A stretch of DNA of 64,000 bases from Methanolobus vulcani (GTDB lineage: Archaea; Halobacteriota; Methanosarcinia; Methanosarcinales; Methanosarcinaceae). The translations under genes were made by a program, and so were the position numbers. This document shows positions 1-64,000 of this stretch, piece after piece. The notes under the pieces were generated by a model. The model had not been told where the DNA came from, ran no database searches, and saw nothing but the letters and a program-made list of their open reading frames with translations. Where the stretch lies: positions 310,001 through 374,000 of the forward strand of contig NZ_FNCA01000001.1 of the NCBI RefSeq assembly GCF_900100715.1, given 5' to 3'. Position 1 is the first letter of the stretch, and each line of letters begins with the position of its first letter.

Positions 1-1
1 G

Positions 2-784
2 CCAATCAGACTTGGAGAAGATTCTTTCATTCACAATAACATCTCACCGGAAAAAGAATCAAGCCTCGTAAAAACCATGATGGGTTTCAAATATCTGATG
101 GATGCGTACGAACCACTGAATTACATGGCATGCGCCACTTCAGCCATGCGAGAAGCAGAAAACAGTGATGAGATCATAGCCAGAATTAAAGAAAAAAGCG
201 GCATTGATCTGAAAGTGATAAGCGGCAGGAAGGAAGCAAAGATAATCTATTCCAACAGGATAGAAAAAATAATAGGAAGCAGCGATTCAACTTACCTGCA
301 TGTGGATGTGGGTGGTGGAAGTACGGAACTTATCCTTTTTAAGGGAAAACAGGTCTTTGCATACAGGTCATTTAATATCGGGACCATCCGACTGCTTGAA
401 GGTATTGTGACAAAAGAGGACTGGAATGAAATGAAGAAGTGGGTAAGGAAAGTTACCAATGAACACAAACCGGATTATGCAATTGGAAGTGGCGGCAACA
501 TAAATAAACTTTATCGAATGTCTGGTCGAAAAGATGGTACACTCCTGTTAAGAGACGACATACGTCAACTCAAAAAGTACCTGAGAGGATTCACACTGGA
601 GCAGAGAATTACAAAACTTGGTCTAAAGCCGGACAGGGCAGATGTTATAGTTCCCGCTTCCAAGATATATTACTCCGTTATGAAATGGGGTGACATTGAA
701 TATATGCATGTACCAAAACTTGGTCTTGCAGACGGAATAGTGCATGTACTGTATAAAAAACATATAGACAGATATATAAAATAA
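2..784 (+). CDS. Ppx/GppA family phosphatase, 5'-partial
   Basis: Exopolyphosphatase / guanosine pentaphosphate phosphatase family (actin-like ASKHA fold), which hydrolyses polyphosphate or pppGpp in the cytosol. The frame is open to the left edge of the window and begins with a PIRLGEDSF segment typical of the N-terminal phosphate loop region, so the in-frame ATG at 77 is internal. Visible family motifs are CATSAMREAENS, a segment reading SGRKEAKIIY, and the second phosphate loop DVGGGSTEL. A later SGGNINKL segment is the usual third glycine-rich site. It ends soon after the core, so it is the short archaeal form without a C-terminal HD domain. Polyphosphate versus pppGpp specificity cannot be told from sequence. 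Confidence 0.9.
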   Translation, partial: PIRLGEDSFIHNNISPEKESSLVKTMMGFKYLMDAYEPLNYMACATSAMREAENSDEIIARIKEKSGIDLKVISGRKEAKIIYSNRIEKIIGSSDSTYLHVDVGGGSTELILFKGKQVFAYRSFNIGTIRLLEGIVTKEDWNEMKKWVRKVTNEHKPDYAIGSGGNINKLYRMSGRKDGTLLLRDDIRQLKKYLRGFTLEQRITKLGLKPDRADVIVPASKIYYSVMKWGDIEYMHVPKLGLADGIVHVLYKKHIDRYIK

Positions 785-907
785 AGTCCATATTTACCGT
801 GTTTTTTGAACATGGAATATTTTCCAAATATCCGGCATACTGATGTCTTTTTGTGATTATGTTGAAATTTATGTACGGAAAATATAGCCATAGATGGCAA
901 ATCCTAT

Positions 908-925
908 GTTCATAATATATAAATA
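908..925 (+). promoter_or_regulatory. Candidate TATA box of the actin-like/coiled-coil operon
   Basis: An AT-only stretch (ATAATATATAAATAC) in the 183-base gap after the phosphatase gene fits an archaeal BRE/TATA element. Transcription would start near 945-950. That is a short leader for a start at 968 or about 70 bases for a start at 1019. Confidence 0.45.
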
Positions 926-1018
926 CTGATTTAATCGAATCAACTTTTATCAAGAAAAACGGATCCCATGTATTTTGTTGTAATTCCATGTGGGTCTCAA
1001 AAACAAGCAGTTGATTAC

Positions 1019-2056
1019 ATGGAAGATCAGACAACCAGTGATAAGAGCCTGTATATTGGCATAGATGCAGGAATGTTCAAAACCTCTGTGTGTACCAGTG
1101 AAGGAAAAAGGTTCACTGAACGCAGTACTGTTGCTTATTCCGGTGAGAACAGCAACAACCAGGAACAAAAAGTAGTATCCGGCAAGGATGCACTTGATCT
1201 GACAAATGGGAATATAAAAGAGCTTTTCAAAGGTGAGCTCAGGACAGAAGAAGACATAGATACTTGCAGAAAGTTCCTGAGATCTATTCTTGAAAAGCAT
1301 GATATTGACACAAGTAGAAATACTTATGCAATACTTGGAACTCCTTCAAATGCAAGCAAAGAATACAAACGTAAATTCCTTGAACTTGCAAATGAGGTAT
1401 TTTCAGGTGCTATGCTTGTTGATGAACTCTTTTGTGCATCCTACAAGAACAATCTTCCTGACAGGTCCATAATAGTTGACATTGGTTACAGTAAAACGGA
1501 TATTTCCATAATAGACAGTGAAGTTCCCAGGGAAAATGATTGCCTGAGAATCTCATGTGCCGGGAAGGACATTGATTCTGAGATCGTTAAACTGATCAGC
1601 GAAAGGTGGGAAGATTCAAAAGTAACTGAAGAACTTGCCAGTGAATGGAAAGAGAAATACGGACATCTGGGGTCCGGCTCAAACAACTGTGTCGTTGAGG
1701 TTCCACTGGAAAGTGGCAATGTCCAGGAATCTATTTTAGAAGAGTTGCAACTGGCATGTGAGTTCGTTGTAACGGACATTGTGTCGGGAATTATCAAACT
1801 GATATCGGATATTGAGCCGGAACTGCGTGAAAAGTTAAGGAACAATATCCATATTTTAGGGGGGACCAGCGATCTTGAGGGACTTGATACTTTTATCGAG
1901 AACGAATTGAAGGTGCTGGGCGGTGGTAAAGTTATTTCTGATATCGATCCTGTGTACGGGATCTCAGAAGGTGCACTTGAAATTGCAAAGAATATGCCAC
2001 CGGAATTCTGGAATCAGCTGAATGCTGAAAACAAAACTAAGGAAATGATAGTATGA
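1019..2056 (+). CDS. Actin/MreB/Hsp70-like ATPase
   Basis: ASKHA-fold ATPase, likely a filament-forming or chaperone-like cytoskeletal protein. Signatures are the first phosphate loop IGIDAGMFKTSV near the N-terminus, a second phosphate loop IVDIGYSKTDISII in the middle, and an adenosine-site HILGGTSDLEGL near the C-terminus. Length (about 345 residues) matches MreB or ParM. I chose the start at 1019 because the ATPase core begins directly after it; an in-frame ATG at 968 adds 17 residues unlike the fold. Neither start has a strong ribosome binding site. The stop overlaps the next start (ATGA), so the two genes are translationally coupled and probably form one functional unit. It could be a morphogenesis protein (volactin-like), a segregation ATPase or an Hsp70-like factor; sequence alone does not decide. 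Confidence 0.82.
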   Translation: MEDQTTSDKSLYIGIDAGMFKTSVCTSEGKRFTERSTVAYSGENSNNQEQKVVSGKDALDLTNGNIKELFKGELRTEEDIDTCRKFLRSILEKHDIDTSRNTYAILGTPSNASKEYKRKFLELANEVFSGAMLVDELFCASYKNNLPDRSIIVDIGYSKTDISIIDSEVPRENDCLRISCAGKDIDSEIVKLISERWEDSKVTEELASEWKEKYGHLGSGSNNCVVEVPLESGNVQESILEELQLACEFVVTDIVSGIIKLISDIEPELREKLRNNIHILGGTSDLEGLDTFIENELKVLGGGKVISDIDPVYGISEGALEIAKNMPPEFWNQLNAENKTKEMIV

Positions 2057-3723
2057 ATCCATTGAACTTATCAGGTAGGAAAAAGGAAAATGAAAATTCA
2101 TCACAGGTATTTACCCCGAATATCTACCGCAAGCCCGTTATGAAAGAGGAATATGAGAAGGAGACTAATACTGCTTCTACAAATCCTCATAACTATATGC
2201 CAGCATCTGAAAAAGATGATGACACATTTACCAATCATACTACTCAAACAGTTCATACTGTCAATATTCCTGAAGGTTTCAATTCCAATATAGAGGAACT
2301 TATCGAGAAAGAAGCAGAACTTGTTAAGATCAGAGAACGCTATGAGGCTGATATTAGCGAGTATGAGAAAAAACAGAAAGAGCTTGATGAGCTAAAAAAC
2401 GAATTTTCCGAGCAGGAAAAACAACTCCGCAAAAAGTGTGCGATTGTGAAATCTGCTACTGAAAGAGCCAAGAAGGCTATTCCACAGAATCAGAAAGATA
2501 ATCTTGAAAAGGAGATCGCTGAGTTTGAAAAGAAACGCGGGGAACTTGAAGCCCGTGTCAAAGAGTTTGAAATATCCAGACAGAAACATGAAAAAGATCT
2601 TGCTGAATACCAGACTAAAAAGGATGAGCTTGATTCCCTGAGATCGTCTTATGAAACTGAATTTGAACAGTACAAAACAAAGAGATCCGAACTGGATGAA
2701 CAGTGCAGGATACTTGAGGAGCAGCTTTCAAAAGGAGAAGAATTATCTATCGAGTTCAGTGAAGCGACTTCCCAGGCAGCACTTGAGGTTATCAAGGCAG
2801 GTTATTATTCTGAATTGAAAGAGCTTAACAGGAAAAAGGCAGATATCCAGACCGTAAAAACACAATTGGAAGATGATGAAGCACTTCTTGCTGATAAACG
2901 TTCTTCTGTTGAAAAGATGAGAGAACATCTCCAGACAGAGATATCTGATATTGGAAACAAGGCAAAGGAACTGGAGAGTACTGTTGCAAATTATGAAGAA
3001 AGGCTTAAAGAGCATCAGGAAAAGGAGCTTTCTTTTGAAGATAAGATAAAGGCTTTCGATGAGAAGAAAGAAGCTTTCAAGGCTGAGCGTGAACAACTCA
3101 GGTTAAAGCATGAAGAGAACATCAGAGCCTGCGAGGCGACCTTTGAGGAGAGAAAGGCTGAGTTCGAGGCTGAGAATGAAAGGATCAAGCTGGCACATGA
3201 GGAGAAAATCAAAGCCTACGAGAAGACTTTTGAGGAGATGAAAAATGGGTTCAAGGCTGAGCGTGAACAACTCAAGTTGAAGCATGAAGAAAATATCAAG
3301 GCCCATGAAGAAAAAGAGCGTGCTTTCCAAGAAGATATGAAAGCTCTTGAAACAAAGAAAGCTGAGATCAAAGCTGAAAGCGAGAATCTTGACCAAAAAC
3401 GTGAAGATAACTCAAAATTCGAGGTTGAGATGGAGAAAATGCTGGCCGAGATGGAAGAGAAAAGAAAAGAACTTGACGAGATGATCGAGAAAACAAACAA
3501 TGAGATAGGTGTTCATGTCACGATTCATCGCCAGAACCTTGACATTAAGAAGCTCAATAATAAGCTGGAACAGCAGACCATCTACATACAGAGTCTTGAA
3601 TCATCGGTTTCTGAACTTAAAAAGAACCTTGAAGAAGCAAAATTTGATGTGAAAAAGAACGAAGTGTTCTCTCAGATACTTAAATCCAATATGGAACTGA
3701 TGGATAAGCCACAGTTCATATGA
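2053..3723 (+). CDS. Long coiled-coil protein coupled to the actin-like ATPase
   Basis: A 556-residue protein. Residues 1-80 are polar and probably disordered. From about residue 80 to 540 it is almost unbroken heptad-type coiled coil rich in Glu, Lys, Leu and Gln. No signal peptide or membrane segment is visible, so it is probably cytosolic. A 29-residue unit (87 bases) is repeated in tandem around 3076, 3163 and 3250, with almost identical DNA in units one and three. The start overlaps the stop of the actin-like gene by four bases. It resembles SMC- or crescentin-like scaffold proteins only in composition. A role as partner or anchor of the actin-like filament is inference from coupling. 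Confidence 0.85.
   Translation: MNPLNLSGRKKENENSSQVFTPNIYRKPVMKEEYEKETNTASTNPHNYMPASEKDDDTFTNHTTQTVHTVNIPEGFNSNIEELIEKEAELVKIRERYEADISEYEKKQKELDELKNEFSEQEKQLRKKCAIVKSATERAKKAIPQNQKDNLEKEIAEFEKKRGELEARVKEFEISRQKHEKDLAEYQTKKDELDSLRSSYETEFEQYKTKRSELDEQCRILEEQLSKGEELSIEFSEATSQAALEVIKAGYYSELKELNRKKADIQTVKTQLEDDEALLADKRSSVEKMREHLQTEISDIGNKAKELESTVANYEERLKEHQEKELSFEDKIKAFDEKKEAFKAEREQLRLKHEENIRACEATFEERKAEFEAENERIKLAHEEKIKAYEKTFEEMKNGFKAEREQLKLKHEENIKAHEEKERAFQEDMKALETKKAEIKAESENLDQKREDNSKFEVEMEKMLAEMEEKRKELDEMIEKTNNEIGVHVTIHRQNLDIKKLNNKLEQQTIYIQSLESSVSELKKNLEEAKFDVKKNEVFSQILKSNMELMDKPQFI
3076..3336 (+). repeat. Three tandem 87-bp units inside the coiled-coil gene
   Basis: Units begin at about 3076, 3163 and 3250. 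Units one and three share an exact 25-base run beginning TTCAAGGCTGAGCG. Unit two is diverged (TTCGAGGCTGAGAATG). Each unit encodes 29 residues of the pattern FxAExExLxLxHEExIxAxE, so the reading frame and coiled coil are preserved. Confidence 0.8.
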
Positions 3724-3875
3724 AATTATATGTGTGCCTCAGAACTCATAGGGTTCATCATAAATCAGATGTGATTTCTCATCATTGGCACACTGTATCA
3801 CTATTATATTACTATACTAACGTCTGAAAACGTCTGAATGAGTTTCCAGTTTCCGAATTCTTCACTCTGGAATTC

Positions 3876-4529
3876 TCAGAGGAACTCTTTCATCTCATCA
3901 ACCAGCTTTTTTGCAGCCATTGCAGGATCTTCGGCCTGGTAGATGCTTCTACCAACGATAACCCAGTTGGCTCCTGCTTTTATGACATCGGAAGCTGATC
4001 CGCCCTGTGCACCGACACCGGGTGAGATTATTGAAAGCTCGTTTCCGATTATCTTTCTTATCTCTGCAACCCTTTCAGGACGTGTTGCAGGTGCAACAAC
4101 ACCTGATGCTTTTGCATCTGCTGCCATCTTTGCAATTCCTTCGCCGACCTGCTGCATGAAATCAAGTGCACCAGGATGGCTCATTTCAGTAACCACGTAG
4201 ATGTCCTTTTCCTGTTCCTTTGCAAGTTTTACGGCAGCTTCAAGGCTGTCATGTCCTGTAAATCCCTGGACAATCACAGCATCTGCACCTGCTTTGAAGA
4301 CCTGCTCGCATATCAGGCGGTTTGTGTTAGGAATGTCTGCAACCTTAAAGTCGGCAATGATAGGAGCGAATTTTGAAAGCTGGCTGATCATGTCCATTCC
4401 GGTTGAAAGTACGAGTGGATATCCTATTTTGATCGCATCTACATATCCTGCAACCTTTTCGGATATTGCCACGGCTTCCATCCTGTCTGTAACATCAAGT
4501 GCCAGTATAAGTCCTGTCTTTCTTTCCAT
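3876..4529 (-). CDS. pyrF: Orotidine 5'-phosphate decarboxylase
   Basis: Converts OMP to UMP, the last step of de novo pyrimidine synthesis. A TIM-barrel of 217 residues, the usual archaeal length. Visible motifs are LALDVTD at the first strand, the catalytic [10 protein letters not shown] (Asp-Lys-x-x-Asp type), and the phosphate-binding [10 protein letters not shown] and VGRSIY near the C-terminus. I chose the ATG at 4529 ([12 protein letters not shown]) over longer in-frame starts because a GGAGAG ribosome site sits just upstream and the extension is unlike the family. It lies 22 bases after dys on the same strand, so the two are probably co-transcribed. Confidence 0.95.
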
Positions 4530-4551
4530 GTGATTTCTCTCCCTCTGCAAT

Positions 4552-5505
4552 TTACATTTTTGAAAGTCTGCTCCTTGCTGCTGCCACCATGATCGGAAGT
4601 GTGATGGTTGCATCGGAGTGGACTGTTACTGAGCGTGCTGTTTCGCTGACCTTACCCCATGAACGTGCTTCGTCAAGTGTTGCACCGCTTAAGCCTCCCG
4701 TTTCCGGGGTGTCCATTGTGAGCTGGATAGCATACTCGAATTCCTGATGAGTTACAAGCATGGACTGGAAAATGTAGTTCTTTGGGACACCGCCACCGAT
4801 AAGAACTGCTCCCGGATCTTTTGCTTCATAGCAGATATCGATTATCTCTTTCATGTCTGCAAAAGCATCAACGTTGAGTGGGTGCATCTGTTTGAAAAGC
4901 CATGCCTGAAGTCCGATCATTGAGTCCTGGATTGCAGGACAGTAGACCGGAACATTCATGTCTGCTGCGGCTTTTAAGATGGAGTCCTTATCTTCAATGT
5001 GATTTCCAAGCTGTGTCATGAATTCCCTGATGGATATTGTGTCACTGCCAACATCGGAGAGAATTGCCTTCATCTTTTCCTCAAAGTCTATAAAATAAGG
5101 TTCCGGGAGATAGACATCGTATATCCTGTTTATTTCTTCGTGTTTAAGTTCGATGTCGTCACATTCCGCACAGCCTTTGTAGTGATGCAGCCCCATGGAT
5201 TCCACGATTTCATGAACCATGTTAGCACCGGTTGTGACAAGTACATCGATGTAGCCGTCATAAATGAGATCGGTAACTATCTGCCTCATTCCCGCAGGCA
5301 CCATTGCACCGGCAAGTCCGAAGAAACTGGTTGACCCGTTTGCAAGCATCTCAGTGTAGATGTCAACGGCGTCTGCAAGTTTTCCTGCACCAAAAGCACA
5401 ACCATCGATTGCATGCACCAGTTCGTCAACGCCCATATTTTCTGTAATCTTTGCCTGTTTTATCGGATTTTTCAGTTTATCTTTATGTGAGTGACAATGT
5501 TCCAT
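4552..5505 (-). CDS. dys: Deoxyhypusine synthase
   Basis: Transfers the aminobutyl group of spermidine to a lysine of initiation factor aIF5A, the first step of hypusine formation. 317 residues. The N-terminal [15 protein letters not shown], the [10 protein letters not shown] segment, the C-terminal ggGVPKN nucleotide site and the catalytic lysine in ARSWGKVS are present, so this looks like an active enzyme and not one of the lysine-lacking paralogues. A GAGG ribosome site precedes the ATG. A decayed copy of its first 12 codons and upstream region lies at 11974-12040 in the same orientation. Confidence 0.93.
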
Positions 5506-5660
5506 TTGAAAGCCTCTTTAATATAAGCAGAGTTAACGATGAAGTTGTTCTTTAAGGTTATTATGTGAGGAAGAAAGTTAAGTACAAACCTCAATAAATT
5601 AGAAATATTTTTAATTGATTATGGTCTTTTCTTAGATTATATAGGGGTAGTGTTCAGATT

Positions 5661-7160
5661 ATGGTTAAAACTTGTTTTGTGATAATGCCAATAGGAAATC
5701 AAAAAATCGGAGATGAAATGATTTCTGCTGAAAGTCTTCGAAGTAAATATGATGACCTCATAAAGGAAGCTATTTTAAGAGCGAAACCTGATTTGGACGT
5801 AACACGTGCAGACGATGTTGATATACCAGGAGTTATTACAAATGATATTCTTAAAAGATTAATGACTTCTGATTATGTAGTTGCAGATATTACTTTTCCA
5901 AATCCAAATGTATTTTATGAATTAGGACTTAGGCACGCATGCAAAATAGGAACCATTTTAATCAAAGAAAAAAGTGATGTTCCGCTTCCTTTTGACATTG
6001 CACATTCAAGATATATAGAATATGATAATACAGGTACGGGGTTGAAGAAATTATCTCTAAGGTTAAAAAAACAATTTGAATGGTTTGAAAATAATAAAAA
6101 TATTCCTGATAATCAGTTCATTGAATTGGCAAACCATATCACAAAAAACCTGCTGGACAGTAAAGCGGAGCCTTCTCCAAAAATCACAATGGAAGATACA
6201 AACCATAACAATATTTCTAATTTTAAGGATTTTCATAAAAACGTTTCAAGACAAAAGACATTGTCTTTGCTCAAGAAAGATAAAACAAGTAGCTCATTGG
6301 CTGAAAGGGTGAGATCTGCCAATACTCCAACATCCGGTACTGTTTACGAGGGAGACATAACATATATCGGTACAGACCTTCACGATATAATCGGTTTAGA
6401 TGATGAAATGTATATCGAAATTAATGCAACTAATTTTAAGGGATTCATTTCTCAAGAAAAGCTCAAGATTTATGGTGGGTCTTTTGTTGATGATAGAAAT
6501 ATTAAGAAAGGTGGACTTGTATATGAAACTCGAATAGAGCAGATTGATTTTAAATCCGATGCATGGGAAGACACCTATAACGTTATGGAATTATTTGGGG
6601 ATGTGTATGTTCCACTAAAGAATAGCACACCAAACAAGTTGACCAAGCTTCTCCTTGACACCCGCGACAAGTACACTCTAAGACTTGGTTCTGAATTAAA
6701 GCTCGCTGATGGCTATGAACTCACCGCAAAGCAGATCGATGTAAGTGGTGACAGAGTGTGGATGGAATTATCAAAAGACGGTGAATTCATAGAAGATGAA
6801 GTAATCCATGTTGACAACAAAACAGATAGAACATGGATATATTATACCGATATTGCAGATGAGATTAATGTTGAAGTTTTCAGAGTGAATGTAACTAAGT
6901 TATTTCAAGGTCAGGTAGATAGCCTTGTTGTAGTCGAAGGCATCTGGCTAATTGATTACGAGAATATCCTTGAGCTTGAAGTAGGCGACGAATTTGATAT
7001 TTTGAAAGTTGACCGTATTGTTGATAGTTCAATGATTATGGTGAATGAAGACCCAATATTATTAACAAGAAATTCAATTCAAGAAATAGCAGAGGGTATG
7101 AAATTAAAAGTTACTGACTCAGATGATCTTGCATTCAAACTGATAAGAGAGTACGTCTAA
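5661..7160 (+). CDS. Nucleoside deoxyribosyltransferase/TIR-like domain fused to a Methanosarcina-type S-layer domain
   Basis: A 499-residue fusion. Residues 1-125 look like a nucleoside 2-deoxyribosyltransferase/TIR-like fold: CFVIMPIG first strand, SDYVVADIT, then NPNVFYELGLRHA with the conserved Glu88 of the active site in this family. Such domains bind or hydrolyse nucleotides and often serve in antiviral defence. Residues about 125-215 are a polar linker. Residues about 216-499 look like the S-layer domain of Methanosarcinales: GTVYEGDITYIG, INATNFKGF, GGLVYETRIEQIDF, FGDVYVPL, KYTLRLGSELKL, LFQGQVDSLVVVEGIWLIDY. That domain is normally exported, but here there is no signal peptide and no C-terminal membrane anchor. 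It is one intact frame, AT-rich, and faces the CBASS genes convergently. Function of the fusion is unknown. Confidence 0.85.
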   Translation: MVKTCFVIMPIGNQKIGDEMISAESLRSKYDDLIKEAILRAKPDLDVTRADDVDIPGVITNDILKRLMTSDYVVADITFPNPNVFYELGLRHACKIGTILIKEKSDVPLPFDIAHSRYIEYDNTGTGLKKLSLRLKKQFEWFENNKNIPDNQFIELANHITKNLLDSKAEPSPKITMEDTNHNNISNFKDFHKNVSRQKTLSLLKKDKTSSSLAERVRSANTPTSGTVYEGDITYIGTDLHDIIGLDDEMYIEINATNFKGFISQEKLKIYGGSFVDDRNIKKGGLVYETRIEQIDFKSDAWEDTYNVMELFGDVYVPLKNSTPNKLTKLLLDTRDKYTLRLGSELKLADGYELTAKQIDVSGDRVWMELSKDGEFIEDEVIHVDNKTDRTWIYYTDIADEINVEVFRVNVTKLFQGQVDSLVVVEGIWLIDYENILELEVGDEFDILKVDRIVDSSMIMVNEDPILLTRNSIQEIAEGMKLKVTDSDDLAFKLIREYV

Positions 7161-7287
7161 TCTCTAAATTACTGCTCATCCCATAAAGAAGAAAATTCTT
7201 TACTAACACCTTCACAACCCAAATCAAAATGGTTCTATTCAACATCATACAACTACATATACAAAATTTGCTACCAAGATACCTTCA

Positions 7288-7488
7288 ATGCAAACACCAA
7301 AAAAGCGAAGCTGTGAAATTCCAACAAGAACCATCGAAAGAATTGCCAGAAATGCATCTAAAAATGCAATAATGAATGCATTTAATCACGGATTGCCTGT
7401 TACAAGAATAACCGGAAAAGAGACGATATCGTATATGATGCAGCGTTTGAGAGTGTTTGCCAGACAGAATGGTTCAGTTAAATTATGA
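7288..7488 (+). CDS. Small hypothetical protein, possibly frameshifted
   Basis: 66 residues, basic, with an N-terminal part (TRTIERIARNASKNAI, AFNHGLPVTRITGK) that has the look of a short antitoxin-like or DNA-associated helix followed by a strand. After GKE the composition changes. A different frame there reads KRDDIVYDAAFE, which fits the first part as well, so a one-base shift is possible. No ribosome site is evident. It ends inside the end of the Cap15-like gene on the other strand (six-base overlap). I do not recognise a family, and it may not be expressed. Confidence 0.4.
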   Translation: MQTPKKRSCEIPTRTIERIARNASKNAIMNAFNHGLPVTRITGKETISYMMQRLRVFARQNGSVKL

Positions 7489-8085
7489 TTTGCTTCTTTT
7501 AAGAAAAATATCTCCATGAGTTTGCCTGTCCCTGCAAGTAAAATAACTTCCTTTCAAAGTATTAATTTCTTCAAAATCCAAGAACGTGATGCCATAATGT
7601 TTATGCATAGTTTCTGCTGAATTTGAAGAGGGTTCATTTACATATTGATAAACCAATCGAGATTCTGACAATGATATAGAGGCAACCTCACTCTTTGATT
7701 TTGAAGTATTCGTTTTCAAAATAATAGAGATAGAACTCCATGTTTGTTGGATATCGACTGTAATATCGATTTTATATCTTGAATTATGACTTGTTATTAT
7801 ATGTCCTTTCCATTTTCCATTTAAATCTGGAACTTTTGATAGCCTGAATCCTTTTAATGATATTTTCCAGAGAACTCTGTCTAAAAGATAGAAAAATAGC
7901 ATATATAAGAATCCAAAAGTTGCCAATTGTGGAATATATGGAACATGATTAATGTAAGGAAGAGCATTGATATTATCCACAATTGGATTGAAAATTTTGA
8001 GGATTATTAAGGAAGCTATAAATGCTAAGCTTCCTATGGAACTTAATATTTTAATCCTCTTTTCATCAATAGAATATGAATGCAT
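7483..8085 (-). CDS. Cap15-like CBASS effector (two membrane helices plus beta-barrel)
   Basis: Likely the effector of a type I CBASS system. Cap15 proteins sense a cyclic nucleotide through a C-terminal beta-barrel and disrupt the inner membrane. About 200 residues: two hydrophobic helices (about residues 13-35, with SLAFIASLIILKIF, and about 50-72, with FGFLYMLFFYLL), then a beta-rich half beginning LNGKWKGHI, the typical entry to the barrel. I chose the ATG at 8085 (MHSYSIDEKR), two bases after the CD-NTase stop with GGAAG upstream; an in-frame start at 8106 would overlap that gene by 19 bases. Adjacent to and probably co-transcribed with the synthase. Confidence 0.78.
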   Translation of the reverse strand: MHSYSIDEKRIKILSSIGSLAFIASLIILKIFNPIVDNINALPYINHVPYIPQLATFGFLYMLFFYLLDRVLWKISLKGFRLSKVPDLNGKWKGHIITSHNSRYKIDITVDIQQTWSSISIILKTNTSKSKSEVASISLSESRLVYQYVNEPSSNSAETMHKHYGITFLDFEEINTLKGSYFTCRDRQTHGDIFLKRSKS

Positions 8086-8087
8086 AA

Positions 8088-8969
8088 TTACTTCCAATCG
8101 TTCCAAAATTTAATAGCACTATTTATAAATTTTTGAGCTTTGCCTGTCGACCACTGATCAGATGAATCCCCAAAAAGATCTGTAACTCCATTTTGACATT
8201 TAAAATTACTTATATCACTTTGATTCAGATACGACAGTACATTATAGACTGTATTTCCATAACATGACTCAAATTTGGAATTTGGAATATTGTAAAGTAA
8301 ACATTCAATGAAATATGAAGGTGCTTCACTTTTACCAATTAAATTATTATCAATAAGTTTTGATTTTATATTTTTGAATATCCTGATTGCAGAGTAATAA
8401 TTGCCATTAGTATTATTGCTTTTTAGTGTCCCATTTTTGTCATGTTGTTTCGGATAATTTACTACCCACCCTTCATTTGACTTAAAAGTCATTCCTTCAA
8501 TGTATTTTTCATGTACACTATTAGAGTATTTTTCATAAAGCCGATATTGCATACAAACAACAACATCTGCATCTAAGTATGGAGTTTTCACTTTAATACA
8601 TTTATTTCCCTGATTTACTGTAAAACCATTCTTATTGTTTAAGGCACTAAAAATATCTGATCTAAAATTATCCCAAAGATATGTTGCATTAGAATGATCT
8701 TTGTTATATGCATCTTTTTCAGGTTGTGATAATTTGCTTAAATCCTCTCGGAAAGTTGAATTTAATTGTATAACAACATCAACATCACTATTACTTCTGG
8801 TTGTTGTTGAATTCTTATATGAGCCCTGTAGATAGATTTCATAATTTGGCTTTCCACTTGGCCAACTATATGCAGCTATAGCCTTGCGTATTGATTCATG
8901 TGCATCTTTATATTTAGCTTGTGAACCGGGATTTGCCCAGATATCCAGTTGATTTTCAGGTATTGTCAT
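8088..8969 (-). CDS. CBASS CD-NTase (SMODS nucleotidyltransferase)
   Basis: Synthesises a cyclic oligonucleotide alarm signal on phage or virus infection. 293 residues. The start MTIPENQLDIWANPGS is typical of bacterial CD-NTases. The catalytic signature is complete: Gly49-Ser50 in LQGSYKNSTT, Asp62 and Asp64 in SDVDVVI, and a third Asp at 135 in YLDADVVV. The C-terminal half is the usual helical OAS-like lid. It is followed directly by the Cap15-like effector and there is no Cap2/Cap3 or HORMA/TRIP13 gene, so this is type I CBASS. The product nucleotide cannot be told. Very AT-rich compared with the flanking housekeeping genes, which fits horizontal transfer. A GGTGA site precedes the ATG. 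Confidence 0.9.
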   Translation of the reverse strand: MTIPENQLDIWANPGSQAKYKDAHESIRKAIAAYSWPSGKPNYEIYLQGSYKNSTTTRSNSDVDVVIQLNSTFREDLSKLSQPEKDAYNKDHSNATYLWDNFRSDIFSALNNKNGFTVNQGNKCIKVKTPYLDADVVVCMQYRLYEKYSNSVHEKYIEGMTFKSNEGWVVNYPKQHDKNGTLKSNNTNGNYYSAIRIFKNIKSKLIDNNLIGKSEAPSYFIECLLYNIPNSKFESCYGNTVYNVLSYLNQSDISNFKCQNGVTDLFGDSSDQWSTGKAQKFINSAIKFWNDWK

Positions 8970-9205
8970 CTAATGTCACCTATAGAATATACAACATTAA
9001 TGGTGAAATTAACTATATACTTTACTCATAAATTTTATATTGTTTTGGGTTTTGTGCACAGACATTTCCTACTCAGGAAAAGATTACAAAATAGTACTAT
9101 GATAATGTGCACTGTCCACTATACGATAATTATTCTTCACTCAAACCGTATATCAACAACCTCTCCTGCCACTAACCGAACTATAGATATCCATAATTCC
9201 CTTGG
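8970..9205 (+). other. Gap with no intact gene; missing 5' part of the downstream regulator
   Basis: AT-rich sequence between CD-NTase and the truncated regulator. Frames on both strands are short and interrupted. I find no remnant of the AlbA_2 DNA-binding half expected upstream of the regulator fragment, so that part was probably deleted. The leftmost bases must hold the CBASS promoter (minus strand). Confidence 0.4.
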
Positions 9206-9934
9206 ATGGATACATCATATTCTGATGCACCGACACGATACAATTACAGGCTTTCTGAGGAAGAGAACCTTTTCCGGTTCTATTTCAGCATTTTTGAACG
9301 CCTTATCAAAAAGATTGATCTCCCGTTTATGTTAAGAGCTGATGGCTTTGCCACCGACAGCCAACCCCAGCTTGTTGCTGTCCGTGAAGCTCTAGTGAAT
9401 CTTCTGATGCACTGCGATTATTTCAGCCCAATGAAGCCAAGGATAAGAGTTTTCCTTGATCGGATAGAGTTCTTAAATCCCGGCAGCCTGCCAAAGGATA
9501 TCGAGTCCATCATAAAAGAAGACTTCACAATGCCAAGAAACCCTATTATCGCTAAAATATTCAGAGTAATCAAACTCTCTGAAAATGCAGGCTCTGGCTT
9601 TGATAAGATGTTCAGTGGCTGGAAGTCGTATTATGAGATTGAACCCGAGGTTTCAAGTGATATAGACCACTATAAGATAACTTTCCCACTGGAAAAAGAC
9701 ACTATTCCTGAAAAAGTGTCGGAGAAAACTAGGGAGAAAACTAGGGAGAAAACTAGGGAGAAAATACTGAATATCATTTCCCAAAACCCTCAGGTAACAA
9801 CTGCTGAACTGGCAAAATTGACAGGAATAACAGACAAAGGTATTGAATGGCATATTAAGAAACTAAAAGATGAAGGATTGCTAAAGAGAGTTGGAGCAGA
9901 CAGGGGCGGTCACTGGGAAGTAGTTGGGAAATAA
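9206..9934 (+). pseudogene. 5'-truncated AlbA_2/ATPase-type transcriptional regulator (RecG-like family), C-terminal part
   Basis: 242 residues matching only the C-terminal half of the large AlbA_2 regulators. Residues about 20-170 are the GHKL-like ATPase region (AVREALVNLLMHCDYF, RIEFLNPGSLP, ENAGSGFDKMF). Residues about 180-240 are a winged helix (VTTAELAKLTGITDKGIEWHIKKLK). The N-terminal DNA-binding domain is absent, and an in-frame stop lies four codons before the first ATG. A run of EKTR units links the two parts. It could still be translated as a fragment, but the missing domain argues for a decaying gene. Confidence 0.7.
9722..9764 (+). repeat. 12-bp tandem repeat (about 3.6 units)
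   Basis: Three exact copies of GAGAAAACTAGG and a partial fourth, encoding Glu-Lys-Thr-Arg units in frame. This is the linker between ATPase and winged helix in the truncated regulator. Such exact short repeats change copy number easily. Confidence 0.9.
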
Positions 9935-10077
9935 TAGCTACAATTTTGGCACAGCTTGTGTCAGCATTGAAACACAGAATATTTTTACTGATTTTCAAAC
10001 CGCATCTTCAATAACTTTCCCACTTCAGATTTATTTCAAATTGTAGAGAATTATAGAACAAAAAAAAGAAAAGCATA

Positions 10078-10299
10078 TCAAGCATCTTTGTTTCTTGTAC
10101 GGTCCTCTGCAGGATCAATGTCCTCATTTGGATCACATGGTGGTGCTGGATCTCCCTTTGCATCGTCATTGACAGGACCGGGCTGCGGTTGTGAATCATC
10201 CGCGCTGTGGTCGTTATAGTTCTCATCGGCTATTGCATTGCCGGCGAACATCGTTATGGCAAGTGCAATAGCAAGCAATACTGCGAACGTTCTTTTCAT
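10078..10299 (-). CDS. Small secreted acidic protein
   Basis: 73 residues. Starts MKRTFAVLLAIALAIT, a Sec signal peptide with a likely cleavage after AGNAIA. The mature part is about 50 residues, rich in Asp, Pro, Asn and Glu (DDSQPQPGPVNDD), without cysteine pairs or membrane anchor. I chose the ATG at 10299 because GGTGAT lies five bases upstream; an in-frame start four codons earlier is less well placed. I do not recognise a family. It sits alone between the truncated regulator and the TRAM gene. Confidence 0.65.
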   Translation of the reverse strand: MKRTFAVLLAIALAITMFAGNAIADENYNDHSADDSQPQPGPVNDDAKGDPAPPCDPNEDIDPAEDRTRNKDA

Positions 10300-10526
10300 A
10301 GAATCACCCATATATATTATTCATTTAATGAAATATCTCTTTTTTGGGTTTCCAGGGAACTTTTGAGCCCCCACGCATTTCCAACTTTTCCCTGAAATGA
10401 GAGTAAAGAAAATAGCTACCGCTCTTCATACTATAACGCATGATAAAACAAAACTCAATAGAAAAAATAAAACAGGAAAATCAATATTTAGATTTTCCAT
10501 TACATATTAATTATTAATTGAAAGAA

Positions 10527-10718
10527 TTAAGCTAATTCGCCAAATGCGAACTTGCTAAGTACTTTAGTAACTTTAATTGTAACTTCGTCGCCGACTTTTG
10601 TCTCTGGTACAAAAACAACAAATCCGCTTACTCTTGCAATTCCATCGCCTTCTCTTGCGATATCTTCGATAGTTACATCATAGCTTTCTCCAGCTTCTAC
10701 TGGAGCATTTGACTGCAT
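10527..10718 (-). CDS. TRAM-domain small RNA-binding protein
   Basis: A single TRAM beta-barrel of about 63 residues: YDVTIEDIAREGDGIARVSGF, VVFVPETKVGDEV and a C-terminal KFAFGEL. Stand-alone TRAM proteins of methanogens bind RNA and act as chaperones, some being cold-induced in related species (family knowledge). I annotate the ATG at 10718; a GTG at 10739 extends it by seven residues, and an AAAGGA lies only two bases before that GTG, so either start is possible. It stands alone with a long upstream region. Confidence 0.88.
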   Translation of the reverse strand: MQSNAPVEAGESYDVTIEDIAREGDGIARVSGFVVFVPETKVGDEVTIKVTKVLSKFAFGELA

Positions 10719-10739
10719 GTTATTAAACAAATATTTCAC

Positions 10740-10974
10740 GTCCTTTAAGTATTAGCTTAAAAAGAATACAACCATTTGGTTAAAGATACGAAAAAACAGT
10801 AAATACGGTTAAGGTAATACTATCTAGACCTATAATTATCAAAGTAGTTAAAGCCTCTAAAAGCATACTTACTAAGTTCGGATACTATATAAATATGATA
10901 GTACATATGCAAATGAGATACATTTCTGTTTTCTTTATCTACAAATATCCACAGATAAAAAAGGAGAATATTAG
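10740..10974 (-). promoter_or_regulatory. Promoter and probable long leader of the TRAM gene; terminator of the next gene
   Basis: On the minus strand a TATA-like TATTTATATA lies at 10886-10895, which puts the transcript start near 10862 and leaves a leader of about 120-145 bases before the TRAM start. At the right end (10957-10966) a minus-strand CTCCTTTTTTATC tract is a likely terminator for the FilR1-type gene. Confidence 0.4.
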
Positions 10975-11775
10975 TTAAATCTCAGTCACAGCTATTGAAT
11001 CTTTAAGAATATGATCATAAAGCTCTTTTGTCCAGTCAACTGCACTCTGACCTTGACATAACATGAACTTATGATCAAAAACCCCTTTCTTATTAAACGC
11101 ACTTATCAGAGAGTGGACACTATCAAATGTAAAATATAAGAATTTCATCTTTTTAGTGTAAACATACATGTGGAAGAACTCATTATTAATGAAACTTGTA
11201 ATCTCTTTTTGATATTCTGTTCTCAGCTTGTTAAGTAATTCCTGAGAAACTATATAGTAGAAATCGACATTACTTTCAAGCAGTTCTTCGATGATCGAAT
11301 CGAAATTGGGGTAGAGTGTAGTAGTAACTACATAGACCTGAGGCGATACCTTATAATCCATGTTAAAAGATTTGTGCACGGAGAACAATTCTGTAATATG
11401 CGGGGTTATTATTTTGCAATCATTAAGCTGACCTATTTTATCTAATAAAGGAGAGGGAATGAAATCAAGATCCCGGCTTCCCCAATAATCAATATCAATA
11501 TCAAAAACACCAATTTTATCCAGTAAAGGGATCATATCATCAACAACAACTTTTCCAATTGTTGTCAACTCATAGGTGTCATTGTAGTGAATGATCAGAT
11601 AATGCTCTTCCAGAATCTTCATTTGAGGGAGCAATGAATTTCTGTTCGTGTCCATTAACTCTAGAAGAGTATCCATCTCTTTTGCACCATTACGCAAAAA
11701 TAATAGCACATTCATCCTCTTTTCAGAAGCAAATGCTACATCAAGTAACCGTTTTTTCACTAAATCCACACCCAT
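10975..11775 (-). CDS. FilR1/DUF1724-type winged-helix regulator
   Basis: 266 residues. Residues 1-85 form a winged helix (EKRMNVLLFLRNGAKEMDTLLELM, then YELTTIGKVVVDDM). The rest fits the FilR1/DUF1724 sensor domain common in methanogens, with the typical LDFIPSPLLDKIGQL and a C-terminal segment ending in a short helix. Members of this family in Methanosarcina (Msr proteins) control methyltransferase genes. The target here is unknown; the mtaCB promoter 12 kb away is one candidate. Confidence 0.85.
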   Translation of the reverse strand: MGVDLVKKRLLDVAFASEKRMNVLLFLRNGAKEMDTLLELMDTNRNSLLPQMKILEEHYLIIHYNDTYELTTIGKVVVDDMIPLLDKIGVFDIDIDYWGSRDLDFIPSPLLDKIGQLNDCKIITPHITELFSVHKSFNMDYKVSPQVYVVTTTLYPNFDSIIEELLESNVDFYYIVSQELLNKLRTEYQKEITSFINNEFFHMYVYTKKMKFLYFTFDSVHSLISAFNKKGVFDHKFMLCQGQSAVDWTKELYDHILKDSIAVTEI

Positions 11776-12269
11776 GAACAGGTATTATTTATCTTCTAAT
11801 TTGATGCGCATTTATGTACCGATTTTATTTAAATCAAATCAGTGAATGGTAATTACGTCTGTTTGTATATGACATAATTATAAAAATATCCGAATATATG
11901 ATTGCTATATGCACAAGCTTGTCCTAAAATGAACATTCAAATTAAATGGTTTCCCATTCTTAAGATTCGGCATCTATAAATCAAACTTCAGTTTTTCTTC
12001 CTGTGAACGACAATGTTCCATTTGAAAAACTCTTCAATTTGCTATACTTTGTACTAAGGTAATTCTGGAAAGATGTGAAAGGTTCAGGCTGATTCATTCT
12101 CATATTTAAATGATGTGATATATATCATTGTTAAGTATAAGTACAGCAAAAAATCCTCATGAGGTTTAATCATTTTGGTATGCTGCGTAAAAATATTATA
12201 AATTATCCGCAAATATAAAAAGAGTGAATAACTACAATTATATAATTAGTACAACACAAATAATAATGG
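11776..12269. other. 494-bp gap: dys remnant, promoter of the sensor kinase, one palindrome
   Basis: No intact gene. It contains the decayed dys 5' end (separate entry), a 10-bp palindrome CCTCATGAGG near 12152, and an AT-rich TATA-like stretch AATTATATAATTAG near 12237-12250 that suits the sensor kinase start at 12270. The left part is the promoter of the FilR1-type gene on the minus strand. Confidence 0.5.
11974..12021 (-). pseudogene. Remnant of the 5' end of a deoxyhypusine synthase gene
   Basis: Reading the minus strand from 12021 gives MEHCRSQEEKLKFDL and a stop, against [16 protein letters not shown] in the intact dys gene. Over about 52 bases (including bases upstream of the start) 44 agree with the intact copy, for example the shared run GACAATGTTCCATTTGAAA. 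Similarity ends after codon 12. The copy has the same orientation as dys, so the two dys starts flank the island at 5.5-12 kb as direct repeats. Confidence 0.8.
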
Positions 12270-13979
12270 ATGTTGGATATTAAATCATTATACATTAGCC
12301 TATTTATAACTCAAGTTATTTTAACATTAATTTACTTTTTTTATTGGAAAACACAAAAGACCTATCCAGGATTTTATGAATGGACACTTTCACTTTTTGT
12401 AGCATCCATAGCAAAAATTCTATTTATATTCAGGGATACTCTCCCGGATTTTCTAACAATTACCATTGCTAATACACTTTCGGTTTTGTACTTTGTCTTA
12501 GTACTGGATGCACTGAAGCTCTATTTCACAAACCACAGATTACGCCGTGAAATATATTTCCTTTCTTTTCCTTTGATAATAAGCCTTTATTATTTTACAG
12601 AATATGTTGATAGTGCAGAGATTCGCAACAGCATCTATTCGATATCAAGCATCATATTAATAATCTTAATACTAAAGGTTCTTTTGACTAAGTCCAATTC
12701 AACTGGAAAATTATTTTCTAGACTCCTTGCAGCAGGTTATGTTCTTTATATGTTTACTCTTGTAGTGAGACTTGGAGACTGGTTTTCAAATTTTGCGAGC
12801 CGTAATCTATTCTCTCCATCAACATTTAACCTGCTTCTAATGCTTATTGGTATAATAACGATCTTAGATGTAAGTCTATCATTCATTCTACTTAATTTTC
12901 AGAGATCAACGCAGGAACTCGATAAAGCAAAGATAGAATCACAGAATATTGCCAACCGCTACTCTCTTGCTGCAAGTTCTGCAAAAGCAGGTCTCTGGTA
13001 TATGGATTTGAACACAGATACATATCATTGGGATGATTCTCTTGAAAGACTGCTTAGACCTGAAATAGATATATTGAAGAAATTACAAGAAATCTGGAAT
13101 TCATTTGAAATAACAAATGAATACATGCCAGATACTGATAAAAGATGTACCCAAATAACAGATGAACGTCATTTAACTACTGAATTCAGTTTTCATCGTA
13201 AAAATAAAGGTCTACTTCATTTTATGGTTCATGCCCATATTGTGTGTAATGCCGAAGGTTCCAATGTTGTTGTCGGGCTAATATATGATATTACTTCGCT
13301 GCGTAAAGCAGAAAATGCGCTTAAAGAATCAAATAAAAAACTGAATCTAATGAATAGTATTACTCGACATGACATCCTGAACATGACCAATGGGACAAAT
13401 GGTTTTGCAGAACTGCTTATAAGGGAACTGGATGATCCGGAACTCAATAAAATGGCTGAACACATTGCTTATTGTGCTGATATGACTTCTAAATTAATAT
13501 CATTCACAGCCCAATATCAGGACTTAGGAACCACTGAACCTTTATGGCAGAACATATCTCTTTTATTGGAGGATGATGAGTTCAAGTTCATTACAGAAGG
13601 CAAATCACTAAATTATCCGGAACCAGATATTCTTATCTATACTGATAAGATGCTCAAGAAAGTTCTCTATAACCTCATAGAGAACTCATTGAGGCATGGT
13701 CAGAATGTTAATTCTTTCTCGTTCTTTTATGACTTTTCAGAAGATGGACTTAATGTAGTATATACTGACGATGGCATTGGCATTCCTGACGAGAATAAAG
13801 ATAAAATCTTTGAAAGAAACTTTGGAACAAACACAGGACTGGGGCTTTTCTTTTGCAGGGAAGTGCTTGAGATTAGTGGTTTGAAAATCCGTGAAAATGG
13901 TGTGTATGGTCAAGGTGCCAGATTCGAGATTAGTGTGCCTTCGGGTTCATTCAAAGAAGTTAATCAACATCTTGACTAA
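12270..13979 (+). CDS. Membrane sensor histidine kinase with PAS domain
   Basis: 569 residues. Residues 1-215 contain six or seven membrane helices (starting LYISLFITQVILTLIYFFYW). A PAS-like segment follows (about 230-350: AKAGLWYMDLNTDTYHWDDSLERLL). Then a short helix carries the phosphoacceptor His367 in ITRHDILN, typical of methanogen kinases, and an ATP-binding domain with LYNLIENSLRHG, DDGIGIPDENKDKIF and GLGLFFCREVL. No receiver domain or response regulator gene is adjacent, so the partner is unknown. Confidence 0.9.
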   Translation: MLDIKSLYISLFITQVILTLIYFFYWKTQKTYPGFYEWTLSLFVASIAKILFIFRDTLPDFLTITIANTLSVLYFVLVLDALKLYFTNHRLRREIYFLSFPLIISLYYFTEYVDSAEIRNSIYSISSIILIILILKVLLTKSNSTGKLFSRLLAAGYVLYMFTLVVRLGDWFSNFASRNLFSPSTFNLLLMLIGIITILDVSLSFILLNFQRSTQELDKAKIESQNIANRYSLAASSAKAGLWYMDLNTDTYHWDDSLERLLRPEIDILKKLQEIWNSFEITNEYMPDTDKRCTQITDERHLTTEFSFHRKNKGLLHFMVHAHIVCNAEGSNVVVGLIYDITSLRKAENALKESNKKLNLMNSITRHDILNMTNGTNGFAELLIRELDDPELNKMAEHIAYCADMTSKLISFTAQYQDLGTTEPLWQNISLLLEDDEFKFITEGKSLNYPEPDILIYTDKMLKKVLYNLIENSLRHGQNVNSFSFFYDFSEDGLNVVYTDDGIGIPDENKDKIFERNFGTNTGLGLFFCREVLEISGLKIRENGVYGQGARFEISVPSGSFKEVNQHLD

Positions 13980-14044
13980 GAATATCAATACATACTCACC
14001 CTAGTTGCATAATATAATAATAGATAAATGTCATATTATCTTTA

Positions 14045-14458
14045 ATGAGTTCAGTATTTCAAAAACTGGTACCAAAACAGCGAAAGATGTCAACAAGAAT
14101 TGGAGGATTGTTGATAATAGTAGGGGAAACCATGTTTCTTTTTTCCCTGCTCAATTTCCTGATGATCACAAGGCTGCAGTATTATAATTCAGGTGATAGT
14201 TTCATGAGGACGCTTTTTCCTCATTACCTGCTGTTCCTTGCAGCACTTTTCATAGTAGCATTTCTTGGAATGTGGCTCACCTATGTGTATGTATTCCCGA
14301 GCAAGCAGCGGTTTTCTCAGGAACAGGCAATTAAAGATGACAGAAGTCCGATGTACAATAAGATCCTCGAACTTGAGGATGATATCGATGAACTGAAAAA
14401 GGTTGTCTTTGAGATGTCAGAGAAAATAGATCGCCTGAATGAAAAGGATAATAGCTAA
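14045..14458 (+). CDS. Membrane protein with two helices and a C-terminal coiled coil
   Basis: 137 residues. Two hydrophobic helices (about 20-42, IGGLLIIVGETMFLFSLLNF, and about 62-87, LLFLAALFIVAFLGMWLTYV), then a charged C-terminal tail with a short coiled coil (ILELEDDIDELKKVVFEM). No known family recognised. It lies 34 bases before the metallophosphoesterase gene on the same strand and may be in the same transcript. Confidence 0.7.
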   Translation: MSSVFQKLVPKQRKMSTRIGGLLIIVGETMFLFSLLNFLMITRLQYYNSGDSFMRTLFPHYLLFLAALFIVAFLGMWLTYVYVFPSKQRFSQEQAIKDDRSPMYNKILELEDDIDELKKVVFEMSEKIDRLNEKDNS

Positions 14459-14492
14459 GGACAACAGCTAATTTGAGAAAAGAATCGTTACA

Positions 14493-15362
14493 ATGACAAT
14501 TCAAATTGATCCGCTTATTGATGAACCTGCCCTTGTGGTAAGCAACGAAACAAAGTCACTGGTAGTTGCCGATATCCATCTGGGAATTGAATGGGACCTC
14601 TACAGAAGTGGATTTTCCATACCAAGCCGCATGAAATACGGCCTTGAAAGGATTCTGAAATACATCGACCAAGTGGCTCCTGAAAGAATTATTCTGCTTG
14701 GAGATGTAAAACATAACGTGCCACAAATATCATGGCAGGAAAGAGACGAAATACCATATTTCCTTTCAGTACTTTCCGACCATGCAGATGTGGAAATATT
14801 CCCCGGAAACCACGACGGAGGAATAGAGTATCTGCTTCCGGACAGGAAAAACATAACCGTGCATCCTGCAAGGGGAGCCATTATTGAAGACGTAGGTTAT
14901 TTTCACGGACATACGTGGCCGGACCCTAAAATGTTCAAAGCTGAATACATCATCACTGCGCACAACCATCCTACAATCCGTCTTACCGATTCACTTGGCT
15001 ATGCCATGGTAGAACAGAGCTGGATAAGGACACGCCTGAACCTCCCTGTTCTGCAGGAACATTTCAGCAGTCTTGAACTTGAAAAGGACAGTGAGAACTG
15101 GAATGATCCTGAAATGATAATCGTACCATCCTTCAATGAACTATGTGGAGGTGTGGCTTTCAATGAATCGCTGCATGATGATCTTCTGGGACCATTATTC
15201 TCATCACGCGGTGTTGATATCGATAATGCACAGGCATACCTGCTTGATGGAACCCAACTGGGAAAGCTGAAGAACATAAGAAAACTTGAGGAAAGCAAGG
15301 TTCGCACGAGGATAAAACGTAAAGGTTCAAAGAAAAAGGAACAAAAAGGGAGCGGAAAATGA
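14493..15362 (+). CDS. Calcineurin-like metallophosphoesterase, Lhr-associated
   Basis: 289 residues with the two-metal phosphoesterase motifs in order: VADIHLG (Asp, His), LLGDVKH (Gly-Asp), FPGNHDGG (Gly-Asn-His-Asp), HGHTWP and TAHNHP (metal His). The C-terminal tail is lysine-rich (residues about 268-289). The stop overlaps the start of the Lhr helicase gene by four bases (ATGA). This phosphoesterase/Lhr pairing is seen in other prokaryotes and points to nucleic acid end processing or repair. The substrate is unknown. Confidence 0.88.
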
Positions 15363-18190
15363 GTTTTGACAACATATTCGATTCATTTGATCCGAGAATT
15401 CAGACCGCTCTGGAAAAACAGGGATTTAAAGCACCAACTGAACCTCAGGAAAAAGTGTTTCCTTATATCCTGAAAGGTGATCATACATTCCTTATTGCTC
15501 CAACGGGTTCAGGAAAGACCGAATCTGCAGTTCTTCCCATATTCCATGCCATTCTTGCCAAAACCCAGGAGCAAAGGACAGGAATATCAGCTCTTTACAT
15601 CACACCCCTAAGGGCTCTTAATCGTGACATGCTTTCCCGAATACAATGGTGGGGAAAGGAACTTGGTATCGATGTCCAGGTAAGACACGGAGATACTTCC
15701 CAATATGAGAGACAGAAACAATCACGCAAACCACCTGATTTCCTGATCACAACACCTGAAACTTTGCAGGCGATGTTTACCGGTTCACGCCTGAGAAAGA
15801 ACCTGTCCTATGTAACTCATGTTGTCGTGGATGAGATACATGAAATGGCATCCTCAAAAAGAGGAACACAGCTTGCGGTTGGACTTGAAAGACTTGTGGA
15901 ACTTTCAGGAGAGTTCCAGAGAATCGGGCTTTCAGCCACTGTAGGTAATCCTGAGGAAGTTGCAAAGTTCCTTGCAGGTTCTGAAAGAGAGGTGTCCATA
16001 ATCTCGGTTTCCCTGCTAAAGCTGCTGGATTTCAGTGTTGTAAGCCCGCAGGTTACTGATGATGACATTACGCTCTCAAAGAAGCTGGCATGCGATGTGA
16101 ACTTTGCAGCACATATACGCTGTGTTCGGGATATTGTTCTGGATAATGTTTCCACGCTGGTTTTCGTGAATACAAGACAGAGTGCTGAAGCACTCGCTGC
16201 CGGATTTAATATGCTGGAACTGCCAATTGGAGTTCATCATGGTTCATTGTCTGTGGATTCACGTATCGAGGCAGAGGAATCATTCAAAAACGGTGACCTT
16301 CAGGGACTAATTTGTACATCGTCAATGGAACTTGGAATTGATATCGGCAACGTGGACCACGTTGTCCAGTATGGCTCACCTAGACAGGTTTCCAGACTTT
16401 TGCAGCGTGTTGGACGTGCAGGTCACAGGATACATGAAGTTTCCAGAGGTACAATCATTGCAATGGATGCCGATGATGTGGCAGAAAGCATGGCAATCTG
16501 TAAACTTGCCACTGAAGGAAAGGTTGAATCTATTTCTCCGCACATGAATTCACTGGATGTTGTGGCAAATCAGCTTGCAGGTATCGTTCTTGATTTTGGA
16601 GATATCGGAATTGATAAGATATACAGCATCTTAAAACGTGCCTATCCTTTCAGGAACCTTCGGATCGAGGTTCTCAGGAAAGTAATAGCTCAGATAAAGG
16701 ATTACCGTATGGTCTGGCAAGAAGAAGGTTCCGATAATATCAGCCGCAGAAGGAAGAGCTGGCAATACTATTACGATAATCTTTCCATGATACCGGATGA
16801 GAAGAAATACGAAATATTTGATATTGTAACCGGCAGACCGGTTGGAGTTCTTGATGAGGCTTTTGTTATTAATTTTGCAACACCTGGTGCGGTTTTCATT
16901 ACAAAAGGAGACATGTGGCGTGTCATAGAGATGATAAGCGACCGCAACAGAATAAAAGTTGAACCGGTCAGAGGCATGGGAGAAATACCGAGCTGGACAG
17001 GCGAAGAGATCCCTGTTCCTTTTGAGGTCGCTCAGGAAGTTGCAAATATTCGTTCTATAATTGCAGGTATGATCCTTGAAGAAAATGAAGACGAGGAAAT
17101 AGCCACTAAACTGGCTGCGTTGTACCCAATTGACCCCGAAAGCCTGACAGAGCTTCTTTCCATAATCAGAGAACATGTTGAAGGTGGTTATCCACTCCCC
17201 GACCAAAATATGTTCGTTATTGAGAATGATGGGGATGCAGTGTTAATAAACACCTGCATCGGACACAATGCCAACGAAACGCTTGCAAAGGTGCTGACAT
17301 CACTGCTGGCTGCAAGATATGGAAGCAGCGTGGCACAGGAGATCGACCCTTACAGGATAAAGATGACATTGCCACGCAGGATCAAGGCTAAGGAAATTGA
17401 AACACTTTTGCAGGATATTCAGCCGGAACATATTGAACCTATTATTGAAATGACCTTGAAGAACACTTCACTGATGAAGTGGAAGATGGTGCATGTTGCC
17501 AGGAAGTTCGGTGCCCTTAGCAAGGATATTGATTATGACAGGATTAGCATGAAGAAGCTGCTTGAGATATATCGTGATACTGCAATGTATGACGAAGTTA
17601 TCCGGGAGATCTTCCATGATATGCTGGATGTTGAAAGAGTTACGGATATACTTAGAAGGATGGCTGAAGGTGAGATCCGCCTTGTGGTGAGCAAGTCAAC
17701 ACCTATAGGAAGTTCGGGTTTCTCTATGAAACGTGACCTTGTGGCTCCTGAGAAAGCTGACAGGTCAATTGTTATGGCTCTGAAAGAACGTATTATGAAT
17801 GACAATGTTATCCTTTTCTGTGTGCATTGCAAGAAATGGACATCAAGAAGACAGGTGAAGAATGTTCCTGATAAGATAATATGCCCGGTTTGTGATTCCG
17901 GGATGGTGGCTGCACTCAAACCATGGGAAGATGAGGAGATCAAACTTGTCAGAAAGCAGGATAAGGTCACTGCAAAGGAGGATATCAAACGTATCCGCAG
18001 GGTTTACAGGAATGCGAATATTGTCATGACACATGGAAAAATGGCAGTAATAGCACTTGCAAGCAGAGGTGTGGGACCTGAAATGGCAACCCGTGTGATA
18101 CAGAAAATGCGACATGATGAAGAAGCATTCTATCGTGACATTCTGGTAGCTGAAAGGAACTATGCCAAGAACAAGAGATTCTGGAGCTGA
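15359..18190 (+). CDS. lhr: Lhr-type superfamily 2 helicase
   Basis: 943 residues, the Lhr core length. Motif I is [11 protein letters not shown], motif II DEIHEM, motif III SATVGN, and the C-terminal RecA domain has [18 protein letters not shown] and QRVGRAGHR. After the helicase core comes the Lhr winged-helix/core region, then near the C-terminus a probable zinc knuckle: two CxxC pairs, in FCVHCKKW and IICPVCDSG. Lhr proteins are 3'-5' DNA/RNA-DNA helicases for repair. Coupled by four-base overlap to the phosphoesterase. Confidence 0.95.
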
Positions 18191-18292
18191 ATTGCTTTTA
18201 TGTATGAGATTACCTGAATAGACAATCTTATATCAATATAAAACAAATATAAAACGGCTGAAGATTACCAGTCTTGAGCCGGGAGGAATAAA

Positions 18293-18478
18293 ATGCAATC
18301 TTTTATAGTTGAGCACTATCTGCAAAAAAAGATAGACATTTATTGTGGCGGTCCAGACAGGTTCTATGGAGTTGTTGAAGCATGCGCAGACGGCGTGCTG
18401 ACAATCAAGGATGAAAATAAATACACACACATTGCCATTGATAAGATCATTGCCATATGGAGCGATGAAAAGAAGTAA
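18293..18478 (+). CDS. Small Sm-like beta-barrel protein (paralogue 1)
   Basis: 61 residues, MQSFIVEHYLQKKIDIYCGG..., with a strong GGAGGA ribosome site. The pattern (a strand pair around DIYCGG, a turn FYGVVEACADGVLTIKD, then YTHIAIDKIIAIW) resembles the five-strand Sm/LSm-type barrel. A paralogue at 40131 shares FIVEHxLxKxVxxYCGG and ACxDGVLT. Small Sm-like proteins bind RNA, but no function is known for this group as far as I can tell. Confidence 0.8.
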   Translation: MQSFIVEHYLQKKIDIYCGGPDRFYGVVEACADGVLTIKDENKYTHIAIDKIIAIWSDEKK

Positions 18479-18641
18479 ACTGAAATATTTATGAATGGTA
18501 ATTTTATCTTAATATCCTTTTCTTATTTTTAATAAACTATTTGCCTATTGGTCATACTTGTCCCGTATATTTCTGATTTGTTAATGGTTATTAATTTGAA
18601 TTTTTTTTCATTTTCTGCATCCCCCTGCTTTAATCCAATAG

Positions 18642-18650
18642 TTTTATATC
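18642..18650 (+). promoter_or_regulatory. TATA box of mtaA
   Basis: TTTTATATC placed about 60 bases before the mtaA start, giving a predicted transcript start near 18672 and a leader of about 33 bases. The rest of the 226-base gap is T-rich, partly from termination of the upstream small gene. Confidence 0.5.
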
Positions 18651-18704
18651 TGATGTAACGCAAATCAAGGTGACTAAAATCTACTCAACAGAGAAGGATT
18701 CATT

Positions 18705-19715
18705 ATGAACATGAAAGAAAGATTACTCAAAGCATTAAAAGGTGAAGAAGTCGACAAAGTACCTGTTTGTACTGTTACACAGTCCGCTATTGTTGAGCTT
18801 ATGGACCAGACAGGTGCAGCATGGCCAGAGGCACACAGCGACGCACAGAAGATGGCAGACCTCGCAATCGCTTCATACGAAGTATGTGGTCTTGAGGGTG
18901 TAAGAGCTCCATACTGTCTCACAGTACTTGCAGAAGCAATGGGCTGTGAAGTCAACATGGGTACAAAGAACAGACAGCCATCAGTCACAGACCACCCATA
19001 CCCAAAGGGTGTTGACAACCTTGCTATGCCAGAGAATCTCCTTACAGTAGGCAGAATCCCTGTCGTAATGGAAGCAATGAAGCTCATCAGAGACAAAGTA
19101 GGAGACGAAGTACCTATCATCGCTGGTATGGAAGGTCCTGTAACACTCGCATCCGACCTCGCAAGTGTAAAGAAGTTCATGAAATGGTCAATCAAGAAGC
19201 CAGAAGACTTCCAGACAATCCTCGACTTCGCATGTGATGCATGTATCGAGTACGCAAACGCACTCTTCGACGCAGGAGTAGACGTAATAAGTGTACCAGA
19301 CCCAGTATCATCCCCTGACCTCATGGCTCCTGACACATTCGACAAGATGCTCAAGCCATGCCTTCAGAAATTCGCTGATGGTGTAAAGGGCCCAATGATT
19401 CTCCACGTTTGTGGTGACGTAACCCCAATCCTTGAAATGATGGCAGACTGCCACTTCGAATCTATCAGTATCGAAGAGAAGGTAAAGGACCTCAAGGGCG
19501 CAAAAGCAAAGGTAGGAGACAAAGTCACTATCTGCGGTAATGTATCAAGCCCATTCGTACTTCTCGCAGGCGACGAAGCAGCTGTAAAGGCAGCAGCAAC
19601 AAAGGCTCTCGAAGACGGAATCGATGTTCTCGCACCAGGCTGTGGAATTGCACCTGACACCCCAGTTGCAAACCTTAAGGCAATGGTCGAAGCAAGAGAC
19701 GAATACTACGCATAA
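18705..19715 (+). CDS. mtaA: Methylcobalamin:coenzyme M methyltransferase
   Basis: Transfers the methyl group from methylated MtaC corrinoid to coenzyme M, giving methyl-CoM for methanogenesis from methanol. 336 residues, uroporphyrinogen decarboxylase-like fold. The zinc ligands are His and Cys in LHVCGDVTP and the C-terminal Cys in LAPGCGIAPDTP. The start MNMKERLLKALKGEEVDKVPVC is typical. Codon use is strongly biased, as expected of a highly expressed gene. MtbA, the methylamine isozyme, is close in sequence; the mtaCB genes 3 kb away favour MtaA. Confidence 0.9.
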   Translation: MNMKERLLKALKGEEVDKVPVCTVTQSAIVELMDQTGAAWPEAHSDAQKMADLAIASYEVCGLEGVRAPYCLTVLAEAMGCEVNMGTKNRQPSVTDHPYPKGVDNLAMPENLLTVGRIPVVMEAMKLIRDKVGDEVPIIAGMEGPVTLASDLASVKKFMKWSIKKPEDFQTILDFACDACIEYANALFDAGVDVISVPDPVSSPDLMAPDTFDKMLKPCLQKFADGVKGPMILHVCGDVTPILEMMADCHFESISIEEKVKDLKGAKAKVGDKVTICGNVSSPFVLLAGDEAAVKAAATKALEDGIDVLAPGCGIAPDTPVANLKAMVEARDEYYA

Positions 19716-19727
19716 ATTTTTTAAATA

Positions 19728-19775
19728 GCATGCCATAGTTCTGCTATGGTCATGCCATATTCTTTTTTTCTTCAG
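19728..19775 (+). terminator. Terminator of mtaA
   Basis: Hairpin of GCATGCCATAG (19728-19738), loop TTCTG, and CTATGGTCATGC with a single-base bulge, followed by a T-rich tract (TTCTTTTTTTCTT). Confidence 0.8.
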
Positions 19776-19941
19776 CATCATTGATTTGACGTTTATTGCT
19801 GTCGTTTTCAGTCTTCGGCGTTAACATAAATCTTTAATATAACCTGAACACATCTTTTATTGATCAAAGGTTATTTGCACAACTGCACGTCTTTTCAAAT
19901 TTAACTTTGGTTCTTTTGCATTGTAAAAAAGGAGATATATT

Positions 19942-21873
19942 ATGCACTATAGTCTAGGAATTGATGCTGGCGGTACGTATACTGATGCTATTCTTGTAAG
20001 GGACTCTGATGGAACCGTGGTCGGCTCAGGGAAAGCGCTTACAACATATCCGGATCTTGTAGAGGGAATTAAAAATGCAATCGATACTCTTGATCCTGAA
20101 TATGCGAAAAAAGTAAACCTGGTATCAGTTTCGACTACTCTTGCAACGAACACAGTGCTTGAAGGAACCGGAAGTCCTGTTGCCCTGATACTGGTAGGTG
20201 AACATCCCGTGAAAGGAGATTTTCCTGCAAAACATGTACTTTCGATATCAGGAGGACATAGTTATAATGGAGAAGAAATAGAAAAACCTGACATTGCTGC
20301 AGTAAAGGAATTTGCTGGAAAGTATAAGGATGATGTTTCAGCTTTTGCTGTATCTTCATTTTTCAGTGTAAGGAACCCTGAACATGAACTAGAAATTACA
20401 AAAGTTCTTCATGAGACCACGGGATTGCCTGTGGTTTGTGGTCATGAGCTCTCACAAGACCTTGGGGCTTATGAGCGTGCTGTAACTGCATCACTTAATG
20501 CGCAGCTGCTTCCAATATCCCATAAATTCATCCTGTCAGTTATAGACGAGATCAAAAGAAGAGAGATCGATGCACGTCTTTTGATGTTGAAATGTGACGG
20601 CACGGTTGTTGGTTTGAAAGATGCACTGGAAAAACCTGTGGAAACGATATTTTCAGGGCCTGCTGCAAGTCTTGTTGGGGCTTCATTCCTTTCAGGACTT
20701 GACACATGTGCAGTTGTAGATGTTGGTGGAACCAGCACCGATGTATCTGCCATAATAGATGGAATTCCTGAACTTTCTGACACCGGAGCAGTTGTAGGTG
20801 GATGGAAAACCCGTGTCCGTGCAACAAGGATGGAAACATCTGCAATGGGTGGCGACAGTCATGTCTGGACACGCAACAAAGTGATCCACATTGGACCGCG
20901 AAGAGTAATGCCTCTCTGTCTTGCATCATCAAAGTATCCTGGATTTCTGGATAAACTTAAAAGAAACTTAATTCCTAAGAGAAGTGTTCTTGACAGAAAT
21001 ATCCAGCCTACTAAATTTTTCATGAGATCGGGGTTTGTCCCTAAAGGACTTGAAGATTCTGAAGCAGAAGTACTCAAAGCCATTTGTAATGAACCAATGA
21101 GCCTGGATGAAATTGCTGCAATTTCTACTCGCTACCCTTCAACTGTTATACTGGACTCCCTTATACAGAAAAGACTTATTCAGGCTATTGGCTTCACTCC
21201 ATCAGATGCTCTTCATGTTCTTGGAGAGTACAACTCATGGGATTCTAAAGCATCGGAGATAGGTGCTGAAAAACTTGGAAAACTGGATAAAATGACTGCC
21301 GTTGAATTCAGCATGAAGGTAAAAGAGATAGTTGCAAAGAATATGGCTTTCAACCTTATGAATTATATGTTACCTGATATTGAAAGAAACGGGATAAAGA
21401 AGATTGTCGATGGAAAATTCAATGCAAGGTTTAAAGTTGATATTCCTGTTGTTCTTCTTGGCGGGCCGGTAGTAGCATATAAGGAGATCATGGAAAGAAT
21501 TATAGATGCAGATATTATTGTTCCTGAATATGCCCAGGTAGGTAATGCTGCAGGAGCTCTCTTTGGAAAAGGTATCCGAAGAATAGAACTTATAGTCAGA
21601 CCAGTATCTATCAATGACCTTGATGCAGGATATTATGTATTTTCCCCGGAAGGAAGAAATACTTTTTCAGATTATCGGGAAGCTGTGGAATTTGCCGAGG
21701 ATTACGGACAGAAAATGGTTGTTGAATATATGGGAGAATGTGGTGTCAGCAGAGACAATCTAGATATCAAGATGACAAAAAATACTTTTTCTCCTGAAGA
21801 CTGGAAACATGATCCGGTTGAAACTGTGATACAGATCACAGGCATAGGTTATCCCAAGAGATTCATAAAATAA
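19942..21873 (+). CDS. HyuA-like hydantoinase/oxoprolinase-family ATPase
   Basis: 643 residues. ASKHA fold with LGIDAGGTYTDAILV at the N-terminus, STTLATNTVLEG, the central ADVGGTSTDVS-like VVDVGGTSTDVSAI, and a C-terminal part with an internal winged-helix-like stretch (about 370-420: AICNEPMSLDEIAAIS) and VVLLGGPVVAYKE. True hydantoinases need a B subunit; none is nearby. GGAGAT precedes the ATG. Its position between mtaA and mtaCB suggests a role in methyl transfer, perhaps as an ATPase that activates corrinoid proteins, but this is inference. Confidence 0.85.
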   Translation: MHYSLGIDAGGTYTDAILVRDSDGTVVGSGKALTTYPDLVEGIKNAIDTLDPEYAKKVNLVSVSTTLATNTVLEGTGSPVALILVGEHPVKGDFPAKHVLSISGGHSYNGEEIEKPDIAAVKEFAGKYKDDVSAFAVSSFFSVRNPEHELEITKVLHETTGLPVVCGHELSQDLGAYERAVTASLNAQLLPISHKFILSVIDEIKRREIDARLLMLKCDGTVVGLKDALEKPVETIFSGPAASLVGASFLSGLDTCAVVDVGGTSTDVSAIIDGIPELSDTGAVVGGWKTRVRATRMETSAMGGDSHVWTRNKVIHIGPRRVMPLCLASSKYPGFLDKLKRNLIPKRSVLDRNIQPTKFFMRSGFVPKGLEDSEAEVLKAICNEPMSLDEIAAISTRYPSTVILDSLIQKRLIQAIGFTPSDALHVLGEYNSWDSKASEIGAEKLGKLDKMTAVEFSMKVKEIVAKNMAFNLMNYMLPDIERNGIKKIVDGKFNARFKVDIPVVLLGGPVVAYKEIMERIIDADIIVPEYAQVGNAAGALFGKGIRRIELIVRPVSINDLDAGYYVFSPEGRNTFSDYREAVEFAEDYGQKMVVEYMGECGVSRDNLDIKMTKNTFSPEDWKHDPVETVIQITGIGYPKRFIK

Positions 21874-21996
21874 CCTACTTTTTTATTTTTTAATTCGTAT
21901 GGTGAATTAATATAACTAGAGTGGCAGTGCTATATTTCTGATAAAAGCAGACTTTACAGTAAGCCAATTAATTGATGAACTAAAAAAGAAAAAAGG

Positions 21997-22019
21997 AACA
22001 AGTTCCGAAAGAACTTGTT
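21997..22019 (-). terminator. Terminator of mtaCB
   Basis: On the minus strand: AACAAGTTC, loop TTTCG, GAACTTGTT (perfect nine-base stem), then CCTTTTTTCTTTTTT. It lies just downstream of the mtaB stop. Confidence 0.85.
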
Positions 22020-22031
22020 TCGCTTCTAGAC

Positions 22032-23417
22032 TTAGAACTTGTAGTTGTCGTCTGGTCTGAATACAGCGACTTCTGCCTTGTACTTCTCCATGCTGTCGCT
22101 CATGAAGGTGTCGGCTTCGTCGGTCATTGCATCGAGTGCTGCCTTTGCATCGTTGAGTGCGTTTGTCTCGAACTTGGACATGACAAGTTTCTTCTTGTCT
22201 GCTGCGTTCAGGATGTCACAGCATGCAATTGCTGCGTTCTTTGCACGGAGGTAGAGGTCGTCTCCATCCTTTGCGATTGCTTCAGCTACTGAGTATGCGT
22301 TGTCGTATGCAAGGACGTATCCCTGTGGGTCTCTGTATTTGTCAGAGAGTACGAGGATGTCACGGAGCATCTTTGCGTTGCCTGTCTCGGTTGCTACGTT
22401 GAGCATTGCTGCATCGTAGTTAAGGGACTCGGACCAGCACTGTACAGAGGTACCACCGAATTCACCGTGGTATTCTACAGATTCGTTTGACCAAAGGTCA
22501 CAGCACTGCATGACAAGGTTACCCATTACATCAGAGTGTGCACAGGTTGAGGTCTTTCCTTCCTGAGCGATTGGGCATCCTGTGATTGCCTTTACGATTG
22601 TGTTCTCGTATCCACAGTCCTTTCCTGGACCCTGAGCACCTGCTTCATATCCTGCGAGTGTCCTTGGTGCGGAGATTGCTCTTGCGATGATTGCAATGGT
22701 GTGTGCAAGGTTCTTGTCGAGGAGACCACCTGCTATGAACATAGCGGTGTTTGCCTGTGAACAGTCTGTGTCACCAGCTGCAATTCTTCCCTTCTTGTCT
22801 GCGATCTTCCTGATGTCTTCCCAGATCATAGTCATGTCAATTGAGCCGAGGCAGCCAATTGCATATACGAGACCAGGAATGTCGTTCCTGAGGATTGCGT
22901 AGTCGAGAATTTCCTTACCGCCCATTGTTTCGATGGACAGGAAGTCTGCTCCAGCATCTGCTACAGCTTCGAATGACTCCATAAGGGTGTCATACTTTGC
23001 GCCGATAAGTGCAAGGAGGTCACGGTTCTCACGGATGTCACCAGGTGTGTGTCTGAGAGCTGTCTTGATTCCATATTCCTCATGGTATTCTTCCATGATG
23101 GTCTTCTGGACGTGTGCGACTTCTCCTCCCCAGTCTGGGTTGTTGGTCATCTGTTCTACGTGTTCTGTCTCGAGTGAGATACCTGGGAAACCGACCTGTA
23201 CAGCTCTTGCCATAATGTCAGTTGTGAGTCTGCGGTATTCTGAAACGAGTTTCTCTTTGGAGACACCAGCTTCAGGCCTTGGTGCGTAGTTAACTTCACC
23301 AGTTACGTATCCTGCACCTACTTCTAATCCGAGTTCTGCTTTTACTGGGTATACTGACTTACCGAAGATCATGTCGTCAGCATTCTTGTATGCAAGTGAT
23401 GTGTATCTTTTTACCAT
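22032..23417 (-). CDS. mtaB: Methanol:corrinoid methyltransferase
   Basis: Zinc enzyme that demethylates methanol and methylates the corrinoid of MtaC. 461 residues from the ATG at 23417 (MVKRYTSLAYKNADD), preferred over a GTG at 23426 because GAGGTGA lies five bases before the ATG. The likely zinc ligands are Glu in LSIETMGGKE, Cys in GDTDCSQAN and Cys in GKDCGYENT, as in the M. barkeri enzyme. It follows mtaC by a few bases and its ribosome site overlaps the end of that gene. Strong codon bias. Confidence 0.97.
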   Translation of the reverse strand: MVKRYTSLAYKNADDMIFGKSVYPVKAELGLEVGAGYVTGEVNYAPRPEAGVSKEKLVSEYRRLTTDIMARAVQVGFPGISLETEHVEQMTNNPDWGGEVAHVQKTIMEEYHEEYGIKTALRHTPGDIRENRDLLALIGAKYDTLMESFEAVADAGADFLSIETMGGKEILDYAILRNDIPGLVYAIGCLGSIDMTMIWEDIRKIADKKGRIAAGDTDCSQANTAMFIAGGLLDKNLAHTIAIIARAISAPRTLAGYEAGAQGPGKDCGYENTIVKAITGCPIAQEGKTSTCAHSDVMGNLVMQCCDLWSNESVEYHGEFGGTSVQCWSESLNYDAAMLNVATETGNAKMLRDILVLSDKYRDPQGYVLAYDNAYSVAEAIAKDGDDLYLRAKNAAIACCDILNAADKKKLVMSKFETNALNDAKAALDAMTDEADTFMSDSMEKYKAEVAVFRPDDNYKF

Positions 23418-23430
23418 TTCTGTCACCTCT

Positions 23431-24192
23431 TTAGTGTTTGTGGAACTGCTCCTTCAGCTGTGCAAGACCCTTTCCTGAAAGGATTGCGTCTGCCATCTTT
23501 GGTGCGTCTGCTGCTTCTTCACCATATACACCGAGTTCGTACTGTGTAACGAAGTCCTGGTTAACTGCTCCGCCACCGCACTGGAATGGTACTTTGATTC
23601 CGGACTCGAGGAGTCTGTCGTTGACTTCCTTGAATGCATACATTGTTGTTGTCATCAATGCTGTACCGGTGAGCATCATTGGGCTTTCCTTCTTTACAGC
23701 TGCGATAACTTCATCTACTGGTACGTCACGGCCAAGGTCAACTACTTCGTAACCAGCTGCTCTGAGGAGTGCTGCTACAATTGACTTACCGATGTCGTGT
23801 ACGTCACCTTCTGCTACGTGGCATACTACCTTGCCCTTTGGCTTTGGTGCTGCGCCACCCTGTTCCTTACAGTACTCGATACCCTCGAGCATTGCATCTG
23901 CTGACATCATAACGTTTGGCAGGAAGATGACACCCTGGTCATATAAGTCTGTGACGATCTTCATTCCTACCATCAGCACATCATCGATGAGCTTTACAGC
24001 GTCTGCTCCGCCCTCGATTGCCTTCTCAAGGCCTTCGATTACGTCGTCTTCTTCTCCATCAAAGATTGCAGCACAAATAGTCTTTGCAGGCTCTGTGCTT
24101 GGATACATCTCAGCTGCCATCTCTTCAGGTGTCTGTGCTTTTTCTTTAGCAACATTGTACCTAACTAATATTTTGCTTGGGTCTACATCCAT
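23431..24192 (-). CDS. mtaC: Methanol corrinoid protein
   Basis: Carries the corrinoid shuttled between MtaB and MtaA. 253 residues. Residues 1-120 are the helical cap. The B12 domain has EGDVHDIGKSIV, whose His is the lower axial cobalt ligand, then GTALMTTTMYAFKEVN and FQCGGGAVNQDFV. Start ATG at 24192 with AAGGAGG upstream. First gene of the mtaCB pair, preceded by a long AT-rich region. Confidence 0.97.
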   Translation of the reverse strand: MDVDPSKILVRYNVAKEKAQTPEEMAAEMYPSTEPAKTICAAIFDGEEDDVIEGLEKAIEGGADAVKLIDDVLMVGMKIVTDLYDQGVIFLPNVMMSADAMLEGIEYCKEQGGAAPKPKGKVVCHVAEGDVHDIGKSIVAALLRAAGYEVVDLGRDVPVDEVIAAVKKESPMMLTGTALMTTTMYAFKEVNDRLLESGIKVPFQCGGGAVNQDFVTQYELGVYGEEAADAPKMADAILSGKGLAQLKEQFHKH

Positions 24193-25010
24193 CTAATTCT
24201 ACCTCCTTAGATCTAGATTGACTTCCTACTGAAACGCTAGCATACATCAAACGAAGTATGTACATTACAGCAGATGGATATCAGTTGTCATATGACATTT
24301 AACTCTTAGCAAAAGTCTCCACAACCATTTGCTAACATGTTTTAGTCATTTGCTAACTTCATCTTTCCACATAACCACGTATTCTAGATAGCTATATAAA
24401 CCTAGCGGTTTTGGATATTTATAAAAATAAAACCATGTTATAGAGAGATATATTTTTATACAGTACTACCAGACTTCATTTTTTATGACTAATACGAGAC
24501 AAAATGCCTGATTATATTTAGGATGTAAACCGGTATTTGTATAATTTTGTGTATAGAATTGCCAAATAAACATTGAAAGTTACGGTTAACTTTAAATATA
24601 GGTGCACGATTTTTCCATTTTTGCACCCATAACTAAAGTTAGCTTGTTGAAAGTGATTTGTTTTAATAGATTAATATAAAATAGCATTTGCTTTTTTTCT
24701 TTTGACTGTATGAAGAATAAACATGTATAATTTAGATGATATACAAATTATTTTAGACACCGAGAAGAGTTTAGATTTTTTTTAGTAATTGTTAACCGTT
24801 CGATTTAAGTATCGTCAAAAGTCGAAGTGTACAATAGAACTAATGATAGAAAATGTAACAGATAGCAAACTTACATGTTATGCGTTATACTTATATATGA
24901 CATAAATTTGGATAAATGCCTTACAAAATAAAGATAGAAAATGATTCGTCAAACCATGAATATAAAATAATATCTTAACAAAATAATGGATAAAAGTAAT
25001 AAAAAAGATA
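24193..25010 (-). promoter_or_regulatory. Upstream region of mtaCB: promoter, leader and repeated motifs
   Basis: More than 800 bases with no gene. On the minus strand a TATA-like GGTTTATATAGC (24391-24402) would start transcription near 24370 and give a leader of roughly 175 bases. Within that leader CATTTGCTAAC occurs twice (24326-24336 and 24347-24357, 21 bases apart), with an opposite-strand relative TTAGCAAAA at 24306. A partial copy lies at 24685-24692. There is a 12-bp palindrome TGTCATATGACA (24286-24297) and a larger inverted repeat at 24587-24641. Methanosarcina mtaCB genes have long regulated leaders. Confidence 0.5.
24587..24641. repeat. Composite inverted repeat upstream of mtaCB
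   Basis: Outer arms TAACTTTA (24587-24594) and TAAAGTTA (24634-24641); inner arms GGTGCA (24601-24606) and TGCACC (24622-24627). It could be a protein site or a stem-loop of an untranslated RNA. Confidence 0.5.
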
Positions 25011-25030
25011 GCAGCAAAAGGAATTGCTGC
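25011..25030 (-). terminator. Terminator of the activase/GTPase operon
   Basis: Perfect seven-base stem GCAGCAA / TTGCTGC with a six-base loop. On the minus strand it is followed by TATCTTTTTTATTAC. It sits just after the end of the CobW-like gene. Confidence 0.75.
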
Positions 25031-25045
25031 AGTTATTTGTCATAA

Positions 25046-26179
25046 TCAATTGTTATTGACTAGATCTATTGGTTTGACATGACCATGACTATGATCGTGG
25101 TCATGAGGTTTATTGTGCTTGAAACCTATCTTCTGGTCGCCCAGCTTTTCAGAAATAGTATCATTTACTAGATTCACAAGCTTATCATGATCAATACTGG
25201 AAACTGCCGAGAGAATCTTGAGTCTGGGCACTTGCCCGGTCTCCGTATCAATGACTTCCATGGTAATATCCTGATCATATGCCGTAAGATTGGTCTTTAC
25301 AGTATTAGAACCGGATTCAATGAAGAGCTTAATGTGCCCCACAAATTCAGGACTTAGCTCTATTACCCTGGACTTAAGGGCAGTCATGATATCTTTTGCA
25401 GTTGCCTGGGCAAGCTCTGTGGATATCCGTCCATCAAGCAGGAACTCTGTGGCATAACTTGCAATACCCGAAGCCTCGATAGAATCCAGAGTCTGCTCAA
25501 CAGCCTTTCCTGTTGTCTCATCAATAACCTCTGTCTCAGGACTTGTAGTTTTCAACACATGATGTCCATGCTGGCTGGGCACATCTCCCATTGCAAGCTC
25601 AACGAATTCATACCAGTGCCCATCTTCCTTGGAAGTAGAAAGCAACAGCACCTTTGCCTTGGGATTAAGCTGCTGGACAGAAGTCTCAAGGATAGGTATG
25701 CGTATCTCATCAATGAGGTCAACCTTATTAATACATAAGATCTCAGCATCGATGATCTGGCGCATAGCAAAGTTCTTTGCTTCCTTCATTAGCTGCTTGA
25801 ACCTGCTACCATCTATAAGTGTGACAAGAGGCTGTACGGTAGTATCCTTCAGATCCATCAGATCGATCTCATTCTTGATGATTTGCGGGAAGGCTATCCC
25901 AGTTGGTTCTATTAATATGATATCAGGATGGTAATCCTTGTTAAGAATGGTCAATGTTGTTTTCATATTGACCTTAAGAGAACAGCAAATACATCCGCTT
26001 GTGAGTTCGGTCATATCAAGACCGTACTTGGAAATGACGTCTCCGTCAAGACCAACTTCACCTATCTCATTGACAATAACAGCAACTTTCTGACCGGCTT
26101 CACTGAATTCCTTACCCAGTCGTATAATGGTGGATGTTTTTCCACTACCTAAAAATCCACCAACAACAAGTATTTTCAT
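25046..26179 (-). CDS. CobW/UreG-type G3E GTPase, probable metal or corrinoid chaperone
   Basis: 377 residues from the ATG at 26179, chosen because GAAGGA lies seven bases upstream. P-loop GGFLGSGKTSTI, the zinc-binding GCICC (SGCICCSL), Walker B IEPTGIAFP and the guanine-specific NKVD are all present. The C-terminus is His/Asp-rich (HDHDHSHGH, near residue 365), a likely metal sink. It lies 35 bases after the RamA-type gene on the same strand. G3E GTPases deliver metals or cofactors, so a role in loading or repairing the MtaC/MtaB metal centre is likely but unproven. Confidence 0.9.
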   Translation of the reverse strand: MKILVVGGFLGSGKTSTIIRLGKEFSEAGQKVAVIVNEIGEVGLDGDVISKYGLDMTELTSGCICCSLKVNMKTTLTILNKDYHPDIILIEPTGIAFPQIIKNEIDLMDLKDTTVQPLVTLIDGSRFKQLMKEAKNFAMRQIIDAEILCINKVDLIDEIRIPILETSVQQLNPKAKVLLLSTSKEDGHWYEFVELAMGDVPSQHGHHVLKTTSPETEVIDETTGKAVEQTLDSIEASGIASYATEFLLDGRISTELAQATAKDIMTALKSRVIELSPEFVGHIKLFIESGSNTVKTNLTAYDQDITMEVIDTETGQVPRLKILSAVSSIDHDKLVNLVNDTISEKLGDQKIGFKHNKPHDHDHSHGHVKPIDLVNNN

Positions 26180-26214
26180 ATTCAATTCCTTCTAAAAATT
26201 AAAAGAGAAGGCTA

Positions 26215-27834
26215 TTAAGCCTGCTCAAGAACGACCAGATTCTCCCACTTGAAAGTATCCTTTGGACATGCATTGATGCATCTCTTACAGTTTGCACCAT
26301 CACAAAGGTCAGAACTGATCATAACAACACCCTCATCATCAATGGTTATGGCATCGTTAGGACAGACCTTGATACACTTTGGACACTCAGGACAATTGAC
26401 CTTCATTGTCAGATATGTACCGACCTGCTCAAGAACCTGAAGTCCTTCCGGACCAAGTACCGGAATATCTTTCTCAACGACCTTGTTGACCTTTGTTGCC
26501 TTTTCAGGCAGATCGATCTGTGGCAGTCCCTTCTTCTTGAGGAACTTCTTGAGCATCTTAAAAGGCATTCCTTCTGTCCAGTATGAAATCTCCTGGATGT
26601 ATGCTTCCTTAAATGCAGGATCAGTTGCAAACATTACATGGTTGCTGACAATCTTGGCTGCAATGTCCTGGAGTTCCCAGAGCCTATCCTCTGAAAGAAG
26701 GATCTCTCTTGCAACGATAAGTGAAGTGTTACCTATCTGAATTACTTCGTCAACATCAAATGGAACCATACCGACCTGGTGTGCCTTGATAGCATCCATA
26801 TAGGTACCTGCAGCACCGGACATGTATGCTTTCTTAACATCGGAAACCTCTACTCCTGCTGCATTACAGAGTGCAAGGTGTCCTGCGCGGATAGCACCAA
26901 TAGCAAGACCGGCTGCTTCAACGTCCTTCTCAAAGAACTTGATCTTATTCTGCAGGTAAAGGATGTGGTCTGGTGTGTTGATCTTTGGAAGGGTGATAAT
27001 TCCGTTCTTCATTCCTGCTTCAAGAATTGCGATAACACCTGTACCTGTGATTCCTTTTGCTTTGATGGAATCTTCTTCGATTATATCACCATTATTAGGG
27101 TTGATCAACTCGGCCTTGACGGTGTTCATCTCTTCATCAAGTACATAGTTGCGCATGTTATTGCCCTCAAATTCAACATCTGAAACAACAAATGGTGATG
27201 CAAGCTTACCATATTTGATCTGCTGACCTTCCAGAGCAGGACCTGCTGCTGCGGAACCTGTGTAGATTGTTCCTTCATGGATAAGAGCCATTTCTGCATT
27301 TGTTCCGTAATCAGTTGCAATGGCTGTTTCTGTTGTGTCAAGGAATCCTGATTTTATGATAAGTGCAAGTGCATCAGCACCAACTTCGTGTCTGATTGCA
27401 GGTGGAACAACAAGCTTAGCGTTTGGATATACATCAAGTCCCTTGATCTCAGAACAGTCAATGATCCTGGCACTTCTGTCAGATTCCTTGATGTTGAGCT
27501 TTTCCTTCTTCCTTTCTCCTGCATAAGCAAGGTCATCGATTGGGATTCCCTGGAAAATTGAAAGCTGTATAGGGTTTCCACAAATGGACATTCTTTCCAG
27601 TTCTTCCGGCTTAACTCCCAATGTCTCTATAACATGCTTTACAGCATTGACGTGCAGACCCTGAGCAAGATCAAGACCATAAGTGATGGCAAAGTCCAGG
27701 TGATCCATAACATTTGCCCCAGGGAGGGGGTTACGGAGAGTGATAACTGTTTTCTGGATATCACCAGTGTCAAGGTCAATTTTCTGTGCTCTGATACCAC
27801 TGGTACCTATGTCTATTGCAACTCCAAGTTTCAT
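26215..27834 (-). CDS. RamA-family corrinoid protein reductive activase
   Basis: Uses ATP and low-potential electrons to reduce oxidised Co(II) corrinoid back to Co(I). 539 residues. The ASKHA domain (DUF4445) begins GVAIDIGTSGIRAQKI and has ATDYGTNAEMAL and SGAAGTYMDA. The C-terminal 70 residues hold two [4Fe-4S] motifs: CPECPKCIKVCP, and a second beginning CDGANCKRCINACP. RamA proper serves methylamine corrinoid proteins. Beside mtaCB this is probably the methanol-specific member (RamM-type), by context only. Confidence 0.92.
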   Translation of the reverse strand: MKLGVAIDIGTSGIRAQKIDLDTGDIQKTVITLRNPLPGANVMDHLDFAITYGLDLAQGLHVNAVKHVIETLGVKPEELERMSICGNPIQLSIFQGIPIDDLAYAGERKKEKLNIKESDRSARIIDCSEIKGLDVYPNAKLVVPPAIRHEVGADALALIIKSGFLDTTETAIATDYGTNAEMALIHEGTIYTGSAAAGPALEGQQIKYGKLASPFVVSDVEFEGNNMRNYVLDEEMNTVKAELINPNNGDIIEEDSIKAKGITGTGVIAILEAGMKNGIITLPKINTPDHILYLQNKIKFFEKDVEAAGLAIGAIRAGHLALCNAAGVEVSDVKKAYMSGAAGTYMDAIKAHQVGMVPFDVDEVIQIGNTSLIVAREILLSEDRLWELQDIAAKIVSNHVMFATDPAFKEAYIQEISYWTEGMPFKMLKKFLKKKGLPQIDLPEKATKVNKVVEKDIPVLGPEGLQVLEQVGTYLTMKVNCPECPKCIKVCPNDAITIDDEGVVMISSDLCDGANCKRCINACPKDTFKWENLVVLEQA

Positions 27835-28100
27835 TTGAATCCCTTTTAATTCCTTTTAAATTTAATAACGTAGTATCTGTGTCCGAACTTAAAAATATAT
27901 GTTGCGGTATTTTTTGTGTCTGATTGTCATTATTTAAACTGATTGAAGTACATCTTAAAACCGCTGTAATTTAACAGTACCGTGCGATATCCGGCAGCAT
28001 AGATGATATTGCATGAATAACAATTATAATAAAAATATTCAGTATTCACATTTCTGTAAACACTTAAAAAACAGAAATGAAGCCTAGCAATGGTGTTTAA

Positions 28101-28373
28101 TTAGTTGCGGCATATCCTTTCACCTTTTTCAGTCAATTGATATGCCTTCGAACCGGAGATGTCATTACTACCAGAACAAGAAGACGCCGCGGTGCATGAA
28201 CAACATGCAGATGACTTGGGACTTGAGTTATTACATATTTCCTGCACATATCCCATATGTTGCAGCATAAGCAGTCTGTCTTTGATATCACTCTGCTTTA
28301 CACCAAGCTTTTCTGCAGCTTCCTGAAGTGTACAATTATCAATGAAAAGGACTTTTAGCGTTTCTTTGATCAT
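28101..28373 (-). CDS. FeoC-like winged-helix protein with cysteine cluster
   Basis: 90 residues. Winged helix at the N-terminus (CTLQEAAEKLGVKQSDIKDR), then a Cys-rich insert with CCSCTAASSC between helix and wing, and a C-terminal KAYQLTEKGERIC. FeoC-type proteins tune the FeoB transporter and may bind an Fe-S cluster. It overlaps the membrane protein gene upstream by four bases (ATGA), at the 3' end of the feo operon. Confidence 0.75.
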   Translation of the reverse strand: MIKETLKVLFIDNCTLQEAAEKLGVKQSDIKDRLLMLQHMGYVQEICNNSSPKSSACCSCTAASSCSGSNDISGSKAYQLTEKGERICRN

Positions 28374-28879
28374 TTTAGATCCATCCTAATGTTAGTTCCG
28401 GAGATTGGTTCAAAAAAATCCTTCCATTTTATATAGGCAAAAAGCGGAAGAATTGCAAGATAAATACCGGGCCTCATATCACTGAGAGGTGTCCAGCCTG
28501 CAAATTCCACATTCTTAAGAAGATAAGCCTCAAGCATATTGCCTGTACTCACAAGCAAGTATATAATTGCGAATATCAGTGCAAGAAGAATCCCCACATA
28601 AGCATAGGATATACCCTCATAGATGCCTGAACGCATTTCCATGACACCATAAATGAACACGGTACCAATAAGTAACAGGACAAAAGCTCCTATGAGATCC
28701 GCAGGAACAAGAAGAATTCCGGCAAGTGGAATACTGAAATCCGTACCAATTAATATCCTGCCTGCTCCAGATGCCATCTGAAGCAAACCCAGAATAATAT
28801 ATAGAGAACCACAGATCACTGAAAAAACCATAGGCACATTTGTATCTGGTTTCTCTTCTACTGTTCCATTAATATCCAA
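28370..28879 (-). CDS. Feo-operon membrane protein of unknown function
   Basis: 169 residues with about four membrane helices (VFSVICGSLYIILGLLQMA, LLVPADLIGAFVLLLIGTVF, YAYVGILLALIFAIIYLLV, and a C-terminal one). I chose a TTG start at 28879, eight bases after GGAGG; a GTG at 28888 sits on top of that site. It overlaps the feoB stop by 11 bases and the feoC-like start by four, so all three are translationally coupled. No known family recognised; a subunit of the iron transporter is possible. Confidence 0.75.
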   Translation of the reverse strand: MDINGTVEEKPDTNVPMVFSVICGSLYIILGLLQMASGAGRILIGTDFSIPLAGILLVPADLIGAFVLLLIGTVFIYGVMEMRSGIYEGISYAYVGILLALIFAIIYLLVSTGNMLEAYLLKNVEFAGWTPLSDMRPGIYLAILPLFAYIKWKDFFEPISGTNIRMDLK

Positions 28880-30866
28880 GTAGAACACCTCCCTTGTATA
28901 TTGTAAATGCTGTTATCCATGCCACTATTATTCCATAGAAAATGGCAAACAGAGTCCATTTCCAGGAACCCGTCTCTTTTCTGATAACTCCCACTGTTGC
29001 CACACAAGGCATGTAAAGCAAGCTGAAAGCCATGAGGCTAAGAGAAGTAAGCGCAGTCATACCTGAATCTGCGATCAGCCTGTCACTCAGCACATTCGAA
29101 TTGTCACCTGCCCCGTAAAGAACACCCATTGACGCAACAACGATCTCCTTGGCAACAAGCCCGAATATCAAAGCAACCGAGATCTTCCAGTCAAAGCCTA
29201 GAGGTTTGAGCAGAGGTTCCACAGCATGACCAAGTAAGCCTACATAACTATTCTCGCTTCCATATTGCACACCCCAGGGGAAGGATGCAAGCGCCCAGAT
29301 AACCACAACACCTACTAATATAATAGTACCAGCTTTCTTGATGTACATGAAACCATTGTCCCACATGTGAATAAAACTGGTCTTAAGAGTGGGAACCCTG
29401 TAAGGTGGAAGCTCCATGATAAAAGGCGCTGGTTTTCCCCTGACAACTGTCGTCCTGAGTATCTTTGCAGATATTATCGCAATAACAATACCCAGCACAT
29501 ACATACCGAATATTACAGTTCCTGCCTGCCTGCCAAAGAAAGTTCCCGCAAACAGTACATATATAGGTAATCTTGCTCCGCATGAAACAAAGGGAACTAC
29601 TAATATAGTGATCAGACGGTCCTTTTCGTCCTCTATGCTCCTTGCAGCCATTATAGCAGGCACGTTGCACCCAAATCCCATGAGCATAGGGATGAATGAC
29701 TTGCCGTGCATACCTATCTTATACATGAGCTTGTCCATGATAAACGCTGCCCGGGCAAGATAACCGCTTCCTTCAAGCAATGATAGCAGGAAGAACAATA
29801 TGAAGATGTTAGGCACAAATACAAGCACAGCACCCACACCGCCAATTATACCATCACCTACAAGGGATGCGAGCCATGCAGGTTGCAAACTGGATGATAC
29901 ATACTCTGCAAACCATGTTGATGCAAGGTCTATCATATCCATGAAAGGGGTCGCAAAAGCGAATGTCAGCTCGAATGCACCCCACATAAGTGCTAAGAAT
30001 ATCGGAATACCAAGGTACTTGTTAGTAAGCACCCTGTCGATCATATCGGATTTAGTAAGTTTGTCATTTGCCCGGGTGCACATCTGAGGAAAAACTGTAT
30101 TGATTGCAAGATAGCGCTTATCAGCTATTTCAGCCTCATATTCTTCCTGGTCAATGGAATCTATTATCTGCATTACCCGATCATAGACCGGACTTTTTGA
30201 AATCTTCTCACGGACATTGCTGTCACCTTCAAGAAGACGTATACTAATCCATCTGAGAGGATAACGTGTGTCTCGTGTTTCGTCCTCAGCAAGAACTTTC
30301 TCGATCTCAAGTATCTTGTCTTCGATCTCGGTACCATACCCGATCTCATGCCCATGATGTTGCTGGATCTCTTTTTGTTCAATAACCCTATCCAGCAGGT
30401 CGCATATACCTTTTTTCTGGCTTGCAACGGTTCTTATCACAGGGGTTGCAAGGAGCTCTTCCATCTTCTCTATATAGATACGGTCGCCTCTTTCCTCTGC
30501 GATATCACACATGTTTAGTACAATGAGGATCTCAGAACCAAGTTCCATGAGCTGTGTTGTGAGATAGAGATTCCGTTCAAGGTTGGACGCGTCCACCACC
30601 TGAATGACAATATCCGGCTTTTCCTCAATGATAAAATCACGGGCAACGATCTCATCCATGGAATATGCAGTAAGACTGTACGTACCCGGCAGGTCTATTA
30701 CCTCAATGTCATAATCTTTGTATGAGACCCTGCCACTCTTTTTTTCTACGGTGACACCAGGCCAGTTACCCACATGTTGCCTGGAACCTGTTAGCGCATT
30801 AAAAAGCGTGGTCTTACCCACATTAGGGTTTCCTGTTAATGCTATCTTTATTTTCCTGCCTTCCAT
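28869..30866 (-). CDS. feoB: Ferrous iron transporter FeoB
   Basis: 665 residues. The N-terminal G domain has GNPNVGKTTLFN, the DLPGTYSL switch region and a NMCD guanine motif near residue 118. The membrane part contains the two gate-type repeats (FIPMLMGFGCNVPA, and LLYMPCVATVGV near the C-terminus). Imports Fe2+ across the cell membrane. Second gene of the feoA-feoB-membrane protein-feoC-like operon. Confidence 0.97.
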   Translation of the reverse strand: MEGRKIKIALTGNPNVGKTTLFNALTGSRQHVGNWPGVTVEKKSGRVSYKDYDIEVIDLPGTYSLTAYSMDEIVARDFIIEEKPDIVIQVVDASNLERNLYLTTQLMELGSEILIVLNMCDIAEERGDRIYIEKMEELLATPVIRTVASQKKGICDLLDRVIEQKEIQQHHGHEIGYGTEIEDKILEIEKVLAEDETRDTRYPLRWISIRLLEGDSNVREKISKSPVYDRVMQIIDSIDQEEYEAEIADKRYLAINTVFPQMCTRANDKLTKSDMIDRVLTNKYLGIPIFLALMWGAFELTFAFATPFMDMIDLASTWFAEYVSSSLQPAWLASLVGDGIIGGVGAVLVFVPNIFILFFLLSLLEGSGYLARAAFIMDKLMYKIGMHGKSFIPMLMGFGCNVPAIMAARSIEDEKDRLITILVVPFVSCGARLPIYVLFAGTFFGRQAGTVIFGMYVLGIVIAIISAKILRTTVVRGKPAPFIMELPPYRVPTLKTSFIHMWDNGFMYIKKAGTIILVGVVVIWALASFPWGVQYGSENSYVGLLGHAVEPLLKPLGFDWKISVALIFGLVAKEIVVASMGVLYGAGDNSNVLSDRLIADSGMTALTSLSLMAFSLLYMPCVATVGVIRKETGSWKWTLFAIFYGIIVAWITAFTIYKGGVLLGY

Positions 30867-30951
30867 GAAATATCCTCAGGAACAGTTATAATGTAATTAC
30901 AATATACGATAATGGGCACAAAACATCTAAAAGCTTTGGAAAATAGCCCGT

Positions 30952-31194
30952 TCATAGCTTGTTAATGAATATCTGTTTTGCCTCTTCTTTGCGAATGGAC
31001 AGGTGATAACCTTTTATGTTATAATCCATAGGGTCTCCAAGAGGAGCATTCCTGACAAGTTCGATCTCAGTTCCTGCAACCATTCCCATATCCATTAGTT
31101 TTCGCCTTGCAGTACCTTTGACCCTCACCTTTGTTATCCGGGCCTTCTCTCCGGGTTTTAACGTATCCAGTGTGGTCTCGTGATCTTCGCTCAA
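30952..31194 (-). CDS. feoA: FeoA protein
   Basis: 80 residues, SH3-like: LKPGEKARITKVRVKG, MGMVAGTEIELVRNAPLGDP and a C-terminal LSIRKEEAKQIFI. Partner of FeoB. It probably starts with TTG at 31194, with AGGGA upstream. Confidence 0.92.
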   Translation of the reverse strand: MSEDHETTLDTLKPGEKARITKVRVKGTARRKLMDMGMVAGTEIELVRNAPLGDPMDYNIKGYHLSIRKEEAKQIFINKL

Positions 31195-31230
31195 GTCATT
31201 CCCTGTCCTTTTTAATGGTAGCTCTAATCA

Positions 31231-31284
31231 GTTTTTTGTATATAGCAATTTCGCCTTGCCTAATTTGTTTCAGTATACAAAAAA
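31231..31284. promoter_or_regulatory. Candidate regulator sites upstream of feoA
   Basis: Inverted pair TTTTTTGTATA (starting near 31231) and TATACAAAAAA (ending near 31284). Between them, on the minus strand, TTAGGCAAGGC resembles DtxR/IdeR half-sites. It lies between feoA and the DtxR-type regulator gene. Confidence 0.35.
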
Positions 31285-31408
31285 CAAAAGATATTCCCAT
31301 TTAGAGTTATAACTGTTAGAACCAGATCGCAAACCATAGTTAAAAGAAAGCACAAGAAAACACAAAAAGGAAAAAAGGAAGGTAACTTCAACAGCAATTT
31401 ATTAAAAA

Positions 31409-31900
31409 TTACTTCTTGTTATGATTTTTGCCATGAATAGGACATGTGTCCTTTGCAGCCGGACTGCAATCAATATACTCGCCGGTTTCACAATAATAAT
31501 TGAAATGGTCCAGCCAGTATGGCCATTCGTCCTTCATGTTCATGAACTCTACGAACTTAGTGAGCGTTTCAAAAGTCTCAGGTGCCAGAACATGTTCTAT
31601 CTTACAGGCATCCTGATCAGCAATTTCCTTATCAAGACCAAGAATTAGTAAGAAGTCCTTAATCACACCATGTTTTTCCATGGTACACTTAGCAATCTTT
31701 TCCCCTTCAGGAGTAAGTGTGACACCACCATACTTTTCATAATTAATGAAACCCATCTTGGTAAGTTTCTTGAACATTCCGGTGACACTTGGAGAACTTA
31801 TCTCAAGCTCCCTTGAAACATCCTTGACCTGCGCATAGCCTTTTCTTTCAATTATCTTCTCGATGACCTTCAGATAATCTTCAGTTCTCTCAGTTGTCAT
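31409..31900 (-). CDS. DtxR-family metal-dependent regulator
   Basis: 163 residues. N-terminal winged helix (TEDYLKVIEKIIE, AQVKDVSRELEISSPSVTGMFKKL), then a metal-binding dimer domain (ADQDACKIEHVLAPETFE). The C-terminus ends with a Cys/His tail (CSPAAKDTCPIHG). Represses metal uptake when Fe2+ or Mn2+ is plentiful. The neighbouring feo operon is the obvious target. Confidence 0.92.
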   Translation of the reverse strand: MTTERTEDYLKVIEKIIERKGYAQVKDVSRELEISSPSVTGMFKKLTKMGFINYEKYGGVTLTPEGEKIAKCTMEKHGVIKDFLLILGLDKEIADQDACKIEHVLAPETFETLTKFVEFMNMKDEWPYWLDHFNYYCETGEYIDCSPAAKDTCPIHGKNHNKK

Positions 31901-31973
31901 TTCAAAAACTACCTTTTATGGATTTGATAAACAGGTTGCCTATCAATCTAATAATTGTAGGCTATAATTTTGT

Positions 31974-32024
31974 ATACTACAGGTAGTATTTTAAGTTTAC
32001 CAATTTCACCTACAAAAAATAGGT
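31974..32024. promoter_or_regulatory. Candidate operator upstream of the DtxR-family gene
   Basis: Perfect inverted repeat ATACTAC-AG-GTAGTAT (31974-31989) and a second one, ACCTA...TAGGT with a seven-base spacer (32008-32024). Placed 74-124 bases before the regulator start. Autoregulation is the simple reading. Confidence 0.45.
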
Positions 32025-32083
32025 AATATAAAAATAAGTAAATAGACATCGGATGAAAAATGCAGAACAATGCTGCATTAACA

Positions 32084-33238
32084 TCATTCTTTATTCAGGT
32101 ATTTATCCAGCCTGTCCATGCCTTCTTTTATATAATCAAGACTGTTAGCATAGGAAAATCGCAAATGACCTTCTGCACCCTGTCCAAAATCAATTCCAGG
32201 AGTAACTGCAACCCCTATATCCTCAAGGATCTGCCTGCTAAGTGCAAGTGAATCCTCACCGAACTTACGGGCATCTGCAAGAACATAGTAAGCACCCTTA
32301 GGTTCAACCTTTATGTCAAAGCCGATATCTCTAAGCCTTTTAATAAGATAGAGGCGCCTCTTATTATAGGTCTTCACCATTTCTTGTGTTTGCTCCTGCG
32401 GACCTTCAAGAGCAGCCATACCTGCGTACTGGACAAAGGAATTCGTAGAAATGAACAGGTTCTGCTGCACCTTCTGTAAAGTTCTGATATACTGCTTAGG
32501 TGCGATAAGGTATCCAAGTCTCCAGCCGGTCATAGCATAGAGCTTTGAGAAACCATTGAGTACGAAAGCGTTGTCAGTGTACTCTAATATAGTATGATCC
32601 TCACCTTCATAAACAAGTCCCTGATATATCTCATCGGATATGATCGGCACATCACCTGCAACCTGCGCGATTCCCTTTAGGGTCTCTGCGGGCAACACCT
32701 GACCCGTAGGATTGGATGGCGAATTGATCAGAATTGCCTTTGTTTTAGGATTGATATGTGCGGCAAGTTCATCTGGCTGTAACATGAACCCGTTATCCTC
32801 ATTTGTGTAAATGAAATCCGGTACACCACCGGCAGTTGTCACAAAGTTCGGATAACATGCATAATGAGGATTTGACATGATTATCTCATCACCCTGGTCT
32901 ATGAGCGCAAGGAAAAGCAAAAGCATTGCAGGACTTGTACCTGATGTGACAATGATCTGACCAGGATCGATGTCTACATCAAATTTTTCCTTATAGCTTT
33001 TTACAATAGCCTGCCTGAGTTCTACAAGTCCCTGGCTGTGAGTGTATTTTGTATTACCTGCACACATTGCAGCCTTTGCAGCATCACATATGTGCGAAGC
33101 CGTTGGAAAATCAGGTTCACCTATCTCAAGGTGAATTATGCTTTTGCCCTCTTCTTCAAGCTGTTGTGCCCTTTCCAGTACCTCCATAACATAAAACGGA
33201 GGAATGTTTGCAACTTTTTCGGATAACATGTTACTCAT
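32084..33238 (-). CDS. Class I/II PLP-dependent aminotransferase
   Basis: 384 residues, aspartate aminotransferase-like fold type I. Signatures: LEIGEPDFPT, GTSPAMLLLF, NSPSNPTGQ, ISDEIYQGL, and the PLP lysine in NGFSKLYAMTGWRLGY. I start at MSNMLSEKVANIPPF (33238); an ATG at 33262 adds eight residues. Likely transfers amino groups between aspartate, an aromatic or alanine-type substrate and 2-oxoglutarate. The specificity cannot be read from the sequence. Confidence 0.93.
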   Translation of the reverse strand: MSNMLSEKVANIPPFYVMEVLERAQQLEEEGKSIIHLEIGEPDFPTASHICDAAKAAMCAGNTKYTHSQGLVELRQAIVKSYKEKFDVDIDPGQIIVTSGTSPAMLLLFLALIDQGDEIIMSNPHYACYPNFVTTAGGVPDFIYTNEDNGFMLQPDELAAHINPKTKAILINSPSNPTGQVLPAETLKGIAQVAGDVPIISDEIYQGLVYEGEDHTILEYTDNAFVLNGFSKLYAMTGWRLGYLIAPKQYIRTLQKVQQNLFISTNSFVQYAGMAALEGPQEQTQEMVKTYNKRRLYLIKRLRDIGFDIKVEPKGAYYVLADARKFGEDSLALSRQILEDIGVAVTPGIDFGQGAEGHLRFSYANSLDYIKEGMDRLDKYLNKE

Positions 33239-33394
33239 CGTCCGCGCAAACTGTGTACGCATTACAGAAAATAAACAGATTCAGGATTGAACCGGTACAA
33301 TAAAAGATTTTTGTTCCAAAAGAGAGAAAAACACTGGCAAAGATGCCAGCATTAACATTCTATAATAACCTGTATTGAAAAGCGTCTTAACATG

Positions 33395-34315
33395 TCATTT
33401 TCTTGCTTTTGCATATTCCACAAGTGCGTCCTTTATACCCCATTTGAATGCCACGACAACTGCGATTCCCCATGCAAGTGGACCTATGAGTATATAAAAT
33501 ATACTTGTGTCGATAAGCATAGCATCCAGTGCCAGCAGAATGACAACAAATGCAAGGAAACCCCTCAGAGCCGGAACCCATATATTAGTACCCTGAACAT
33601 TCATGTTCTCAAGCAGGCTGCCGATGTAATCTGCAAACAGATCGATGGACAGCAGCCCTATCAGGAGTATCAGAATACCTGCGAACAGATTTGGCAGGTA
33701 CGCCAGTATTGCGGCTATTACTCCTGCTATGATGTTAAGTTTGAGAATATTCAGGGCTGCCATGATAAACAACAGGTAACCAAAGACCTGAACAATAAGG
33801 GCAATAAGTCCCGAAGCGCTAAGGCCGCTTGCATCCATGGAACTTCCAAGACTCGTTCTGGAAATATGTTCATCAAGTCCTGAAGCTACAAGGATGTTCT
33901 TTACGAGATTTGCAAGGAAATCAACGACTAGAAGACCTATAATAAGAACAACTACAGCTGAAAGTATTATAGGTATATAAAGAATTATCTGCGTAATGAA
34001 ATCTGCAACTATCTGTACATTAAGAAGATCTATGATTATCACAGCGAAAACAAAATAAACGAACCATCTGATTGTGGCATCAAAAAACTCCACTGTGGTG
34101 ATATTAGTCCTCTCGATCATTTTTCCAAGAGATGTTTTGTCTATCAGGTCATCAAGTCCGATCTTGTCGAGTATTTTCGACCCGATCTTACCCAAAGCCT
34201 TTCCTGCAATCATTCCAACTATCAATAGCACTATTACAGCTATTAAAGTCGGAAGAAAAGCGATCATCTTGTCGAGCATAGTGTATACACTATCCAGTAT
34301 TGGCGATGCTGCCAT
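33395..34315 (-). CDS. Mechanosensitive-channel-like membrane protein with TM-helix repeats
   Basis: 306 residues, at least six hydrophobic segments arranged as repeats of an AFLPTLIAVIVLLIVGMIAGK-type helix, each followed by an amphipathic stretch such as DKIGLDDLI (N-terminal repeat). This fits the conserved TM-helix repeat family, related to small-conductance channels but without the MscS beta domain. GGAGG precedes the ATG. Single gene. Confidence 0.75.
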   Translation of the reverse strand: MAASPILDSVYTMLDKMIAFLPTLIAVIVLLIVGMIAGKALGKIGSKILDKIGLDDLIDKTSLGKMIERTNITTVEFFDATIRWFVYFVFAVIIIDLLNVQIVADFITQIILYIPIILSAVVVLIIGLLVVDFLANLVKNILVASGLDEHISRTSLGSSMDASGLSASGLIALIVQVFGYLLFIMAALNILKLNIIAGVIAAILAYLPNLFAGILILLIGLLSIDLFADYIGSLLENMNVQGTNIWVPALRGFLAFVVILLALDAMLIDTSIFYILIGPLAWGIAVVVAFKWGIKDALVEYAKARK

Positions 34316-34479
34316 ATTGTTCCTCCTTAATATTATTTCAGAACCGTAATTGCTGGTTCTGCCCCGTTTTCCATTAAAAAATTTCTTGCCATCCTATATA
34401 AACATAGCAGAATCTATAGAGAGGATATCTACATAATTAATATTTGTAAAAACGCACTACAAAAAAAGAGGAAAGAGTT

Positions 34480-35193
34480 TTAGCCTTTGGTGATGCATTC
34501 ATATTTTACATCAGCTCTTTGAATATCTGGCACATCTCCCCAGAAACCCATGAACTCACCCTGAATTACAATAGCACCTTTTATTCCTTCAACGTTCTTT
34601 ACAGCATCAAAAGAACCTTCAACAGCATCCCTTCCAATATCCGTTGCATTTCCAAGGGCTGTTGCTGCTGCATCGGCCAGAGATACATTATCTGAGAATA
34701 CCACAGCAGCATCTGCCATTCCAAAACTGATGGAAGGACCGACACTACCTGAAGAAGTACAAACGCCTGTAATAGAATCACGGGGTTCCATTACAAAACC
34801 AAGGTTATTCAGTGAAGAATTTCCTGCATAGATGCCCATAAGCACAGGTCTGTCATTGATAATAGCAATGTCACCACCATTATCAACAATAGCGAATTTC
34901 GCCCCGGCATCAACCATGGCCTCTACTGCAAGAGCAGATATAGTACCTGCCACAGCACTCATGGGTCCGATGCCCATAGCATTTCCTGCATTGATCATTC
35001 TCCTGACAACTTCAGGAAAATCATTATTGTAATCATAGGGTTCAAGAGTACTCTGGAAAAAAGGGTCATATGCAATATATGATTCAAGTTCCCTGCGATT
35101 TTCTCTTATTGATCCACGGGCAACTTCAATATAGACTTCAGAGTCTGCCTGAATTGTAACAATGGTCTCCTTCAGCCTGAAATACTCTTTCAT
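34480..35193 (-). CDS. UPF0280/ApbE-like protein of the homocysteine cluster
   Basis: 237 residues from the ATG at 35193 ([19 protein letters not shown]), the usual family start; a longer frame overlaps the ferredoxin gene. Family COG2122, related to ApbE. Conserved segments: [31 protein letters not shown] and [14 protein letters not shown]. In Methanosarcina acetivorans the homologue MA1820 belongs with MA1821/MA1822 in sulfide-dependent homocysteine synthesis; its exact reaction is not settled. Confidence 0.88.
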
Positions 35194-35230
35194 GCTACTG
35201 AATCCGGATTTGTAAAAAAAGAAGAATGTA

Positions 35231-35623
35231 TCACTTGTTGTTTCCAAGTGATAGCGCATTGTGAGGACACATATCTACACATGTTCCACACTGAATGCAT
35301 TTCTTATCATCTACAACCAGACTGAAATCTTCTGCAAGAGAGAAAACCTTGGTTGGACAAACCGAAACGCAGGCACTGCACTCAACACATTCAGTCTCGT
35401 CCCATTTGATAGGTACATCCAGTTTTATAACCACTGCACCCCGGTTTGTCAGGGATTTGCACATTAGATCGAACTTATCAGAGTCAACATCTGCAACCAC
35501 TTCACCATGTGAACGGTCAAAATGTGCCTGTGATATGTTCAGCAGTACACCAGTTTCCAGTATCGCTTCCGCCATAATTGGTTTTGTGAGTATCTCACTT
35601 GAAATATTAATCTTGATCTTCAA
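35231..35623 (-). CDS. NIL-domain ferredoxin of homocysteine biosynthesis
   Basis: 130 residues. NIL domain (about 1-75: [19 protein letters not shown]) then two [4Fe-4S] motifs, [12 protein letters not shown] and [12 protein letters not shown]. Homologue of MA1822, which works with the DUF39 protein to reduce and add sulfur to aspartate semialdehyde, forming homocysteine. It starts two bases after the upstream gene, so the two are coupled. Confidence 0.92.
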
Positions 35624-35625
35624 AT

Positions 35626-37128
35626 CTATGACCTCCTGGCATACAGTTTGCTGATATCATCACTGGTTATCATACCTATGACATGCCTATCCTTGTTAAT
35701 GACCGGCATAGCAGAAACCTCATTCAGGTCAAGCCTCCTTGCCACTACAGCCACCTGTTCATCTGCATTTGAAGTTATGACCTTGCGGGTCATTATATCT
35801 TCCACAAGATCGAATTTGTTGAGAGAAACCGCCTTTGCGATATCCCATGCAGTAATTATTCCTGCCAGGGTCTTATCATCATTCAACACAGGAAGATGGT
35901 TAAATGAAGTATCCTGTATGATCTTGGCAGCATCATAGACACTGGCATCCTTGTTTATGGTCACTACATTGACAGCCATAATATCTGAAACAATAGCAAT
36001 ACCTTCTGTCTGCTTCATAGGTTTTGCCGAGATGTCCTTTGGAAGTCTCTCAACAGGCATGGATACAAAGAACTCACCCTTTGCTATCCAGTCCTTAAGT
36101 TCATTGGCAATTATCCTGGATTTCTTAAAACTTGAAAGTGAAGATGTCGGGACTTCCTTACCATTAATATCTACAAAACCACTGCGAAGTTCCTCATATG
36201 TTACATCACGCATTGCTGGTCTGTCCCTGCTTGGTATGCCGTAATCCAGTATCTTGGTTGTCACACCTGCATCACTCACCGCAGTTGCCTGGGCTATCTG
36301 CTCATTCAGTATTGGGATAGGAACACCCATTCCAACATAAAGTGAAGTGCCATAACCTGTAAAATTTGCAGCCCGGATATAATCAGTGCTCATTTTCTTG
36401 AGGTCACCCTGAACCATCAGAGTACCAAATCCTCCGCCGGAAGAATGTTGTGTTCCTTCTCCAACTATATAACCCTGGGCACCTCCAAGGAATATCCTTG
36501 TGCCTGTACCGATGGTCATGTAATCCGGGTCATTTGACAAAGGTGAAAGAACGCCGGCTCCTGAGTATGTGACGTTTCCAAAGGATGGAAGTAATGATCC
36601 CATGTAAGTGTGTATCGTGCTTCGGGTACTGTTTGTTGCAGCATTGTATTTCTGATATGCATTGCGAGGGTTCATCATAATGGCCTGGTTCATGTCATCA
36701 AGGGAAAGCGTAGTGTCGAGAACCTTCCTTGGATAACAGTCCGTTCCGTGGGACATTGCATGAAGATGCACGGACTTGCCTCTTATCAGATCTTCAATCA
36801 CATGGGCACCGCCGTAATCCATGCCAAGGGTTTCAGAGATCTGTGTTGCACCTATGAAAGCATCAACTGCCGCAACACCGGTATATGCCTCCACGTCATT
36901 GAGGAAGACCTTTTGCATTTTTATAGGTGGTTCCGAGTGACCGAAGTTCAACCAGACACCAGATGAACACATCGCACCAAATGTCCCGGTAGTTACAACA
37001 TCAACTTCCTTAGCAGCCTCTTCTGCACCGAGTTCACCTACAATGTGAACCATTTCCTCGGCAGTGACAACATTGACACTTCCATCTCTGATCTTGCCAT
37101 TGATCTCATGAATTGTTTTCTTAACCAT
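35626..37128 (-). CDS. DUF39-CBS protein, L-aspartate semialdehyde sulfurtransferase
   Basis: 500 residues from MVKKTIHEINGKIRDG at 37128, with GAGGT upstream. Residues 1-370 are the DUF39/COG1900 domain (GTFGAMCSSGVWLNFGH with a likely catalytic cysteine, and GGAQGYIVGEGTQH). Residues about 380-500 hold two CBS motifs (IMAVNVVTINKDASVYDAAK, IMTRKVITSNADEQVAV). Homologue of M. acetivorans MA1821, the sulfur-incorporating enzyme for homocysteine. First gene of the three-gene cluster. Confidence 0.92.
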   Translation of the reverse strand: MVKKTIHEINGKIRDGSVNVVTAEEMVHIVGELGAEEAAKEVDVVTTGTFGAMCSSGVWLNFGHSEPPIKMQKVFLNDVEAYTGVAAVDAFIGATQISETLGMDYGGAHVIEDLIRGKSVHLHAMSHGTDCYPRKVLDTTLSLDDMNQAIMMNPRNAYQKYNAATNSTRSTIHTYMGSLLPSFGNVTYSGAGVLSPLSNDPDYMTIGTGTRIFLGGAQGYIVGEGTQHSSGGGFGTLMVQGDLKKMSTDYIRAANFTGYGTSLYVGMGVPIPILNEQIAQATAVSDAGVTTKILDYGIPSRDRPAMRDVTYEELRSGFVDINGKEVPTSSLSSFKKSRIIANELKDWIAKGEFFVSMPVERLPKDISAKPMKQTEGIAIVSDIMAVNVVTINKDASVYDAAKIIQDTSFNHLPVLNDDKTLAGIITAWDIAKAVSLNKFDLVEDIMTRKVITSNADEQVAVVARRLDLNEVSAMPVINKDRHVIGMITSDDISKLYARRS

Positions 37129-37256
37129 GCCATATACCTCTAAAGCATAACAGTAATTTTTTGGCACCTATATATTACTTATGGTAATTAGTTATTACAG
37201 ATACCGTTCAGAAACAATAATGAACTTCAATTTATCTATGCACTTACTAATTAAAG

Positions 37257-39293
37257 TTATGATTCAGTTCTGTCAGCTGCAGAAACGGTAAACCAAAAAG
37301 TAGTGCCAACCCCGGTATAACTATCTTCAACATGAATATCCTCACCATGACATTTCAACGCCATACGGACAATTGCAAGTCCCAGGCCATGACCACTCAC
37401 ATGTGAAGTGTCAGCTCTCCTGAACCTGTCAAATATCTTTTTCTTATCCTTATCAGAAATTCCCGGGCCTTCATCTGATATGCTGACCTTCCACTTGCGA
37501 TCTTGAGGATCAACATTCATCATTTCAATATTCACCATAATTGTGGCACCTTCTGGAGAATATTTGATAGCATTAGAAAGCAGATTGTAGAATACTTCTT
37601 CAATTATCGGGTTAACAAGCGCATTGCACTGCCTGGGTGAATCAAGCTCAACATTTATATTTTTAGGAGAAACTTTTGACAACATCCTCTCAAGGGCACT
37701 ATAATAGATCAAACGAAGATCAAGCTCCTCAATGTTCATATCAGATGCACAGTTAAGTCTGGCAAATACAGTAGCAGAATCTATTGTTTTCTTCAATTTA
37801 GCTGTACTGCTTACAACATGCCCCAGAAGATGCTTTTTTTCCTCATCAGTTTCCATCTCCTCAAGATAACCTGCAAATCCTTCTATCAAGGAGATAGAAC
37901 CTATAAGATCATGGCTTGTTACATCTGCAAACATATCCTTGAGCTCATTGGAATATTCAAGCTGCCTTGCACGCTCCCTTATTGCATGTTCAAGTATGCG
38001 GCGTTCACTGATATCACGGCCAATTAACACTATATATGTGGTACCTTCATTTTCGACAAATGCAAGACTTATCTCAGCAGACAGCAATGAACCATCCTTT
38101 CTCAGTAGTTCAGATTCAACCACAAGACTTCCTTTTTCAGCTACCTGACCGATCAGTTCCTGCATATCATGCCCGGTTATAAAACATCCGGGATCAAAGA
38201 CATCCTGTTCCAGTACCTCAGCTTCCGTGTAACCAAGATCATGAAACACCTTGTCATTAACATAGATGAACTTCTTTGTCACCGCGTTGAGAACCATAAT
38301 AAGATCATTGGACTGGTTTATGAGATTCCTGTAAAGTTCCAGTGACTTGAAAGAATCACGGAGTTTGATAGATTCAGCAAGGATGTTAGCAACAGACTGT
38401 AAGAAATTGATATCATGCTCTGTGAATTTTCGTTGCCTGTCCGTGTGTACGCACAGCACACCATACATATCTTTTCTGTCACCAATTATCACAGTGACAC
38501 TGCTCACAACATTATGCTCATGAAGAAAACGAGGGATCAGGAATCTATCCTCTGTACGCATATCGACCACAACCAGAGGTCTGCCGGTAAAAGCCGTGTA
38601 ACCTGCAGGAGAACCCAGGTCCTTATCCACAAGCGCTGAGCCCACGCACCACTCACTAAAACCATATCCGTATCTAAGCAGGAATTTACCATCCTGAAGT
38701 AGTTCCATTATTAGAGAATATTTTGCATTTAGGGTCTCTGCTGCTATTTTTAGTGCATAATCCATTAATAAATTAATATTAGTACATGAGAGAGCCTTTT
38801 CTCCGAGTTTTGAAAGGACTTTTTCCCTGAGATACATATTTTCAATTTTGTATTTATCAAAGGATTTTTGATTTTCATTGGTATTTGGCGTAGTATCTGC
38901 CCTTATAATGCATATTTTTCCACCTTTGATTTGATAAACATCAGGAAACGGAAACATATCGCATAACAGGTATCTGATATTACCCTGCTTATCTGCTATG
39001 TGGAATTTGCAGGACTTGCCACTTTTGTCCAAAGGTTGTGATGATAAAAAGAAATCTGACAGAGAAGTATAATCATTAAAGGTATCACAGCAAAGCTCGG
39101 TGTGGCTTAGATTTAAGATATCTTCAGCCGTGAAACCTGTAAGGTCACCCACCGCTTTGTTGGAACAAAACACTCTGTTATGTTCATCAAGATAAATAAC
39201 CCCTATATTTAACCTGGTGAACAGATCCTGATCGATGTTCTGTAACATCAATTGCGGGAACGGGTCGTGTATGTTTTCTGAACTCCCAGACAT
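37257..39293 (-). CDS. PAS-GAF-PAS sensor histidine kinase
   Basis: 678 residues, no membrane segment, so cytosolic. PAS about 20-130 (GVIYLDEHNRVFCSNKAVGD), GAF about 170-320, PAS about 325-445 (DLIMVLNAVTKKFIYVND), then the phosphoacceptor helix with ADVTSHDLIGSIS, and an ATPase domain with NLLSNAIKYSPEG, DEGPGISDKDKKKIF and HGLGLAIVRMAL. No partner response regulator nearby. Its stop lies 128 bases downstream (minus-strand sense) of the DUF39 start, a separate unit. Confidence 0.93.
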   Translation of the reverse strand: MSGSSENIHDPFPQLMLQNIDQDLFTRLNIGVIYLDEHNRVFCSNKAVGDLTGFTAEDILNLSHTELCCDTFNDYTSLSDFFLSSQPLDKSGKSCKFHIADKQGNIRYLLCDMFPFPDVYQIKGGKICIIRADTTPNTNENQKSFDKYKIENMYLREKVLSKLGEKALSCTNINLLMDYALKIAAETLNAKYSLIMELLQDGKFLLRYGYGFSEWCVGSALVDKDLGSPAGYTAFTGRPLVVVDMRTEDRFLIPRFLHEHNVVSSVTVIIGDRKDMYGVLCVHTDRQRKFTEHDINFLQSVANILAESIKLRDSFKSLELYRNLINQSNDLIMVLNAVTKKFIYVNDKVFHDLGYTEAEVLEQDVFDPGCFITGHDMQELIGQVAEKGSLVVESELLRKDGSLLSAEISLAFVENEGTTYIVLIGRDISERRILEHAIRERARQLEYSNELKDMFADVTSHDLIGSISLIEGFAGYLEEMETDEEKKHLLGHVVSSTAKLKKTIDSATVFARLNCASDMNIEELDLRLIYYSALERMLSKVSPKNINVELDSPRQCNALVNPIIEEVFYNLLSNAIKYSPEGATIMVNIEMMNVDPQDRKWKVSISDEGPGISDKDKKKIFDRFRRADTSHVSGHGLGLAIVRMALKCHGEDIHVEDSYTGVGTTFWFTVSAADRTES

Positions 39294-39411
39294 TTACATC
39301 CCACTTATTATATTTCAGCAGACCAACTATGGTATACTCGTAGTTCATAAATACATTGTGGTCAGCAAGCATAAAAACAGATAATCAAAAAATAATAAAA
39401 GCCGGACGGCT

Positions 39412-39954
39412 TTAATCGATATGCACAGAGCGGGCAACACCCAGCTCTTTCATGTCCATTATTATCTCAATGACACCATTGCGATATCTTGCTTTTGCAG
39501 AATCCGGGTCAACGCTGGAAGGAAGATCGATACTTTCCTCATACACTACATCTTCATTTTCTGCGCTGATCTCAAGTGATGTCTCAGTAACATTAAGATC
39601 GATGTCCTCTTTGTCAACATCCTGAAGCTCGATCATGACATGCACTTTATCATCTATCTCAAATACATCCATGAGTGGTTTTCTTTCATTTACCCTGAAC
39701 TGCTGTATAATGGATTCTTCTTCATCGTCCTCATCTTCATCATCAGAGAAGACATTTCCAAATTCCCTTATCTCAGGCTCCTCCCCAGGATGGCGGGAAA
39801 CTGAAAAACCATAGAAGAATGGCTGCTTTTCAAAATCTTCGAAGTTAAGACCGAACCTCTCCATCATCTGATCGATAATATCTTCTATATCTGTGAAACT
39901 GCCTTCATTGAAGATATCGTCAAAAAAACCTCTCTTTTTTCTTTTGTCAGCCAT
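39412..39954 (-). CDS. Hsp20/alpha-crystallin family small heat shock protein
   Basis: 180 residues. The N-terminal half is acidic (a run of Asp/Glu near residues 70-80). The alpha-crystallin domain runs about 90-180: PLMDVFEIDDKVHVMIELQDV, EISAENEDVVYEES and a C-terminal ARYRNGVIEIIM. The usual IxI tail motif is not obvious. Holds unfolding proteins. GGAG precedes the start. Confidence 0.88.
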   Translation of the reverse strand: MADKRKKRGFFDDIFNEGSFTDIEDIIDQMMERFGLNFEDFEKQPFFYGFSVSRHPGEEPEIREFGNVFSDDEDEDDEEESIIQQFRVNERKPLMDVFEIDDKVHVMIELQDVDKEDIDLNVTETSLEISAENEDVVYEESIDLPSSVDPDSAKARYRNGVIEIIMDMKELGVARSVHID

Positions 39955-40130
39955 AGATATACTCCGCTTTGCTAGGTAGATAGAAGTCGCACTATTTATT
40001 CTTTGGGAACTATTTCATTCTTTTGGGAGGGGAAATTCAGCTTCGGTTTATATAAAAAACAGCAATCAATACTTATATTAACCGTGTCAATATAATTTAT
40101 AAATACAGGACAGCAGAGCAGGAGATCCAG

Positions 40131-40337
40131 ATGGAAGACAGGTTAAGAATTCAACCTTTTATTGTCGAACATTTACTTGGAAAGGATGTTATAGTATACT
40201 GCGGAGGTATCCTCACATTCCGCGGAAATGTCAAGGCATGCAGCGATGGCGTGCTGACCCTTGAGATAACTAAAGACCGCTATTCTCACATCTCTGTTGA
40301 CAGTATAATCACAATAAAGTATGATGAAGATTCCTGA
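40131..40337 (+). CDS. Small Sm-like beta-barrel protein (paralogue 2)
   Basis: 68 residues, paralogue of the gene at 18293: shares FIVEHxLxKxVxxYCGG and ACxDGVLTxE. It has seven extra residues at the start (MEDRLRI). GGAGAT ribosome site. Upstream TATA-like AATTTATAAATAC near 40097 suits a promoter divergent to hsp20. Confidence 0.8.
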   Translation: MEDRLRIQPFIVEHLLGKDVIVYCGGILTFRGNVKACSDGVLTLEITKDRYSHISVDSIITIKYDEDS

Positions 40338-40344
40338 AACTTAG

Positions 40345-40364
40345 TTCCTGTTTTTTGACAGGAA
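40345..40364 (+). terminator. Terminator of the Sm-like gene
   Basis: Stem TTCCTGT (40345-40351), loop TTTTTG, ACAGGAA (40358-40364), just after the stop codon. Confidence 0.65.
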
Positions 40365-40419
40365 AATTATAATCTTATGTAAGTCTTTTTTAATAAGACC
40401 AGTTACTGGAGTCATGACA

Positions 40420-41793
40420 ATGAACATGGATTACGATGCATTTATAGTTGGTACAGGAGTCGCAGGTTCTTCAATAGCATATAAGCTCAAAGCTGCAGGG
40501 ATGAAAGTTGCCATTGCAGATAAAACAGGCTTTGGAGGTATATGCGCATTTCACGGCTGTATCCCAAAGAAAATACTTAGCGGTGCATCGGAAATTGTGG
40601 ACGGTGGAATACGCATGCATGGCAAAGGTGTCAATTGTGATCCTAAACTTGAATGGGCAGATATGATCAGTTTCAAAGATGAATTGGTCCACTCATTTAC
40701 CGACCCGAAAGAAGCAGCTTTCAAAAAAGCAGGTATTGACACATATCATGGCATGGTGAGCTTCCACGACCATCACACTTTGCTTGTGGGAGAAAAACTC
40801 GTGTCTGCAAAGTATATATTACTGGCAATTGGTGCAACCTCAAGAAAAATAGAGATACCTGGTTCTGAGTACCTTACTACAAGTGATGAATTCCTTGACC
40901 TGAAAGCATTGCCTGATAAGATGATCTTTGCAGGTGGCGGATATATCTCATTTGAATTTGCCCATATAGCTGCAAGAGCCGGTGCAGATGTAACTATAAT
41001 ACACAGAGGCGAGAATCTGCTCAAGAACTTTGATCAGGACCTTGTAAGCATACTTGTGGAAGCATCGGAAAAGGCAGGTATCAAAGTCATAACCGGACAG
41101 GAACTTAGAGAGATAATAAAACACGAAAACAGTGACGTATCAAATGAGATTGCTTCCGAACTTGAACTTGTCACTTATGACAAGAAGTCCCAAAAAGAAG
41201 TTCGCCATAAATGCAACATGGTTGTTCACGGACTTGGAAGAGTTCCTGACATTGAAGGACTTGAAGCCGAAAAAGGCGGAGTGAAAATAGAGCATGGTGC
41301 AATTGCAGTGAACGAGTATCTGCAAAGTGTATCAAATCCTGCGGTTTATGCTGCCGGTGACTGTATTCTACCCGGACCTGCACTTACCCCGACTGCAAGT
41401 CTTCAGGCAAATGTGCTTGCTTCTAATATTATTAAAGGCAACAAACATACAGCAGACTATACAGGGATTGCATCCGCAGTTTTTACAATTCCAACTCTTG
41501 CAGCAGTTGGATTATTAGAGAAAAATGCCACAGATAAACACAAAGTGATCACCAGTGACCTTAGTAAACTCTATTCTGCAAGAAGAACAAACCTTGGATA
41601 CTCTGTGTCCAAGGTAATTATTGAAAAGGACACGGAAAAGATAGTTGGCGCACACCTTATCGGACCCGGGGCAGATGATGTAATTAACATCTTCACTCTG
41701 GCAATAAAAGCAGGACTCACACTGCCGCAGGTAAGAGAAGCAATGTATGCATATCCTGCTAACAGTTATGATGTGAAATACATGCTAAGGTGA
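40420..41793 (+). CDS. Flavin pyridine nucleotide-disulfide oxidoreductase (dihydrolipoamide dehydrogenase-like)
   Basis: 457 residues. FAD site FIVGTGVAGSSIAYKL, redox disulfide in GGICAFHGCIPKK (CxxxxC as in lipoamide dehydrogenase, glutathione and mercuric reductases), NAD site GGGYISFEFAHIA, second FAD motif VYAAGDCI, and C-terminal dimer interface with HLIGPGADDVIN and YAYPANSYD. I use the ATG at 40420 because GGAG lies eight bases upstream. The substrate disulfide is unknown; no 2-oxoacid dehydrogenase genes are nearby. Confidence 0.9.
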   Translation: MNMDYDAFIVGTGVAGSSIAYKLKAAGMKVAIADKTGFGGICAFHGCIPKKILSGASEIVDGGIRMHGKGVNCDPKLEWADMISFKDELVHSFTDPKEAAFKKAGIDTYHGMVSFHDHHTLLVGEKLVSAKYILLAIGATSRKIEIPGSEYLTTSDEFLDLKALPDKMIFAGGGYISFEFAHIAARAGADVTIIHRGENLLKNFDQDLVSILVEASEKAGIKVITGQELREIIKHENSDVSNEIASELELVTYDKKSQKEVRHKCNMVVHGLGRVPDIEGLEAEKGGVKIEHGAIAVNEYLQSVSNPAVYAAGDCILPGPALTPTASLQANVLASNIIKGNKHTADYTGIASAVFTIPTLAAVGLLEKNATDKHKVITSDLSKLYSARRTNLGYSVSKVIIEKDTEKIVGAHLIGPGADDVINIFTLAIKAGLTLPQVREAMYAYPANSYDVKYMLR

Positions 41794-41833
41794 ACACAGG
41801 ATTCCTGTTCCTGTTCTTTTTTCTTCTTAGACA

Positions 41834-43132
41834 TTACTCCTGACCGGCAGGTGCATCAAATGAGCGCAGGCGCATGGAAAGAAGAACTACACAGCCTATT
41901 ATAGCTGCAGTTAGAATGAAAGACCATCTTCCGACAAGCCCATAAACAAAGCCCCCTCCTATCAGGCCAAAGATACCGGCAAAACTCATGACACTTCCTG
42001 AAACTCCCTGAACCAGTCCCTGGTCATCTTTTCCTGCAAGTCTTGCAAGCATGGATTGTATTGACGGCCACATCAGACCGTTTCCAAGAGCCAGCAATAC
42101 TGCTGCTACATAGGTTAGGAATGTGGTTCCAAATGTCAGTACTACAAAGTTCAGGCCAAGAATGAAACTTCCACCAATTATCATTGTGGAATCCCTTGAC
42201 CTTTTAGATATGTATGAAAGCACAGGCCCTTCAACGATTACAAGCACGATGCTCAAAAATGAAAAAAAGAAACCCAGTTCTGCTATGCTCCACTGGAGAT
42301 AATTGGCTGCATGGACCGGAAATGCAGTGTAAAATGTATTGAATCCCAGGAAGATCAGGAAATAAATGATGAACATCAAACGAAGATCTGTCATTTTCCA
42401 GACATCCCTGATACCTTTTTTGTGATTTACATTGGGACTGGTCACATTAATTGACCTTGAATTGACATTTCCAGGATCGTTGTTAGCATCTGGTTTATTT
42501 TTTCGAGTCTCAGGGATGTACAATGCTATCATTATCAACCCTGCAAGAGCGATCAAAATGGCAGCCAAAACCGGAAGTGCTTCTCCATAGACTGTCACGC
42601 TCAGAATACCTGCAAGTGCCGGTCCCAGAATAAAACCGAGATTTGTGGATATTGAAAGTTTACCGAAATTACTGCTGCGGGTCTGATCTGTACTTATATC
42701 GGCAATATATGCATTAGATACAGAAACATTGCCACCGGTCAGACCATCCAGACCTCTTGCAAAGAAGAGCATTAACAAGGGAATAGTGATCATGAATTTA
42801 CCAAGAAGACCTGAGTCTATATTGGTCAAAATTGTTACAGGTACAAAGAGCGCTATAAAGAACAATATCCATGACAGCAGAGTTCCGGCCTGGCTGACGA
42901 ACAGGATCTTTTTCCTGCCGTAGATATCAGACCATTTTCCAAGAAGAGGTGAACCTATTAACTGGAAAAAAGGGTACATTGAGGAGAGAAGCCCATAAAC
43001 AAGAGCATTGCCGCCAAATCTCTCTACTAGAAAAATCAGGAAAGGAAGAACTAGACTTATTCCCATGGTCCCGATAAAGTTCACCATGAGAAGAGGGTAT
43101 ATGGATACATCTGTTCCTTTCTCGTCTGACAT
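41834..43132 (-). CDS. MFS transporter, multidrug-efflux type
   Basis: 432 residues with about 12 membrane helices and a central charged loop (about 195-230). Early motif SPLLGKWSDIYGRKKI between helices 2 and 3 is the classic major facilitator signature. Closest in style to drug/proton antiporters. Single gene. Confidence 0.88.
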   Translation of the reverse strand: MSDEKGTDVSIYPLLMVNFIGTMGISLVLPFLIFLVERFGGNALVYGLLSSMYPFFQLIGSPLLGKWSDIYGRKKILFVSQAGTLLSWILFFIALFVPVTILTNIDSGLLGKFMITIPLLMLFFARGLDGLTGGNVSVSNAYIADISTDQTRSSNFGKLSISTNLGFILGPALAGILSVTVYGEALPVLAAILIALAGLIMIALYIPETRKNKPDANNDPGNVNSRSINVTSPNVNHKKGIRDVWKMTDLRLMFIIYFLIFLGFNTFYTAFPVHAANYLQWSIAELGFFFSFLSIVLVIVEGPVLSYISKRSRDSTMIIGGSFILGLNFVVLTFGTTFLTYVAAVLLALGNGLMWPSIQSMLARLAGKDDQGLVQGVSGSVMSFAGIFGLIGGGFVYGLVGRWSFILTAAIIGCVVLLSMRLRSFDAPAGQE

Positions 43133-43228
43133 TTATTAATAATTTTAGGGTGCGGTTAGTATATGATTTTTTTGAGAGGAGGAAATTAGTCCGTTCTTTT
43201 AAACATAGATTATAAACTATACTGTTTT

Positions 43229-44599
43229 TGATTTATCCCCACATGTGTGGGGAACTCTCGCATAGGTTGCAATATACTTCTTCAGATGACGGTTCATCCC
43301 CACGTGTGTGGGGAACTCGCGGGAATGTCTTGAGTCAATTGAAGAAGGTACGGTTCATCCCCACGTGTGTGGGGAACTCGTTGGATCTACGTCAATATTT
43401 GCAACTGTGAACGGTTCATCCCCACGTGTGTGGGGAACTCCAGAGCAAATAAGGCGTCCGGTACTGTAATAACGGTTCATCCCCACGTGTGTGGGGAACT
43501 CCAGAGCCGCAAATACAATATAACACGCTATCACGGTTCATCCCCACGTGTGTGGGGAACTCTGTTTCGCGATAATAGAGCCGCTGAAAGATGTCGGTTC
43601 ATCCCCACGTGTGTGGGGAACTCTTTATTATTATTATTGTAATTTATTAGTTGTGCGGTTCATCCCCACGTGTGTGGGGAACTCCAGTATGCCGACCCCT
43701 ATTAAAATTAAAATGTCGGTTCATCCCCACGTGTGTGGGGAACTCTATAGAGTAATTTGTCCCAGAGTCGCCAAACTCGGTTCATCCCCACGTGTGTGGG
43801 GAACTCTGCCTCTGAGGTCGCCCAATCTTGAATAGTTCCGGTTCATCCCCACGTGTGTGGGGAACTCTTATACAGGTCGCTCTGAGGGCGTGAAACGGTC
43901 GGTTCATCCCCACGTGTGTGGGGAACTCTGTTTTTAGGATCATACGGGAAATAGCCAAATCGGTTCATCCCCACGTGTGTGGGGAACTCTGTGATATATG
44001 GAATTTCGTAGTTTGTAGCCACGGTTCATCCCCACGTGTGTGGGGAACTCCAAAAAAAGCATGTAATTCGTCCAGACCTACGCGGTTCATCCCCACGTGT
44101 GTGGGGAACTCGTATTACTTTGATCAAGACAGCATCCTTGAACCGGTTCATCCCCACGTGTGTGGGGAACTCGGTAGAACATATCCCATTTGCCAGATAT
44201 TTTATGGTTCATCCCCACGTGTGTGGGGAACTCGGAGGAATAGGTAAGAGCCTATCCTGAAAATACGGTTCATCCCCACGTGTGTGGGGAACTCTCGGAA
44301 TCAAGGTTAATTTCATTTATGAAGTTCGGTTCATCCCCACGTGTGTGGGGAACTCGCAGTCACGGTTTCATCTGTCACCCGAACAGGCGGTTCATCCCCA
44401 CGTGTGTGGGGAACTCTTTTACGGTGATGAACTCATAAGAGAATAGTACGGTTCATCCCCACGTGTGTGGGGAACTCTCTGATACTTGACTTTTGATACC
44501 TGGCACATTCGGTTCATCCCCACGTGTGTGGGGAACTCGTTTGGTGATGATCTGTTGTTGTGTGTTATGACGGTTCATCCCCACGTGTGTGGGGAACTC
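43229..44599 (-). CRISPR. Type I-E CRISPR array, 23 repeats and 22 spacers
   Basis: 29-bp repeats beginning CGGTTCATCCCCACG and ending TGTGGGGAACTC on the plus strand, exactly every 61 bases, with 32-bp spacers throughout. The reverse complement (GAGTTCCCC...GAACCG) is the standard I-E orientation, so transcription runs leftward from a leader on the cas2 side. The leftmost repeat (43229-43257) is degenerate, reading ATTTATCCCCACATG, which marks the leader-distal end. All others are identical except one base at 44205. The repeat can fold as CCCCAC-GTGT-GTGGGG. Confidence 0.98.
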
Positions 44600-44733
44600 T
44601 GTGCATCATTTATGTAATCAATAAAGAAATAGGCTTCCGTCTTCTTTTATTATCAAGGTTTTATGGGATTTGAGTGAAACATCCACATGTTTGACATCTG
44701 TATCAGTAAAAATCATGAACATAAAACACCTAA
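44600..44733 (-). promoter_or_regulatory. CRISPR leader
   Basis: AT-rich sequence between the last repeat and the cas2 stop. It lies at the repeat end where new spacers are added in I-E systems, and must contain the array promoter. Confidence 0.7.
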
Positions 44734-45910
<1,177 letters not shown>

Positions 45911-45935
45911 TCGATTAACACCTCATTCAAATGAA

Positions 45936-46553
45936 TCAGATTTTTGCAAGAGTTAAGAGACCACATCCAAAAGATTTAGCAGGACCAATTCCATTTGCTA
46001 TTTTAGCAATCAATAATTCCGGATTTTCTACAGTTAGAACTCCTAAAAAAGTTACAGTTTGAATCTTGCCAACATGCCGGTCTCCAGATTTATTCTTATA
46101 AAAACGAAGCAAGTTCTTGTGAACCAGTTCAACGGAATCTACTTCTGCACTACCCTCTAACTGCCTTTTAATCCATGCTACAATTTCCTCATCATGAATA
46201 AGAGGCACTCTTACTTTTCCTTGGTTTCTTTTGTCCTTGCCACTTTTGTCATTGATTTTTTTAGTTGGGTTCGCACACAACATGAATCTATAGCTATTTC
46301 CGGCTTTTAAGTCAAAATGAACTTCCTTTGGTTCTCTTAACATAATCAGTTCCTCGGATGTTGCTTGTGGCTGAGAGAGGGATTGCAAGAAAATGTGTTG
46401 TTCACAGTTTTGTCTGGTGTTTTCAATTCTGAATAAAAAGGAACGTTCAGCATCGGCTTGATCAGGGAACAATTGCCATATTATTTTGTGTAATCGATAT
46501 GGATTTACCGGTTTATTGGATTTGAGCAACCACTTACTGAAGTACATGTTCAT
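45936..46553 (-). CDS. cas6e: CRISPR RNA endonuclease Cas6e
   Basis: 205 residues, MNMYFSKWLLKS... An ATG two codons later is equally good. Catalytic His in YRLHKIIWQLFP near residue 23 and the C-terminal glycine-rich GPAKSFGCGLLTL. Cuts the repeat stem to yield crRNA and stays in Cascade. It overlaps the cas5e end by 20 bases. Confidence 0.95.
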   Translation of the reverse strand: MNMYFSKWLLKSNKPVNPYRLHKIIWQLFPDQADAERSFLFRIENTRQNCEQHIFLQSLSQPQATSEELIMLREPKEVHFDLKAGNSYRFMLCANPTKKINDKSGKDKRNQGKVRVPLIHDEEIVAWIKRQLEGSAEVDSVELVHKNLLRFYKNKSGDRHVGKIQTVTFLGVLTVENPELLIAKIANGIGPAKSFGCGLLTLAKI

Positions 46554-47223
46554 CTCCTAGAATGTATATTGTTCGTGTAGCAAACTGTCGCACCGGGTCT
46601 TGAATAGGAACATCACGGATTTGCATGGGTGATGAACCTGTTATCTTTTGCTCGCTGTACAGAGTGCCTTGTTTTGGCTCTATCTGGTCCAATGCTTGCT
46701 GGACATTTTCAGCGGATATTATTTTTTCAAATAAAGGGCGATGTATAGGACATGACCGACGCCCCAGAACTGGAGTATAATATGGTTTCTGAATAGCTTC
46801 CTTTACCTTTTCCAGAGTGTAAACTGCGTCATCTCTAAAAGCTAAAGCTAATGTAAATTCAGCATCGTACAGATATTCGCGATAAGAAATAATTGCATCA
46901 GATCGCGAGCTTCCATCGACTTTGCGGGCATCAAGGACAGTATGATAGTCTGTCAATTTTTGCATTCTTAATGGCTTTTCCTTGATACGGCCAAAATGCT
47001 CTGTTTTGAGCTTACGGCGATCAGCCCTTACAAAAAGCTCAAAACTTGCATTTAAATCTGCTCGACTTTGAATATCCGATCTGTCTATACCCAGACAAGC
47101 ACCCAATAACCCGACAACTGCACTGCGGGTAGGAAATATGTGGCTTGGGCGATAATCCTCAAAGGTATGCCCACCCCAGGATTGCATTGCACCCTGCAAC
47201 TTTATTATTAAATATTCTTGCAT
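46534..47223 (-). CDS. cas5e: Cascade subunit Cas5e
   Basis: 229 residues. QEYLIIKLQGAMQSWGG at the start and FPTRSAVVGLLGACLGI are Cas5 hallmarks; PVLGRRSCP near residue 165 is typical. Binds the 5' handle of the crRNA. Confidence 0.95.
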   Translation of the reverse strand: MQEYLIIKLQGAMQSWGGHTFEDYRPSHIFPTRSAVVGLLGACLGIDRSDIQSRADLNASFELFVRADRRKLKTEHFGRIKEKPLRMQKLTDYHTVLDARKVDGSSRSDAIISYREYLYDAEFTLALAFRDDAVYTLEKVKEAIQKPYYTPVLGRRSCPIHRPLFEKIISAENVQQALDQIEPKQGTLYSEQKITGSSPMQIRDVPIQDPVRQFATRTIYILGDEHVLQ

Positions 47224-47238
47224 GGTTCACATCCCGGC

Positions 47239-48372
47239 TTAATTTCCATTATTTTTTAACCATTCCTTGAGCTTTGAGAGATCAGCACCCATATTCGTTG
47301 CAGTTTCTAAATTGCATTCCTTTGTACTGAAGAGGGCTTTCTTGTCATCTGTTAAGCCATAAGCACTGGAAATAGTCTTATGATAATCCAGCAAGGCATT
47401 AATTGAAGGCTCCATGAATCCGTTTCCTCTTGCTTTGACAGGATTTTCAAAAGCATTTGCTAATGATATTGGTTGATCACTAAAACTGACAAGTGCGAAA
47501 TCTGCGAGGTTAAAAGCTGCAAAAGCATTTTGTTTGGCAGATGGCACGACTGTTGCCAGCATATGCAGGACATGTGAAGCAATATCCAGTGCCTGCTCAC
47601 GGTCTACATCACCCAAGTTTTCTTGTAGCTGCCTGAGGTTTAAACTTGCATATCGATAGAACACACCTGAACTGAATTCAGTTGTATCTAAGTGAGCTGA
47701 ACCGGTTTCTCCAGTTTCCTGATTCAGATCATCAACAGCAGTGAACCAATCTATATCAGTATCTACAGTGTGTGTTGTGATTGCATGTGCAACTGCAAGA
47801 GAAGCATCCACGATGGTCATTATTCCTGAAGTGGCCATTCTTCCGGATAAGGCTATGTCCTGACCATTTTGTAATGCTTCACGAAACAGCTTAACCTTTG
47901 TTTTATCATCGAGAAGCTTCTTTTTATCTGTTGCATTTTTCCATTCCTTTCCGAATTCCTTTTCATTCGGGAATTGCTCCTGTAACTGTTGATATAACTG
48001 ACAGTATTGCTCCACTTCAGAGATAGTCCACGCTGCAACTGCACCAGATTGAGTGTTCTCCTTGATCTCTGATTCACCAGAAATCAATGACATAACAGAT
48101 TTTACCAAGTTTTCACCATACTTGTCTTTCAAAGCTTCCACATACTTTGCAGTCAATTTTCCTAATTGTCTGGTTCTGTCACTTGGCATTCCAATGTTGT
48201 TTTTGTAGTAGTCTGAGTGCCTCATTGATCTCTTTAGACTCTGACTTGATATGCGCGTTCTTTTTATCCCACCGAATACAGCGGTTTTCTGCATGTTCAT
48301 GTCATCCCTGTTAAGATTGGATGGACTGTGCGAAATCAAAATGTGGTAGTTGACATAATTCTTTTCATCCAT
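47239..48372 (-). CDS. cas7e: Cascade backbone subunit Cas7e
   Basis: 377 residues. NYHILISHSPSNLNRDD with KRTRISSQSLKRSMR, and later GRMATSGIMTIVDASLAVAH and an internal HTVDTDIDW. Six copies normally line the crRNA. Starts directly after cse2. Confidence 0.95.
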   Translation of the reverse strand: MDEKNYVNYHILISHSPSNLNRDDMNMQKTAVFGGIKRTRISSQSLKRSMRHSDYYKNNIGMPSDRTRQLGKLTAKYVEALKDKYGENLVKSVMSLISGESEIKENTQSGAVAAWTISEVEQYCQLYQQLQEQFPNEKEFGKEWKNATDKKKLLDDKTKVKLFREALQNGQDIALSGRMATSGIMTIVDASLAVAHAITTHTVDTDIDWFTAVDDLNQETGETGSAHLDTTEFSSGVFYRYASLNLRQLQENLGDVDREQALDIASHVLHMLATVVPSAKQNAFAAFNLADFALVSFSDQPISLANAFENPVKARGNGFMEPSINALLDYHKTISSAYGLTDDKKALFSTKECNLETATNMGADLSKLKEWLKNNGN

Positions 48373-48375
48373 GAT

Positions 48376-48816
48376 TTACTCCTCCTCTTTAGTATAAATA
48401 AAGAAATTTTGAACAAGCTGTTTTTTTGATCTTTCTCCCCAATAGAACAGGCTTTTACCAAATGCATCCCAATCGATGCTCTTTAGTTTGGCTTGCTGTA
48501 CAGCACGACGCAATTGAACCAGATCATTTGGTGAGCTTGAACGGACAATCTGAAAAATCCGTTTCTCACTGATTTTTCCATCGTTGAGTTGCCTGCCTAA
48601 AGGCTTGGCATTTTCACTATGTTTCTCAGCAAACGGTAAAAGGAAAGCTACGCGTGCCAGTTGTTTTATATATCCTGGATTTTGGTATCCTATAAGATGA
48701 TAAAATGCTGGCAAACATTCCAGATCACCAGGAGTTGAAGCACGCCTTATTTCTGCACGTTGTCCATTATCCAGCGTTTCCCAGAAACGTTGATGAAGTT
48801 CAGTAAACTTTTCCAT
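48376..48816 (-). CDS. cse2: Cascade small subunit Cse2 (Cas11e)
   Basis: 146 residues, helical, basic: REIRRAS-type AEIRRASTPGDLECLPAFY, ARVAFLLPFAEKH and VQLRRAVQQAKLKSIDWDAF. Stabilises the target R-loop. Confidence 0.92.
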   Translation of the reverse strand: MEKFTELHQRFWETLDNGQRAEIRRASTPGDLECLPAFYHLIGYQNPGYIKQLARVAFLLPFAEKHSENAKPLGRQLNDGKISEKRIFQIVRSSSPNDLVQLRRAVQQAKLKSIDWDAFGKSLFYWGERSKKQLVQNFFIYTKEEE

Positions 48817-48846
48817 AATGTAACCTCATATTCTCCTATTATTTAG

Positions 48847-50385
48847 TTAGTTATTATCTCCTATTTTTGCAAGGTTTCTAGTTAGCGTTCTACGACCAGC
48901 TACAACAGCTTTCAGCAATTTTGGGTCATGCTCGTAGGGTAAAAAAGTAGTATCAAATGTACCCATAGCCAATTGAACAAAATAGTTTTTGTATTTTGAT
49001 ATCTCACTAACATCTAATCTTCTCATTATACTATGAAAAACTGGCTCAGACCCTGCAAAATAATTCTTTTTAGTTTGCTCTTTCAGTTTCTTTATTAAAT
49101 TTGACTCCTGCTCCTTATTTCGTATAGTTCGAATTTCGTTTAACTCCTTTCCAAAAGAGTAGATGGCATAATCAAGTGCCTTTTGAGCATCTAAACCGTA
49201 GGATATTAGCAAATTAATTTCTGCTATCTGATTTTCCCAACCAGAAGATATTCCATATAATTCGTGTTTTCTAGCAGCTATACTTTCTTGTGATCCACCT
49301 TTAACATATCCTCCCACAACTAAATTTATTGATTTTCCACGACCAATCGTTTGTTCGTAGTGTGATACAACCACAGCTCTGCTTGCTCCTTCTTGTCCGG
49401 GACTTTTAGTATAAAAGTAACTTAGCATTTCAGTCCAAACAGGATAGTCTCTTCTCAAAGACAAAAATGGTTTTTTACTGGATTTATTTTCTTTAAAAGC
49501 TATTTCATCAATTGGTGTATGTGGATGTTTCCAAAATCCCTCAAAGTAACTCATTCCGGGTTCTGTTAAAAATCCGGATAATATATGATCGTCATCAACA
49601 AATAACTTTATTTTAGCAGGTTGCCAAAAAAGACCTCTTAGTAAACCAATGCTTTGGGCATTCTCTGGACTACTTTTATCAAATGAGGGGAGAACTACCC
49701 AACTAGGATTATTATTTTTGTTTCCATCAAGAAGAGAAGTATTTTGATGAAAATAATCTTTATTTATCACATTAGCCCAGATGGTTTTTCTTAAATTTGT
49801 AGCCTGTATCAATGTAGTTGATGGCATTGAGCCTTTTAAACCAACTGCAAATTGTGCACCACCTAAGCTAAAACCATTTGTAGCTTGCTGAAAAATTGCA
49901 ATTGCAATTTCTCCATAAAACGCATTGTTGATTTCATATGCAGTATTAAAGAATGCTTTTGAAGAAGGCGAGCTACTACTAATTTCAGGCAAACCTATGA
50001 ATAATTTCTGGAACGAAGTCCAGTTTTTAGGAGTCTGACCTTTTGAATTTGCATCTTTAGCTTTCACATCGGCACACTGCATAAATGGATATTTAGGATG
50101 TAACAAATCGAACCATTCCATAAATGACACTATGCCCTTCTCATAATCCGCCTCGCTCATTGTTTTTTCATAAGCATCTAACAAATCGTATTTGTCATCA
50201 GGCATGAAAATAACTTGTACAATACAAACTATCAGTTGCAAAGCAGCCATTTCCATATCATCGCGGGACAAACAAATCTGCCAGTCTTCATCATTACAAA
50301 GCAAACTTTTCAGGCTGATTGTTTCAAACTGCCCTTGCTTTTGAACTGGAATCCAATCCTCTGTAAGTAAATTAAAACCTGTCAT
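48847..50385 (-). CDS. cas8e: Cascade large subunit Cas8e (Cse1)
   Basis: 512 residues: FNLLTEDWIPVQKQG at the start, then FSLGGAQFAVGLKG and SREE-like segments of the Cse1 family. Recognises the PAM and recruits Cas3. Overlaps the end of cas3 by four bases. More AT-rich than cas1 or cas3. Confidence 0.93.
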   Translation of the reverse strand: MTGFNLLTEDWIPVQKQGQFETISLKSLLCNDEDWQICLSRDDMEMAALQLIVCIVQVIFMPDDKYDLLDAYEKTMSEADYEKGIVSFMEWFDLLHPKYPFMQCADVKAKDANSKGQTPKNWTSFQKLFIGLPEISSSSPSSKAFFNTAYEINNAFYGEIAIAIFQQATNGFSLGGAQFAVGLKGSMPSTTLIQATNLRKTIWANVINKDYFHQNTSLLDGNKNNNPSWVVLPSFDKSSPENAQSIGLLRGLFWQPAKIKLFVDDDHILSGFLTEPGMSYFEGFWKHPHTPIDEIAFKENKSSKKPFLSLRRDYPVWTEMLSYFYTKSPGQEGASRAVVVSHYEQTIGRGKSINLVVGGYVKGGSQESIAARKHELYGISSGWENQIAEINLLISYGLDAQKALDYAIYSFGKELNEIRTIRNKEQESNLIKKLKEQTKKNYFAGSEPVFHSIMRRLDVSEISKYKNYFVQLAMGTFDTTFLPYEHDPKLLKAVVAGRRTLTRNLAKIGDNN

Positions 50386-52970
50386 ATTTTGCCCTTCTGC
50401 AAACCTCTGTCCTGAGTATAAAGTAAGTAACCGCCATCATAATCAAAACGCCATCCTTCATCTGTTTTAGTCATAGCTAAGTAATACAATCCATCTCGAT
50501 TTTCAGGCAAAATGCTCCTCCAAAAATTGCTGTCTGGAACTCCCAGACTGTTTTGGCTCAAAAGTTCCCGATCAAACTTATCATCTGGCTTGGGTACAGG
50601 CAAACCGTCCAAAAAGTATCTAACTCCAGCTTCTTCTGTCACCGGTATTACACTTAGATTCATTTTTCCTTCACGTGTAAGCGAATTTGCATTGCCTTCT
50701 GAATCCATAAAGAAAGTATCAGCTTGAGTCAGTCCCTTCGATATCCACTTACTTGCCCATTCTTCCGTTTCATATTCTTCATGCAATTTTGTCAATGACT
50801 CCGGCTCATTCTCCCATCTGCTCTTATCATAAACACGTTCAATCCAATCACGATATGCTTCTGGAAACTGGATTGTATTATTTTGCTCTAACAAGCATTG
50901 AGTGCGCCAAAGAACTCTTGTATTTTTATAGACAAAATTATGTAAGCCGTATATTTTCTTTGGATTATCAGTTAAATCCACATCAGCAATATTTGGCATC
51001 ACAACCGTGCAGCGTGGCTTATTATAGGAATCAGGACGCTGCTTTAAATGCCTGTGCAACCTCCCCATACGCTGAAATAGCAGATCAATTGGACATATAA
51101 ATGATATCATCCAATCAAAATCAATATCCAATGATTGTTCAATTACCTGAGTTCCAACTAATATCCGTCCCTGATCAGGACTCTTTTTATCATAATTATC
51201 CAATACTGTTTTTTCTTTATTCATTCTGTCACAGTATCGATATCTTGAATGGAAAATATCAACTGGAATAGAAGCCATTTCACCTAGAAGATGTGCATAT
51301 CTTTGTGCATCATCAACTAAATTACAAACAATGCCGACTTTAGCTCCCTCTTCTGCTGCTTTAACTATCTGTTCAAGTTGTTCATTGGATATTGAACAAT
51401 CATCCGTTTTCCATAACTCGATTTCAACAATTTTATCCTGAATATTGTTCCGAGTCTCTAATTTAAATATATGAACATCGCTATCTGTTGCCTGTAAAAT
51501 CAAAGGATATTCTTTTTCATCGATTACAGCATCAGTACCCCACGCACTACACAGCGATTGCTTTTGATATGCAGGAAGAGTTGCAGATAGTAAAATGACA
51601 CTGCCACCTGCTTGTTTTTGTTGTTTGATTACAGCTTCCAAAATGCCGTACATGTAAGCATCATAAGCATGAATCTCATCAATTATCAAAACACTTTTTC
51701 CGATTCCAAAACTCCGAACAAAATAATGCTTTAAGGGTCTTATTGCTGAAAGCATGACCTGATCAACAGTAGTGACTGCAATTTGTCCTAAAAAAGCACG
51801 TTTTCTGCTGGAAGATAACCATTCACTACACTGTGCACCGGCTTCAAGATCACCCTGAGGATTAATAGACTGTCTGTGTCTTTCAATCATCCTTTTGAAG
51901 TGTTCATTAGAATCCCGCTTCCCATGTGCCAGGATAACGTTGTCATTACTTTCGAATATTTTGTAAGCAACATTTTCCAGACGATCTAACATTGCATTTG
52001 CTGTTGCTTGCGTGGGCAAAGCAAAAACTATACTGTCCGCTAAACTATCCGCCAATAATCTGGATGCGTAAGCCAAAGCAGCTTCTGTTTTTCCACTGCC
52101 AGTACTGGCTTCAACTATGATTAAAGACTGTTCTACTGACAATCTATCGATTAGTGTTTGTATGTTCTGTGGTGTGTAATCAGGATAAAGAGCTTGCATC
52201 CCGCCAATAGTATGTACATGAGCTAAAAGACCAAAGTCATTCAAAGCTTTTAATGCATTTTCTTTTCTGCTACTAAAGTAATCCTCTAATGATGCTTCAT
52301 TTGAGGATTCAATTTGTTGGAATTCAAAATGTTCTCTATTGGACCCCAGCCAATCACAAACACTACAAAATCCTGCAAGCAATACCGGTGGATTTTCTGT
52401 AGGGATATTATCAAAACTAATACCGGCAGGCTCTAAAAAAATGCGGTTCAATTCTTGTATCAACATTTGGCGAGCCAGGCAATCTTGCACTGTTACAGAT
52501 TCATCAACAAATGGAGGAAAATTGGGTTCAGCGTTTGTAGGAATAGACCCGTGATGTCCTGCAACTGCGGCAAACCAATTTTGTAACCAGTCTTGCTGCC
52601 TGTAAGCAACATTCTCAAAATAAATATCACTTTCAAGCACGAACCACTTGTATCCTTCGTCACCATGAAAATAATTCTTCGTTCCTAAATTTTTAGGCAA
52701 ATTTGCATTGTAGTTTGTTTCAGCTAAATCCAAAACCTTCATCTGGAACCGAACATCAAATTTCCCAAGATCATGTAACGCAACGAAGAACATCACCCAT
52801 GCATGAGCTTGTTCTTCGAACAAGCCTGTTTCATGGGAAAAACGATGACGTATACTCGGGCTGTTCTCCCACCACTTATCAGCAACTGCTGCAACATCCA
52901 TGCAGTGATAAGGCAATGGATGCCAGATTGACTCCTCCGCTTTCCCCCAATATTTGAATATTTCTTTCAA
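50382..52970 (-). CDS. cas3: CRISPR helicase-nuclease Cas3
   Basis: 862 residues. N-terminal HD nuclease: His22, His66-Asp67 (VALHDLGKFD) and His139-His140 (AGHHGSIP). The SF2 helicase has ASTGSGKTEAALA, DEIHAYDAYM, LLSATLP, GTQVIEQSLDIDFD and QRMGRLHRH. First gene of the cas operon; a minus-strand TATA-like stretch near 53000-53010 lies just before it. Confidence 0.97.
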   Translation of the reverse strand: MKEIFKYWGKAEESIWHPLPYHCMDVAAVADKWWENSPSIRHRFSHETGLFEEQAHAWVMFFVALHDLGKFDVRFQMKVLDLAETNYNANLPKNLGTKNYFHGDEGYKWFVLESDIYFENVAYRQQDWLQNWFAAVAGHHGSIPTNAEPNFPPFVDESVTVQDCLARQMLIQELNRIFLEPAGISFDNIPTENPPVLLAGFCSVCDWLGSNREHFEFQQIESSNEASLEDYFSSRKENALKALNDFGLLAHVHTIGGMQALYPDYTPQNIQTLIDRLSVEQSLIIVEASTGSGKTEAALAYASRLLADSLADSIVFALPTQATANAMLDRLENVAYKIFESNDNVILAHGKRDSNEHFKRMIERHRQSINPQGDLEAGAQCSEWLSSSRKRAFLGQIAVTTVDQVMLSAIRPLKHYFVRSFGIGKSVLIIDEIHAYDAYMYGILEAVIKQQKQAGGSVILLSATLPAYQKQSLCSAWGTDAVIDEKEYPLILQATDSDVHIFKLETRNNIQDKIVEIELWKTDDCSISNEQLEQIVKAAEEGAKVGIVCNLVDDAQRYAHLLGEMASIPVDIFHSRYRYCDRMNKEKTVLDNYDKKSPDQGRILVGTQVIEQSLDIDFDWMISFICPIDLLFQRMGRLHRHLKQRPDSYNKPRCTVVMPNIADVDLTDNPKKIYGLHNFVYKNTRVLWRTQCLLEQNNTIQFPEAYRDWIERVYDKSRWENEPESLTKLHEEYETEEWASKWISKGLTQADTFFMDSEGNANSLTREGKMNLSVIPVTEEAGVRYFLDGLPVPKPDDKFDRELLSQNSLGVPDSNFWRSILPENRDGLYYLAMTKTDEGWRFDYDGGYLLYTQDRGLQKGKI

Positions 52971-53038
52971 TTAAATATCACTCTCACAATTGCTTGATGA
53001 TAAATATTAAGCAAAATTCCAATGTATCTAATGTAATA

Positions 53039-53150
53039 CTGTATACCTTTAATATATACTTTACTATTCAATAATTAAACTGTATTACTATCAAAATACT
53101 ATGTACCCATATATCATCGAATACACCTATATACGTCTACTTGTATACAG
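53039..53150. promoter_or_regulatory. Inverted CTGTATAC pair in the cas3/csa3 intergenic region
   Basis: CTGTATAC at 53039-53046 and its inverse GTATACAG at 53143-53150, in the 187-base divergent promoter region. One copy is 69 bases before cas3, the other eight bases before the regulator start. Candidate operators for the regulator. Confidence 0.4.
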
Positions 53151-53157
53151 GTAAACG

Positions 53158-53757
53158 ATGCCAAATCTAACACTCATAACTACACTCTACACACTCGACC
53201 CCGTACTGGTCTGTATAACACGTCTTTCACCTTCAAGAGTGATAGTTATTACAGAAGATGGAGCAGTTGACAAGAAAGCCCAAGCAGAGCGGATACTGGA
53301 AACCACATTTGGCAAAGTGATTGAGATTCAGAAACTGATTACTTCGCTGTATGATCCGGTAATGGTTGCTCAGGATGTGGCAGATATCATTGAACAAGAA
53401 CATGACATGGGAAATCAAGTAATTCTCAATGTGTCGGGCGGAAGAAAACCACAGGCATTTGGATCTCTTTTTGGAGCCTATGCACGAAGTGAAATGGTAA
53501 AAAAGGTTGTCTATGTAAAGGAAGAAGATAATGCTATGATCGAGTTTCCTATACTTGGGTTTAATATATCCCCCACCAAAAAAGCAATCCTTGAACATAT
53601 TAAGCAGGGTGAGAAAGCAGTTAGCAAAATTGCCGTGAAAGTAGATATCTCAAGAGGAATGGCCTATAATCATATTCGTGAACTCAAGGAAATGGGCTAC
53701 ATATCAGATGAGGATGGATTCGACATTACCGATTCAGGAAGGCTTGCAGTAATCTGA
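53158..53757 (+). CDS. csa3: Csa3-like CARF/winged-helix regulator
   Basis: 199 residues. The N-terminal CARF-type Rossmann domain (about 1-130: PNLTLITTLYTLDPV, then ILNVSGGRKPQAFGS) can sense cyclic oligoadenylate in other members. Residues about 140-199 are a winged helix (ISPTKKAILEHIK, SRGMAYNHIRELKEMGYI). AGGTAA precedes the ATG. It is divergent from cas3, so it probably controls the cas operon and itself. Confidence 0.9.
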   Translation: MPNLTLITTLYTLDPVLVCITRLSPSRVIVITEDGAVDKKAQAERILETTFGKVIEIQKLITSLYDPVMVAQDVADIIEQEHDMGNQVILNVSGGRKPQAFGSLFGAYARSEMVKKVVYVKEEDNAMIEFPILGFNISPTKKAILEHIKQGEKAVSKIAVKVDISRGMAYNHIRELKEMGYISDEDGFDITDSGRLAVI

Positions 53758-53828
53758 TCGTTCTTTTATATTTAGAGATAATTGCTAATGCAAAAAATTA
53801 ATTCAGATAAGTTACTTTTACTGCATCC

Positions 53829-54542
53829 ATGAAAGAACTATACCTTACTGATTGTTACCTGAAAGAGTTTGATGCAACTGTTGAAAGTGTAAAGGATGAT
53901 AAATTCGTGGTTCTGGACCAGACTGCATTCTATCCAAAATCCGGCGGACAGCCACATGACACAGGGAAACTTGTGAAGGAAGACGGCACAGAGTTTCCTG
54001 TGATCTTCGCCGGAAAATTTGGTGGAGACATCAGTCATGAGGTTTCAAAACCCGGACTTAATCCAGGGGATAAAGTAAAGGGAATAATTGACTGGGACAG
54101 AAGGTACCGTTTCATGCAATATCACACCGCCTGCCACATTCTAAGTGCTATTATCCACAACGAGACAGGTGCCATGATAACTGGAAATCAGCTTGGAGAA
54201 GATAAGACTCGTGTTGACTTCAATCTGGAGGACTTTGACCGTGAGCAGATAGCTTCCTATGAAAGCAAGGTCAATGAGATTATAGATCGCAATATTCCGG
54301 TGAGCATTGATATAATGCCACGTGAAGAAGCTTTCAGCATTCCTTCTGTTGTCAAACTCAAGGATGCATTCCCTCCTGAGATCGAAGAGATAAGGATAAT
54401 CAGTATTCCTGGTGTTGATGTGCAGGCATGTGGAGGTACACACATGGCAAATACCGGTGACATTCCACACATATCAATAATAAAAGCCGAGAACAAAGGA
54501 AAGAACAACAGAAGAGTATATTTTAAATTTGCAGATGAGTGA
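53829..54542 (+). CDS. alaX: Alanyl-tRNA editing protein AlaX
   Basis: 237 residues. Hydrolyses Ser- or Gly-tRNA(Ala). The zinc site is in QYHTACHIL (HxxxH) and VDVQACGGTHMANTGD (C and H). The N-terminal beta-barrel has DQTAFYPKSGGQPHDTG, as in AlaRS. This is the longer AlaX form with both domains. Confidence 0.95.
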   Translation: MKELYLTDCYLKEFDATVESVKDDKFVVLDQTAFYPKSGGQPHDTGKLVKEDGTEFPVIFAGKFGGDISHEVSKPGLNPGDKVKGIIDWDRRYRFMQYHTACHILSAIIHNETGAMITGNQLGEDKTRVDFNLEDFDREQIASYESKVNEIIDRNIPVSIDIMPREEAFSIPSVVKLKDAFPPEIEEIRIISIPGVDVQACGGTHMANTGDIPHISIIKAENKGKNNRRVYFKFADE

Positions 54543-54612
54543 GAACTTATCGGCATTAATAAGATCTTAGATTTTATTTTTTGATTTTTCTTTTTAATAT
54601 TGTCCTGATATA

Positions 54613-57003
54613 TTATTCAGTTTCGTGGATATCTGGATTGAACAGAGGCAGAGATATATGAACTGTTGTTCCCACCCCTTCCTCACTTTCTACTTCTATT
54701 GCTCCGCAATGCAATTCCACAATATTTTTTGCCAGGTACAGACCAAGACCATTTCCACCATAGATACGGGTGGCTGAGCCATCCACCTGATAGAACCTGT
54801 CAAATATCCTGTCCATGCATGAACCCGGGATGCCAATTCCGTGATCAGTAACCGATATATGAACTTCCTTCTCTGATTCAGTGACGGTGATGGTAACTTT
54901 AGAATCCTTTGATGAGAATTTGATAGCATTATCCAGAATATACACAAAAAGATATTTCAGGAATTCACAGTTCCCATAAACAAGATGCATGTCGCCAGGA
55001 CAGGCTTTTATTATACTGATGCCTTTTTCCTCTGATCTCATCGAAAGACTTGTAATTGCATTGTCCAGGACATCTTTCAGGTATATAGGAGATAGAACAT
55101 GATATTTTTCAAAATAAAGAGAATTCATGTTGAGTAATGATTCTATGAGTCTTTCCAGACGCTCAGAGTTGGAAACAATTATTTTCATGCACTGTTTTTG
55201 CTTATCTTCCAGCTCACCCAGAAGACCTTCATATATTACTTCACTGTATCCTTTGATGGAAATCAGAGGAGTTTTTAATTCATGGGTTATGTTGGCAACA
55301 AACTCATCCTTCATTCTGTCCAGGGATTTCAGTTCCTCATAGGCTTTACGAGTTTCATTAATAAGACGTATATTCTCCACAGTTATGCCTATCTGGCGAC
55401 CTACATTACCAAGTATGTTGAGATCGGATTTTGATATAATAGTATCCTGATCAGGCAGGAGTAAAATAACACCCACAAGATCCTCACGGGCCATGATTGG
55501 AATGTAAACTAATTTTCCGATGCTTTCCGAATCGATTATCCACTTCAGGCATCCTTCTATCTCATCAACTTTTCCGGTTATCCACGTGTTCTTAGTATCA
55601 GGAACCATCTTAAAGAGCGGATCATCTTCTTTTAAGCAGTCCAGCTTCTCGATTATCTTATCCCTGAAACCTGTGGAAGAGCACAGATCAAATCTGTGTT
55701 CTGCGGAATTGAAAAGGTAAACCGAGCCTGCAGAACAACCAACGTATGAATTGATCTCTTTAAGGATATCTCTTAGGAAATCTTTCATTTCCATTGAACT
55801 TGCAGCTATCATGGCCGTGGACTGGAGTATCACAAGATTACGATTCTTTCTTTGCAGATCCTCCTGGGCAAGTGATATTTCTGTTATATCCTGGGTTGTT
55901 CCCTGGAACAGCATCTGCCTTCCTTCACTGTCCCATGTGACCTCACCAAGAGAATGCAGTATACAGATACTTCCATTCTTTTTGATAAATCTGGTTTTAA
56001 TATCAAATTTGTATCCCGGTATGGAAAGCGCCAGTTCAGTACATGAAGTGAAAGTTTCCCTGTCCTCCGGATGCATCCTGTCATAATAATGATCCCTTCC
56101 GATGTTAATTTCGCCAGGGGAGTAACCCATTAAATGATACATTTCATCTGACCAGAAATGTTTCTTTGTACGCAGGTCTACTTCCCAGCTTCCAACATGC
56201 GAGATTTCCTGCGCCCTGGCCAGTCTTTCACGGTGCTTCAGGATGGACTGTTCTGCTTTTTTTCGTTCGATACTGTCTATGAAAATGTCCCCGATAACCC
56301 TCATTAGTTTTACATAATTATGTGGCCATTGTTTTTTTCGGCCAATCGTATCGAATCCAAGAAAACCGATCATTTTTCCGCCGGACTGCAAAGGTATGGA
56401 TAGCACGGATTCAATGCCTTCCTCTTGCAATACTATCTTCTCCTTATTGGCAGAAGGTGGTAGTTTTGATGTGTCAGGAATGTGAACGATCTCGGGACTG
56501 GCCATTTTTTCCATCCACCAGGGGAAATCACGCCCAGGGTAATTGTAAATTTTTCTGTTATCCCTATCGTTAGTGTGCCACTGGTATACCGTATCGTTTT
56601 CACCTGGTTCCAGGGACAGTAATATTAGGTAGCTGCGGTCAGCATCTGCAAAATCAGCCATTTTTTTAAGTGAATGTTCAATAGCATTGTCAATATGTTC
56701 TAATTTCTTTCCAATGAAATTAGAAGATATCTCTGCAACAAGGTTCTCAAACCTTAACTGAGATATTAATTCGTTTTCAGCAAAATGGCATTTCTGAGCC
56801 ATTTTTGAAACGGTCATCCCGAAAAGAAGAAATCCAAAAAATACAAATGATCTGATGGAAAAGTTATATAGTGTTTCTTTTACTTCAATGGAAAAAGGCA
56901 GTATATTAACAGAAAAGAGCAGATGAGCTATGTACGTATCTGCAATTAAAAATGTCAGACCGAAACATATTGAAATCAGTATTATTTTTACGTCTTTTCT
57001 CAT
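54613..57003 (-). CDS. Membrane sensor histidine kinase with GAF-PAS-GAF
   Basis: 796 residues. Two N-terminal membrane helices (about 6-28 and 45-65), GAF about 85-235, PAS about 260-375 (VGSWEVDLRTKKHFWSDEMYH), a second GAF about 390-530, the phosphoacceptor in NITHELKTPLISI, and an ATPase domain with YILDNAIKFSSKD, DHGIGIPGSCMDRIF and GNGLGLYLAKNIV. Third kinase of the window without a cognate regulator gene. Confidence 0.93.
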   Translation of the reverse strand: MRKDVKIILISICFGLTFLIADTYIAHLLFSVNILPFSIEVKETLYNFSIRSFVFFGFLLFGMTVSKMAQKCHFAENELISQLRFENLVAEISSNFIGKKLEHIDNAIEHSLKKMADFADADRSYLILLSLEPGENDTVYQWHTNDRDNRKIYNYPGRDFPWWMEKMASPEIVHIPDTSKLPPSANKEKIVLQEEGIESVLSIPLQSGGKMIGFLGFDTIGRKKQWPHNYVKLMRVIGDIFIDSIERKKAEQSILKHRERLARAQEISHVGSWEVDLRTKKHFWSDEMYHLMGYSPGEINIGRDHYYDRMHPEDRETFTSCTELALSIPGYKFDIKTRFIKKNGSICILHSLGEVTWDSEGRQMLFQGTTQDITEISLAQEDLQRKNRNLVILQSTAMIAASSMEMKDFLRDILKEINSYVGCSAGSVYLFNSAEHRFDLCSSTGFRDKIIEKLDCLKEDDPLFKMVPDTKNTWITGKVDEIEGCLKWIIDSESIGKLVYIPIMAREDLVGVILLLPDQDTIISKSDLNILGNVGRQIGITVENIRLINETRKAYEELKSLDRMKDEFVANITHELKTPLISIKGYSEVIYEGLLGELEDKQKQCMKIIVSNSERLERLIESLLNMNSLYFEKYHVLSPIYLKDVLDNAITSLSMRSEEKGISIIKACPGDMHLVYGNCEFLKYLFVYILDNAIKFSSKDSKVTITVTESEKEVHISVTDHGIGIPGSCMDRIFDRFYQVDGSATRIYGGNGLGLYLAKNIVELHCGAIEVESEEGVGTTVHISLPLFNPDIHETE

Positions 57004-57441
57004 ATACGTTCCTACTACAAAAAGAAAAATTCATTTCAGCATTGTAGATGCTTTATTTCTTTTTCAAGAGCGTTTAGGCTTACATTAGGCAAATATAGAG
57101 GATTTTATATATAACTTCCTATTTTATCTGGATTAAAAATTAAGGACTGGAATCATCAGGCAAAATGGATTACCTCAAGGACCTCCTGTGATAATTTCTA
57201 TGCCCTTAACGCTTATTTCTTTACAATCCTTCTTTATATTATTACGCACTTAAATTCTTAAAGAGACAAGTATATGTAAAATGGTGCATTTACAAAGTAG
57301 GTTAAAATAGGTTGAGGTCACTTGAACGAAATCAAAACCTTACGGGCATTATGTAGAAAAAGATATAATTGCATTTGTCCTTTAAACCTATAAAATCAAA
57401 ATGCGCAATAATTATTGCACTTATCTGCGGAGATAGACAAA
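57004..57441. promoter_or_regulatory. 438-bp divergent region: serA promoter and palindrome
   Basis: No gene seen. On the serA side a TATA-like CCTATAAAATC near 57388 predicts a transcript start near 57412. A perfect 14-bp palindrome GCAATAATTATTGC (57405-57418) overlaps that start and is a strong operator candidate. The left part is T/A-rich and should hold the kinase promoter. Confidence 0.5.
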
Positions 57442-59013
57442 ATGAAAGTACTAGTCAGTGATCCATTATCAGAACAGGGATTAACAATACTTCAGCAGCA
57501 TTTCACAGTTGATGTTATTACAAAACTTTCCGAAGAGGAACTTGTAGAGAAAATACCGGAATATGACGCACTTGTAATAAGAAGCGGAACACAGGTTACA
57601 AGAAAGGTCATCGAGGCTGCCGATAAGATGAAGATCGTGGGCAGAGCAGGCGTTGGTGTTGACAACGTAGACGTAGAAGCAGCAACAGAGAAAGGAATTA
57701 TTGTTGTCAATGCGCCTGAAGGTAACATGCTTTCTGCCGCAGAACATACAATTGCTATGATGATGGCACTTGCAAGGAACGTACCTCAGGCCGATGCATC
57801 TCTTAAAGCTAAAAAATGGGAACGCAGCAAATTCATGGGTGTTGAGGTCAACGGAAAGACCCTTGGTGTTATCGGTCTTGGACGTATCGGTGCCGAAGTT
57901 GCCAAGAGAGCACAGGGTATGAACATGAATATCCTTGCATATGATCCCTTTGTCTCAGACGAGAGGGCAAAGGAAATGGGTGTGAAGATGATGTCCGTTC
58001 AGGAAATCGCAAAGGAAGCTGATTTCATTACAGTTCACACACCACTTACAAAAGATACAAGAAATATCATCGATGCCGAAGAGTTTGGCATGATGAAGAG
58101 CAACGCAAGAATAATCAATTGTGCACGTGGAGGCATCATCAACGAGGAAGCTCTTGCAGAAGCCCTGAATAGTGAAAAGATTGCAGGCGCAGCAATTGAT
58201 GTCTTTACCAGTGAACCACCTTTTGACGGGCCACTTCTTGACTGTAAGAACATTATAGTTACTCCGCACCTTGGTGCTTCAACTGCAGAAGCACAGATCA
58301 ATGTAGCAGTTTCAGTTGCAGAAGAAGTTGTTGCTGTACTTAACGGCGGAACTGCAAAGAATGCGATTAATATTCCTTCCGTAAAACCAGAGCTTATGAC
58401 AATGCTTGCTCCTTACATTCAGCTCGCTGAGACAATGAGCAATGCATGCGCGCAACTCCTTGGTAAGAACTACGAGAAGATCTCAATATCATACAACGGT
58501 GACATCGCTGAGAAGGATACAAGACCTGTCACAGTTGCCGCGATAAAAGGTATGCTGCAGGTTGCCCTGGGTTCTGCAGTGAACTATGTGAACGCAGGTG
58601 CCCTTGCAAAGTCAAGGAAAGTAGAAGTTATCGAAAGCAAGTCAGAGACAACAGAAGAGTTCAGCTCCACCATAAAGATTGAAGTTACTATGGGTGATGA
58701 GAGGGTATCCATTGGCGGTACTGTTATAGCAGGCAAAGGAAAGATCATAAGTGTCAATGGAGAGCATGTTGATATTGTGCCATCCGGATACATGATCGTT
58801 GCAACACACGTCAATAAGCCAAATGTTATCGGACCATGCTGCCTTGTGCTTGGAAAGAACGGCATAAATATTTCCGGTATGCAGGTAGGAAGAGCTGAAA
58901 TAGGTGGAACTACCATAATGGTACTTAATGTTGATTCCGAAGTGCCTGAGAATATATTGAAAGAGATGAGGGCAGTTGAAGGAATAATCGACGCCAAGCT
59001 CATCAAATTATAA
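57442..59013 (+). CDS. serA: D-3-phosphoglycerate dehydrogenase
   Basis: Oxidises 3-phosphoglycerate, the first step of serine synthesis. 523 residues from [14 protein letters not shown] (57442), with GGAGAT upstream; an earlier in-frame start adds nine unlike residues. NAD site [18 protein letters not shown]; catalytic Arg in NCARGGI, Glu in SEPPFDG and His in TPHLGAST. Then the intervening domain and a C-terminal ACT domain ([17 protein letters not shown]), the long form. Confidence 0.97.
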
Positions 59014-59059
59014 ACCCGGAACAAAATACTATAAACAAAAAGGATGGTAGCAGCTAAAA

Positions 59060-59542
59060 ATGATGCGAAAGCGAATTTATCATCGATTTCCGCACAGGAC
59101 TGTGGAGTTTGAACAGAAATACCGCTACCATTCGGACCTACCTTTTTTTGTAAAAGTGATGGCAAACATGGACGGCAAGTTCGGGATGTTCGTTACCGAA
59201 TCGGTAACCAAGAGAGGACACCGCATCCAGGCTAAAAGAGAAATAGGTGTGGAAATCGTTACCAACGGAATTGATTTTTCACCTCTGAATTATGATACCG
59301 TGGAAGGTGTACTTGATACACTTGAACCTGAAGGTATTGTGGATTTCAGGATACATCTGAGATACAGCTACCTTGACGGAAAGTATAACCGTGTGCCATT
59401 CAGGGGAGATATCTATCTTGTCAGGGCCATCCTTGAGCATGAACTGCTTGTTCTCCAGATCAATCATATAGACGGTCCGAAGAGAACCGAATGTGGCAGA
59501 GTTGCCGACACTATTATAGATGAACTTCGCAGAGGTTCCTGA
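59060..59542 (+). CDS. Conserved archaeal protein of unknown function
   Basis: 160 residues, basic at the start (MMRKRIYHRFPHRTVEFEQ), then beta-rich (FVTESVTKRGHRIQAKREIG). No membrane segment or known catalytic motif. It lies between serA and the DUF2240 gene and overlaps the latter by one base (TGATG), so they are coupled. Confidence 0.78.
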   Translation: MMRKRIYHRFPHRTVEFEQKYRYHSDLPFFVKVMANMDGKFGMFVTESVTKRGHRIQAKREIGVEIVTNGIDFSPLNYDTVEGVLDTLEPEGIVDFRIHLRYSYLDGKYNRVPFRGDIYLVRAILEHELLVLQINHIDGPKRTECGRVADTIIDELRRGS

Positions 59543-60018
59543 TGGACGAGCTGATGCTTGTTGCAGCTACCCCTTTCAAAAGAAATAACAAAAAATCCCT
59601 GTCAATTAAGGATTTTGAATTTGTTCTATCCTTTGATCTGAAATGGATGGCACCAGATGCTGCATCAAAGATCAGGGATAAGGCGATAGGGGCTCAGTTG
59701 CTTAGGTTTGAAGGAGCAGAGCTTACTCCTGCATTTGATATTTCCAAAATAGAAATACCGCATGGTTTCAAACCATCAGGTTCACTGTTTCAGGAAAGGT
59801 CAATTATAGAGGATATCATTGCCATGATCGTTGCCAGTTGTGGGAAGAATACTAAAGATACCATAGTTATGATCAATAAAAAACAGGAAGAACTTGGGGA
59901 TCTTATAGATATCGAGATAGCAGGACTTCTGGTTGCAAGGGAAATGGGATGCAGCATTGATTCTATCTATGACCGTGTTTATAGTAAGGTCTTAGGAACC
60001 GGAGAAAAATCCACATAA
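59542..60018 (+). CDS. DUF2240 family protein
   Basis: 158 residues, euryarchaeal family DUF2240. LVAATPFKRNNKKSLSIKDFEFVLSF-type N-terminus with a winged-helix-like pattern, then KWMAPDAASKIRDKAIGAQL and a C-terminal helical part. No known role; its position before ribosomal genes may be accidental. Confidence 0.8.
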   Translation: MDELMLVAATPFKRNNKKSLSIKDFEFVLSFDLKWMAPDAASKIRDKAIGAQLLRFEGAELTPAFDISKIEIPHGFKPSGSLFQERSIIEDIIAMIVASCGKNTKDTIVMINKKQEELGDLIDIEIAGLLVAREMGCSIDSIYDRVYSKVLGTGEKST

Positions 60019-60100
60019 TCTTTATGTACTATTAATGTTATTCAGACACCAGTCTGAGTTTACAGACTCTATGTTCTTACTTAACTGACACCTAACGGAT

Positions 60101-60121
60101 GTTCGAACGCACATTGTGCGT
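60101..60121 (+). promoter_or_regulatory. Inverted repeats in the L18e leader
   Basis: GTTCGAAC (60101-60108) and ACGCAC-ATT-GTGCGT (60107-60121) lie 30-50 bases before the L18e start. They could form a leader stem for autoregulation of the ribosomal operon. Weak evidence. Confidence 0.3.
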
Positions 60122-60151
60122 GAGTGAGACAAACTCTTGCGGAGGAACATT

Positions 60152-60532
60152 ATGAGCAAGACTACAAACGTAAAAATCCAAAGAAAGACAAACCCTCACA
60201 CTCCTGTGCTCATTGCAGCACTGAAGGAAGGGGCACGCCAGAACGAAGTCGCAATCTGGAGAGATGTGGCTAAGAGGCTGGAAAAACCTGGCAAGAACTA
60301 TGCACAGGTAAACCTCAGTAAGATCAACAGGTACGCAAAGGACGGAGAAACTGTCATTATTGCAGGAAAAGTACTTGGTGCAGGACTCCTCGAGAAGGCA
60401 GTCACCGTTGCAGCATACAACTTCAGTGCAACCGCAATGGAAAAGATCGCAGAGGTTGGCGGCAAATGCCTGACCATTGAACAGATCATGGAAGAGAACC
60501 CAAAGGGTTCAGGTATCAAGATCTTGCAGTAG
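60152..60532 (+). CDS. rpl18e: Ribosomal protein L18e
   Basis: 126 residues, start ATG 60152 with GCGGAGG upstream (an earlier in-frame TTG is rejected). TNVKIQRKTNPHTPVLIAALK and a C-terminal GKCLTIEQIMEENPKGSGIKIL. Archaeal/eukaryotic 50S protein, first of the operon L18e-L13-S9-RpoN. Confidence 0.97.
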   Translation: MSKTTNVKIQRKTNPHTPVLIAALKEGARQNEVAIWRDVAKRLEKPGKNYAQVNLSKINRYAKDGETVIIAGKVLGAGLLEKAVTVAAYNFSATAMEKIAEVGGKCLTIEQIMEENPKGSGIKILQ

Positions 60533-60541
60533 GTGAAGAAA

Positions 60542-60961
60542 ATGACAATTATCGATGCAGAAGGACTTATTCTGGGCAGACTTGCAAGTACTGTTGCAAA
60601 AAAGCTGCTTGCTGGTGAGAAGGTCGAGATCGTCAATGCTGAGAAAGCAGTAATCTCCGGTTCAAAGTACACCACAATGAGAGAGTATGATGAAACCGTG
60701 AGAAGAGGAAAGCCTGAATTCGGTCCTTATTTCCCAAAGAGACCGGACCGCATTCTTAAGAGAACAGTAAGAGGTATGCTCCCCTACAAACGTGCAAGGG
60801 GAAAAGCAGCAATGGCTAACCTTAAGGTATACGTTGGCATTCCAATGGAACTTGAGAACAAGGAATGTATAAAGATCGAAGAGGCAAACATGGATCGCCT
60901 CAGTTCAAACAAGTACCTCAAACTCGGCGACCTCAGTAAGAAACTCGGTGCTAAGTTCTAA
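60542..60961 (+). CDS. rpl13: Ribosomal protein L13
   Basis: 139 residues from ATG 60542, with GGTGA before; a GTG three codons upstream is less likely. [30 protein letters not shown]. 50S subunit protein. Confidence 0.97.
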
Positions 60962-60978
60962 GAAGGAGGAAGATCATA

Positions 60979-61383
60979 ATGACTACTAAAGTTATAACCT
61001 CATCAGGTAAAAAGAAGACAGCTATTGCACGCGCAACAGTAAAGAAGGGAACCGGAAAGGTGCGCATCAACAAGAAGCCACTTGAGATCTTTGATCCGGA
61101 ATTTGCAAAGCTCAAGATCACAGAAGCAGTTATGCTTGCTGGCGAGGCTGCTGAAAGCGTGGACATAGATGTCACAGTAAAGGGCGGCGGAATCATCGGT
61201 CAGGCAAATGCTGCAAGGACTGCAATTGCAAGAGGCATTGTAGACTGGACCAATGATACAGCCCTCAGAGATACTTACATGGCATACGACCGTAATCTCC
61301 TGGTCAATGACTCCAGGCAGAAGGAAACCAAGAAGTTTGGTGGACCAGGTGCACGTGCCAAATATCAGAAATCATACAGGTAG
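60979..61383 (+). CDS. rps9: Ribosomal protein S9
   Basis: 134 residues: [20 protein letters not shown] and the C-terminal [13 protein letters not shown] that reaches into the decoding site. GGAGGA ribosome site. Confidence 0.98.
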
Positions 61384-61391
61384 GCGAAAGG

Positions 61392-61580
61392 ATGTTACCA
61401 GTTCGATGTTTCAGCTGTGGAAAAGTTGTCTCAAATGTTTGGGAAGAATACAAACAGCGTGTTGCTGAAGGTGAAGACGCGGCTGCTGTACTGGATGATC
61501 TTGGGGTTGTCCGCTACTGTTGCAGAAGGATGATCCTTTCACACGTCGAGCTAGTAGATACACTTGCCCCATACCAGTAA
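61392..61580 (+). CDS. rpoN: RNA polymerase subunit N (Rpb10)
   Basis: 62 residues. The zinc site is CFSCGK near the start and YCCRRM near residue 44. Small assembly subunit of RNA polymerase. It ends one base before the tRNA. Confidence 0.97.
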   Translation: MLPVRCFSCGKVVSNVWEEYKQRVAEGEDAAAVLDDLGVVRYCCRRMILSHVELVDTLAPYQ

Positions 61581-61581
61581 A

Positions 61582-61680
61582 GGGGCCGTAGGGTAGCCTG
61601 GACCATCCTTCGGCGTTCGGGACATATGTATTTACTATGCGAAACACGCCGGAACCTGAGTTCAAATCTCAGCGGTCCCA
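61582..61680 (+). tRNA. tRNA-Pro (CGG) with a 24-nt intron
   Basis: Acceptor GGGGCCG pairs with CGGTCCC at the end (A73 at 61680, no encoded CCA). Anticodon stem CGGCG/CGCCG, loop TTCGGG with anticodon CGG at 61618-61620, and T arm CTGAG-TTCAAAT-CTCAG. The intron (61622-61645) sits after position 37. It forms a canonical bulge-helix-bulge: helix TTCG/CGAA, three-base bulges GGA and ACA, then helix CATA/TATG. The gene begins one base after rpoN, inside the operon. Confidence 0.93.
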
Positions 61681-61729
61681 CACCCTTTAATCAGGTATAC
61701 TGGTTTAGACTGAAATGTAATATGACCAC

Positions 61730-61748
61730 ATTCGGAGGGATTCCGAAT
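61730..61748 (+). terminator. Small stem-loop between tRNA and rpoK
   Basis: ATTCGGA, loop GGGAT, TCCGAAT, followed by A/T-rich bases that include a TATA-like AATTTATATTTAT. It could end the tRNA transcript or belong to the rpoK promoter. Confidence 0.35.
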
Positions 61749-61884
61749 AAATTTATATTTATCAGGGTTATCATTGACCGCATTAATGGCTATTCATACA
61801 GGAACACTTTTTGGAAGCAATAGGGGTAGCTATCTATAATTGGGCTGTTGATATTTCCATATATTATTTTGATCAGGTGATCTA

Positions 61885-62061
61885 TTGACTACTGAACATT
61901 ACACCAGGTATGAAAAGGCAAGAATCGTTGGTGCGAGAGCACTTCAGATTTCTATGGGAGCTCCAGTGCTCATCGATGATCCAAGCATGAACTCATTATT
62001 CCTTGCCAAGAGAGAATACGAACTTGGGGTCATCCCCATTACTGTTAAAAGAGATGCATAA
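61885..62061 (+). CDS. rpoK: RNA polymerase subunit K (Rpb6)
   Basis: 58 residues starting with TTG at 61885, with AGGTGAT upstream. Typical motifs: [32 protein letters not shown] and [12 protein letters not shown]. Between tRNA-Pro and S2. Easily missed because it is short and has a TTG start. Confidence 0.95.
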
Positions 62062-62088
62062 TTTTTAAAACTATTTTAAGGTGATTTT

Positions 62089-62745
62089 ATGGATTCAATT
62101 GAAGAAACTACAACTAATGAAGTTACTACCGAAACAACAACAACCGAGACAGGAGAAGAAGCAAAAACAACTTCACTTGTACCTATAGACGAGTACCTTG
62201 CAGCAGGTGTGCACATCGGTACCCAGCAGAAGACCGAGAACATGATGAAATTCGTTTATCGTGTCAGAACAGATGGTCTTTACGTACTTGACATCCAGGC
62301 AACCGATGAAAGAATTAAGCTCGCAGCTGCATTCCTTGCAAACTACGACCCACAGAGAATTCTTGTGGTTTCCGCAAGACAGTACGGCCAGTTCCCTGCA
62401 AAGATGTTCGCAAAGGCAATCGGTGCAAAATCAATGGTAGGAAGGTTCATTCCTGGAACCCTCACAAACCCAAAGGTAGAGTACTTCTACGAGCCTGATG
62501 TGGTAATTGTAACCGACCCAACCGGTGATGCACAGGTAATCAAGGAAACCGTGAATGTGGGTATCCCTGTTGTTGCACTCTGTGATACTAACAACATGAC
62601 GTCAAACGTTGACCTTGTTATCCCAACCAACAACAAAGGTAGAAAAGCACTTTCCCTTGTCTACTGGCTGCTGGCAAGAGAGATCGCAAAGGCCAATGAC
62701 TCAATGTTCACTTATGAACTTGAAGACTTTGAAGCTGGAGTCTGA
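62089..62745 (+). CDS. rps2: Ribosomal protein S2
   Basis: 218 residues. A Thr/Glu-rich N-terminal tail (about 1-30), then [35 protein letters not shown] and [18 protein letters not shown]. 30S protein. AGGTGA before the start. Enolase, often between rpoK and rps2 in relatives, is absent here. Confidence 0.97.
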
Positions 62746-62817
62746 ACTGACAACTTGTTAAAAGCATACTACATATATCCAGAAACCCTTATAGAATGAT
62801 ATAGGGTGATCAGTAGT

Positions 62818-63615
62818 ATGAGACAAACAACCGTTGCCGGTCAATTCTACCCGCAAAATCCGAAAAGTCTGAAAAAGGAACTTAGCAGGTGCTTTAAGGA
62901 TGTGGCTATCTCAGAGGAGCCTATTCTTGGTGCTGTCGTGCCTCATGCAGGATACGTATATTCCGGAGAGGTGGCAGCACATGCATATGCCCGGCTTCCG
63001 AAAGCAGACACATACGTCCTGTTTGGCCCAAACCATACAGGATATGGCTCTGCAGTAGCTCTTTCCCAGGATAGTTGGACAACTCCTCTCGGGGTTGTTG
63101 AAACAGACAGAGAGATCGGAAAGCAGCTAGCCGGATCTATTATAGACTTTGATGAGCTTGCGCATCATTTTGAGCATTCCATTGAAGTGCAGATACCATT
63201 TTTGCAGCATCGTTTCGACAGTGACTTTACAATACTTCCAATATGCATGGGACTTCAGGATGAAGAAACAGCCATGGAAGTAGGATCAGAGGTAGCCAGA
63301 GCAGTTAAGACCACAGGGAAGAAAGCGGTCTTTATCGCATCCAGTGACTTTACGCATTATCAGCCGGATGCTGTTGCAAGGGATCAGGATAGCTACCTGA
63401 TAGAAGCTATACTGGATATGGACATTCCTGAGTTTTACAGGCGCAGGGAAGAAAGAAATATCTCTGCATGTGGATTTGGACCTATCGCGGCCATGCTCGC
63501 AGCTTCAAAAGAATTTGGAGCAAGCACTGCCTCATTGATAAAATATGCAACAAGCGGTGATGTTAGCGGGGATATATCAGGAGTTGTCGGATACGCGGCA
63601 ATCACTATTGAATAA
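62818..63615 (+). CDS. MEMO/AmmeMemoRadiSam family protein
   Basis: 265 residues from MRQTTVAGQFYP (62818), with GGGTGAT upstream. MEMO domain: AGQFYPQNPKSLK, VVPHAGYVYSGEVAAHAY, FGPNHTGYGS, HHFEHSIEVQIPFL and SSDFTHYQP. These are the putative metal His/Glu of extradiol-dioxygenase-like proteins. In methanogens it often sits next to mevalonate kinase, as here; function unproven. Confidence 0.93.
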   Translation: MRQTTVAGQFYPQNPKSLKKELSRCFKDVAISEEPILGAVVPHAGYVYSGEVAAHAYARLPKADTYVLFGPNHTGYGSAVALSQDSWTTPLGVVETDREIGKQLAGSIIDFDELAHHFEHSIEVQIPFLQHRFDSDFTILPICMGLQDEETAMEVGSEVARAVKTTGKKAVFIASSDFTHYQPDAVARDQDSYLIEAILDMDIPEFYRRREERNISACGFGPIAAMLAASKEFGASTASLIKYATSGDVSGDISGVVGYAAITIE

Positions 63616-63675
63616 GGTCAGTAAGACCTGTATTCACAAAACAGATCATAATATCACATAAGGATAAGAAAATCT

Positions 63676-64000
63676 ATGATCACATGCTCCGCACCCGGAA
63701 AAGTTTACCTTTTTGGTGAACATGCAGTTGTATATGGAGAAAGCGCTATCTGCTGTGCTATTGAACTTCGCACGAAAGTAAGTGTGGAAAAATCCGATGA
63801 AATAATCATCGAATCTGTTCTGGGACGCACCGGGCTGGACCATGATAACCATCCTTATGTATCATATGTCATTGAAAAGATGCGTCAATTTACTGACATA
63901 CAAGGTGTACATATAGTCATAGAATCCCAACTTCCGGTGGGTTCAGGACTTGGGTCATCAGCTGCAGTTACAGTTGCAAGCATTCAGGCATTGAATCATC
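63676..64000 (+). CDS. mvk: Mevalonate kinase, 3'-partial
   Basis: GHMP kinase for archaeal isoprenoid lipid synthesis. 108 residues visible before the window ends: MITCSAPGKVYLFGEHAVVYG, and the ATP loop LPVGSGLGSSAAVTVAS. Likely co-transcribed with the MEMO gene, 60 bases upstream. Confidence 0.95.
   Translation, partial: MITCSAPGKVYLFGEHAVVYGESAICCAIELRTKVSVEKSDEIIIESVLGRTGLDHDNHPYVSYVIEKMRQFTDIQGVHIVIESQLPVGSGLGSSAAVTVASIQALNH

Follow-up and report, generated by a model that had tools for sequence, protein, structure and literature searches.

The window analysed here, a stretch of 64,000 nucleotides from Methanolobus vulcani, contains a gene that joins an enzyme-like domain to a domain of the archaeal cell coat, and the question that it raises is what such a coat domain would be doing in a protein without recognisable export signals. 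The reading that we favour, with a probability of about 0.5, is that the gene encodes a defence protein of modular build that acts inside the cell, the S-layer domain being its constant part, for sensing or activation, and the N-terminal domain a swappable output. Comparison with related genomes showed, at the level of sequence, an S-layer domain of cytosolic type with interchangeable N-terminal modules, located in variable or mobile DNA. The reuse inside the cell of a coat domain that is normally outside it, together with swappable defence-type enzymes, suggests a kind of intracellular virus sensor that has gone unrecognised, and among the papers searched we found none that describes PF07752 inside the cell or a protein that joins it to TIR or KAP.

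The two domains of the fusion protein

The gene (5661..7160, forward strand; defined by translation and hydropathy) encodes a TIR/NDT-like hydrolase followed by an S-layer domain. The first-pass annotation had described an intact open frame of 499 codons, and translation agrees with this, the frame running unbroken from the ATG at 5661 to the stop at 7160 to give a protein of 499 aa. An assembly join or a frame error was also considered and was rejected, since a second Methanolobus genome (G020; the genome of the window is G000), which consists of a single contig, has the same fusion.

The N-terminal domain (residues 1-158; 5661..6134, forward strand) was assigned to the TIR/DRHyd/nucleoside-deoxyribosyltransferase-like type from a family alignment, PDB profile matches, AlphaFold, Foldseek, phrog_3634 and PADLOC. 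The profile search found no Pfam match of the domain's own, and 11 of its 18 aligned relatives matched PF05014 (Nuc_deoxyrib_tr). When the profile of the family was compared with the PDB, DNPH1/Rcl, NDT and the TIR-STING protein Cap12 were recovered. The family alignment (18 relatives) shows no variation at N83, E87 or F111; the catalytic-type Glu87 (codon at 5919..5921, forward strand), which lies within NPNVFYELG and is conserved in 18/18 relatives, is placed by the profile alignment opposite the glutamate of the DNPH1 YELG motif. Since the full-length AlphaFold model, made from a mixed alignment, leaves the N-domain unresolved, this domain was modelled separately, and the resulting model (pLDDT 86), in which the N-terminus of the protein forms strand 1 of the enzyme domain, has a fold of the TIR/NDT class with structural matches to DNPH1, NDT, TIR-STING and the SPARTA TIR (Foldseek values of 8.3e-6 for DNPH1, 4.2e-5 for TIR-STING and 5.5e-5 for NDT). 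Furthermore, phrog_3634 matches residues 2-211 (5.8e-30), and PADLOC gave a weak match to a TIR effector (6e-8). The earlier proposal of a nucleoside deoxyribosyltransferase/TIR-like domain with a conserved Glu was thus upheld by profile, fold and the invariant Glu87, and with both the fold and the catalytic-type glutamate present the domain falls within the TIR/NDT (DRHyd) superfamily. It is, on alignment and model, a member of the TIR/DRHyd class of nucleotide-cleaving domains with a predicted activity. Its substrate is uncertain because the second catalytic residue of DNPH1, an Asp (D80/D69 in human/rat), is not aligned; the corresponding region, VITNDILKRL, is offset by one and is not conserved in the family, a point in which the N-domain differs from DNPH1. 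The TIR/DRHyd class is among the effectors of conflict systems (PMC7159879). The fold, the motif and the catalytic-type Glu are common to the N-domain, to DRHyd/NDT/DNPH1 proteins and to TIR effectors such as Cap12 TIR-STING and the SPARTA TIR, whereas the partner is an S-layer domain here and STING, APAZ, TPR or STAND modules there.

A linker of low model confidence (residues 159-228; 6135..6344, forward strand), delimited by the AlphaFold model and by comparison with G020, connects the two domains. It is 23 residues shorter in G020, and the nucleotide alignment has a gap at 6130-6198.

The S-layer domain comprises residues 229-499 (6345..7157, forward strand), as judged from Pfam, PDB 3u2g and the confidence of the model, in which pLDDT is mostly above 85. 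PF07752 matches residues 257-486 with E=3.3e-56 and 190.7 bits (cut-off 30) over profile positions 15-259 of 259, TIGR01567 matches the C-terminal half (1.5e-52), and 3u2g, the M. acetivorans S-layer protein MA0829, matches residues 274-489 (1.9e-50). The S-layer match claimed at first therefore stands; the tandem-domain architecture claimed with it does not, since there is one PF07752 unit and not a pair. PF07752 is the main cell-wall domain of the Methanosarcinaceae, and almost all of the proteins listed with it are targeted for export; the S-layer proteins of the Methanosarcinaceae carry a signal peptide, in most cases together with tandem units and often with an anchor at the C-terminus (PMC3361143). 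The fusions are of the same family (PF07752/DUF1608) and fold as these S-layer proteins and can be aligned with MA0829 (3u2g) over the whole unit, but they have a single unit without a signal peptide and without an anchor.

The location of the protein is suggested by the same features. Hydropathy analysis revealed neither a signal peptide nor a transmembrane helix (maximal KD19 value of 1.09, and at most 0.63 in the first 60 residues), whereas the N-termini of the secreted S-layer relatives in the comparison set reach 2.35-2.54; there is also no hydrophobic tail that could serve as a C-terminal anchor. The lack of a signal peptide and an anchor had been stated in the first-pass annotation, and it extends to all five fusions found in this study, in which no signal peptide, transmembrane helix or anchor was detected and the highest 19-residue hydropathy is 1.1-1.5. 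In addition, Lys+Arg make up 9-11% of the fused S-layer domains and 4-6% of secreted Methanolobus domains, about a twofold difference for most of the latter, but this counts as supporting evidence only, because the S-layer domains of some other genera overlap the range of the fused ones. A cytosolic location is thus a prediction, made from the absence of export signals.

Recurrence, head exchange and genomic setting

Fusions of this kind are rare. Five proteins were found in 4 of 112 genomes of the family, and the four carrier genomes are complete or near-complete. The search for the fusion in other Methanosarcinaceae, which the first-pass annotation had proposed, recovered a TIR-like head in G020 in addition to that of the window, a KAP P-loop NTPase head in G007 and in a second gene of G020, and KAP with pentapeptide repeats before the S-layer domain in G008. 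The three KAP-S-layer proteins match PF07693 with E values of 3.7e-38, 2.4e-39 and 7.6e-39, and all three have an intact Walker A motif, GKWG(T/S)GKT, and Walker B motif, VIFIDDLDR. In the tree the fused S-layer domains form a monophyletic group (100/99) nested among secreted ones, adjoining adhesin-like S-layer proteins of another genus, which are secreted and have hydrophobic, signal-type N-termini. The S-layer part had dN/dS values of approximately 0.2-0.3 and the heads had values of 0.05-0.2; the purifying selection on the S-layer part indicates that these are working genes. KAP-based antigen sensors have been mentioned before (PMC10907252), and known KAP P-loop NTPases with variable C-terminal modules, such as pentapeptide or FGE-like ones, have the same Walker motifs as the KAP-S-layer proteins, which differ from them in that the C-terminal module is an S-layer domain. 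We also observed KAP NTPases with pentapeptide repeats in place of an S-layer domain at three loci (L106:6453-9142, L109:1771-4959 and L110:217-3267), one of which is split by an insertion sequence and one of which apparently continues, across a stop, into an FGE-like domain.

The conserved left flank of the variable locus is the gene for deoxyhypusine synthase (4552..5505, reverse strand; Pfam and locus comparison), and a fusion lies at the same syntenic place beside it in G000, G020 and G007, with a TIR-like head in the first two and a KAP head in the third. Nucleotide alignment with G020 revealed a recombined tract (5501..6127, forward strand), approximately 98.6% identical between flanks of 85-90%, that begins with the upstream intergenic region and runs through the whole N-domain. 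The identity of the two genomes is 84.7% in the S-layer part and 90% in deoxyhypusine synthase. The two genomes differ at 3/50 fourfold sites in the N-domain, at 21/86 in the linker and S-layer domain, and at 42/135 in the gene that flanks the fusion; P was 2e-4 for the N-domain against the flanking gene, 0.009 for the N-domain against the S-layer domain, and 0.36 for the S-layer domain against the flanking gene. Because the S-layer part has diverged like the flanking gene and the N-domain has not, the head was exchanged and the S-layer part stayed with the locus. The recombination that exchanged the head ended at the domain boundary.

The variable interval, bounded by deoxyhypusine synthase and a conserved gene for a 137-aa membrane protein, could be compared in 15 genomes that showed both flanks; it was empty in 4 of them and held varied cargo in the rest. 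In the window, direct reading identified a 67-codon remnant of a zeta-type toxin-antitoxin (7288..7488, forward strand), in which the head of the antitoxin is joined to a scrap of the toxin start; an apparently intact pair of antitoxin and P-loop toxin lies in the same interval of G008 (L137:3522-4465). Convergent to the fusion gene is a CBASS pair, composed of a Cap15-type effector, a cyclic nucleotide receptor with 2TM (7483..8106, reverse strand; PF18153 2.5e-32, PADLOC 1.9e-67), and a CD-NTase or CBASS-type oligonucleotide cyclase (8088..8969, reverse strand; PADLOC 2.2e-112, and NF053871 6e-88, which is below the cut-off of that model). The 3' remnant of an AlbA_2/Schlafen-HATPase gene (9206..9934, forward strand), recognised from an intact 490-aa copy in G020 (L044:5439-6911), lacks its 5' half at the point of CBASS insertion. 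The possibility that the fusion is itself a component of CBASS was rejected: although the N-domain has its weak PADLOC match to a TIR effector and the pair is a neighbour here, the genes are separate and convergent, and in the loci read no CBASS pair lies beside the other four fusions, that is, the TIR fusion of G020 and the KAP fusions.

The neighbours of the other fusions, whose count had also been proposed, are of a similar nature. The KAP fusion of G020 comes after a casposon-type cas1 gene and a viral-type polB gene. An inverted copy of the polB end (151 bp, 87%) flanks it, and a type I restriction gene is close by; a search for a target-site duplication around this casposon-like block found none, and no clean empty site for its left flank was found in the genus. 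The fusion of G008 has a Zot-type ATPase and further element-like genes in its vicinity. Casposon-type Cas1 genes or fragments are very numerous in Methanolobus and its relatives, and many Methanosarcinaceae genomes have about ten matches each.

Relatives of the N-domain were found by tblastn in Staphylococcus and Streptococcus phages and in one further phage, and all of the phage matches listed were to the N-domain. Two scans of a viral contig collection likewise gave no S-layer relatives at the sensitivity used. The neighbourhood and the phage relatives, as far as gene content can tell, speak for a part played in conflicts with viruses or elements, without proving it. In Staphylococcus phage vB_SauS_Mh1, a 219-aa protein of the N-domain family is encoded by a lone, reverse-oriented gene in the replication module (L148:3992-4651); a lone gene against the direction of its neighbours is as expected of an accessory gene, and this one is possibly an uncharacterised prophage defence gene. 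On plasmids, relatives of the N-domain were found as well and, in Methanohalobium, a single S-layer protein. A close relative of the N-domain (69%) in G120 (L060:1501-2264) is frameshifted and has a different C-terminal part.

Proposed role and rival explanations

The speculative reading given at first was that of a defence protein which had borrowed the S-layer fold as an intracellular sensor or decoy. Two parts of this interpretation, the defence setting and the reuse of the S-layer domain inside the cell, are supported by the two types of effector, the head swap, the lack of export signals, and the CBASS, casposon and mobile neighbours, while the sensed target is something that we infer, candidates being a viral envelope, a precursor of the host S-layer or a viral receptor-binding protein. 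That PF07752 occurs repeatedly in proteins lacking export signals, where it stays constant behind heads swapped between TIR/NDT-like and KAP, points to a new sensor module of archaeal immunity. Under the mechanism that we propose, the S-layer domain would recognise a cytosolic protein linked to infection, most likely a viral S-layer-binding protein such as a receptor-binding or fibre protein, and binding would cluster or release the N-domain, whose Glu87 site would then cleave NAD+ or a (deoxy)nucleotide and stop the infected cell. In the KAP versions, a trigger of the same class would lead to another output.

For haloarchaea it has been reported that escape mutants of the virus HFTV1 map to an S-layer gene (PMC9973310) and that fusion of HRPV-6 is triggered by S-layer extract (PMC8875312). 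Since S-layer proteins are receptors of haloarchaeal viruses, an S-layer domain in the cytosol could trap the receptor-binding proteins of a virus when they have just been made. Certain plant NLRs have integrated decoys, in which a target or receptor domain is held within the immune protein as bait. By analogy, the fusions might be prokaryotic integrated-decoy immune receptors with a cytosolic S-layer bait for new viral receptor-binding proteins, wired to exchangeable killing or signalling modules, a suggestion that we make tentatively; the proposed bait logic is like that of the plant proteins, but the system is archaeal, there is no NLR, and the bait function is one that we infer. Any mimicry would not be close, because the S-layer domain shares only about 50% identity with the S-layer proteins that its own genome encodes. 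No hypervariable patch was seen in the fused S-layer domains, in which the variable sites are spread along the domain (four sequences only). If the bait reading is true, the virus-receptor interaction at the surface and immune recognition inside the cell would rest on one domain, and therefore a virus could not easily escape one and keep the other. The recurrence of the fusions also makes this decoy idea testable in Methanosarcina, which is genetically tractable.

Alternatively, the S-layer domain could be a scaffold for oligomerisation that only clusters the effector, in which case sensing would be performed by the linker, by KAP or through a small molecule, and the protein would still serve in defence. 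It is general knowledge of the family that S-layer domains self-assemble. TIR-type effectors become active when clustered, an example being the TIR-STING fibre 7un8, which was a top fold match, and a common scaffold would fit an S-layer domain that is conserved while effectors are swapped. However, the fusions have one unit, whereas the major S-layer proteins of the Methanosarcinaceae are tandem (PMC3361143), and no further sensor domain was recognised in the 499-aa protein by the profile searches, so that we consider a mere scaffold rather unlikely. It is less probable still that the protein monitors unexported S-layer precursors or the state of the envelope and adjusts nucleotide metabolism, with no antiviral function. 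An S-layer domain in the cytosol could bind S-layer protein as it is synthesised, and nucleotide-salvage enzymes are found among the relatives of DNPH1 and NDT, but the patchy distribution, the exchangeable heads, the defence and mobile neighbours and the variable locus are unlike a housekeeping gene.

The association with mobile DNA could also mean that the fusions serve the elements which carry them and not the host, for instance in superinfection exclusion. The KAP-S-layer gene of G020 adjoins the casposon-type cas1 and is bracketed by the inverted repeat of the polB end, the G008 fusion is near the Zot-type element, and relatives of the N-domain occur in prophages. Nevertheless, three of the five fusions are at the chromosomal locus with an S-layer part that diverged in step with the flanking gene, and the casposon-like block showed no target-site duplication, leaving only a small chance for service to the elements. 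Finally, because recombination at a domain boundary was demonstrated, the protein might be a non-functional chimera produced by evolutionary accident. This is very improbable and is nearly excluded by recurrence and selection, as the fusion arose with two unrelated heads, the frames are open in 5/5 genes, and dN/dS is low in both the S-layer part and the heads.

S-layer domains in other proteins without signal peptides

Further cytosolic S-layer fusions were sought by screening PF07752 matches in 21 genomes, with the N-termini checked for selected ORFs. This screen returned mostly exported proteins and one protein of a contractile injection system, and a scan of named genomes added ordinary S-layer proteins and one doubtful short ORF only. 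A 213-aa S-layer-domain ORF in Methanosarcina sp. KYL-1 (L116:91-732) has no obvious signal peptide, and its start and status are uncertain. A second use of PF07752 in a protein free of a signal peptide (E 1e-33) was seen in the Methanosarcina-type genome G127 (L150:3698-7663, forward strand). This 1322-aa protein is DUF6519-like, has fibre-type repeats, and lies in an extracellular contractile injection system cluster that contains sheath, gp19 tube, PAAR, gp25, baseplate J and eCIS core genes. Its S-layer domain may aim the injection device at the S-layers of other cells.

What the first reader, a model, noticed from the sequence alone, without database searches (positions are those of the whole stretch)
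52971..53757. CARF-type Csa3 regulator on a type I-E locus
Csa3 is classical for type I-A and other archaeal systems. Here it is divergent from cas3 of a I-E locus with paired CTGTATAC sites. If it binds cyclic oligoadenylate, the nearby CBASS or a type III signal could tune CRISPR expression.
Basis: inference. Interest (0 to 1): 0.52.

Follow-up and report, generated by a model that had tools for sequence, protein, structure and literature searches.

The report
Shared CARF switch on defence promoters
A nucleotide-sensing-type regulator sits in front of a CRISPR operon in a methane-making archaeon with its own 19-letter DNA site, and keeps that place in relatives while the CRISPR machinery behind it is swapped, in an organism with no detected source of the regulator's usual signal.

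Summary
In detail: window 53158-53757 encodes a Csa3-type CARF-wHTH protein, divergent from cas3 of a complete type I-E operon. The "paired CTGTATAC sites" are half right. The cas3-side copy is the left arm of a 19-bp dyad, GTATAC-N7-ATATAC (53041-53059), whose strict form occurs once in the 2.95-Mb genome. It overlaps the predicted cas3 TATA box and recurs about 116 bp upstream of csa3 in relatives. The csa3-side copy is found only in the window and its closest relative.

Csa3, cas1 and the dyad stay while the ~7-kb I-E effector cassette is exchanged; four csa3 sister pairs differ in I-E variant. Csa3 relatives also sit beside type I-B operons and, with dyad-like sites in 7 of 7 loci, beside UvrD-PDDEXK helicase genes.

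The proposed signal is poorly supported. No Cas10 or RAMP gene was found in this genome, and only 6 of 32 Csa3-bearing relatives have Cas10. The CBASS is real but 44 kb away, carries a cyclic-dinucleotide effector (Cap15), and its cyclase is in 4 of 119 genomes. The CARF pocket keeps motif 2 but lacks the Csa3 cA4 motif 1. Best reading: a local repressor relieved by an unidentified ligand.

The parts
53158..53757 (+). csa3: CARF + winged-HTH regulator, 199 aa, single full copy in the genome
   Evidence: model matches Csa3 2wte/6wxq
53041..53059 (.). 19-bp dyad GTATAC-N7-ATATAC, proposed Csa3 operator
   Evidence: only exact match of GTAYACN7RTATAC in 2.95 Mb; conserved in relatives
53052..53065 (-). 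predicted BRE/TATA (AGTAAAGTATATAT) of the cas3 promoter, overlapping the dyad's right arm
   Evidence: sequence read, conserved; promoter assignment is inference
53128..53133 (+). predicted TATA box of csa3, about 25-30 nt before the ATG, suggesting a leaderless transcript
   Evidence: TATATA conserved in the 9 aligned loci; the similarly placed M. mazei gene MM_0565 is leaderless (PMC7465815, passages)
50382..52970 (-). cas3 (type I-E), first gene of the effector cassette
   Evidence: NF007248, 947.9 bits
48847..50385 (-). cas8e/cse1
48376..48816 (-). cse2/cas11
47239..48372 (-). cas7e
46534..47223 (-). cas5e
45936..46553 (-). cas6e
44999..45910 (-). cas1e (adaptation side, not exchanged)
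   Evidence: homology with L081 stops at 45911
43229..44599 (.). CRISPR array, 61-bp period
45911..52942 (.). exchangeable effector cassette: no long DNA homology to relative L081 between these points, high homology on both sides
8088..8969 (-). CBASS CD-NTase, candidate but unlikely signal source
   Evidence: PDLC00788, 373 bits
7483..8106 (-). CBASS effector Cap15 (cyclic dinucleotide receptor domain)
   Evidence: PF18153, E 2.5e-32

Best explanation
The protein is a Csa3-family (CARF3) transcription factor that forms a dimer and binds the 19-bp dyad at 53041-53059. The dyad overlaps the TATA box of the cas3 promoter, so the bound dimer should keep TBP/TFB off and repress the I-E effector operon. 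A ligand at the CARF dimer interface would change the dimer and release the operon. The ligand is not identified; in this genome it is not expected to come from type III CRISPR, because none was found. Regulator, operator and adaptation genes form a fixed frame at this locus, while the effector cassette behind the promoter is exchanged. Shown: the gene, its family and fold, the dyad, its conservation and near-uniqueness, the cassette exchange, and the absence of detected Cas10/RAMP genes. Inferred: DNA binding, repression, dimerisation and ligand control.
For: Family and fold. Exact dyad once in the genome. In the close loci 11 of 19 operator columns are invariant versus 13 of 55 between it and csa3's TATA box (8 rows counted; Fisher p 0.008, which ignores relatedness), although those columns lie nearer to csa3. 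A relaxed pattern drawn from 9 loci (8 of 9 match) matches 12 of 27 other csa3 upstream regions against 0.8 expected from shuffles; background 6 of 265 upstream regions of other ORFs; 0 of 6 upstream regions of cas3 without linked csa3. In the close loci the dyad stays at about -116 whether the partner is I-E variant 1, variant 2 or I-B. Window versus L081: DNA homology runs from 52942 rightward and up to 45911, not between apart from one 83-bp stretch. Tree: four sister pairs differ in I-E variant. No Cas10 or RAMP match in the genome. The GG-R-K and EED regions are at or above 95% conserved in 35 members.
Against: No binding experiment exists for this protein. A CARF-wHTH protein in the same arrangement in Methanosarcina mazei, MM_0565, bound its own promoter (285 nM) and the CRISPR leader, but not the cas8b promoter, and its overproduction did not change cas expression (PMC7465815, passages). 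Sulfolobales Csa3a bound DNA non-specifically in vitro, and cA4 did not alter specific binding (PMC8699464, PMC8844856, passages). The relaxed pattern is found in only 2 of 8 I-B loci and 0 of 8 'other' loci. The 27 held-out loci are related: at 80% identity they form 9 clusters, 5 with a hit. TATA conservation accounts for part of the right-arm conservation. The absence of Cas10 rests on two family models and one assembly of 20 contigs.
Confidence: 0.55

Rival explanations
1. Cyclic oligoadenylate from type III CRISPR controls this Csa3, as proposed for Sulfolobus Csa3a.
For: Fold matches cA4-bound Csa3 6wxq and other cA4 receptors. Motif 2 (SGGRK) and Glu122 are present. The profile aligns, weakly, with the Can2-type CARF 8bao over the GG-K motif (E 0.014). 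6 of 32 Csa3-bearing genomes have Cas10.
Against: No Cas10 or RAMP match in this genome. Cas10 in 6 of 32 Csa3-bearing against 13 of 87 other genomes, p 0.59; Cas10 or RAMP in 11 of 32 against 17 of 87, p 0.14. cA4 motif 1 (G-F-N/D-x-x-F) is absent in all 36 members.
Confidence: 0.12
2. The CBASS in the window makes the ligand for Csa3, so CBASS activation tunes CRISPR.
For: A CD-NTase and Cap15 effector are present 44 kb away; the idea that CD-NTase products could be Csa3 ligands is in print (PMC8699464, passage).
Against: This cyclase is in 4 of 119 genomes and in 2 of 32 Csa3-bearing ones (G000, G036). Cap15 is a cyclic-dinucleotide receptor, whereas known CARF ligands are larger rings (recalled). 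G001, with a 96% identical Csa3, has neither this cyclase nor a SMODS match. Other CD-NTase families were not exhaustively searched.
Confidence: 0.05
3. The ligand is the housekeeping nucleotide c-di-AMP, linking CRISPR expression to osmotic or potassium state.
For: A diadenylate-cyclase domain is found in 112 of 119 genomes, including the window's own and 31 of 32 Csa3-bearing ones. In M. mazei, salt stress stabilises the CARF protein and induces crRNA and cas genes, and an unknown allosteric effector was suggested (PMC7465815, passages). c-di-AMP has a suggested osmoregulatory role in Haloferax (PMC6741144, passages).
Against: The cyclase is near-universal, so its presence discriminates nothing; no CARF is known to me to bind c-di-AMP (recalled); no pocket modelling was done.
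Confidence: 0.12
4. Csa3 works with the effector complex itself: repression with Cascade bound at the promoter, relieved when Cascade leaves for target DNA (Csa3b model of S. islandicus, recalled; only its citation was seen).
For: Csa3b is described as a repressor of effector genes (PMC7694759 passage).
Against: The same regulator clade serves I-E variant 1, variant 2 (cas3 about 33% identical) and I-B, so a kept protein-protein contact with Cascade is hard to maintain.
Confidence: 0.15
5. Csa3 activates transcription or acts at the leader, and the conserved dyad is mainly promoter sequence with chance symmetry.
For: MM_0565 binds the leader and raises cas1-solo transcript (PMC7465815, passages); Csa3a activates adaptation genes in Sulfolobus (PMC8699464). 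The right arm overlaps the TATA box.
Against: The left arm (GTAYRY) lies outside the TATA box and is kept in the 9 close loci; in L124, a I-E locus in a genome without csa3, the TATA part remains and the left arm differs (one case). The dyad also occurs away from the TATA box in L063 and L100.
Confidence: 0.2

Closest known systems
Csa3a/Csa3b of Sulfolobales (Sso1445; PDB 2wte, 6wxq, 6w11)
   Same: CARF plus winged HTH over the whole length, role as cas regulator, motif 2 and Glu region
   Different: Type I-E host locus in a methanogen instead of I-A; cA4 motif 1 absent; no type III system found in the genome; candidate operator overlaps the effector promoter's TATA box
MM_0565 of Methanosarcina mazei (PMC7465815)
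   Same: CARF-wHTH gene divergent from the first effector gene of a type I operon; leaderless transcript
   Different: Type I-B rather than I-E; bound own promoter and leader but not the cas8b promoter; orthology not tested here by sequence, because that protein's sequence was not retrieved
CRISPR module exchange between adaptation and interference cassettes (cited in PMC4390879 for archaea and for a bacterial type I-E system)
   Same: Adaptation side stays while interference genes are exchanged
   Different: Here the regulator and its operator stay on the other side, so the cassette is exchanged between two fixed flanks

Membership tests
Csa3 (TIGR01884 / CARF3) | Profile score above curated cut-off | tested here: met
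   120.6 bits against cut-off 60.2
Csa3 (TIGR01884 / CARF3) | N-terminal CARF and C-terminal winged HTH | tested here: met
   Pfam HTH_5 at 138-183 and Cas_APE2256/HFX_2341_N in the N-terminal part; full-length fold match to 2wte (model pLDDT 76)
cA4-binding Csa3a/b | cA4 motif 1, hydrophobic-G-F-(N/D)-x-x-F, as revised in PMC8844856 | tested here: not met
   Window residues 9-16 read T-L-Y-T-L-D-P-V; no Gly before residue 35 in the window; no G-F in this stretch in 36 of 36 rows; motif text; no residue-level alignment to Sso1445 was obtained
cA4-binding Csa3a/b | cA4 motif 2, small-(small/hydrophobic)-G-hydrophobic-R | tested here: inconclusive
   S93-G94-G95-R96-K97: the Gly fits, Arg in place of the hydrophobic residue, Lys in place of Arg98
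cA4-binding Csa3a/b | Binding of cA4 | not testable with these tools
   needs an in vitro assay
cA4-binding Csa3a/b | Genome supplies cOA (Cas10) | tested here: not met
   No PF22335 or PF03787 match in G000
Type I-E CRISPR-Cas | cas3, cas8e, cse2, cas7e, cas5e, cas6e, cas1e and array | tested here: met
   cas2 not tested by a model
CBASS | CD-NTase plus effector | tested here: met

The most novel reading that the evidence does not exclude
This Csa3 clade is a system-independent defence switch: a regulator plus cognate dyad at a fixed position, into which different effector cassettes are placed (two I-E types, I-B, and UvrD-PDDEXK helicase loci with exchanged partners and no recognised cas genes nearby), driven by a ligand that does not come from Cas10, for example c-di-AMP.
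Probability: 0.3. Interest if true: 0.72.

Novelty: new variant of a known kind. Interest (0 to 1): 0.47.

Why it matters
What Csa3 senses in organisms without Cas10 is stated as unresolved in print (PMC8699464, caveats passage). This locus makes it directly testable: a compact protein with a conserved pocket, a defined candidate operator, and related genomes with no detected Cas10, RAMP or matching cyclase. If one regulator-operator pair serves several unrelated effectors, archaeal defence genes would share a common transcriptional switch.

Tried and rejected
The single CTGTATAC word as a signal: rejected. SMODS family as a CBASS marker: its match in the own genome is the CCA-adding enzyme, and most of that call's matches are ORFs of about 460 aa, the same size, so its tally of 90 of 119 was not used. 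Sequence-only PDB search with the single protein found mostly ArsR-type HTH matches; the profile search did not list Csa3 itself. Search for relatives in viral contigs found none. No dyad was found in the array leader region by the pattern searches (up to one mismatch). Further near-matches in the window at 19278, 40194 and 54436 were not pursued. Papers that could not be read: PMC5389559, PMC3903273. The 2020 CARF classification paper was seen only as a reference. L092, L077, L078 (partial csa3) and L098 (no upstream DNA) were left out of the dyad count; L076 (csa3 broken into two pieces) is in the dyad count but not in the tree.

Full report
What is there. Window 53158-53757 (+) encodes a 199-aa protein with a CARF domain and a winged HTH. 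It scores 120.6 bits against the Csa3 model TIGR01884 (cut-off 60.2) and 297.8 bits end to end against one CARF3 model. It is the only full Csa3 found in its genome. A model built on six sequences (pLDDT 76, pTM 0.61) has Sulfolobus Csa3 2wte as its best Foldseek match and the cA4 complex 6wxq third; VIA-align gives Z 14.3 over 181 residues (rmsd 6.3) for 2wte_B. On the other strand runs a type I-E operon from cas3 to cas1 and a CRISPR array. The nearest named relatives are Methanolobus.

The operator. The conserved element is longer: GTATAC-N7-ATATAC at 53041-53059. In the 2.95-Mb genome the pattern GTAYACN7RTATAC has a single exact match, this one; with one mismatch allowed there are 34 matches over both strands, against 90 for the reversed control pattern, so only the exact match is informative. 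In nine close loci the dyad is kept at -115 to -117 from csa3 (8 of 9 by the relaxed pattern, the ninth, L087, with one arm change). Eleven of 19 dyad columns are invariant against 13 of 55 in the stretch between it and the csa3 TATA box (counted on 8 rows, the near-identical L081 left out).

Test on other loci. The relaxed pattern GT..A.N7.[AG]T..AC was drawn from those nine and tried on 27 further csa3 upstream regions: 12 match, 0.8 expected from shuffles. I had already looked at the upstream sequences of these loci by eye before fixing the pattern, so the hold-out is not blind. By neighbour class, training loci included: I-E 11 of 13, UvrD-helicase 7 of 7, I-B 2 of 8, other 0 of 8. Background: 6 of 265 upstream regions of other ORFs; 0 of 6 upstream regions of cas3 without linked csa3. 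Relatedness weakens this: at 80% protein identity the 27 form 9 clusters, 5 with a hit. Two of the hits, L093 and L073, sit at a different place from their neighbours' sites and may be chance.

Geometry. On the cas3 strand AGTAAA-GTATATAT (53065-53052) reads as BRE and TATA, so the dyad covers the TATA box and the stretch after it. In archaea such a site usually means repression; this is inference. csa3 has its own TATA box 25-30 nt before its ATG, as in the leaderless M. mazei gene (PMC7465815, passages).

Cassette exchange. Between the window and L081 (genome G001) Csa3 is 96%, Cas1 99%, AlaXM 94% and the histidine kinase 91% identical, but Cas3 only 33% and Cas7e 36%. DNA homology stops at 45911, the cas1 start, and resumes at 52942, 28 bp inside cas3 (apart from one 83-bp stretch inside cas3). 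In a tree of 36 Csa3 proteins four sister pairs differ in I-E variant (window/L081, L083/L088, L082/L089, L063/L100); variant 2 needs 8 changes for 8 rows, no fewer than shuffled labels. L087, with an 87% identical Csa3, has type I-B-like genes instead (cluster membership with the L065 operon). Exchange of interference cassettes is known in archaea and in a bacterial I-E system (PMC4390879, passages); a retained regulator-operator pair on the other flank is what this case adds.

Other neighbours. 11 of 19 Cas7e places in 119 genomes have csa3 within about 7 kb on the same contig. Other Csa3 genes lie next to type I-B operons or next to a UvrD helicase with a C-terminal PD-(D/E)XK nuclease, with TPR, DEAD-TPR or DUF4011/MTES_1575 proteins as changing partners. 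A named example is plasmid pMETHO01 of Methanomethylovorans hollandica, where csa3 is annotated near a TPR protein and an ATP-dependent helicase and no cas gene is annotated within 9 kb besides csa3 (the gene table is incomplete). I call these candidate defence loci from family resemblance only.

The signal. No Cas10 (PF22335) and no RAMP (PF03787) match in this genome. Counting genomes with a Csa3 match at E at or below 1e-50 (32 of 119), 6 have Cas10 against 13 of 87 others (p 0.59); 11 have Cas10 or RAMP against 17 of 87 (p 0.14). The window's CBASS is a CD-NTase with Cap15; its cyclase is in 4 of 119 genomes, 2 of them with Csa3. A diadenylate cyclase is in 112 of 119 and in 31 of 32 with Csa3, so c-di-AMP is available but its presence discriminates nothing.

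The pocket. Across 35 close members T9, Y11, S93-G94-G95-R96-K97 and E122-E123-D124 are at or above 95% conserved, which argues for a bound ligand. The cA4 motif 1 of Sulfolobales Csa3 is not there; Can2-like CARFs align weakly over the same stretch (8bao, E 0.014). The Methanobrevibacter homologue L008 has lost the GG-R-K motif but keeps the recognition helix (87% over 164-178).

Against this reading. The M. mazei protein MM_0565, in the same arrangement on a I-B operon, did not bind the cas8b promoter and its overproduction did not change cas expression; it bound its own promoter and the leader (PMC7465815, passages). I-B loci also show the weakest dyads, so the I-E and I-B members may differ, or the M. 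mazei finding may hold here too. Nothing here measures binding.

Print check. Searches listed no paper that, by title or abstract start, reports Csa3 on archaeal type I-E or this operator. One paper, of which I read passages, lists I-A, I-B, I-D and III loci as Csa3 contexts, says many genomes with Csa3 lack Cas10, and proposes CD-NTase products as possible ligands (PMC8699464, caveats passage). The library is open-access only.

Verdict. An ordinary family member in an uncommon place, with a well-marked candidate operator and an unusual pattern of cassette exchange behind it.

Noticed in passing
48847-50385 and L083: cas8e alone looks exchanged between the window and L083: 44% identical while cse2, cas7e and cas5e are 96-97%.
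   Followed up: partly
L084, L085, L086, L091, L094, L069, L130: UvrD-PDDEXK helicase genes beside csa3 with changing partner genes; possible undescribed defence loci.
   Followed up: partly
L127 (G103:C32): Upstream of cas3 a csa3-type promoter region appears to end in a start codon without a csa3 gene, which looks like a recent loss.
   Followed up: no
L124 (G051): I-E locus in a genome without csa3 keeps the TATA half of the dyad but not the GTAYAC arm.
   Followed up: no
14493-18190: Metallophosphoesterase-domain gene followed by a helicase that scores 359 bits against BREX BrxHI models.
   Followed up: no
L008 9391-9981: Methanobrevibacter filiformis Csa3 relative has lost the GG-R-K pocket motif while the DNA recognition helix is kept.
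   Followed up: no
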